Origin: Candidatus Nomurabacteria bacterium
Lineage (GTDB): Bacteria; Patescibacteriota; Minisyncoccia; Phycocordibacterales; UBA9973
Assembly: GCA_943354645.1 (NCBI GenBank)
Contig: CALRCO010000003.1
Coordinates: 1-32,865 of the forward strand
Length of the DNA: 32,865 nt
Direction: 5' to 3'
The position numbers and the translations under genes are program-made. Below, piece after piece: positions 1 to 32,865 of this stretch; within the stretch, counting starts at the first letter, position 1; each line of letters opens with the position of its first letter. Below the pieces are notes generated by a model, which was not told the origin of the DNA, ran no database searches, and saw only the letters and a program-made list of their open reading frames with translations.

Positions 1-5
1 CGATC

Positions 6-167
6 ATGAAGCTTGAGGAATTCGTGTACACAGAACATGATATTTACACCACCTTTGGACCGTACTTTAAAATTCACCGTATTTTAAAATCACATAAACA
101 TATTCGTGACGGTAAGCCATATAAGCGCCGTACTATTTCGGTATATATGGAAAAATTACCAAGCTAG
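6..167 (+). CDS. C-terminal part (or a short complete ORF, 53 aa) of an unidentified protein
   Basis: Open frame from the window edge: MKLEEFVYTEHDIYTTFGPYFKIHRILKSHKHIRDGKPYKRRTISVYMEKLPS, stop TAG at 165-167; probably truncated by the window start. Confidence 0.5.
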   Translation: MKLEEFVYTEHDIYTTFGPYFKIHRILKSHKHIRDGKPYKRRTISVYMEKLPS

Positions 168-172
168 CAAAG

Positions 173-200
173 TTGACATGTGGTGATATTTGTGTATAAT
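173..200 (+). promoter_or_regulatory. sigma70-type promoter, TTGACA-16-TATAAT
   Basis: Perfect TTGACA (173-178) and TATAAT (195-200), 16 nt spacer. Confidence 0.8.
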
Positions 201-224
201 TGCACATAGATAAAACCCCGCATA

Positions 225-311
225 ATGCAAAAAGAGAAAACAAAAGAAGAAATTGAGATCGCTAATGAATTTTGGAAAAGATGGAAAGATATCTATTTTC
301 CTAAAAAATAA
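225..311 (+). CDS. 28-aa putative microprotein MQKEKTKEEIEIANEFWKRWKDIYFPKK
   Basis: Short ORF between its own consensus promoter and an intrinsic terminator; amphipathic charged helix-like sequence. Confidence 0.5.
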   Translation: MQKEKTKEEIEIANEFWKRWKDIYFPKK

Positions 312-333
312 CAGTATCTCATCACAAAGATGC

Positions 334-366
334 AAAAGCCCTCCAGTTGGAGGGCTTTTCTTTTTG
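334..366 (+). terminator. intrinsic terminator
   Basis: AAAAGCCCTCC-AGTT-GGAGGGCTTTT hairpin followed by CTTTTT. Confidence 0.85.
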
Positions 367-371
367 CTATC

Positions 372-722
372 TTATCTAGAATCGTCCTTATATTCTTCAA
401 TAAAAGATTCAAGGTTCATGCAAATAGTCCAGTCATATTTTTTTAAGAGAGTATGGAAGATCTCATAAATTTCTTTTGTTTTTTCGTCAAGTAGACCTCT
501 TTTTAACGACAAGGTTATTTCTCTTAGTGCACTATCTTTGTTTAAACTGAAAAGGTTGTGAAAATTTTCAATAATGATATCTTTGTCTGCGCTAAGCAAT
601 TTGTCGATATTAGCCATATCTTCCGCATCAAAATGGTGGCCAAGATTTTTTTCAATTAAAATAAAGTCTTTATTTGTTGAAAAAGCGTATTCGCGGTTTA
701 GATTGTTTTTTTCCTGTTCCAT
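372..722 (-). CDS. hypothetical protein, 116 aa
   Basis: Uninterrupted ORF with ATG start, bounded by the terminator at 334-366. Confidence 0.65.
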   Translation of the reverse strand: MEQEKNNLNREYAFSTNKDFILIEKNLGHHFDAEDMANIDKLLSADKDIIIENFHNLFSLNKDSALREITLSLKRGLLDEKTKEIYEIFHTLLKKYDWTICMNLESFIEEYKDDSR

Positions 723-759
723 GAGATAAAGTATATCAAAATTAATGTGTGTCGGAAAC

Positions 760-858
760 GGACTTGCCCGCAGCTAAAATTTCGCCGACGCTCAATTTTG
801 CTTGGGCACCGCCTCGTGATTTTTCGAAACGAAAAATAACACTCCGGCGTTCAAGTCC
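760..858. repeat. tRNA-adjacent structured repeat, copy 1
   Basis: Shares TGGGCACCGCCTC..GATTTTTCGAARCGAAAAATAAC..TCCGGCGTTC with 17472-17580; stems covary between the copies. Confidence 0.7.
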
Positions 859-891
859 GCACGCATACAATGCAGATTGCATGCTTCGACC

Positions 892-932
892 GCGCATATG
901 AAAAATCACCACAATTGTGGTGATTTTTCATA
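892..932 (-). terminator. terminator-like hairpin 3' of tRNA-Asp
   Basis: CATATGAAAAATCACCACAATTGTGGTGATTTTTCATATG near-perfect palindrome. Confidence 0.6.
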
Positions 933-935
933 TGC

Positions 936-1009
936 GCGAGCGATGGGACTTGAACCCACGACCTCTCCCGTGACAGGGGAGCGCTCTGAACCAGCTGAGC
1001 TACGCCCGC
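936..1009 (-). tRNA. tRNA-Asp(GTC)
   Basis: Reverse complement GCGGGCGTAGCTCAGCTGGTTCAGAGCGCTCCCCTGTCACGGGAGAGGTCGTGGGTTCAAGTCCCATCGCTCGC folds as a cloverleaf; anticodon loop CTGTCAC. Confidence 0.95.
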
Positions 1010-1668
1010 ATATTGGCAATATATCTATCAAACTGAACCTTTTTTCTTTTTAAACATAAGGAAACAGTACTGGTATTATACATAAAATCATAAATTTTCA
1101 AAGCATCTCCTGTACTAAATTGCAGTCTAAAGTATGACCCACTTTTTGAAGTTACGAGACATCCTGTTGTTTTCAATAGAGATGTCAGCTTATTTTTTAA
1201 TTGGTACAAAAATTCACTAGAAGCAGAAGTAAAGGCTAGTTGTAGCACAGTATGGCTGGTTCTTCTTTCCTTGTGTACTTTTCCTTGCCAAATATTACCA
1301 TCTCCATCAAAATAACCTTTTACAAAATAAGGAAACATGACTTTAGGAATCTTGATAAAAGGAAGGTGTTTTGTCTTTGTCTTCCCAAATCCAATTTTTT
1401 GAAATCCCTCCACTATCTCTTTCGATCCTATTTGCAAGCGATAAAATGATGTATTGGTTAAAGAATTTTTTCTCTTGGATATTTTATGGAGAGAACCCAT
1501 GGCGTCTTTAATATCCGAAATTATCTGTCTGTCTTTTGATTGAAATGAAATATAATAACCCCCTCGATTATTAATTGAGAGATTGCCATCTGCTGCGAAA
1601 AATCCAAGGATGTAAGTCATATCAGGACTCCATTTTTTAAAAAATAGCGCTACCTTTTCTGTTTGCAT
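1000..1668 (-). CDS. LAGLIDADG-family homing endonuclease-like protein (222 aa)
   Basis: Two LAGLIDADG-like motifs: YILGFFAADGNL and YFVKGYFDGDGNI. Stop codon lies inside the tRNA-Asp 5' end. Confidence 0.85.
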   Translation of the reverse strand: MQTEKVALFFKKWSPDMTYILGFFAADGNLSINNRGGYYISFQSKDRQIISDIKDAMGSLHKISKRKNSLTNTSFYRLQIGSKEIVEGFQKIGFGKTKTKHLPFIKIPKVMFPYFVKGYFDGDGNIWQGKVHKERRTSHTVLQLAFTSASSEFLYQLKNKLTSLLKTTGCLVTSKSGSYFRLQFSTGDALKIYDFMYNTSTVSLCLKRKKVQFDRYIANMRA

Positions 1669-1767
1669 ATTGTTAATAGTATACCCGATGACAGTAAATT
1701 ACCCTAACCATGTTATCAACAATTCATTACCTTTTGGAAAAGTTGGTGTGGGGGTATACTCATACAT

Positions 1768-2622
1768 ATGATGAAGCATATAGAAGGAATCGGCGTTGCA
1801 CTTTTTTTGATGGGGGCATTTTCATTTGGGGTGACACTTCTATCAAAAGAAACAACATTGTTGGCGACAACGCCGTCTGTTCCTATTGTTGCGTCTGTGA
1901 AAAATATTGTTTCAGGGCCAGTACAAATAGAGAACGACGAAGCAGTATCGCAGCAAGTTGCCTTGGTGATTACTGCTGCTACTGTTGCGCAAAAAAACAC
2001 CAGTGCGCCGTTGTTTCGCTCTAGTTGTCTAAAAGGAAGTGGTGATCCTGATGCATCTATGATGGCGATTTCTCCAACTGTCGGTATTAATGTTTCTTAT
2101 GTACCAGATGACCTTGTGTCGATACCCAAATCATATACAAAGGATAGTAGTTTTTGTTTGACCCAAGCAACTAAAGATGCAGTTGTGACACTTATTGATG
2201 CTGCTCATACCGAGGGATTTTCAATAAAAGTATCGTCTGCATTCAGAAGTTATGGTACACAATCGTATTTATATCGTATGCATTTTGATATTTTGAAACT
2301 AACAAGAAAAACAGTTGCACTTGCAGGGCATTCTGAACATCAATTAGGGACTGCGGTTGATCTTTCAGGTGCATCTATTGGATATAAAAGTGCAGCAGCA
2401 TCTTTTGGCACCACTCCTGAATATGCATGGCTGATTGCTCATGCGAGCGAGTATGGATTTGTACAAAGTTATCCAAAAGGAACAGAATCAATAACAGGAT
2501 ACGCAACAGAGCCGTGGCATTTTAGATATGTAGGCAAAGAGATTGCACAAGCTATTGCTCAAGAAGGAGTTACGCTGTATGAGTATCTGAATAAAATGAC
2601 AGGAGAAGCGGTGTCAATATAA
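1768..2622 (+). CDS. D-alanyl-D-alanine carboxypeptidase, VanY/peptidase M15 family, N-terminal signal/TM
   Basis: Motifs SAFRSYGTQ, GHSEHQLGTAVDL, TEPWHFRYVG. Confidence 0.9.
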   Translation: MMKHIEGIGVALFLMGAFSFGVTLLSKETTLLATTPSVPIVASVKNIVSGPVQIENDEAVSQQVALVITAATVAQKNTSAPLFRSSCLKGSGDPDASMMAISPTVGINVSYVPDDLVSIPKSYTKDSSFCLTQATKDAVVTLIDAAHTEGFSIKVSSAFRSYGTQSYLYRMHFDILKLTRKTVALAGHSEHQLGTAVDLSGASIGYKSAAASFGTTPEYAWLIAHASEYGFVQSYPKGTESITGYATEPWHFRYVGKEIAQAIAQEGVTLYEYLNKMTGEAVSI

Positions 2623-2672
2623 AACAAAATTAAAAGCAGTGCCAGCGAAGCTGGCACTGCTTTTAATTTTGT
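2623..2672. terminator. bidirectional terminator
   Basis: AAAATTAAAAGCAGTGCCAGC-GAA-GCTGGCACTGCTTTTAATTTT between convergent genes. Confidence 0.85.
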
Positions 2673-2684
2673 CCGGTCGTCTCT

Positions 2685-4394
2685 CTATTGAATTACTATT
2701 TTCGTCACACTATACGGACGCACTACCATACTTGTTGGATTTTGTATGGATTGTAATGCGGTGAGGGTAACAGGAGAGAATGTTCCAGTGAAATTCTTTT
2801 CTCCATAACTTGAAGAAAGAGCAGATCCATATATTGATTGTGACTGCACTGTTTTACCCGCTGGGACAATTGATGCATTATTTACTTTAATATCTTGTAC
2901 TGCAATTGATTGTCCTGTCCAGTTTGAAACAATGTAGGTGAGTTTATTTGTTGCTGTGTCTTTTGCACCAAGGACTTGCACATCAAGTTGGTCAATGCCT
3001 GTTGGGATTGTGAGAGTGTTCGTATCGAGTAGTTTATGGTTACCGTCAAATACTGATGCAAGTAATTCAAATACATGCATGGTGGTGCGTTTTACCATAC
3101 TGGTGCCAATTTTTTGCACGTTACCGACATCATCTGAAGATGTATCGTACTTACTGATTGCTGCACGATTGTCTCCAACACCATTTAAGTAATACATTGA
3201 TTCAACAACATTATTATGTGCTGCATTGTATTTCATCACCCCCGTGATAAAGTCTGTGGTGAATAGCGCTTGTGCTATGGTGTTGTTTACTGAGAATGCA
3301 CTAAACGTATTTGGGACGACACCATTATTGTCGGTACCCCATGAATTTACCACTATTTTATATCCGGGATACGCACTCATGCGAGCGTCTAATTTTGAAG
3401 GAATGTTACTCGTATAGTGGTGTGTTATTGTTTTGAAACAATCAAATCTTACAGCAGAATCTCCTGTGGTGCAGGTTTGGTCGACATTTTCATCGTTGTC
3501 CATAACCATATAAATACCCGCATAATCAAACCATTTATTTGCCCCCGTGTTTGAGTTTATAAGTGCTGTGTTCCATGCAGTAATAAATGGGTCCTTGGCT
3601 GCATTTAATGGATTAAGAAGTCCAACAACAACTTTTACATCTGGGTGAGCAGATTTTACGCCAAGACTCACTGCTTTTGCACGAGTGATATATGTTTGCG
3701 GATCATTATTAAGGACAGGGCGAACTTTGTTGTCAGAAATTTCAACACCGGCGAGCCATTTATCAACATTGAGTCCTTTTGCTTTTGCGTCTGCGATCAT
3801 ACCAACGTTTTCTGTAATTGCGAGTTGATTACTTGCATCATCCGTTGGGAGAAGTGCAATACTGCCACCACCAGCTTTTTGTGTGCGGATATTACCAAGT
3901 GCGTACAATTTTGCATCACTGCCGAATGCTTGCATAAATGCAGTAAATCGATCCCAATGTTTCCATGTGGTTGTTGCTGTTTTATTTGCCCAATTATTCA
4001 TGGCTGGGTCAGTGTTTCCGGCAGAAGCGAGTTCACTTGGGAGCATTCCTAAATAATTACCTTGCCAATGTGACCAGTTCATTGCTGCTAATAAATTAGG
4101 GTCATAGGAATGTACTCCAGACGCTTTCCATATATCAACGAATCCTGGTTGTTGATCAAAGACAGGAAATGCGCCAGTAAGAGTTGCTCCCATAAAGTAA
4201 TGGTTTATTTTAGGGCCGATAGTTGCTGGAGTGATTACGACTTGACCACCATTATTGTTATTGTGACGCCACGGAAAGAAAACAAGTCCTGAAAGAAATC
4301 CAGGATTACTTGCCGTGTTTGCATATAAAAATAGTCCAAAAAACAAAAAGACTCCGCAAAAAAAGACACCCTTAGTAACATTTTTCACTGACAT
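2685..4394 (-). CDS. secreted/membrane-anchored 569-aa protein, possibly glycoside-hydrolase-like (TIM barrel + C-terminal beta domain)
   Basis: N-terminal hydrophobic segment; long aromatic-rich extracellular-type domain; C-terminus RPYSVTKIVIQ typical of beta-sandwich domains of clan GH-A-like enzymes. Confidence 0.6.
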   Translation of the reverse strand: MSVKNVTKGVFFCGVFLFFGLFLYANTASNPGFLSGLVFFPWRHNNNNGGQVVITPATIGPKINHYFMGATLTGAFPVFDQQPGFVDIWKASGVHSYDPNLLAAMNWSHWQGNYLGMLPSELASAGNTDPAMNNWANKTATTTWKHWDRFTAFMQAFGSDAKLYALGNIRTQKAGGGSIALLPTDDASNQLAITENVGMIADAKAKGLNVDKWLAGVEISDNKVRPVLNNDPQTYITRAKAVSLGVKSAHPDVKVVVGLLNPLNAAKDPFITAWNTALINSNTGANKWFDYAGIYMVMDNDENVDQTCTTGDSAVRFDCFKTITHHYTSNIPSKLDARMSAYPGYKIVVNSWGTDNNGVVPNTFSAFSVNNTIAQALFTTDFITGVMKYNAAHNNVVESMYYLNGVGDNRAAISKYDTSSDDVGNVQKIGTSMVKRTTMHVFELLASVFDGNHKLLDTNTLTIPTGIDQLDVQVLGAKDTATNKLTYIVSNWTGQSIAVQDIKVNNASIVPAGKTVQSQSIYGSALSSSYGEKNFTGTFSPVTLTALQSIQNPTSMVVRPYSVTKIVIQ

Positions 4395-4582
4395 AATAAA
4401 GTTAAAGTGTGGTTATTAATAAATAAGATTAAAGCGACGATAATTTTATTATACAAAATTCATTGCAATTATCATGATAAAAGGGTGGATAAATAATAGG
4501 GTGTGTATTGGTTGAAAATAAAGGGTGAAAATGGTAGTATCAAGCGTGGTTTAAGCGATGATTTTTGTGATTGAAGAGCGTG

Positions 4583-4776
4583 GTCGGAAATTTTTTCACA
4601 CTGCGTGTAAAAAAACTTTCCGACCTGAATTTTGTGCAAAATTTTATGGCCGGAAAGCTTTTTCACGCTACGCGTAAAAAAGCTTTCCGGCACAAATTAG
4701 GCCAAAATTAGTCAGAAATTTTTTTGCGCTTTGCGCAAAAAAACTTTCTGACATGAATTTTATGGCGTAAAATTCA
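4583..4776. repeat. three tandem hairpin units (66, 62, 66 nt)
   Basis: GTCGGAAA..TTTCCGAC (4583-4624), GCCGGAAAGC..GCTTTCCGGC (4649-4691), GTCAGAAA..TTTCTGAC (4711-4752), each followed by an AATTTT..AAAATT mini-hairpin or its remnant. Confidence 0.85.
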
Positions 4777-4851
4777 GCCGTCATAGCTTAGTGGTAAAGC
4801 ACGATATTGGTAATATCGAGACCGTGAGTCCGATTCTCACTGACGGCTCCA
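4777..4851 (+). tRNA. tRNA-Thr(GGT), CCA encoded
   Basis: GCCGTCATAGCTTAGTGGTAAAGCACGATATTGGTAATATCGAGACCGTGAGTCCGATTCTCACTGACGGCTCCA; anticodon loop TTGGTAA. Confidence 0.94.
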
Positions 4852-4890
4852 GGATTTAGTTTGTTAATTAAGTTATTACCACTTTTTATT

Positions 4891-4919
4891 TTGACAGTGG
4901 TATGTAAGTTCACTATAAT
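4891..4919 (+). promoter_or_regulatory. consensus sigma70-type promoter, TTGACA-17-TATAAT
   Basis: TTGACA 4891-4896, TATAAT 4914-4919. Confidence 0.85.
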
Positions 4920-4926
4920 TAACTAT

Positions 4927-5382
4927 ATGCCAAATCCTAAAAAACCTAGACCAAAATGTTTGTTTTGTGGAGAGGAAACATTCCGACCCGGGTATATTTA
5001 TTGCAGTAATATTTGTCAGCAAAAGTATCAGCGTCAAGGATATCTTAGTAAGTGGAAAAAAGGAGAAGTGAAAGGCTTGCAAAGTATAGGAATCGTTTCG
5101 ACTTCGATTAAAATATACTTGCGAGAAAAATATAATAACAAATGTTGTTTGTGTGGGTGGTCAGAAACCAATTTAAAAACGGGATTAGTTCCATTGGTTG
5201 CCGATCATATTGATGGTAATTGGCGCAATAATATTGAAAGTAACTTACGATTACTTTGTCCAAATTGTGATTCGTTAACTCCCACATATGCAGCATTGAA
5301 TAAAGGAAATGGAAGAAAAAATCGAGCAATCAGTAAAAGAGTAAAAGAAGGACGTTTGTTAATGATAAAGAAGCCAAGGTAG
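4927..5382 (+). CDS. HNH endonuclease with N-terminal zinc-finger-like CxxC pair
   Basis: ATG at 4927 (MPNPKKPRPKCLFCGEE..); HNH core CCLCGWSE...VADHIDGNWRNNIESNLRLLCPNCD. The ORF track start at 4861 (TTG) precedes the promoter. Confidence 0.85.
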   Translation: MPNPKKPRPKCLFCGEETFRPGYIYCSNICQQKYQRQGYLSKWKKGEVKGLQSIGIVSTSIKIYLREKYNNKCCLCGWSETNLKTGLVPLVADHIDGNWRNNIESNLRLLCPNCDSLTPTYAALNKGNGRKNRAISKRVKEGRLLMIKKPR

Positions 5383-5440
5383 TTGTTTTGGTAGATACGA
5401 TGAGTAGCGGAAATAAAAAGAAATAAAAATAAAATAATTC

Positions 5441-5513
5441 GCCACCTTAGCTCAGTTGGTAGAGCGTTGGTATCGTAAACCGAAGGTCCGCAGTTCGATC
5501 CTGCGAGGTGGCT
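5441..5513 (+). tRNA. tRNA-Thr(CGT)
   Basis: GCCACCTTAGCTCAGTTGGTAGAGCGTTGGTATCGTAAACCGAAGGTCCGCAGTTCGATCCTGCGAGGTGGCT; anticodon loop ATCGTAA; CCA not encoded. Confidence 0.93.
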
Positions 5514-5517
5514 CATC

Positions 5518-6396
5518 ATGGATTCTTCCATCATAGACAATCGCATAGACGAAATCGAAACAGCTATGACAGGTGGGGATTTTTGGGCGGATAAGGATAA
5601 GGCCCAAGCAATGTTGCGCGAGCTTGCGGAGCTTAAACAACAAAAAGAAGGCAAGGCAGCATTTGATAAAGGTGGCGCGATTATGACTATCATTTCCGGT
5701 GCGGGTGGCGATGACGCGGAAGATTTTGCGCGAATGCTTTTTGATATGTATGTGCAGTATTTTCCTCGTGCGAAATTTTCTTACAGTGTGCTTTCAGAAA
5801 CCAAAAATGATCAGAATGGCTATCGAAATATTTCAGTTGAGATTTCCGGCAAAAATACATATGGCACTTTAAAGCATGAAAGTGGAGTACATCGGCTCGT
5901 ACGGACTAGCCCATTCAACTCGAAAGCGAAACGCAGTACCAGTTTTGCGCTTGTAGAAGTGCTACCTAAAATTCCAAAAGCAGCGATGCCGGAACTTCGC
6001 ACGGAAGATATCGAAGTTGATTTTGCGCGCGCTGGCGGTCCGGGCGGGCAGAATGTGAACAAGCGCGAGACAGCAGTCCGCGTGACACACAAGCCGACAG
6101 GTATCACCGTGCTTGCACGTGAAGAACGCTCTCAAGAACAAAACAGAGAACATGCGCTTGAAGTTTTGCGTGGTAAATTATTTAAAAAAGCAGAAGACGA
6201 ACATAAGGAATTAAAAGAAAGCATGCAATTTTCAAAATCGACCGATATCGAATGGGGGAATCAGATCCGCAACTATGTGCTCCATCCGTACAAATTAGTG
6301 AAAGATTTGCGTACGGGCGTCGAAACCGCGGATGTTTCCTCCGTTCTCGACAAAGGAGAATTGGGTGCATTTATTGAAGCGGAGCGAGCGTTGTAG
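5518..6396 (+). CDS. prfB: peptide chain release factor 2 with short domain 1
   Basis: [24 protein letters not shown] (SPF motif), [20 protein letters not shown] (GGQ), [10 protein letters not shown]. Confidence 0.92.
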
Positions 6397-6410
6397 TATA
6401 ATAAGATAAT

Positions 6411-6674
6411 ATGAAAAATTTATTTCACAAATGTGTACCCATATTAGCAATAATACAGATTGGGGTATTGCTTTCAGTATTATTTTCTAATATATCTCAA
6501 TTAGATAACCCCTCTTCAAGTTCGATGTTTACATGGATGCTTTTGGTTTTGGTTACTGAAACAGTTTTTGTGGTAATTTCACTTTTAACTAAAAATAAAA
6601 AAGTATACCAAATTATTAATATTGGTTTACTCGCAGTTATCTCTTTCGTATTGTTGTTATTTTTATATAGATAA
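6411..6674 (+). CDS. small membrane protein, 87 aa
   Basis: Three hydrophobic helices; followed by a terminator. Confidence 0.7.
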   Translation: MKNLFHKCVPILAIIQIGVLLSVLFSNISQLDNPSSSSMFTWMLLVLVTETVFVVISLLTKNKKVYQIINIGLLAVISFVLLLFLYR

Positions 6675-6718
6675 AACAAAGCGAGGAAAGCTAAATGCTT
6701 TCCTCGCTTTGTTTTATG
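6675..6718. terminator. intrinsic terminator
   Basis: AAAACAAAGCGAGGAAAGC-TAAAT-GCTTTCCTCGCTTTGTTTT. Confidence 0.9.
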
Positions 6719-6830
6719 GTCTTTAATTTCTGTTTCGTATTTTCCTATTTCTTGCTACAATAGAACATACGCAGTAATTCTTGTTTTTGTCTCCACTACT
6801 TACTACTAACTACTTTCTACTTACTAAACC

Positions 6831-7511
6831 ATGATTCACTTCGACAATGTTTCAAAAATATATGCAGGAGACACACCTTCACTCGAAGATGTGACCTTGA
6901 GTATCAAGCCGGGAGAATTTGTTTCCATTGTGGGTCATTCTGGTGCAGGGAAGACGACGCTCACCAAGCTTATCTTGGCGGAAGAAAAACCAACTTCAGG
7001 TACGGTTATATTTGATAAACATGATGTGCATAAATTGCGTTCAAGTAAAATGCTCGAACTTCGCCGTCGTATAGGTATGGTCTTTCAAGATTTTCGATTG
7101 TTGCCAAATAAAACCGCGTACGAAAATATTGCATTTGCGATGGAAGCGGCAGGTAAGAGCGATGCAGAAATCGAAACAGACGTGCCGCATGTGCTGCTTC
7201 TTGTCGATCTTGAATCAAAGATGCACCATTTTCCACGACAACTTTCTGGCGGTGAAAAACAGCGTCTCGCTATTGCGCGCGCTATCATCAATCAACCAGA
7301 CCTCATTATTGCCGATGAGCCAACAGGAAATTTGGATCCGGTAAATACCTACGATATCGTGCAGATTTTGAAAAAAATCAATGACATGGGTACGACAGTG
7401 ATTCTCACGACACACAATCGAGGTGTGGTAGAATCAATCGGCAAGCGCGTTATCACACTGGAAAAAGGACGGGTCGTACGTGACGATAAAGATGGTAAAT
7501 ATGTGATCTAG
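6831..7511 (+). CDS. ftsE: cell division ATP-binding protein FtsE
   Basis: GHSGAGKTTL Walker A, QLSGGEKQRLAIARA signature, LIIADEPTGNLDP Walker B; directly upstream of ftsX. Confidence 0.93.
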   Translation: MIHFDNVSKIYAGDTPSLEDVTLSIKPGEFVSIVGHSGAGKTTLTKLILAEEKPTSGTVIFDKHDVHKLRSSKMLELRRRIGMVFQDFRLLPNKTAYENIAFAMEAAGKSDAEIETDVPHVLLLVDLESKMHHFPRQLSGGEKQRLAIARAIINQPDLIIADEPTGNLDPVNTYDIVQILKKINDMGTTVILTTHNRGVVESIGKRVITLEKGRVVRDDKDGKYVI

Positions 7512-7582
7512 TAGCAAGTAGCAAGGGACATGTAGCAGGGAGCAACTAACAACTAAAAGCTAGCAACTAACAACTATTATTT

Positions 7583-8500
7583 ATGTGGCGAACAATTCGT
7601 AGAGTAATCAGATCAGGATTCATAAACTTTTGGAGAAATGGTGCTGTTTCGATTGCGTCATTTTTAGTGATGACGGTGACGCTTTCTGTGGTGACGGGAA
7701 TATTGCTTTCACAGGCTGTCCTTGAAAATTCTCTTACACAAATAGAATCAAAGGTTGATATCACGGTCTATTTCACCACAGTTGCACAAGAAAATGATAT
7801 TTTAGATTTAAAAGGCCGTATCGAAAAATTGCCGGAAGTAAAAGAAGTGAGTTATGTATCGCGCGACCAAGCACTCGAAGATTTTAAAACAAAACATTCT
7901 GGCGATTACCTCACGCTCCAAGCCCTCGATGAAATTGGTGAAAATCCATTGGGTGCTCTGCTTAATATCCGCGCAAAAACACCAGCAGAATATGAAGGGG
8001 TAGCAAAATTTCTAGAAAACACATCAGCACTCTCATCGGGTGGGGCATCTATTGTTGATAAAATAAATTACAATCAAAACAAAGTAGTGATTGACCGACT
8101 TACGAATATCATTGCTGGGGCACGACAACTTGGACTTATTATTACCCTTGTCCTTGTTATTATTTCTATTCTCATTTTGTTTAATACGATCAGTCTTACT
8201 ATTTTCTTTGCTCGCGAAGAGATCAGCGTCATGCGCCTTGTTGGTGCAGAGAATAAATACATCCGCGGTCCATTTATGATCGAAGGTATTATTTACGGGG
8301 TATTGTCAGCCATATTTACAGGACTTGCCTTTATTCCAATTACTATGTGGCTTGGTACAAAAATGACTGCGTTTCTAGGGCTTGATTTATGGGCATATTA
8401 TCGGGCAAATTGTCTACAATTATTCGTCATTACGCTTATCGCGGGCGCGCTCCTCGGGGTCATTGCTAGTTTCTTGGCAACAAAACGATATTTAAGGTAA
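7583..8500 (+). CDS. ftsX: cell division permease FtsX
   Basis: N-terminal TM, periplasmic domain (KVDITVYFTTVAQENDILDLKGRIEKLPEVKEVSYVSRDQAL), C-terminal TM bundle; adjacent to ftsE. Confidence 0.92.
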   Translation: MWRTIRRVIRSGFINFWRNGAVSIASFLVMTVTLSVVTGILLSQAVLENSLTQIESKVDITVYFTTVAQENDILDLKGRIEKLPEVKEVSYVSRDQALEDFKTKHSGDYLTLQALDEIGENPLGALLNIRAKTPAEYEGVAKFLENTSALSSGGASIVDKINYNQNKVVIDRLTNIIAGARQLGLIITLVLVIISILILFNTISLTIFFAREEISVMRLVGAENKYIRGPFMIEGIIYGVLSAIFTGLAFIPITMWLGTKMTAFLGLDLWAYYRANCLQLFVITLIAGALLGVIASFLATKRYLR

Positions 8501-8511
8501 TATAGACAGAT

Positions 8512-10161
8512 ATGAAAAAAAGTCCGCAATACATTTTTGTAGTTGGTGGCGTAATTTCCGGAGTAGGGAAAGGGATAACGACCTCCTCGATTGCAAAAAT
8601 TTTAGCGGACCGCGGCCTCACTGTCACTGCTATCAAAATCGACCCCTATGTCAACGTCGACGCAGGCACTATGAACCCCACCGAGCACGGTGAGGTTTTT
8701 GTTTTGCATGATGGTGATGAGACCGATCAAGACATGGGTAACTACGAGCGATTTTTGAACACAACATTGTCGCGCGACAACTATATGACAACTGGTCGTG
8801 TGTATCAGAGTGTGATTGATCAAGAGCGCAGTCTCAAATTTAAAGGTAAGTGTGTCCAAGTGGTACCCCATATTCCAATGGAAGTGATTGCGCGTATCAA
8901 ACGCGCACAAGAAAAAGCGAATGCAGATGTGGTGGTGATAGAAGTAGGCGGGACAGTAGGCGAATATGAAAATATTTTATTTCTTGAAGCAGCGCGCATG
9001 CTTGCTATTGGAACACCAAAGTCTGTGCATTATGTGATGGTGTCATATCTGCCAATCCCGTCGAAAGTCGGGGAGATGAAAACAAAACCAACACAGCATG
9101 CAGTGCGTGCGCTCAACGCATCCGGTATCCAACCAAATATAATCATTGCGCGCAGTGAAAAACCTCTTGATGAAAAACGAAAAGAAAAGTTATCATTTTT
9201 CTGTAATATTTCTGCCGACAGAATTATTTCTGCACCAGATATCGACAGTGTGTATGATGTGCCAATCAATTTCGAAAAAGAAGGATTGGGGGATCTTTTG
9301 CTTGCAGACATGGGGATGAAGAGAACAGGCGGTGAGCGATTAAAAGGGTGGAGTGCCTTTGCGAAAAAAGTGCATACGGTGAAAAAAGAAGTTCGAATTG
9401 CGGTTGTGGGAAAATATTTTGATACAGGAAAATTTGTGCTGACGGATTCGTATTTGTCCGTGATTGAAGCAATAAAATATTCTGCGTATCAAGAAGGACG
9501 AAAACCCGTGCTCGAGTGGCTCTCCGCAGAATCATTTGAAAAAGATTCGAAACAATTAAAAAAATTGAGTAAGTACGACGGTATTTTAATTCCAGGAGGA
9601 TTTGGTACTCGCGGTATTGCCGGTAAACTTGCCGTGATCAAATATGCACGCGAGCATAAGATTCCATATTTTGGCTTGTGTTACGGTATGCAATTGTTGG
9701 TTATCGAATATGCGCGCAGTGTGCTTGGTTTAAAAGACGCATCATCGCGAGAAATTGATCCGAAAAGTAGTAATTTAGTCATCGATACGATTCCCGAACA
9801 AGTACAAAAATTAGCAGACGGCAATTATGGTAACAGTATGCGGTTGGGCGAATGGCGCGCAAAACTCACGAAAGGAACAATTGCATATGATGCCTATAAA
9901 TCTAGCACCATCACCGAGCGTCATCGTCATCGGTACGAAGTAAATCCTGAATATGTCGATCAGCTAAAAGAAAAAGGTCTTATATTTTCAGGTACGTCTA
10001 TGGATGGATCTTTGATGGAAATTGCTGAATTGCCGAAAAAGGCACATCCCTTTTTTCTCGCCGTGCAATTTCATCCGGAATTCCTCGCACGGCCGCTTAG
10101 CCCGCACAAACTTTTTACTGCCTTTGTTAAAGCTTGTGTGAAAAAAAGTAAAAATACTTAA
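8512..10161 (+). CDS. pyrG: CTP synthase
   Basis: YIFVVGGVISGVGKGITTSSIAKIL, DPYVNVDAGTMNPTEHGEVFVLHDG, glutaminase GLCYGMQ and QFHPEF. Confidence 0.97.
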   Translation: MKKSPQYIFVVGGVISGVGKGITTSSIAKILADRGLTVTAIKIDPYVNVDAGTMNPTEHGEVFVLHDGDETDQDMGNYERFLNTTLSRDNYMTTGRVYQSVIDQERSLKFKGKCVQVVPHIPMEVIARIKRAQEKANADVVVIEVGGTVGEYENILFLEAARMLAIGTPKSVHYVMVSYLPIPSKVGEMKTKPTQHAVRALNASGIQPNIIIARSEKPLDEKRKEKLSFFCNISADRIISAPDIDSVYDVPINFEKEGLGDLLLADMGMKRTGGERLKGWSAFAKKVHTVKKEVRIAVVGKYFDTGKFVLTDSYLSVIEAIKYSAYQEGRKPVLEWLSAESFEKDSKQLKKLSKYDGILIPGGFGTRGIAGKLAVIKYAREHKIPYFGLCYGMQLLVIEYARSVLGLKDASSREIDPKSSNLVIDTIPEQVQKLADGNYGNSMRLGEWRAKLTKGTIAYDAYKSSTITERHRHRYEVNPEYVDQLKEKGLIFSGTSMDGSLMEIAELPKKAHPFFLAVQFHPEFLARPLSPHKLFTAFVKACVKKSKNT

Positions 10162-10244
10162 ACTAATTAACATTTAGGTGTATTTTACCCATTCTTTTGA
10201 AATAAAAGTGGTACAATAGGTGTATATAAATAAGTACGAATACT

Positions 10245-10604
10245 ATGCACACGCCGCCTCCTTACAAAGAAGAACGACCTTGGGGTTCATTCGAACGATT
10301 TGCCAATAATGAGCAAGTTACCGTTAAATTACTTACCATAAAAGCCGGTGAGGCATTTAGTTTGCAGTCACACAAAATGCGTGATGAGTTTTGGCGAGTA
10401 ATTAGCGGTGATGGATTTATTACACTTGGTGAGGAACGAGTACCGATTGTTGTCGGAAGTGATTATAGTGCGCCACGAGGTACCAAACACCGAGTTGAAG
10501 CTGGAATGACAGACGTACTTATGCTCGAAATAGGACGAGGAAATTTTGATGAACAAGATATTATTCATTTTGAAGATCGGTATGGTCGCACTGATCCGCA
10601 ATAA
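10245..10604 (+). CDS. cupin-domain mannose-6-phosphate isomerase type II-like protein
   Basis: RPWGSFERF, KLLTIKAGEAFSLQSHKMRDEFWRVISGDG, GTKHRVEAG: same layout as the PMI C-terminal domain of ManC-type enzymes. Confidence 0.85.
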   Translation: MHTPPPYKEERPWGSFERFANNEQVTVKLLTIKAGEAFSLQSHKMRDEFWRVISGDGFITLGEERVPIVVGSDYSAPRGTKHRVEAGMTDVLMLEIGRGNFDEQDIIHFEDRYGRTDPQ

Positions 10605-10626
10605 CTTTTAATTTACTGTAGGATTC

Positions 10627-11724
10627 ATGTCGCTCCTTGCAACAATTATTGTCGTCATCATCTTTAACACCATAGTGGCTGTTGCTGCGCTTATGCTTTT
10701 TGATATGTATAAGCAGTCAGCAAAGAAGTCTACTAAAAAACAAAATAGTGTCGAGCGACATCACAAAAATCCTGTGCTCGCACCTCACCCTGATCATCCA
10801 TGGGAATCGTACAGCACCTTTAATCCAGGTGCAGTGTTGGATGATGATGAGCAAGTGCACTTACTCTATCGTGCGATGGGTGATGATGGGGTTTCGCGTA
10901 TGGGGTATAGTAAAAGTGAGGACGGGTTTCATTTTGGTGAAAAAATCGGTTATCCGGTATTTTCTATGCAGAGTCCACGAAAAATGCATCCAACCATAAT
11001 CAGACGTCCTGACCCAGTGATGTATCCATCTGGAGGAAGTTGGGGAGGATGTGAAGATCCACGCATTGTGCGCATTGGCGATACCATATATGTTACCTTC
11101 AATGCATTTGATGGGTGGGATTTTATTCGCATGGGGTGCGTCTCTATTAATGCAAAAGATTTTTTTGAGAAAAAATGGAACTGGAGCCAGCCGATGCTTA
11201 TCTCACCGCCAGGTGAGTTGCATAAAAACTGGGTATTATTTCCAGAAAAAATTAATGGCAAATTTGCAATTCTCCACAGTATTTATCCAGAGATTTCTAT
11301 TGAGTATGTAAATCGTCTTGAAGATCTTGCAAGTGGTGTACAGGTCATCAAAAGCCCTTGGAAAGACCGTATTCCCAGAGATAGTTGGGATACTTGGCTC
11401 CGAGGCGCAGGACCACCACCATTACGCACTGAGCGCGGGTGGCTCGTCTTGTATCACGCTATGGATGCGTCTGATCCTAATCGCTACAAGTTGGGAGCTT
11501 TTTTGCTTGATTTCCATGATCCAACTAAAATTCTTGCTCGCGCACCGGAACCGCTCCTTGTGCCTGATATGTGGTATGAAAACGCAGAGCCCGGCATTGT
11601 CTATGTGTGTGGTGCACTCATTAAAAAAGATACTCTTTTTATCTATTACGGTGGTGGTAATAAATATGTCTGTGTTGCAACGGCGCCACTTGATCATATT
11701 CTCAATAAATTAGTCGCAGTGTGA
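10627..11724 (+). CDS. GH130-family (beta-mannoside phosphorylase-like) protein with N-terminal TM helix
   Basis: N-terminal LLATIIVVIIFNTIVAVAALMLF; FNPGAVLDDDEQVHLLYRAMGDDG, GGCEDPRIVRIGDTIYVTFNAFDG, GWLVLYHAMD. Confidence 0.85.
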   Translation: MSLLATIIVVIIFNTIVAVAALMLFDMYKQSAKKSTKKQNSVERHHKNPVLAPHPDHPWESYSTFNPGAVLDDDEQVHLLYRAMGDDGVSRMGYSKSEDGFHFGEKIGYPVFSMQSPRKMHPTIIRRPDPVMYPSGGSWGGCEDPRIVRIGDTIYVTFNAFDGWDFIRMGCVSINAKDFFEKKWNWSQPMLISPPGELHKNWVLFPEKINGKFAILHSIYPEISIEYVNRLEDLASGVQVIKSPWKDRIPRDSWDTWLRGAGPPPLRTERGWLVLYHAMDASDPNRYKLGAFLLDFHDPTKILARAPEPLLVPDMWYENAEPGIVYVCGALIKKDTLFIYYGGGNKYVCVATAPLDHILNKLVAV

Positions 11725-11753
11725 TACAATTTTATTAGCATTTTATTTTTTCT

Positions 11754-13634
11754 ATGTTTACTATTAAACGAGATACGCACAATCCACTCTTATCACCACG
11801 TAACGAACGTGATTTTGAAGCAGCGGGTGCATTTAATTGGTCGCCTGCGATTGAAGGAGATACAACGTATGTAGTGTATCGTGCACAAGGTGACCCCATG
11901 TTCCATGAAGGTATTCGTATGTCGCTCTCTTCAATTGCTATTGCTGAGAGTATAGATGGCACTCATTTTACAGATCGCCGACAATATATAAAACCAGAAG
12001 AGGAATGGGACAAGTTTGGTTGTGAAGATCCACGAGTCACGCGTATCGGTGATACAAATTATATTTTTTATACAGGACTTTCAGAGTACCCATTTGGGCC
12101 TAATGGTATTCGCATTGCGATGGTCAAAGCGGATAAAAACATGAAGATTTTAGAGAAACATCCTGTCACGCCATTTAATGCAAAAGCGATGGGACTTTTT
12201 CCTAAAAAAATAAATGGCAAATTTGCCGCATTGCTCACCCCAAACACCGATCTTCCACCATCAGATATTTGCTACGTTGAATTTACGAAAGAATCCGATA
12301 TGTGGTCACAAGAATTTTGGGACAAGTGGTACGCAGATCTCGCATCTCATGTCGTACCGCTTCGCAGAGGTGACAATGACCATGTTGAGCTCGGTGCACC
12401 ACCAGTCTATACCTCAAAAGGGTGGCTCGTGATTTACTCGCACATTCAAAACTATCGCGGAGGCGGAACGCCGACATTCGGTATTGAATTTGTATTGCTT
12501 GATTTAAAAAATCCGCAGAAAATTATTGGACGTACGAAAGGTTCGGTATTTGCCCCAGAGGAGCATTATGAAAAAGTTGGTCATGTTGGCAATATCGTGT
12601 TTCCATCAGGCGCGCTCGTACGAGGTAAAATATTAGAAATATATTATGGTGCCGCAGATACACATTGCTGTATTGCTCGTGCAAATCTCGGCAAGGTAGT
12701 AGATGCACTGTTGCGCAAAGAAGAATTATTTACGCGTAGCCGTCACAATCCAATCCTTGCCCCACGTGAGGGTATCGCATTTGAAGCGCATGGTGCAATA
12801 AATCCTGCAGTGGTTGATATTGATGGCACGATGCATATTTTGTATCGAGCAATTTCAAATGACAATGTCTCGACAGTTGGCTATGCGACAAGTAAGGACG
12901 GGCTCACGATTGACGAGTGCTTCAAAGAACCAATTTATCTTCCTCGGGCAGATTTTGAAAAGCCAGGTGGTTGTGAAGATCCTCGTACGGTGATTGTTGA
13001 TGAGAGAATAATCATGATGTATACCGCATTTGATGGCAATAATGCGCGCGTTGCGGTCACTTCGATTGCAGTAACAGATTTTCTTAAGAAGAAATGGAAT
13101 TGGGAAATGCCGATTAAATTAACGATTCCCGGAGTCTTCGACAAAGATGGTGGCATGATTCCGAAAAAATTTAATGGCAAGTATTTTGTCTTTCATCGCA
13201 TTGATGACAATATTTGTGGTGACTTTGTCGACTCGCTTGATTGGAAAGATGAATCGATTAATACCTGTATTCCATTACTACATCCACGTCCTGGTATGTG
13301 GGATGGTGCAAAAGTGGGGATTGCAGGGCCTCCGATTGAAACAAAAGAAGGATGGTTACTTCTCTATCACGGTGTCTCACCAACACGACATTATCGCGTG
13401 GGGGCAATATTGCTTGATCTTAAAGATCCAACAAAAGTATTGGCCCGAACCGCGACACCTCTTTTTGAACCAAAAGAAAAATATGAATTAGAGGGGGCAA
13501 TGTCCGGCGTTGTCTTTCCGTGTGGTGTTGTTGCTCGCGGTAAGACTATGTTTGTTTATTACGGCGCGGCAGATTTGGTGACCGGCGCAGCAACGGCAGA
13601 TATTAAAACTATTTTAGACACGCTTTCACTTTAA
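11754..13634 (+). CDS. tandem double GH130-family protein (626 aa)
   Basis: Two internal copies: NPLLSPRNERDFEAAGAFNWSPAIEGDTTYVVYRAQ..GCEDPRVTRIGDTNYIFYTG and NPILAPREGIAFEAHGAINPAVVDIDGTMHILYRAI..GGCEDPRTVIVDERIIMMYTA. Confidence 0.88.
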   Translation: MFTIKRDTHNPLLSPRNERDFEAAGAFNWSPAIEGDTTYVVYRAQGDPMFHEGIRMSLSSIAIAESIDGTHFTDRRQYIKPEEEWDKFGCEDPRVTRIGDTNYIFYTGLSEYPFGPNGIRIAMVKADKNMKILEKHPVTPFNAKAMGLFPKKINGKFAALLTPNTDLPPSDICYVEFTKESDMWSQEFWDKWYADLASHVVPLRRGDNDHVELGAPPVYTSKGWLVIYSHIQNYRGGGTPTFGIEFVLLDLKNPQKIIGRTKGSVFAPEEHYEKVGHVGNIVFPSGALVRGKILEIYYGAADTHCCIARANLGKVVDALLRKEELFTRSRHNPILAPREGIAFEAHGAINPAVVDIDGTMHILYRAISNDNVSTVGYATSKDGLTIDECFKEPIYLPRADFEKPGGCEDPRTVIVDERIIMMYTAFDGNNARVAVTSIAVTDFLKKKWNWEMPIKLTIPGVFDKDGGMIPKKFNGKYFVFHRIDDNICGDFVDSLDWKDESINTCIPLLHPRPGMWDGAKVGIAGPPIETKEGWLLLYHGVSPTRHYRVGAILLDLKDPTKVLARTATPLFEPKEKYELEGAMSGVVFPCGVVARGKTMFVYYGAADLVTGAATADIKTILDTLSL

Positions 13635-13636
13635 TT

Positions 13637-14395
13637 ATGGATCACATTTCTCCTGCGAATATTAAGTTGGTTGTCTTTGATATAGATGGCACGCTTGCAC
13701 CAAGTAAAAGCCCTGTTGAGCACGACATGGCGTTGTTACTCGCACAATTATTGAACAAAAAATTAGTTGCCGTTATGTCAGGTGGTTCTTATAAGCAAAT
13801 TAGTGAACAATTTGTTGCGTCGTTACCTACAGATATCGATTACAAAAATCTATTTATTTTTCCAACGTGTGGGACAAGTATGTATACATTTGAACAGGGA
13901 ATATGGAAGGAACGATATGCAGATCATTTTGAGAGTGAAGAAAAAAAGATGATTATGGATGCACTTAAACAAGCACTCGATGGAGCAGGATACGTACAAC
14001 CAGCGCAAATATTTGGGGAGATTATCGAAGACCGTGATTCACAGATTACTTTTTCTGCACTTGGTCAATTAGCACCGCTTGATTTAAAATCTACATGGGA
14101 TCCAGATCGATCAAAACGCGCGCATATTATCGAACTCCTTCAATCAAATATCCCAGGATTTGAAGCACGAATTGGTGGGACAACCTCTATCGATATTACT
14201 CGCACGGGGCGTGATAAAGCATTTGGTATTGACGCAATTGTCCGCGAACTCGGTGTACCTATTTCCGAAATGGTTTTTGTCGGCGATTCTCTCGGTGCTG
14301 GTGGAAATGATGAGTCCGTGAAAAAGACAGGCATCGCTACTGTCGCCGTTGCTGATCCTGATGAGACCGCTGTGTTTATCAAAACATTTTTGTAA
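13637..14395 (+). CDS. HAD-superfamily IIB hydrolase, eukaryotic-type phosphomannomutase-like
   Basis: VVFDIDGTLAPSKS, MSGGSYKQI, ITFSALGQLAPLDLKSTWDPDRSKR, VFVGDSLGAGGNDESV. Confidence 0.85.
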   Translation: MDHISPANIKLVVFDIDGTLAPSKSPVEHDMALLLAQLLNKKLVAVMSGGSYKQISEQFVASLPTDIDYKNLFIFPTCGTSMYTFEQGIWKERYADHFESEEKKMIMDALKQALDGAGYVQPAQIFGEIIEDRDSQITFSALGQLAPLDLKSTWDPDRSKRAHIIELLQSNIPGFEARIGGTTSIDITRTGRDKAFGIDAIVRELGVPISEMVFVGDSLGAGGNDESVKKTGIATVAVADPDETAVFIKTFL

Positions 14396-14404
14396 AACAT
14401 ATAA

Positions 14405-14447
14405 AATTAAAAAGAGCGGCGCCCTACGGGCGCCGCTCTTTTTAATT
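14405..14447. terminator. bidirectional terminator, 20-bp perfect stem
   Basis: AATTAAAAAGAGCGGCGCCC-TAC-GGGCGCCGCTCTTTTTAATT. Confidence 0.9.
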
Positions 14448-14477
14448 ATTTAAAGCGTTTCAAGAATGCTTTATTGT

Positions 14478-14657
14478 TTAATTTGCACCACTTGGTGATC
14501 CTGACGAATCGCCTGCGGGCATCTTGAGTTCGATGTTCACGCCACCATTATCACTTACAGGTTTCTTGTGGGAGGTAAACCACCAGACACCAACACCGAC
14601 AATGATTACTAAGATGATAACGAGAAGGGTCGTATTGGTACCTGAATTATTTTCCAT
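14478..14657 (-). CDS. 59-aa single-TM protein
   Basis: MENNSGTNTTLLVIILVIIVGVGVWWFTSHKKPVSDNGGVNIELKMPAGDSSGSPSGAN; absent from the ORF track because of length. Confidence 0.75.
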   Translation of the reverse strand: MENNSGTNTTLLVIILVIIVGVGVWWFTSHKKPVSDNGGVNIELKMPAGDSSGSPSGAN

Positions 14658-14680
14658 AAAATAGAGTGATTAGTTACTAA

Positions 14681-15091
14681 TTACTGAGACACTTTTTTCA
14701 CCTTTCGTATTGTTTTCTTTGCAGCTTTTTTCATCGCAGTGCCAGCACTACGAGACGCTTTTTTGCCTGCGTGTTTTGCGATACCACGCCATTCTTTTTT
14801 TATATTTTGTACCGCGAGTGCAAGTTCTGCAGGAGCGATATGTTTAGCTTTTTTATACGTGGCTTCGACATCATGCACTATCTTTTCAAAGACCGGAGCG
14901 GTCACTTCTTTTGCCGTCTCCATTTTTTCGATAATCTCACCTTTCATTTTTACCACCCACCCTTTGATGTTTTTTCTGTTCGCTTTTCCTTTAGGGCCAA
15001 ACAATAAGTATGCGGCAGCCGACAATGCAGCAACGCTTGCTAGTGCGACGACAGTACTTCCTCCCGAGAATGATTTTTTTGCCATATACAT
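14681..15091 (-). CDS. YtxH-like small membrane protein, 136 aa
   Basis: N-terminal TM (ALASVAALSAAAYLLFGPKGKANR) followed by a basic helical tail. Confidence 0.7.
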   Translation of the reverse strand: MYMAKKSFSGGSTVVALASVAALSAAAYLLFGPKGKANRKNIKGWVVKMKGEIIEKMETAKEVTAPVFEKIVHDVEATYKKAKHIAPAELALAVQNIKKEWRGIAKHAGKKASRSAGTAMKKAAKKTIRKVKKVSQ

Positions 15092-15141
15092 TTCTTGGTT
15101 ATCTGGTAATACAGTCAGTATACGCTTTTTTCTTGCAGAAA

Positions 15142-15387
15142 CTATTTTTTATGGCGCTTTTTTGCAAACAATAGATTAAAAACCACACTCTCTCGAACTT
15201 TCGCGCCAAGTGCGGCAACTTCGTCGCTTGCGTGTTCAACTTTTTCTTTCAGGAGTGCAGTCGATGCACGCACATCATGAAGGATGCGAATCAAATAATA
15301 GAGCGCGATACTGCCTAATAGGGTAAAAATAATAACCGCGATAGTCGTGATAAAGAAAAAGATGTTTGCCTGAGCGAGTGTTTCCAT
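15142..15387 (-). CDS. small membrane protein with coiled-coil tail, 81 aa
   Basis: Single TM then VRASTALLKEKVEHASDEVAALGAKVRES. Confidence 0.7.
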   Translation of the reverse strand: METLAQANIFFFITTIAVIIFTLLGSIALYYLIRILHDVRASTALLKEKVEHASDEVAALGAKVRESVVFNLLFAKKRHKK

Positions 15388-15416
15388 GGGTATAGTATAG
15401 CAAGAATTGAAGACAT

Positions 15417-15457
15417 ATTAAAAAGAGCGGCGCCCGTAGGGCGCCGCTCTTTTTAAT
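15417..15457. terminator. bidirectional terminator, exact reverse complement of 14406-14446
   Basis: ATTAAAAAGAGCGGCGCCC-GTA-GGGCGCCGCTCTTTTTAAT. Confidence 0.9.
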
Positions 15458-15467
15458 GGTACAGCTA

Positions 15468-15620
15468 TTATGCTGCCGCTTCTTCCTTCACTTCTTCTAC
15501 TGGTGCAGCAACTTCTTCAGTTGCAACAGGAGCAGGATGTGCACAGTGTTCACACACCATAACACCGTCTACCATTTTCATCTCATTTCCACATGTAGGA
15601 CACTTTGTTGTTTCTTCCAT
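15468..15620 (-). CDS. 50-aa zinc-ribbon protein
   Basis: MEETTKCPTCGNEMKMVDGVMVCEHCAHPAPVATEEVAAPVEEVKEEAAA (CxxC...CxxC). Confidence 0.75.
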   Translation of the reverse strand: MEETTKCPTCGNEMKMVDGVMVCEHCAHPAPVATEEVAAPVEEVKEEAAA

Positions 15621-15684
15621 TGTATATTGGTTATTTAGTAAAAGAGCTTTGAGTATAGCATTGCTTTACTCAAATACCTATTCA

Positions 15685-16920
15685 TTAGTCGATAAAGGTG
15701 AGTGCTTTTCCTTTCTTGCCACCACGACCGGTACGGCCGATGCGGTGGATGTAATCATCATGGGTTGCAGGAATATCGTAGTTGATGACGTGAGAAATAT
15801 CTCTGACATCGATACCACGCGCCGCGACATCCGTTGCAACAAGAATTTGGATACCGTCGCCCTTGAATGCTTCGAGTGCGCGTGAACGTTTGCTTTGATT
15901 TTTGTCACCGTGAATTGATTCTGATTTGAAGCCTCGCGCAATCAAATCTTTGTGGAGTTTTTCAACGCCATGTTTTGTTTTGCCGAAAATAAGCACCTTA
16001 GAAAAATCAGTTTGAATCAAGAGGTCATGGAGTGCATCAATTTTATTTTTTCCTTTTTCAACACGCACGACATCTTGTTCAACAGACTTTGCGGTGTCGC
16101 CAGTTTTGACCGAAATGCTGATTGGATCGCGCAAGAAATCTTTGATAAGTGCTTCAACCTCGCGAGACATCGTTGCAGAGAAAAAGAGCGTGTGACGATC
16201 TTTTGGCATACGAGACATCATATATTTCATATCCGCGATAAATCCCATATCAAGCATGCGGTCTGCTTCATCAAGTACGACTGATTTAAAAGTCGAGAGA
16301 TCAAGCGCTTTGCGTTCCATTAAGTCTTTGATACGTCCTGGAGTGCCGATGACAAAGTTGTGTGAACGGCGAAGTCCTTGCAATTGTTTACCGATATATG
16401 AACCACCGACCGTACAGACAGAAAAAATACGAAGTCCTCGTGCGAAGCCGATCAATTCTTCTTCGATTTGCTGTGCGAGTTCTCGGGTTGGGACCACGAT
16501 GAGTACTTTTTCTGCTGGATTTTTAATCACCTTGTTTAAAAGGGGAATAAGAAATGCTGCCGTTTTACCGGTTCCTGTGTTTGCAATACCGACAATATCT
16601 TTTCCTTGCAAGATGTGCGGAATGGTCCGATCTTGAATCGGCGTCGGGACAGTGTATCCTTTCGTAATAATATTTTGCTTCAATCGTTCATCCACGAGAA
16701 AATCACTGAACATGTGTTCAGGTTTGAAATCTGGTATGACTTCAGTAATAACCGCTTTGTTGATATAGCGGGAGACGTCTATTTTACTACCGACGAAACG
16801 GCTACGGCCGCTTCCGCCGTTTCGCTTTCCTCCAAATGAAGAAGGTCGGCGACTAAAAGAGTTGCCACCACCTGTTGATGGTCGCTTTGCGAAATTGCTT
16901 CCGCCTTGTTTTTTATACAT
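15685..16920 (-). CDS. DEAD-box ATP-dependent RNA helicase
   Basis: ANTGTGKTAAF, PTRELAQQ, DEADRMLDMGF, FSATM, HRIGRTGRGG; start chosen at MYKKQGGSNF (ORF extends to 17043). Confidence 0.95.
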   Translation of the reverse strand: MYKKQGGSNFAKRPSTGGGNSFSRRPSSFGGKRNGGSGRSRFVGSKIDVSRYINKAVITEVIPDFKPEHMFSDFLVDERLKQNIITKGYTVPTPIQDRTIPHILQGKDIVGIANTGTGKTAAFLIPLLNKVIKNPAEKVLIVVPTRELAQQIEEELIGFARGLRIFSVCTVGGSYIGKQLQGLRRSHNFVIGTPGRIKDLMERKALDLSTFKSVVLDEADRMLDMGFIADMKYMMSRMPKDRHTLFFSATMSREVEALIKDFLRDPISISVKTGDTAKSVEQDVVRVEKGKNKIDALHDLLIQTDFSKVLIFGKTKHGVEKLHKDLIARGFKSESIHGDKNQSKRSRALEAFKGDGIQILVATDVAARGIDVRDISHVINYDIPATHDDYIHRIGRTGRGGKKGKALTFID

Positions 16921-17104
16921 TATTGGTTCGGAGCCACTGTTAGAATATAAATGTAAGGTGGCTCGGTCTCGAAGTTTTCCAATAAAGACAAATAAATGTG
17001 CGTATTGCGCCTCTATATTTCTGAAGCAGTGCTTCTGAAACAAAAACTAATGAGATTTACTTACTCATCCATAATAGCCTAAAACACGATTTTTGTCAAA
17101 TTCC

Positions 17105-17422
17105 TTAGTTGAATTCAATTAAAATATCTCGGAAATTTTTAATTTTGTCATTTTTATCCAGTTCAATCTTTTCTTTTTTATATAGTGCGAGCCGCTCTTT
17201 CCGATGTGAAGGTGAGACCCAGATATGTCCATCTGCATACACAATCCGATGGAAGGGGATATTTTTGACGCCATTGTCATATGCTTTTCCCAAAATTGTT
17301 GTGATGCTTTGTGCGGCAATGCTACCTGCGCCTGCCGCACGTGCAATTCTGCCGTAGGTCGTCACTCGACCTTTTGGGATGCTTAATGCGATTTTGAGAA
17401 CGCGGTCGGAGAAGGTTTGCAT
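17105..17422 (-). CDS. MGMT-family / alkyltransferase-like (ATL) DNA-binding protein
   Basis: VLKIALSIPKGRVTTYGRIARAAG ... IPFHRIVYADGHI; active-site Cys of PCHR replaced by Phe. Confidence 0.85.
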   Translation of the reverse strand: MQTFSDRVLKIALSIPKGRVTTYGRIARAAGAGSIAAQSITTILGKAYDNGVKNIPFHRIVYADGHIWVSPSHRKERLALYKKEKIELDKNDKIKNFRDILIEFN

Positions 17423-17471
17423 AAAATGATTCAGAATCTGCCTATTGTCGATTTTCTTTGCAAAGCTGGGA

Positions 17472-17580
17472 GACTAGGGGTCGCCCGCGACTAAAACTTT
17501 TTCGTCAAAAAGTTTTGTCTGGGCACCGCCTCACGATTTTTCGAAGCGAAAAATAACGTTCCGGCGTTCGAATCCTAGTC
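17472..17580. repeat. tRNA-adjacent structured repeat, copy 2
   Basis: GACTAGG..CCTAGTC outer stem; shared core TGGGCACCGCCTC..CGATTTTTCGAAGCGAAAAATAACG..TCCGGCGTTC. Confidence 0.7.
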
Positions 17581-17635
17581 GCGAGTGAAGCAGTTCACTC
17601 GCTTCCCGCAGCAAAATAAGCATCGCTTATTTTTG

Positions 17636-17706
17636 CTGCGGGACTAGGATTCGAACCTAGATGACACGATTCAGAGTCGCGTATCCTACCATTAGATGAT
17701 CCCGCA
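17636..17706 (-). tRNA. tRNA-Gln(CTG)
   Basis: Reverse complement TGCGGGATCATCTAATGGTAGGATACGCGACTCTGAATCGTGTCATCTAGGTTCGAATCCTAGTCCCGCAG; anticodon loop CTCTGAA. Confidence 0.93.
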
Positions 17707-17814
17707 ATATTTAATCAAACCATTTATGAGGTAACCGAAAAATTGTGATCCTGTAATATTTTTGACTCACTTACTCTACATTATTTTCAGGATTTTTCAA
17801 CTTGGATATATAAA

Positions 17815-17850
17815 AATGAGGGATTTTCATTAATGAAAATCCCTCGTGTT
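17815..17850 (-). terminator. intrinsic terminator (minus strand)
   Basis: ATGAGGGATTTTCATTAATGAAAATCCCTCGTG palindrome; T-tract on the minus strand side. Confidence 0.8.
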
Positions 17851-17856
17851 GTTGTC

Positions 17857-18147
17857 TTAAATTGTCGAATAAATCATACCGGCGTATGAAATTTTTGGAC
17901 CAGCGACTCGAAACCATTGTAGAGCGTTTTTGAAGCGTCGTTCAAAAGCAGGTCTGTCTTTTGTTGTTTTAAAATCAGCACGAAGTGAGGTCATTATTTC
18001 TAACCATAATAAGTGCCATTCGTGAGAAGTTAATTCCGCGAGTATCCGTTTTTGTGGTTGTGTTTCAACAATGGTTTTTCCATTTGTTATTGGAACATCT
18101 TTGGGCACTATTTTCATGTTGTTTGAATTTAGGTGCATTCTAGACAT
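17857..18147 (-). CDS. hypothetical protein, 96 aa
   Basis: ATG-initiated ORF with its own terminator. Confidence 0.65.
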   Translation of the reverse strand: MSRMHLNSNNMKIVPKDVPITNGKTIVETQPQKRILAELTSHEWHLLWLEIMTSLRADFKTTKDRPAFERRFKNALQWFRVAGPKISYAGMIYSTI

Positions 18148-18212
18148 TTTTCATCTCCTTGTCAAAGGTATCAACAATTGCTTTTAGGTAAATCTGTTAC
18201 AATATATTTTAT

Positions 18213-18851
18213 ATGAAGCAACTTCGTTTAGAATCACTCGCAGATGGTATTTTTGCCATCGTCATTACCTTGCTCGTATTCCATATTCGACTTCCTGAAT
18301 TACCCGTGAATGCAGGGGATGGTGCAATTTGGAATGCAATATTTGATATGCGTACACTCTTTGCAAGTTACGTACTTTCATTTGCGGTGCTCTTTACCTA
18401 TTGGCGTGCCCACCATTTTATTGCATCTGTATACGCAAAAGGAATTGATCAGATGTTTGTGAATATCAATGCGGTCTTTTTTGTGCTTGTTGCACTCGTG
18501 CCATTTTCTGCAGATATGCTCGGTAGATATAGTAAGTCACCGCTTGCGATTATGATTTTTTCTTTTAATATCGTCTGTATTGGTGCGGTGCTCTATTGGA
18601 TGCGGACATATGCAAAACGTGCACAGACAATTGAAAATCAAGATATATCTCCTTCCGAAGAACGTCATGCCATGATGCGCATTATGGTGCCAATGTTCAC
18701 TGCATTATTTGCGGTAATCATTGCGACATACAATACAGACGTAGCACTTGTTGTTCTTACTGCTGGTATTTTATTTAATTTGTCTCGCAGAAGTACTCAC
18801 GTCACCACGCGGATGCTCGGCATTGTCTTTGTTGATTTTAAAGAGAATTAA
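18213..18851 (+). CDS. TMEM175-family (DUF1211) membrane protein
   Basis: RLESLADGIFAIVITLLVFHIRLPE near the N-terminus; multi-TM. Confidence 0.82.
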   Translation: MKQLRLESLADGIFAIVITLLVFHIRLPELPVNAGDGAIWNAIFDMRTLFASYVLSFAVLFTYWRAHHFIASVYAKGIDQMFVNINAVFFVLVALVPFSADMLGRYSKSPLAIMIFSFNIVCIGAVLYWMRTYAKRAQTIENQDISPSEERHAMMRIMVPMFTALFAVIIATYNTDVALVVLTAGILFNLSRRSTHVTTRMLGIVFVDFKEN

Positions 18852-18856
18852 AATTA

Positions 18857-18891
18857 GTCCGACCTTTGTCGGACTCCGACGACGGTCGGAG
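18857..18891. repeat. two abutting hairpins with alternative pairing
   Basis: GTCCGAC-CTTT-GTCGGAC overlapping CTCCGAC-GACG-GTCGGAG. Confidence 0.7.
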
Positions 18892-18932
18892 TAGGTAGCA
18901 AGTAGCAAGGGAGATAATTCAGCAAGAAAAAT

Positions 18933-19733
18933 ATGACAGATAAGGCATTTCAAAAATTAGTCTTTGACTTCTATAAAAAGAATAAGCGCTCATTTCCTTG
19001 GAGGGAAACTAAAGATCCATATGCGATCTTTATTTCAGAGGTGATGCTGCAGCAGACGCAGGCGCCGCGTGTGGTGGCAAAGTTTGTTGCGTTTATGAAA
19101 AAGTTTCCGACGGTACAAAAACTTGCGAAGGCAAAAGATTCGGACATTATCCGAGAATGGCAAGGGCTTGGGTATAATCGTCGCGCACTCAATTTGGTGC
19201 GTGCAGCACGGGAGATGGTCACGAGGCACAATGGTGCCGTGCCGCGCGGTACAGAGGCATTGGTCGCACTTCCTGGTATTGGTCCATACACCGCAGCTGC
19301 TATCCGCTCATTTGCATTTAATAGTAATGCGGTAGTTATTGAGACAAATATTCGCTCGGTATGTATCCATTATTTTTTCCCGGAGCGACTGACAAAAGTA
19401 ACCGATGCAGAGTTGTTGCCGATTATCGAGCGGACATTTCCAAAAGGGAAGGCGCGCGAGTGGTATGCAGCGCTCATGGATCTTGGTGCAAAGTTAAAAA
19501 AAGAAGGCAAGGGAAGTCCATCGAGAACAAAAGTGTATACGAAACAATCTACGTTTAAAGGTTCAAATCGCGCACTTCGAGGGATGATACTACGAGAAGC
19601 AGCGCGGAACTCTTTTGTTGCAAAAGAGTTCCGCGCTGTAGGTTATGCCGGCAATCAAATCCGTCAAGGTATAGCCGACCTGATCAAAGAAGGATTTATT
19701 GTACAAAAAAGAGGGAAAATATACTTGAAATAA
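18933..19733 (+). CDS. MutY-like A/G-specific adenine glycosylase / HhH-GPD protein lacking the Fe-S cysteines
   Basis: SFPWRETKDPYAIFISEVMLQQTQ, LPGIGPYTAAAIRSFAF, MDLGAKLKK; no C-x6-C-x2-C-x5-C after the HhH domain. Confidence 0.88.
   Translation: MTDKAFQKLVFDFYKKNKRSFPWRETKDPYAIFISEVMLQQTQAPRVVAKFVAFMKKFPTVQKLAKAKDSDIIREWQGLGYNRRALNLVRAAREMVTRHNGAVPRGTEALVALPGIGPYTAAAIRSFAFNSNAVVIETNIRSVCIHYFFPERLTKVTDAELLPIIERTFPKGKAREWYAALMDLGAKLKKEGKGSPSRTKVYTKQSTFKGSNRALRGMILREAARNSFVAKEFRAVGYAGNQIRQGIADLIKEGFIVQKRGKIYLK
19600..19638. repeat. 18-bp perfect inverted repeat (3-nt loop) inside the mutY-like CDS
   Basis: CAGCGCGGAACTCTTTTG-TTG-CAAAAGAGTTCCGCGCTG. Confidence 0.95.
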
Positions 19734-19735
19734 AT

Positions 19736-19767
19736 TATAAAATCCGGCGTATGCCGGATTTTATAAT
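19736..19767. terminator. intrinsic terminator
   Basis: TTATAAAATCCGGCGTATGCCGGATTTTATAA. Confidence 0.8.
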
Positions 19768-19769
19768 AG

Positions 19770-19798
19770 TTGACGGATATATTTATATATGATACAAT
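19770..19798 (+). promoter_or_regulatory. putative promoter TTGACG-17-TACAAT
   Basis: Upstream of ORF 19823. Confidence 0.6.
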
Positions 19799-19822
19799 AT
19801 AGAAAACAAAAAATCAAAAATC

Positions 19823-20356
19823 ATGGAACTAAAAAAATCACATAATACTCAATTTTGGATTACTGCAGGGATGATCGCTATTCTTGTAATAGGTCTGATA
19901 TTTTGGGTGACTTCGTACGACACTTTACAGGGAAAGTTTTTATTGATGTGGTTAGCAGCTAGCATCTGGTTTGTTACTTTTATGTTTTTTTGTATTTTCT
20001 TGGGAATGCTTATCTATGGAGATGAAAAAGGAAAACCCCTCACTTTTAAAGACCTTAATCCTGATATTGTTTTTTATTTGGAAAAAGAAAGTCTCGACAT
20101 GAGAAAAAATCTTCTTAAACAGTGGGGGTATTTGTACAGAATTTCTTCCGGAAAGGAATCTTTAATATTAGCAGATTGGGGCCTTTTTGAGGAAGGAGAA
20201 TATATTAAAGAAGCCAGCACAGAAAAAATTCAGAAAGTATTTACACTTGATATTGGAAAGAAAAAAATAATCAAGAAAAAAGTACCAAATAAATTAATAG
20301 TAAAACCTGCTGTTAAGAAACCAAAGAAAAAACCTGTTGTTAAAAAAGAAAAGTAA
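19823..20356 (+). CDS. membrane protein with lysine-rich C-terminal tail, 177 aa
   Basis: Two TM helices then a soluble region ending KPAVKKPKKKPVVKKEK. Confidence 0.75.
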   Translation: MELKKSHNTQFWITAGMIAILVIGLIFWVTSYDTLQGKFLLMWLAASIWFVTFMFFCIFLGMLIYGDEKGKPLTFKDLNPDIVFYLEKESLDMRKNLLKQWGYLYRISSGKESLILADWGLFEEGEYIKEASTEKIQKVFTLDIGKKKIIKKKVPNKLIVKPAVKKPKKKPVVKKEK

Positions 20357-20371
20357 AAAATAACTTTAATT

Positions 20372-20405
20372 TAAACTCCCTCATTAGTTTGAGGGAGTTT
20401 TTTTA
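20372..20405 (+). terminator. intrinsic terminator
   Basis: AAACTCCCTCATTAGTTTGAGGGAGTTTTTTTA. Confidence 0.85.
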
Positions 20406-21149
20406 TTTCAATCCCAACTGTTCCAAGAGAGATTCTTTTTGTTTTAGGGTAAGTGGTTGAAGAATGTTTGCTGGCACGTGGTCGATTTTAAATGAAAGCA
20501 ATCGCACGCGTACGAGCTGACGCACGCTGTAACCAAATTTATCACACATACGGCGCACTTGGTGATGCTTGCCTTCGGTGAGGGTAATTCGGAAGCTCGT
20601 ATTCGTAATCCATTTCACTTGTGCGGGTTTTGTTTTAAATTCTTCAAGCTGGACACCACGCGAAAGCGCATTCAAAAATGTTTGCGTGATTGCCTTGTCG
20701 ACAGTGACTTCGTATTCTTTTTCATGATCAAATTGTGGTTCGAGTAATCGCTTCGGTACACGGCGATCATTCGTGAGCAAGAGCAATCCTTCTGATTCTT
20801 TATCAAGTCGCCCTACCGGCACCACACCGTTTGGAATACGCACCAAGTCTTTGATTTCTTTCTCTTTCATCTTGGTGGTGCGCACTGCGTTTACCGTCAC
20901 GACACCTCGTGGTTTGTTGTACAAGAAATACTGATAGGGAACTGCCGTTCTATTTTTTACTTCCACATTATCCGTTGGCTGTACCATATCGCCCAACTTT
21001 GCCGGTTTACCATTGATAAATACTTTTTTAGCAACAATAAGTTCATCACCTTCACGTCGTGAGGCAAGACCGTTATCGGCTAAATATTTATTGATACGCA
21101 CTCCTGTTCGAGTTGGTTTGTTATCTGGTGTCTTTGAGTTTGATTGCAT
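20403..21149 (-). CDS. 16S/23S rRNA pseudouridine synthase, RsuA/RluB/E/F family
   Basis: RINKYLADNGLASRREGDELI S4-like domain, PVGRLDKESEGLLLLTNDRR, EGKHHQVRRM. Confidence 0.92.
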   Translation of the reverse strand: MQSNSKTPDNKPTRTGVRINKYLADNGLASRREGDELIVAKKVFINGKPAKLGDMVQPTDNVEVKNRTAVPYQYFLYNKPRGVVTVNAVRTTKMKEKEIKDLVRIPNGVVPVGRLDKESEGLLLLTNDRRVPKRLLEPQFDHEKEYEVTVDKAITQTFLNALSRGVQLEEFKTKPAQVKWITNTSFRITLTEGKHHQVRRMCDKFGYSVRQLVRVRLLSFKIDHVPANILQPLTLKQKESLLEQLGLK

Positions 21150-22281
21150 AATAGAGTCCTGACAATACCACGATTCCTAAAATAAAGAAAAGGACGCCAT
21201 AGGAAGAGAAAAATAAGATTGCGCTACCGAGTAATGGCCCAATGATAAATGCGGTCGGTGCAGTGAGTCGGTAAGTAGATAACATGCTCGTATCGCGCTC
21301 GCCGATTTGTTTGAAAAAATATATTTCCGCCATACATTCGATAGTTGCAGCACCGATACGAGACAGAAACAATAATCCTGCCCATGCATACAGTGTTGCG
21401 TCGGCAAAAAAAGGAACAAGAAGACATGATAATCCCATCACACATAACCCCGAAATCAGTAGCTCTTTTTCTCCAAGATTTGTATCTGCAAGTTTACCAA
21501 GCGGATATTGCAATATGACAAATGCCGCGAGCATGACGGTAAACATAATACCGACCTCTTCCCAAGAAAATCCTAAATGTTTTACAAGGTATACGGGAAG
21601 AAACACAATCATCCATGAATAAAAAAGTTGGAGAATAAAATTAACGGATGCAATGTTGCGTAAGTTTTTATTGGCGAGGAGGGCACTGATCCCGTGTCTA
21701 AAAGAAATTGTTTTGTATACAGGATTTTTATAGCCACGCAATTTGCTGCCGAGGAATAAAAACGTACAGAGAACAAATACCATCGAGAGGCCATAGAGCA
21801 TTGTAAACCCATAATGCGCTAAGATGTAGCCGGAGATAAGCGGTGCAAACATCCATGCAATATTTAAGACAGTGAGATAAATACCCCGCATACGTCCTGT
21901 TTCTGATGGAATAGGGTTGACGTGTTCAATAAAAAGATCAAATGCGTACATGATTGCAGAGTTGGTGGCAAGATACGCGACGAAGGCACCAATGATAAGT
22001 ATTGGCCCTGATCCTTGGCCGATAAAAAATAAGGCGAATAAATTCACCATTAAAAACAAAAGCGCGTATTGTCGATTGCCGATGTTGCGGATGATGCGAG
22101 GAGCAAGTCCAAGCATGACGAGTGCGCAAAAAGCCCCCACACTGTAGATGAGACCAATCCACACTTCAGGAACAAAGTGACCAAGATACGTTGAGTTGAT
22201 GTATGCCGCAAGTGCGCCTTGCAATCCGAAACAAAAACTTGCGATGTAGATGTACTTTGTAAATTTTGAGTGACGGAACAT
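21121..22281 (-). CDS. MFS transporter
   Basis: ~12 TM helices; overlaps the pseudouridine synthase start by 29 nt. Confidence 0.85.
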   Translation of the reverse strand: MFRHSKFTKYIYIASFCFGLQGALAAYINSTYLGHFVPEVWIGLIYSVGAFCALVMLGLAPRIIRNIGNRQYALLFLMVNLFALFFIGQGSGPILIIGAFVAYLATNSAIMYAFDLFIEHVNPIPSETGRMRGIYLTVLNIAWMFAPLISGYILAHYGFTMLYGLSMVFVLCTFLFLGSKLRGYKNPVYKTISFRHGISALLANKNLRNIASVNFILQLFYSWMIVFLPVYLVKHLGFSWEEVGIMFTVMLAAFVILQYPLGKLADTNLGEKELLISGLCVMGLSCLLVPFFADATLYAWAGLLFLSRIGAATIECMAEIYFFKQIGERDTSMLSTYRLTAPTAFIIGPLLGSAILFFSSYGVLFFILGIVVLSGLYYAIKLKDTR

Positions 22282-22333
22282 GATATAAGTATACGGTATA
22301 CAGTATCAAGTATGAAGGGGGAAACAGTCCTTT

Positions 22334-22377
22334 GTGTCATTCCGGACACGAGTCCGCGAAGTTTGATCCGGAATCCA
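22334..22377. repeat. REP-like palindromic repeat, copy 1 (inverted)
   Basis: GTGTCATTCCGGACACGAGTCCGCGAAGTTTGATCCGGAATCCA. Confidence 0.6.
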
Positions 22378-22435
22378 TTGCGGAAAATAAAAAAGCCCAA
22401 CCATATTTGGAAGGGCTTTAAATTTTTTGTCCGCG

Positions 22436-22750
22436 TTATTTTTTTTCGATCGGTTCTAATTGGTCATGAGGAAGGAGTGAATTTAACGACACTCTTGTTT
22501 GTTCCCATGTAGATGGATACTGGTTGTAATTTCCTGCAACCATTGATCGGATTGCTCTTTTTATCGCAAGAACTGAGTACTCGTTCAATCCCATCGCTTT
22601 GAGCATTGAGGCGGTTGAGTAAAGGGCAAGTATGTCTGTGCCGGTACTTTCTGTGTATATTTTTGTGAAGAATTTTTGCAGAGCTTCGATAATTTTTATC
22701 GGGTCTGTTTCTTTGTGTAGATGACTGAGAATTTCAAGATTGTTTTCCAT
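22436..22750 (-). CDS. hypothetical protein, 104 aa
   Basis: ATG-initiated ORF; helical composition. Confidence 0.6.
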   Translation of the reverse strand: MENNLEILSHLHKETDPIKIIEALQKFFTKIYTESTGTDILALYSTASMLKAMGLNEYSVLAIKRAIRSMVAGNYNQYPSTWEQTRVSLNSLLPHDQLEPIEKK

Positions 22751-22855
22751 GGGTTTATTTTTTAGTTTATGAGGTTTGTATATATGATAGCATATTTTAC
22801 TATAAAAGTCAAGTAAAATATCCTTATAAATAAAGGGGATTTAAGAAGGTTAGCC

Positions 22856-22884
22856 TGGATCCCGGATCGAGTCCGGGATGACAC
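22856..22884. repeat. REP-like palindromic repeat, copy 2
   Basis: TGGATCCCGGATCGAGTCCGGGATGACAC. Confidence 0.7.
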
Positions 22885-22928
22885 AAACCTCACCCCAGCC
22901 CTCTCCTGCAAAGGAGAGGGGGCCGGAC

Positions 22929-22969
22929 AACACAAAGAGGAGCAGGCAAAGCCTGCTCCTCTTTGTGTT
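22929..22969 (-). terminator. hairpin downstream of RNase J gene
   Basis: ACACAAAGAGGAGCAGGC-AAA-GCCTGCTCCTCTTTGTGT. Confidence 0.7.
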
Positions 22970-22996
22970 TATACTAAATACTGTATACCGAATACT

Positions 22997-25093
22997 TTAT
23001 ACCGATAGCAACACGGGGATAACGAGCGGTCGCTTTGCTGTTTTTTGGAATAAGAATTTCGTCATTGTTTCTGCGACGATGTCTTTGACGGCATCAAAGT
23101 CATTTTGATTTGCGCGCGCATTGTCTTCGATTGTTTTCTTCACGAGTAATCGCGCTTCACGGAGTAGTTCCTGATTTTCTTTCAAATACACGAATCCGCG
23201 AGAAATAAGATCTGGAGATTTTTTCAATTTGCCTTGTGCGTCGAGTACGGCAACAACCACGAAAATACCGTCTTGGGCGAGTGCTTGGCGATCACGGAAC
23301 ACAACACCTTGTTCGTCCGATACAGAGAGTCCATCGACGGCCATCGGCGCTGACGGCGCTTTTTCTTTTAAGACGACTAATTTCTCGCCATTATTTTGGA
23401 TTTCAATAAGTGAGCCATTATCTGGTACTGCAATATGATTTTCTGGCATCCCAAGTCCCATTGCAAGATCCGCATGTAATCGCAACTTATAGTGCCATCC
23501 GTGAATCGGAACAAAGAATCTTGGTTTTAATTTGCGGTGTAGCCACTTGATATCTTCTTGGTTGCCGTGTCCTGTCGCGTGAATATGATCTTCACCGGTT
23601 CGGTAGCTGATGATTTTGACGCCTTGTCGCGCAAGATTGTCTTTTACTTTCGTCACTGCGATTTCGTTTCCTGGAATAACTGATGCGGAGAGAATAATGG
23701 TGTCTCCTTTTTTGAGTTGGAATTTTTTGTGCGTTTTATTTGCAACACGAGAAAGTGAGGCAAATTCTTCGCCTTGTGCACCGGTCATCAAAATAATTAT
23801 TTTATGCGCAGGATATTTGTCGACATCTTCAATATTGATGAGGGTGTCTTTTTTTGGCGTAAACAGGCCTGCTTGGATACAAATTTCCAAGTTTGTTTTC
23901 ATAGAACGTCCTTCGAGGACTACTTTTTTGCCGAGTCGTTCTGCAATTTCTACGATTTTTGCAAGACGGGTGATGTGTGACGCGAATGCAGCAATAATAA
24001 TGCGGCCGTCGGTACGCGTGATAATGCGCTCAAGTCCTTCGTGCACTTTGTATTCAGGAAGTGAAAATCCTTCATTATCGATATTCGTTGAATCCGTGAG
24101 CAAGAGCAATGTTTTTTCTTTGTCGAATATCGCATACTCTTTTTCTTCACTTGTCGTTGCAACGCCGTCAACTTGGTCGAGCTTGTAATCGCCTGGCGTT
24201 ACGATATTGCCGTACGGTGTTTCAACAATAAGTCCCATTGAATCTGGAATCGTGTGGGTGACGCCGAAGAATCGCAAATGCATATTACCGACACGAATGC
24301 GATCTGTTTTTTCTACGATATTAATATTGAGCGCAGCAAGGCTCGGATAATCTTCCTGACGTTTTTTGATCATGAGTGTCGTTAGATATCGAGAATAAAT
24401 TGGTGGATTACCGATGCGATTTGCAACAAGTGCAATACCACCTGTGTGGTCTAGGTGACCGTGCGTCACGATCATGGCGCGGATTTTGTCCTTACGTTCT
24501 TCGAGGTAGGTTGTGTTTGGAATGATGTAGTCAACGCCTGGTGTGTCATCAGTTTCAAATTGCATACCCGCATCGATAACAATGATGTCATCCGCTGTTT
24601 CAATGACGGTCATGTTCTTGCCGATTTCTTCAACACCCCCAAGAGGAATAATACGGATATCACCTGGAGCGATAGGAGGGATTTGTATTTGTGGTGCGCG
24701 TTTTTTGATGTGCGTGTAACTTGCACTTCGAGAAAGTTTCATTCGTGGCGGATGGCTAGATGAACTACCGTGTGATTTTGAACGACGAGGAGGAAGCGCT
24801 GGTTTTGTCGCAGATGCTGTCACGTGCTGTGGAGGGCGTGCTTGCGTATGCGTGTGGTGCGTCGGTCGTTTGTAGGCAATCCGAGTAGGGTCGTTTGCTG
24901 TTTTCATTAGTGCTGACTGCAACGATGAACGCTGTTCTGGCGTTTTTTGTAGTGGAGGGCGAACTTGCGATTGAGCTGTGCCTACTGGTCGTGGTCCTTG
25001 TGGGTTATATGGACGTCGAAATGGGCCGTTTGATGGACGGCGAGGAAAATGGCGTTTTGGGCCGAGGGGTTGAGATGGTTGTGATGGGGGCAT
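22997..25093 (-). CDS. rnj: ribonuclease J, with long basic disordered N-terminal extension
   Basis: IRIIPLGGVEEIGKNMTVIE, VTHGHLDHTGGI, DSTNIDNEG, TGHGNQEDIKWLHRKLKPRFFVPIHGWHYKL. Confidence 0.93.
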   Translation of the reverse strand: MPPSQPSQPLGPKRHFPRRPSNGPFRRPYNPQGPRPVGTAQSQVRPPLQKTPEQRSSLQSALMKTANDPTRIAYKRPTHHTHTQARPPQHVTASATKPALPPRRSKSHGSSSSHPPRMKLSRSASYTHIKKRAPQIQIPPIAPGDIRIIPLGGVEEIGKNMTVIETADDIIVIDAGMQFETDDTPGVDYIIPNTTYLEERKDKIRAMIVTHGHLDHTGGIALVANRIGNPPIYSRYLTTLMIKKRQEDYPSLAALNINIVEKTDRIRVGNMHLRFFGVTHTIPDSMGLIVETPYGNIVTPGDYKLDQVDGVATTSEEKEYAIFDKEKTLLLLTDSTNIDNEGFSLPEYKVHEGLERIITRTDGRIIIAAFASHITRLAKIVEIAERLGKKVVLEGRSMKTNLEICIQAGLFTPKKDTLINIEDVDKYPAHKIIILMTGAQGEEFASLSRVANKTHKKFQLKKGDTIILSASVIPGNEIAVTKVKDNLARQGVKIISYRTGEDHIHATGHGNQEDIKWLHRKLKPRFFVPIHGWHYKLRLHADLAMGLGMPENHIAVPDNGSLIEIQNNGEKLVVLKEKAPSAPMAVDGLSVSDEQGVVFRDRQALAQDGIFVVVAVLDAQGKLKKSPDLISRGFVYLKENQELLREARLLVKKTIEDNARANQNDFDAVKDIVAETMTKFLFQKTAKRPLVIPVLLSV

Positions 25094-25104
25094 GAGTGAT
25101 TATG

Positions 25105-26850
25105 TTAATTAATAGGCGCTATTTGATTTTTGTTTTTTGCAAAAAATTTCCAAACACTATCGGTGCGTACATACCAGGTGTATGCGTTGCGGAACTGTTC
25201 TCCTTGATAGGTGCTTGCGGTTGGAGTGAAGTTGTTGATTTGTTTTTGCATAATATAGATAGCGTCTGGTTCATACAAAAATACTGCGGGTGCATCTTTC
25301 ACTAATAGTTGCTCGAGTGAGCTATAGAGTGTTTTTGCTTTTGCTTGATCGGTTTCTTTCGGTGCGGATTCAAGTATCGAGTCTACTTTTGTATTCGCAT
25401 ACAACGCAACATTGAGTCCTGGGTCATTTCGTTCACCTGAGTGCCAAAACGAATAAAGATCTGCTGGTGTGTTTACAATTTGACCAAAAAGCAAGGCTTC
25501 ATATTCACGTGGTCGGATGATTGTCTGATTTAAAATACCTACTTCGTACACTTTGAGTTCAACGCTCATGCCGATTGCTTCCAAATCTTGTTTGACGAGT
25601 TCTGCTGCTTTGCGGAGTTCAGGTGCATCACCTGTCGAGATAGAGAAGGCGAGGCGAGTGCTCCCTTTTTTAAGGATGCCGTCGGTATCTTTTGTGTATC
25701 CAGCTTTTGTGAGTATGTTTTTTGCAGCATCCGCGTCTACCTTCTGCGGCGTAATGGAACCATCTTTAAACATTTCTGGGATTGGTCCTTGCGCAACGTG
25801 GCCATAACCCAATAATACTTCATTTACGATTTGTTGTTTATCAACGGCGAGATTAATTGCATCAATGACAGCGCGATCGGTAAATAACGGTGCTTGTGAT
25901 TGATTAAAAAATAAAGAAAAAATTCGTGGCAGTGGTGAGTGCGTAATGGTGTACTTTTCTTGTGCGAGAGCTTCTGTTTTTTCTGGTGAAATATTACTGA
26001 TCATATCGACATTGTTGCCGGTAAATCCTGCAACAAGGTCTCGTTCATTTGTGTACACAATAAAATCAAGATGTTCAATATATGCACGACCTGGTGCAAA
26101 ATGAGAAAATGCGCGAAGTGCATATTTTGTCGGCGTACCTTCGCTGTTATTTGTAATCTTACTTATTTTATAAGCACCACTGCCGATTGCTTGTTCGTTC
26201 AAATTAGTAAGCGCAAATGTATCTGCGGTAACATTCTCCCATACATGTTTTGGTAAAATACCTACTGTTGCACTTTCGAGAAATGGTGCAAATGGTTGTT
26301 TGAGTGTAAAGACGACGGTTTTTGCATCTGGCGCAGCTACCTCGATACCTTCAAAAAGGGGGCGCTTCGGACTTTTAATGAGTGGATCTTGGATTTTAGT
26401 AATAGTGTAAACAACATCATCTGCAGTGAGTGCTTTACCATCATGAAAAGTAAGTTTGTCGCGCAAAGTAAATGTGTACACTAAGCCGTTTGGAGAGACG
26501 GTGTAGCTTTGTGCTGCGTCAGGTGTAAGTGTACCTGTTTCATCTTTATGTATGAGTCCACTGTAGACCACAGAGGTAAGTGTTTTGTCTGCTTCTGAAA
26601 TTGCGAGCACAGGGTTGATGAATCTCGGTGTACCGACGATACCAGCTCGAACCGTGCCGCCGTGTGCAGGTATTTTGACGATGAAATGATTATTGATAGC
26701 GACGAGTATTGAAAAAGTGGTAATACCAAGCGCTATAATAAGACCAACAAACAAAAACCATTCGCGTTTAGTAAGCCCGCGCATTGCTTCGCGGAGTTCT
26801 GTTTTTGAGGGCATACGCCACTTCTTTATAGATTGTAAGAGAGTGCTCAT
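25105..26850 (-). CDS. family 5 extracellular solute-binding protein (peptide/oligopeptide type), TM-anchored
   Basis: GTVRAGIVGTPRFINPVLAISEAD, LRDKLTFHDGKALTADDVVYT, LNPG-like AFAPFLES; N-terminal TM, no lipobox seen. Confidence 0.9.
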   Translation of the reverse strand: MSTLLQSIKKWRMPSKTELREAMRGLTKREWFLFVGLIIALGITTFSILVAINNHFIVKIPAHGGTVRAGIVGTPRFINPVLAISEADKTLTSVVYSGLIHKDETGTLTPDAAQSYTVSPNGLVYTFTLRDKLTFHDGKALTADDVVYTITKIQDPLIKSPKRPLFEGIEVAAPDAKTVVFTLKQPFAPFLESATVGILPKHVWENVTADTFALTNLNEQAIGSGAYKISKITNNSEGTPTKYALRAFSHFAPGRAYIEHLDFIVYTNERDLVAGFTGNNVDMISNISPEKTEALAQEKYTITHSPLPRIFSLFFNQSQAPLFTDRAVIDAINLAVDKQQIVNEVLLGYGHVAQGPIPEMFKDGSITPQKVDADAAKNILTKAGYTKDTDGILKKGSTRLAFSISTGDAPELRKAAELVKQDLEAIGMSVELKVYEVGILNQTIIRPREYEALLFGQIVNTPADLYSFWHSGERNDPGLNVALYANTKVDSILESAPKETDQAKAKTLYSSLEQLLVKDAPAVFLYEPDAIYIMQKQINNFTPTASTYQGEQFRNAYTWYVRTDSVWKFFAKNKNQIAPIN

Positions 26851-26921
26851 GTGAGTTTAAAAGAGAGAGAAATCTGCACGAAGCAGATAAAAAATATCTT
26901 TTTAGTAATTAAGAGTTGAGT

Positions 26922-27152
26922 TTAGAGAAAAACTGCAATACCTGCAGTGAGTATGAACAAAATGCCTACCACCATAGAAAAATAGAAGAGCGCTTTTTCA
27001 AAGCCACGCTTCGTGTGGAATGCGGAAATGTCGTCAGAACCACCGAATGCACCACCTGCACCTGCAGAGGATGGTTGGAGGAGAATAGAAACGACAAGCA
27101 CTATGGAGAGAACAATTTGTATATAAGGGAGAATCGAGAAAAACGTACTCAT
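26922..27152 (-). CDS. secG: preprotein translocase subunit SecG
   Basis: MSTFFSILPYIQIVLSIVLVVSILLQPSSAGAGGAFGG..; start trimmed to 27152. Confidence 0.88.
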   Translation of the reverse strand: MSTFFSILPYIQIVLSIVLVVSILLQPSSAGAGGAFGGSDDISAFHTKRGFEKALFYFSMVVGILFILTAGIAVFL

Positions 27153-27257
27153 GGGGATTATGATAGCATGACGGGGTGTTTTTTGCAATTTCAACCAAGT
27201 GATATAGTTTTTAATTAGAAAAAAAATACGAAGTATCATATACTACTATTACCATAT

Positions 27258-27392
27258 ATGTTCAACCGTCACTTTTTCAAAATGTTCCTTGGGCTTATTG
27301 GCATGATATTGCTTGGGCTCATTACGCTCGTTTTGGTTAATTTTTACGAGAAAGATTCTGCACCTGTTCGTATTCCAGAGACACAATTGTGA
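27258..27392 (+). CDS. 44-aa single-TM protein
   Basis: MFNRHFFKMFLGLIGMILLGLITLVLVNFYEKDSAPVRIPETQL, stop followed by terminator-like hairpins. Confidence 0.6.
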   Translation: MFNRHFFKMFLGLIGMILLGLITLVLVNFYEKDSAPVRIPETQL

Positions 27393-27426
27393 TTTTTTTT
27401 ATACTCAAAAAATCACGTATCAAAGA

Positions 27427-27452
27427 TTATTAAGCGCAGCTTAATAATTTTG
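27427..27452 (+). terminator. intrinsic terminator
   Basis: ATTATTAAGC-GCA-GCTTAATAATTTT. Confidence 0.7.
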
Positions 27453-27494
27453 AGACGCTGATTCCCAAACTAACAGGCCTGGCCTGTTAGGTTT

Positions 27495-27524
27495 TTGACA
27501 CAAATAGGTATTTTATGCTACTAT
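27495..27524 (+). promoter_or_regulatory. promoter of rplJL, TTGACA-18-TACTAT with extended -10 TG
   Basis: TTGACA 27495-27500, TGCTACTAT ending 27524. Confidence 0.75.
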
Positions 27525-27530
27525 CTTTTG

Positions 27531-27650
27531 GTGCCGTAGACAGCAGGGGACGCAAGTCTTAATATCCTGCCGAGGTCGAAATCATCCGCGTTAGCGGATT
27601 TCGTCTGCGATACGGCCGGCTCCAATTAAGGAGTGCGGCTATTTATTTTA
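27531..27650 (+). ncRNA. ribosomal protein L10 leader with attenuator hairpin
   Basis: GTGCCGTAGACAGCAGGGGACGCAAGTCTTAATATCCTGCCGAGGT..ATACGGC followed by GCCGGCTCC-AATTAA-GGAGTGCGGC-TATTTATTTTA; upstream of rplJ. Confidence 0.88.
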
Positions 27651-27833
27651 GAAAAATAACGAGTGGAACGAGTATATTTTTCTTACCCAGCACTTAGCGC
27701 AGTTACCTCTTTTTTAATTAATGAAAGAGAATTGGTCCAAAGTAAGGATCATTAAGTAATCTGTTTGTAAGTACGCTAAGTGCTGGGTGAAGATTTTTAT
27801 ACTTCACTTCATTTCGTTAAAAATCATTCAATT

Positions 27834-28334
27834 ATGGCAATTACTAAAGAAAAAAAGAAAGCGCTTATCGGAGAACTCGATACGTTGCTTGGTGCAAGTG
27901 ATTCGCTCGTCTTTGTCTCTTTCAACAAATTAACGGTGAAAGATGCAAATGAGCTCCGTCGCATGCTCTTGGCAGTAAATGTCGGCTACAAAGTTGCAAA
28001 GAAAACTCTTTTGAAGCGATCACTCGCGAACAAAAAAGTAGAAGGCACCCTCGCTGACTTGCCAGGAGAAATCGGTGTCGCATTCCTTAAGGGAGGCGAA
28101 GATATCACCGCTCCAGCTCGAGAAGTGTACAGTTTCTTGAAAGCTCATAAAGATGTCGTTCGCATCGTCGGCGGTATCTTTGAAGGAGTATATAAAGATG
28201 AGGCTGCGATGATGTCGATTGCGACAATCCCACCTCGAGAAGTCATGTACGCGCAGTTTGTCCAACTTATCAATTCGCCTATACAGCGATTTGTTATCGG
28301 TTTGAATCAAATCGCTGTAGTCAAAAGTTCTTAA
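27834..28334 (+). CDS. rplJ: 50S ribosomal protein L10
   Basis: MAITKEKKKALIGELDTLLGASDSLVFVSFNKLTVKDANELRRML; starts at ATG 27834 rather than the upstream GTG at 27780. Confidence 0.95.
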   Translation: MAITKEKKKALIGELDTLLGASDSLVFVSFNKLTVKDANELRRMLLAVNVGYKVAKKTLLKRSLANKKVEGTLADLPGEIGVAFLKGGEDITAPAREVYSFLKAHKDVVRIVGGIFEGVYKDEAAMMSIATIPPREVMYAQFVQLINSPIQRFVIGLNQIAVVKSS

Positions 28335-28417
28335 AGTTATAAAGTTCATAAAGTATTCCGAATCGCGATTGCTTTATAACTTTACAAACTTTTAACATTA
28401 TAACTAATAAATTATTT

Positions 28418-28804
28418 ATGGAAGAAACAAAAACAATCCCAGCAAAATTCAAGGACATCATTTCAACTGTTGAAACTATGTCAGTCGCTGATCTTCACGA
28501 ACTCGTGCAGACACTTGAAGCACACTTTGGTGTGTCAGCAAATGCAGTTGCCGCAGCTCCAGCAGGAGCAGCAGCGGGTGCAGCAGAAGAAAAAGATGCA
28601 TTTACTGTTGTCTTGGCCTCTGCAGGTGAACAAAAAATCGCCGTTATGAAAGTTATCAAGGAAGCTCTCGGTTTGGGTCTTAAAGAAGCAAAAGACCTCG
28701 TTGATGGCGCACCTATGACTATCAAAGATAATGTGAAGAAGGCAGAAGCAGAAGACATGAAGAAGAAGATTGAAGAAGCGGGAGGAAAAGTCGAGTTAAA
28801 GTAA
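28418..28804 (+). CDS. rplL: 50S ribosomal protein L7/L12
   Basis: [51 protein letters not shown]. Confidence 0.97.
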
Positions 28805-28805
28805 A

Positions 28806-28840
28806 ACAAAAAATCCCACTTCGGTGGGATTTTTTGTTTT
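28806..28840 (+). terminator. intrinsic terminator after rplL
   Basis: AACAAAAAATCCCAC-TTCG-GTGGGATTTTTTGTTTT. Confidence 0.9.
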
Positions 28841-28872
28841 CTGTCGACTTTTCCTCCGGCTTGGGAGGTGGT

Positions 28873-28964
28873 CGAGGAACGGTAGTTCCTCGTGTAGGAG
28901 AGCAGCGAGTCCTCGAGCGTTGAGAACTGTGGGTTCTCAAGGAGGAGCATAGCGACGACGGTTG
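28873..28964. repeat. two tandem ~45-nt hairpin units
   Basis: CGAGGAAC-GGTA-GTTCCTCG then TTGAGAAC-TGTGG-GTTCTCAA, each followed by a GGAG-AGCA-GCGA-like tail. Confidence 0.7.
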
Positions 28965-28987
28965 GTGGGAAAGTGGAATTAAAGTAA
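28964..28987 (+). pseudogene. remnant/duplicate of the rplL 3' end (GGKVELK-stop)
   Basis: GGTGGGAAAGTGGAATTAAAGTAA encodes GGKVELK*, identical in protein to the rplL C-terminus with synonymous differences. Confidence 0.7.
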
Positions 28988-29081
28988 TCAATCTGCTAAT
29001 ACAAAAAACTTCCATATTGGGAGTTTTTTGTTTGTTTTTGTCTAGTTGCATGGAGACTCACTTCTCTTTATACTACTGTTC

Positions 29082-29708
29082 ATGATAGAAACTCTAGGAA
29101 AGCTGTTCGGATCGCAAGCACGAGTGAAGGTAATGCGCCTTTTCATGCAAAATCCTGAAACGCCGTTCGATGCAAAAGAAATTGCAAAGCGTTGTCGTAT
29201 CCGTATTGGTGAAGCACGTAAAGAACTCAATCTGTTGCTCGGTGCAAATTTTCTTAAGAAGAAAATTTTTTCAAAAATCATTGAAGGTAAACGAAAATCT
29301 CGTCGCGTGCAGTTTGTTGGAGGATTACTCAATCAAGAATTTGAATATTTAGATGCGCTTCGAGTCCTTGTTGTTGAAGCAAGTCTCATCCAACCAAAAT
29401 ATCTCATTCGTAAACTTCGTCCATCTGGCAAATTAAAATTGGTTATTATGGCGGGTGTCTTTACGCACAATCCAGAGTCCCGACTTGATCTTTTAGTTGT
29501 CGGCGATAATCTTCGTCGCAATGTGATTGAAACAGCAGTTCGCGCTATTGAAGCAGAAACCGGAAAAGAGCTCGCGTATGCAGTATTTGAAACATCTGAA
29601 TTCCAATATCGCATTGATATGTACGACAAGCTCGTCTGTGATGTCCTCGAATTCCCCCATGAAAAATTGATTGATTTGATTGGGGTAAGCGAGAAAATTA
29701 GAATTTAG
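29082..29708 (+). CDS. winged-helix DNA-binding protein with nucleotidyltransferase-like C-terminal domain, 208 aa
   Basis: LFGSQARVKVMRLFMQNPETPFDAKEIAKRC (wHTH); VIMAGVFTHNPESRLDLLVVGD resembles an MNT-type strand. Confidence 0.7.
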   Translation: MIETLGKLFGSQARVKVMRLFMQNPETPFDAKEIAKRCRIRIGEARKELNLLLGANFLKKKIFSKIIEGKRKSRRVQFVGGLLNQEFEYLDALRVLVVEASLIQPKYLIRKLRPSGKLKLVIMAGVFTHNPESRLDLLVVGDNLRRNVIETAVRAIEAETGKELAYAVFETSEFQYRIDMYDKLVCDVLEFPHEKLIDLIGVSEKIRI

Positions 29709-29751
29709 TAAGTAGATAGTAGTAAATAGTAAGTAGATTCGAACAAACAAC

Positions 29752-29791
29752 AAAAAGGACTGATTTTGCGAAGCAAAATCAGTCCTTTTTG
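29752..29791. terminator. intrinsic terminator
   Basis: AAAAAGGACTGATTTTGC-GAA-GCAAAATCAGTCCTTTTT. Confidence 0.9.
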
Positions 29792-29930
29792 TTAATCCAC
29801 AGGCTGCATATTGCACTTCTTTTAAAATGCTATACTTAAACCAAGTTTAAAGGTCGACTTTAAACAGCGTATTATTAATAATAAGTCGGCAAATATCATT
29901 TGCCATCGGCGTCAGCCGAAATTTCACGAT

Positions 29931-30620
29931 ATGTTGATTAACACATGGGGAAGTGTCTTTAGTGCATCACTCCAAAATCTTTGGTGGGGTTTCATTAATT
30001 TCGTCCCAAATCTTATCGTAGCCATCGTTATTTTTATTATTGGTTGGGTAGTTGCTTCACTTCTTTGTCGCGCGATTGAACACTTGGTTGGTGCTCTCAA
30101 AATCGATCGTCTTTTTGCAAGTGCAGGAGTCGACGATGTGTTGCATCGAGCTGGTATGAAGCTCTCAATCGGTGGTTTCTTGGGTGGCGTGGTTAAATGG
30201 TTCACTATTGTGGTGTTCCTTATGACATCACTTGAAATCCTTGGTTTGACGCAAGTAAATGATTTCCTCCGTGAAGTAGTACTCTCGTACCTTCCACGCG
30301 TTATCGTTGCTGCACTTATCTTGGTGCTCGCAACCGTTATTGCAGATGCAATGCGACGCCTTATCCAAGGCTCAGCAAAGGCTGCAAGTGTACACTCAGC
30401 AAATCTCCTCGGCACTATTGCAAAATATGCTATCTGGATCTTTGCACTTATCATTGCATTGTCTGAACTTGGCATCGCGTCACAGTTCATGCAAATCTTC
30501 TTCACTGGTATCGTAGCGCTTATCGCTATCGGCGGTGGACTTGCATTTGGTTTGGGTGGTAAAGAAGCAGCAGCTCGCTTTATCGAACGTCTTCGAAACG
30601 ATACAAATTCGTCAATGTAA
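29931..30620 (+). CDS. mechanosensitive-channel-like membrane protein (conserved TM-helix repeat family)
   Basis: IVIFIIGWVVASLLCRAIEHLVGALKIDRLFASAGVDDVLHRAGMKLSIGGFLGGVVKWF and second hydrophobic repeats; AIGGGLAFGLGGKEAAARFIERL. Confidence 0.82.
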   Translation: MLINTWGSVFSASLQNLWWGFINFVPNLIVAIVIFIIGWVVASLLCRAIEHLVGALKIDRLFASAGVDDVLHRAGMKLSIGGFLGGVVKWFTIVVFLMTSLEILGLTQVNDFLREVVLSYLPRVIVAALILVLATVIADAMRRLIQGSAKAASVHSANLLGTIAKYAIWIFALIIALSELGIASQFMQIFFTGIVALIAIGGGLAFGLGGKEAAARFIERLRNDTNSSM

Positions 30621-30640
30621 TTTATTTGTCTATCTATCCA

Positions 30641-30669
30641 AACAAAACCGCCGAAAGGCGGTTTTGTTG
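30641..30669 (+). terminator. intrinsic terminator
   Basis: AACAAAACCGCC-GAAA-GGCGGTTTTGTT. Confidence 0.88.
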
Positions 30670-30714
30670 TTTGTTGGCTGGGGTTGTTTTTTCGCTAATC
30701 ACTAAAGCGAGTCT

Positions 30715-30800
30715 TCTCTACAGAAAAAGCCTTGCGCAAGTTGGCGAACTGAGCAGAGCAAAATTTCAGCAGAAATTTATGCGTGCTTTTTCTGTAGAGA
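30715..30800. repeat. 16-bp inverted repeat enclosing 54 nt of structured intergenic sequence
   Basis: TCTCTACAGAAAAAGC ... GCTTTTTCTGTAGAGA. Confidence 0.85.
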
Positions 30801-30887
30801 TGGCGAGCGACCTTTTTCCACAGAGACTTCTTTTATAAATTCTTTAAGTGGTATACTTATTAGGTTACTAATTAATCTCATATACAA

Positions 30888-31211
30888 ATGAACCAAAATA
30901 CAAATAGTATTAAAACAATCATTATTGTCGTCCTCGTCCTTATTGCTGGGTATTTCATTTATCAAAATTATGCGAATCGCCAAGCTGACCAATCAGGGCG
31001 CATCATCACTAATACTTCTAGTACAAATCCAGGGGTAGCTAAACAGCCTGATCACGTTGCTACATGTACAGGAACAGCATCTAATGGATCTACTTATTCA
31101 GGTACATGGATTGTGTACACAGATGGAACCCACAGTGAACCTTGTCAGGGTATTGCAATGAATCCAAGTTCTGGGGGAACTTCAGTAAAAAATACTTCTC
31201 AACAGTATTAA
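30888..31211 (+). CDS. membrane-anchored extracytoplasmic protein, 107 aa
   Basis: N-terminal TM (IIIVVLVLIAGYFIY), Ser/Thr/Gly-rich tail with two Cys. Confidence 0.65.
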   Translation: MNQNTNSIKTIIIVVLVLIAGYFIYQNYANRQADQSGRIITNTSSTNPGVAKQPDHVATCTGTASNGSTYSGTWIVYTDGTHSEPCQGIAMNPSSGGTSVKNTSQQY

Positions 31212-31227
31212 AAAAGAGGGTAGCGTA

Positions 31228-31267
31228 AAAAAGTCAATCATGGTAACCCGTGATTGACTTTTTTATT
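31228..31267 (+). terminator. intrinsic terminator
   Basis: AAAAAGTCAATCA..TGATTGACTTTTTTATT. Confidence 0.85.
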
Positions 31268-31301
31268 ATATCTGATATAATAGTTTTAAACCTTTTAAAC
31301 C

Positions 31302-31709
31302 ATGAAAAAAATGTTTGCAGTGATGATCATTTCGCTTATTGCTTTGCCTATTGCATTTGCGCAGGCCGGCAACAATGATCCAGTAAGTCAAATTGCTATA
31401 CTCGGTGTTTCTCCTTCGGGTATTCCTTCAAAACCAAGGGAATATCGTTGGGATAATCAAGAAATAATTATCGCGTATGAGGCGAAAAGTGCAACAGCAT
31501 CTGAACTTATAAAGTTTCTCTCCATTGAGAAAAATGTAAAAGCATGTACTGATGCATTCGGAACACAATTTTGTCTCCTTGCCATTGAGCTTGATGGTGT
31601 GACTAAAATTATAGTAAAAAATGGAATTGTAGGGAAGCCAGAATTTTCTCTTCCGAAAGCCCCGATAACATGGGCTGACGATGTTCATTTTTTATTGAAA
31701 GAAAAATAG
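31302..31709 (+). CDS. secreted hypothetical protein, 135 aa
   Basis: Signal peptide MKKMFAVMIISLIALPIAFAQA. Confidence 0.7.
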   Translation: MKKMFAVMIISLIALPIAFAQAGNNDPVSQIAILGVSPSGIPSKPREYRWDNQEIIIAYEAKSATASELIKFLSIEKNVKACTDAFGTQFCLLAIELDGVTKIIVKNGIVGKPEFSLPKAPITWADDVHFLLKEK

Positions 31710-31726
31710 TTTGTTAATTGAATTTT

Positions 31727-31775
31727 AAAGCCCGTTTTCTTGTAAAATTATTTGCAAGAAAACGGGCTTTTTTTA
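31727..31775 (+). terminator. intrinsic terminator
   Basis: AAAGCCCGTTTTCTTG..CAAGAAAACGGGCTTTTTTTAT. Confidence 0.9.
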
Positions 31776-31848
31776 TACCTTTTCCACACCTATTTTCGAC
31801 TCCCGTTTAACCCTTATACCATAAGCTCTAAACCCCCAAAACAGACGC

Positions 31849-31876
31849 TTGACTTTGATTTGCCCACGCGTATAAT
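31849..31876 (+). promoter_or_regulatory. rRNA promoter P1, TTGACT-16-TATAAT
   Basis: Near-consensus boxes ~110 nt upstream of 16S. Confidence 0.8.
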
Positions 31877-31904
31877 AGCCCTACGTCTAACAAGGCGTTT
31901 TTCT

Positions 31905-31934
31905 TTGACAATTTTATTGCATTAATTTTGATAA
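31905..31934 (+). promoter_or_regulatory. rRNA promoter P2, TTGACA-18-TGATAA
   Basis: Second consensus -35 between P1 and 16S. Confidence 0.55.
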
Positions 31935-31981
31935 CAAGAGCCCGTACAGTAGAGTCTGTATTTTCTCTTGTTTCGTTTGTT

Positions 31982-32865
<884 letters not shown>

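Follow-up and report, generated by a model that had tools for sequence, protein, structure and literature searches.

Small folded non-coding cassettes behind tRNA genes of Patescibacteriota carry edges that match the neighbouring tRNA

Small folded non-coding cassettes of one family lie behind tRNA and tmRNA genes of Candidatus Nomurabacteria and related bacteria, and their edges match whichever tRNA they adjoin. The cassettes share a fold, a location and a fixed left edge; they stack in tandem, are present at some loci and absent from others, and their cores have spread between tRNA types. We read them as mobile cassettes that insert in the tRNA or tmRNA gene at T-loop position C56|R57, leave the gene whole and take their edges from the target, with copying or template switching to maintain the match. 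We give this reading a probability of about 0.58.

Two copies, at tRNA-Asp and tRNA-Gln, occur in the window, the whole 32,865-nucleotide stretch of DNA analysed (Table 1); they are 77% identical over 93 nt. The initial annotation had reported a 15-nt antisense match between the second copy and the T-arm of its tRNA. The match is exact: GTTCGAATCCTAGTC at 17566–17580 of the plus strand recurs as the identical 15-mer at 17642–17656 of the minus strand, so that the two form an inverted repeat. The 10-nt counterpart described at tRNA-Asp (GTTCAAGTCC) is likewise there, at 849–858. Three features had been absent from that account: the acceptor strand of tRNA-Gln is mirrored too, at 17604–17611; positions 17472–17478, at the far end of copy 2, hold an extra direct copy, CCTAGTC; and the terminal stem of copy 2 consists of two tRNA-derived pieces paired with each other.

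Table 1. Features of the two cassette copies in the window and of their host tRNA genes
Feature	Position	Strand	Basis
tRNA-Asp(GTC), host gene of copy 1	934–1009	-	ARAGORN and Rfam RF00005
Copy 1, hp1 palindrome (895–934) and A′ (887–894)	887–934	-	sequence
Copy 1, hp2	863–884	-	sequence
Copy 1, A″; 10 of 13 positions match the tRNA-Asp T-arm, 849–858 exactly	849–861	-	sequence
Copy 1, core: P3 (766–809) and P2 (811–848)	766–848	-	R1 match, 109.3 bits
Copy 1, DR (AAGTCCG)	759–765	-	sequence
tRNA-Gln(CTG), host gene of copy 2	17635–17706	-	ARAGORN and Rfam RF00005
T, tRNA-Gln positions 57–73, the segment mirrored and repeated downstream	17636–17652	-	sequence
Copy 2, hp1, palindromic terminator-like hairpin directly 3′ of tRNA-Gln; stem extends into the acceptor strand	17612–17635	-	sequence and folds
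Copy 2, A′, inverted copy of tRNA-Gln acceptor 66–73 (CTGCGGGA)	17604–17611	-	sequence; family statistic
Copy 2, hp2, small hairpin with CTG-type loop at the acceptor/T-stem boundary	17581–17603	-	recurs in most copies
Copy 2, A″, 15-nt inverted copy of the tRNA-Gln T-arm plus two acceptor bases	17566–17580	-	sequence; permutation statistics
Copy 2, P2 core hairpin (GCC-GGA-...-GA-GGC)	17528–17565	-	covariation
Copy 2, P3 core hairpin (GUGCCC-A-GAC...GUC-GC-GGGC)	17483–17526	-	covariation
Copy 2, DR (..CCTAGTC), a degraded direct repeat of the tRNA-Gln 3′ half that forms P1 with A″	17472–17482	-	sequence; intact DRs in relatives

Read in tRNA sense, the order is the tRNA, the terminator-like palindrome hp1, the inverted acceptor A′, hp2 at the acceptor/T-stem boundary, A″ as the inverted T-arm (positions 53–65), the core hairpins P2 and P3, and finally DR, a direct repeat of the tRNA from position 57. 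Both hp1 and A′ are missing from a distant family, f82, and the minimal unit is thus hp2–A″–core–DR. A tRNA-like structure with A′ as its 5′ acceptor strand was dropped as a general model, given these f82-type copies.

BLAST recovered further copies in the same genome, most of them near a tRNA, and copies in 14 of 41 genomes comprising this one and its relatives. A covariance model, R1, matched in 85 of 120 genomes of the taxonomic family and, patchily, in 31 of 381 genomes across the phylum, other classes included. The core, of ~80–95 nt, folds into a three-way junction within a cassette of about 100–130 nt. Across 103 distinct copies, 33 of 34 pairs changed on both sides (covariation score 0.687, against 0.204 for shuffled and at most 0.113 for slid alignments); fitting to R1 inflates this count, and an unfitted MAFFT alignment already gave 27 of 34 double-sided pairs. 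In the core, G-U pairs outnumbered A-C on the tRNA-sense strand by 53 to 14, and by 18 to 7 in the 60 best copies, a count that the model may bias. This excess, together with conserved A-rich unpaired bases on the same strand, is moderate evidence against a gene on the antisense strand with a tRNA-like 3′ end, a candidate that we set aside. No family in Rfam 15 exceeded its gathering cut-off for the element: a scan of the window returned SSU rRNA, tRNAs and an L10 leader, and a sensitive scan of 17440–17720 added to the tRNA nothing other than weak chance matches. Phages, plasmids and viral contigs contained no match to the cassette.

Nearly all copies lie downstream of their host gene and on its strand, the hosts being tRNAs for nearly all amino acids as well as tmRNA. 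A consensus T-arm was found within 300 nt upstream on the same strand for 80 of the 103 copies; most of the others sit behind a tRNA with an unusual T-loop, at a locus or contig edge, or behind another copy. About 13 copies have no adjacent tRNA. Two of these orphans, of Glu type, lie on the same strand as a tRNA-Glu 8 and 13.5 kb upstream (G084 and G071), with a large serine recombinase encoded between; such islands account for these two cases alone. Stand-alone sRNA genes were dropped as a candidate once these 'orphans' proved to be separated from tRNA-Glu by islands. The islands between tRNA-Glu and the displaced cassette (L253, G084:C1:287300-296400; L254, G071:C8:152500-166900) carry, besides large serine recombinases, cargo that includes an NgoPII-type restriction endonuclease with a C5 methylase, glycosyltransferases and a 1005-aa caspase-helicase fusion.

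The direct repeat has one sharp and one variable edge. Its left edge falls at T-loop position 56/57, and never further left, in the 45 copies measured; its right edge lies mostly at 72–77, with a full range of 69–119, frequently coincides with the tRNA 3′ end, and takes in the whole terminator in L195. Many repeats are degraded. The clearest copy, at the tRNA-Arg of a genome of the same genus (G001), has a DR that is perfect over 19 nt and, behind it, a second terminator; the same tRNA-Arg lacks the element in G000, but the neighbourhood there is rearranged. At the tRNA-Val of G001 (L153), AAGT stands in the T-loop and in A″ but GAAT in the DR and in the tRNA-Val of G000, which is what a replacement of the tRNA 3′ half upon insertion would look like. 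Behind a tRNA-Gln(TTG) of G000 (L033, G000:C30), a second tRNA-Gln 3′ end (TTCGAATCCTTGTACCCCA) lies ~100 nt downstream with no cassette core, possibly an old attachment site.

We then asked whether the edges follow the neighbouring tRNA, as the initial annotation had proposed for the terminal stem. For the 28 tRNAs recovered from the genome, the longest inverted matches between each tRNA and its own downstream DNA summed to 200, against 169 ± 6 for permuted pairings, and none of 20000 permutations did as well; for direct matches, 22 of 20000 did. Across 73 copies from many genomes, the five T-stem nucleotides that lie outside the universal GTTCRANTC fitted the neighbouring tRNA with z = 13.4, acceptor positions 66–73 with z = 16.0, the variable T-loop bases with z = 9.9 and the direct repeat with z = 20.9, none of 5000 permuted tRNAs reaching the observed fit in any of the four comparisons; the copies come from related genomes and are not fully independent, which makes the z values descriptive. 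Unusual T-loops are mirrored as well, in L160 (GTCAGCAC), L121 (a tRNA-Met, GTGCAAG) and L203 (GTCCGAG). The proposal thus stands with the universal T-loop consensus discounted, at z of 13–21 for T-stem, acceptor and direct repeat, and the lack of correlation beyond that consensus which would have spoken against it did not appear in the 73 copies. The match to the neighbouring tRNA is neither chance nor the universal consensus.

The cores follow a different pattern. The nearest relative of a core came from the same genus in 47 of 90 cases (null 11.5 ± 3.5), from the same genome in 16 (null 3.3 ± 2.0) and from the same isotype in 10 (null 6.7 ± 2.8). Cores 98–99% identical stand behind different tRNAs with different, locally matching edges; in G001, for example, the tRNA-Lys and tRNA-Leu cores are 99% identical and each carries the edges of its own tRNA. 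Cores and edges therefore have separate histories, which is the central result of this analysis. Orthologous tRNA loci lacking the element, which the initial annotation had suggested seeking, exist within one genus: at tRNA-Ala, L213 and L214 are empty and L210 holds a relict element, with the downstream gene engB common to all three, although the clean empty-site pair, L210/L213, rests on a relict cassette class without an R1 score. At the tRNA-Ala of other species, R1-type copies, different core classes or tandem arrays occur. Tandem arrays consist of unlike cores, and in them the older, decayed copies lie further from the tRNA. Gene conversion of standing cores could mimic such movement; the empty loci and the tandem stacking favour insertion. 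The data are assembled genomes; none of the copies in them was observed in the act of moving, and an excised form is not known.

Stacked or extended copies at a single tRNA (L064, L126, L178, L179 and L195) hold a displaced older tRNA 3′ end in their distal part. A second core class (GGACGAGAAAACCTT...AAGGTGTACTG...CTCGCGGTCCTG) bears the same T-arm edges at tRNA-Ala in genus g21 (L204, L205, L216, L220, L221 and L223), and L223 is a tandem array whose cassettes are separated from one another by T-stem palindromes.

The initial annotation had left two mechanisms side by side, the first being insertion or recombination templated on tRNA 3′ ends. This one fits best, given the sharp DR edge at 56/57, the tandem copies, the presence and absence at tRNA-Ala and the movement of cores between tRNA types. 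In the mechanism that we propose, a core of ~80 nt would move and insert at C56|R57 in the T-loop of a tRNA or tmRNA gene, an inference that we prefer to gene conversion among elements already in place. Insertion would duplicate the tRNA 3′ half, and the target would serve as template for the inverted arm, either then or subsequently, through snap-back synthesis or through quasi-palindrome template switching that involves T and A″ and would homogenise the arms at the DNA level. The product, in tRNA sense, would read: tRNA 5′ part, positions 57–73 with a short trailer (often a terminator), hp2, A″, P2–P3, and positions 57 onward again as the DR.

DNA-level copying fits the matched arms. Template switching creates, maintains and repairs perfect stems (PMC8794818), and quasi-palindrome mutations occur in E. 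coli (PMC7202029). Quasi-palindrome template-switch mutation rewrites one arm of an inverted repeat so that it is perfectly complementary to its partner (PMC8794818, PMC7202029), as would be needed here; it is a mutational process, not a mobile element, and we invoke it solely for keeping the inverted arm matched.

The second mechanism of the initial annotation, a cis antisense regulator of tRNA 3′ maturation, would act in the fraction of transcripts that run past the terminator: A′ and A″ would hybridise to the tRNA 3′ half and so prevent its maturation, with the core as sensor or switch. When the read-through RNA is folded in silico, 21–22 of the last 24 tRNA bases do pair downstream, which would sequester the tRNA 3′ half, and where the DR is intact the acceptor re-forms with it. 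The covariation of the core agrees with such a role, and its moderate G-U preference hints at RNA-level selection on the tRNA-sense strand, against the mobile-cassette reading. A″ also tracks the tRNA rather than the DR, agreeing with the tRNA at 92 positions where the two are discordant and with the DR at 14, although choosing the A″ window for its similarity to the tRNA biases this count the same way. Departures from T:A″ complementarity, however, comprised 17 G-U, 11 A-C and 53 other pairs, with no clear G-U excess, as compared with 39 G-U and 2 A-C in tRNA acceptor stems, and RNA-level pairing is hence not an evident constraint. Occurrence is patchy per tRNA and per genome, the cores go with the genome and not with the tRNA, hp1 and A′ are missing from f82-type copies, and a terminator-like hairpin stands between the tRNA and the element. 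We consider a regulator unlikely.

An intron-like RNA would draw on the same geometry. The insert, from position 57 to the end of the core, would be excised from tRNA transcripts at 56|57, or reverse-inserted into them, with A″ as a splint across GUUC|RANUC in the manner of a group I guide sequence, and would then be reverse transcribed. A″ could pair with the sequence on either side of the junction, the right edge of the DR is often the tRNA 3′ end, and the predicted folds of L154, L178 and L195 pair the 5′ acceptor strand with the DR acceptor, which makes the element a T-loop insert. Against this, neither group I, group II nor any other Rfam family matches, the DR is too degraded in many copies to yield a tRNA, so that excision is not needed, and the reverse transcriptase (RT) family had no match in the rich carriers G013, G004, G009 and G011. 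These points make an intron-like origin quite unlikely.

A search for a partner enzyme gave no candidate tied to the cassette. Y1 transposase, RT and large serine recombinase occur widely in the taxonomic family, yet each is missing from some rich carriers. Y1 transposase (PF01797) occurs in 84 of 120 family genomes, with no match in G013, G009, G011, G003 or G058; Cas1 was found in none of 11 carrier genomes; and G009, 100% complete and with five copies, had no match for Y1, RT, large serine recombinase or Cas1. All four were rejected as partner, each being absent from some or all carriers. A tyrosine recombinase was present in all 11 carriers tested, as exactly one match in 10 and as split pieces in G024. 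By analogy with integron cassettes, a folded single-strand cassette might be moved by this single Xer-like enzyme, the newest copy landing nearest the tRNA; the order in tandem arrays, where cores differ and the older ones lie decayed at a greater distance, would agree. Since all bacteria are expected to have such an enzyme for chromosome resolution, finding it does not tie it to the cassette, and a recombinase alone leaves the rewritten inverted arm unexplained; we regard this reading as very unlikely.

Least probable is a host-beneficial 3′ trailer or terminator inherited with each tRNA gene, its edges following the tRNA by ordinary co-evolution: the element is present at many tRNAs and palindromic terminators also stand behind tRNAs without it, but the cores cluster by genome and genus rather than isotype, and the sharp DR edge, tandem copies and empty orthologous loci speak against it.

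Returning to mobile cassettes, we compared them with known kinds, which they resemble (short palindromic repeats and tRNA-3′-end elements) while failing, as far as testable, the defining features of each. Like REP/BIME and MITE-like non-autonomous repeats, they are short, non-coding, folded, multi-copy, patchy and often clustered. REPs are given, in the part of the source available, as 20–40 bp with GTAG or CGTC tags (PMC3733652), and by that description a ~100-nt cassette that forms a three-way junction, always lies at T-arms and has edges copied from its target is not a tagged 20–40 bp palindrome; for Y1 enzymes, present in 84 of 120 family genomes, several carriers had no match. As with casposons and other tRNA-3′-end integrators, the target is the 3′ end of a tRNA gene, part of which is duplicated: the tRNA is intact upstream and its 3′ half recurs at the far end as the DR. 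Casposons are large, with terminal repeats of their own and a 14–15 bp target-site duplication over the tRNA end only (PMC6977970). The cassettes, in contrast, have no terminal repeats of their own, carry an inverted target copy, begin in the T-loop, duplicate from 56/57 to 69–119, and had no Cas1 in 11 carriers. Transposed tRNA introns of the archaeal Thermoproteales are also nearly identical inserts at non-canonical positions in different tRNA genes and need a bulge-helix-bulge at their junctions (PMC4090602). None was apparent by eye at 56|57 in the predicted folds of the cassettes, and here the tRNA is complete upstream of the insert. Integron cassettes (attC) use GTTRRRY-type core sites and IntI; by inspection the cassette junction is GTTC|RANTC, not GTTRRRY, and most carriers have one Xer-like tyrosine recombinase. 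The literature searched held no description of the family or of its inverted and direct tRNA-edge pattern.

tRNA genes are classic landing sites of mobile DNA, and to our knowledge the elements that target them bring fixed ends and fit one tRNA. We suggest, tentatively and at less than even odds, that the cassettes form a novel class of mobile element that has no ends of its own: a folded ~80-nt core that enters the universal T-loop of any tRNA or tmRNA gene, takes at insertion inverted and direct arms templated by the 3′ half of its target, stacks next to the tRNA, and possibly passes through an RNA or single-strand intermediate pairing across the T-loop junction. If mobile cassettes are the right reading, landing on nearly every tRNA and on tmRNA with local edges would need target-templated end-making, or else would show fast, repeated homogenisation of inverted repeats at the DNA level. 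One core behind many tRNAs would provide ready natural replicates. The cassettes also add a structured RNA or DNA family to a hard-to-culture phylum, whose tRNA 3′ regions are busy sites, where large serine-recombinase islands land too. Apart from the cassettes, the window holds a near-identical GC-rich terminator palindrome twice, at 14393–14452 and 15417–15470, ~1 kb apart.
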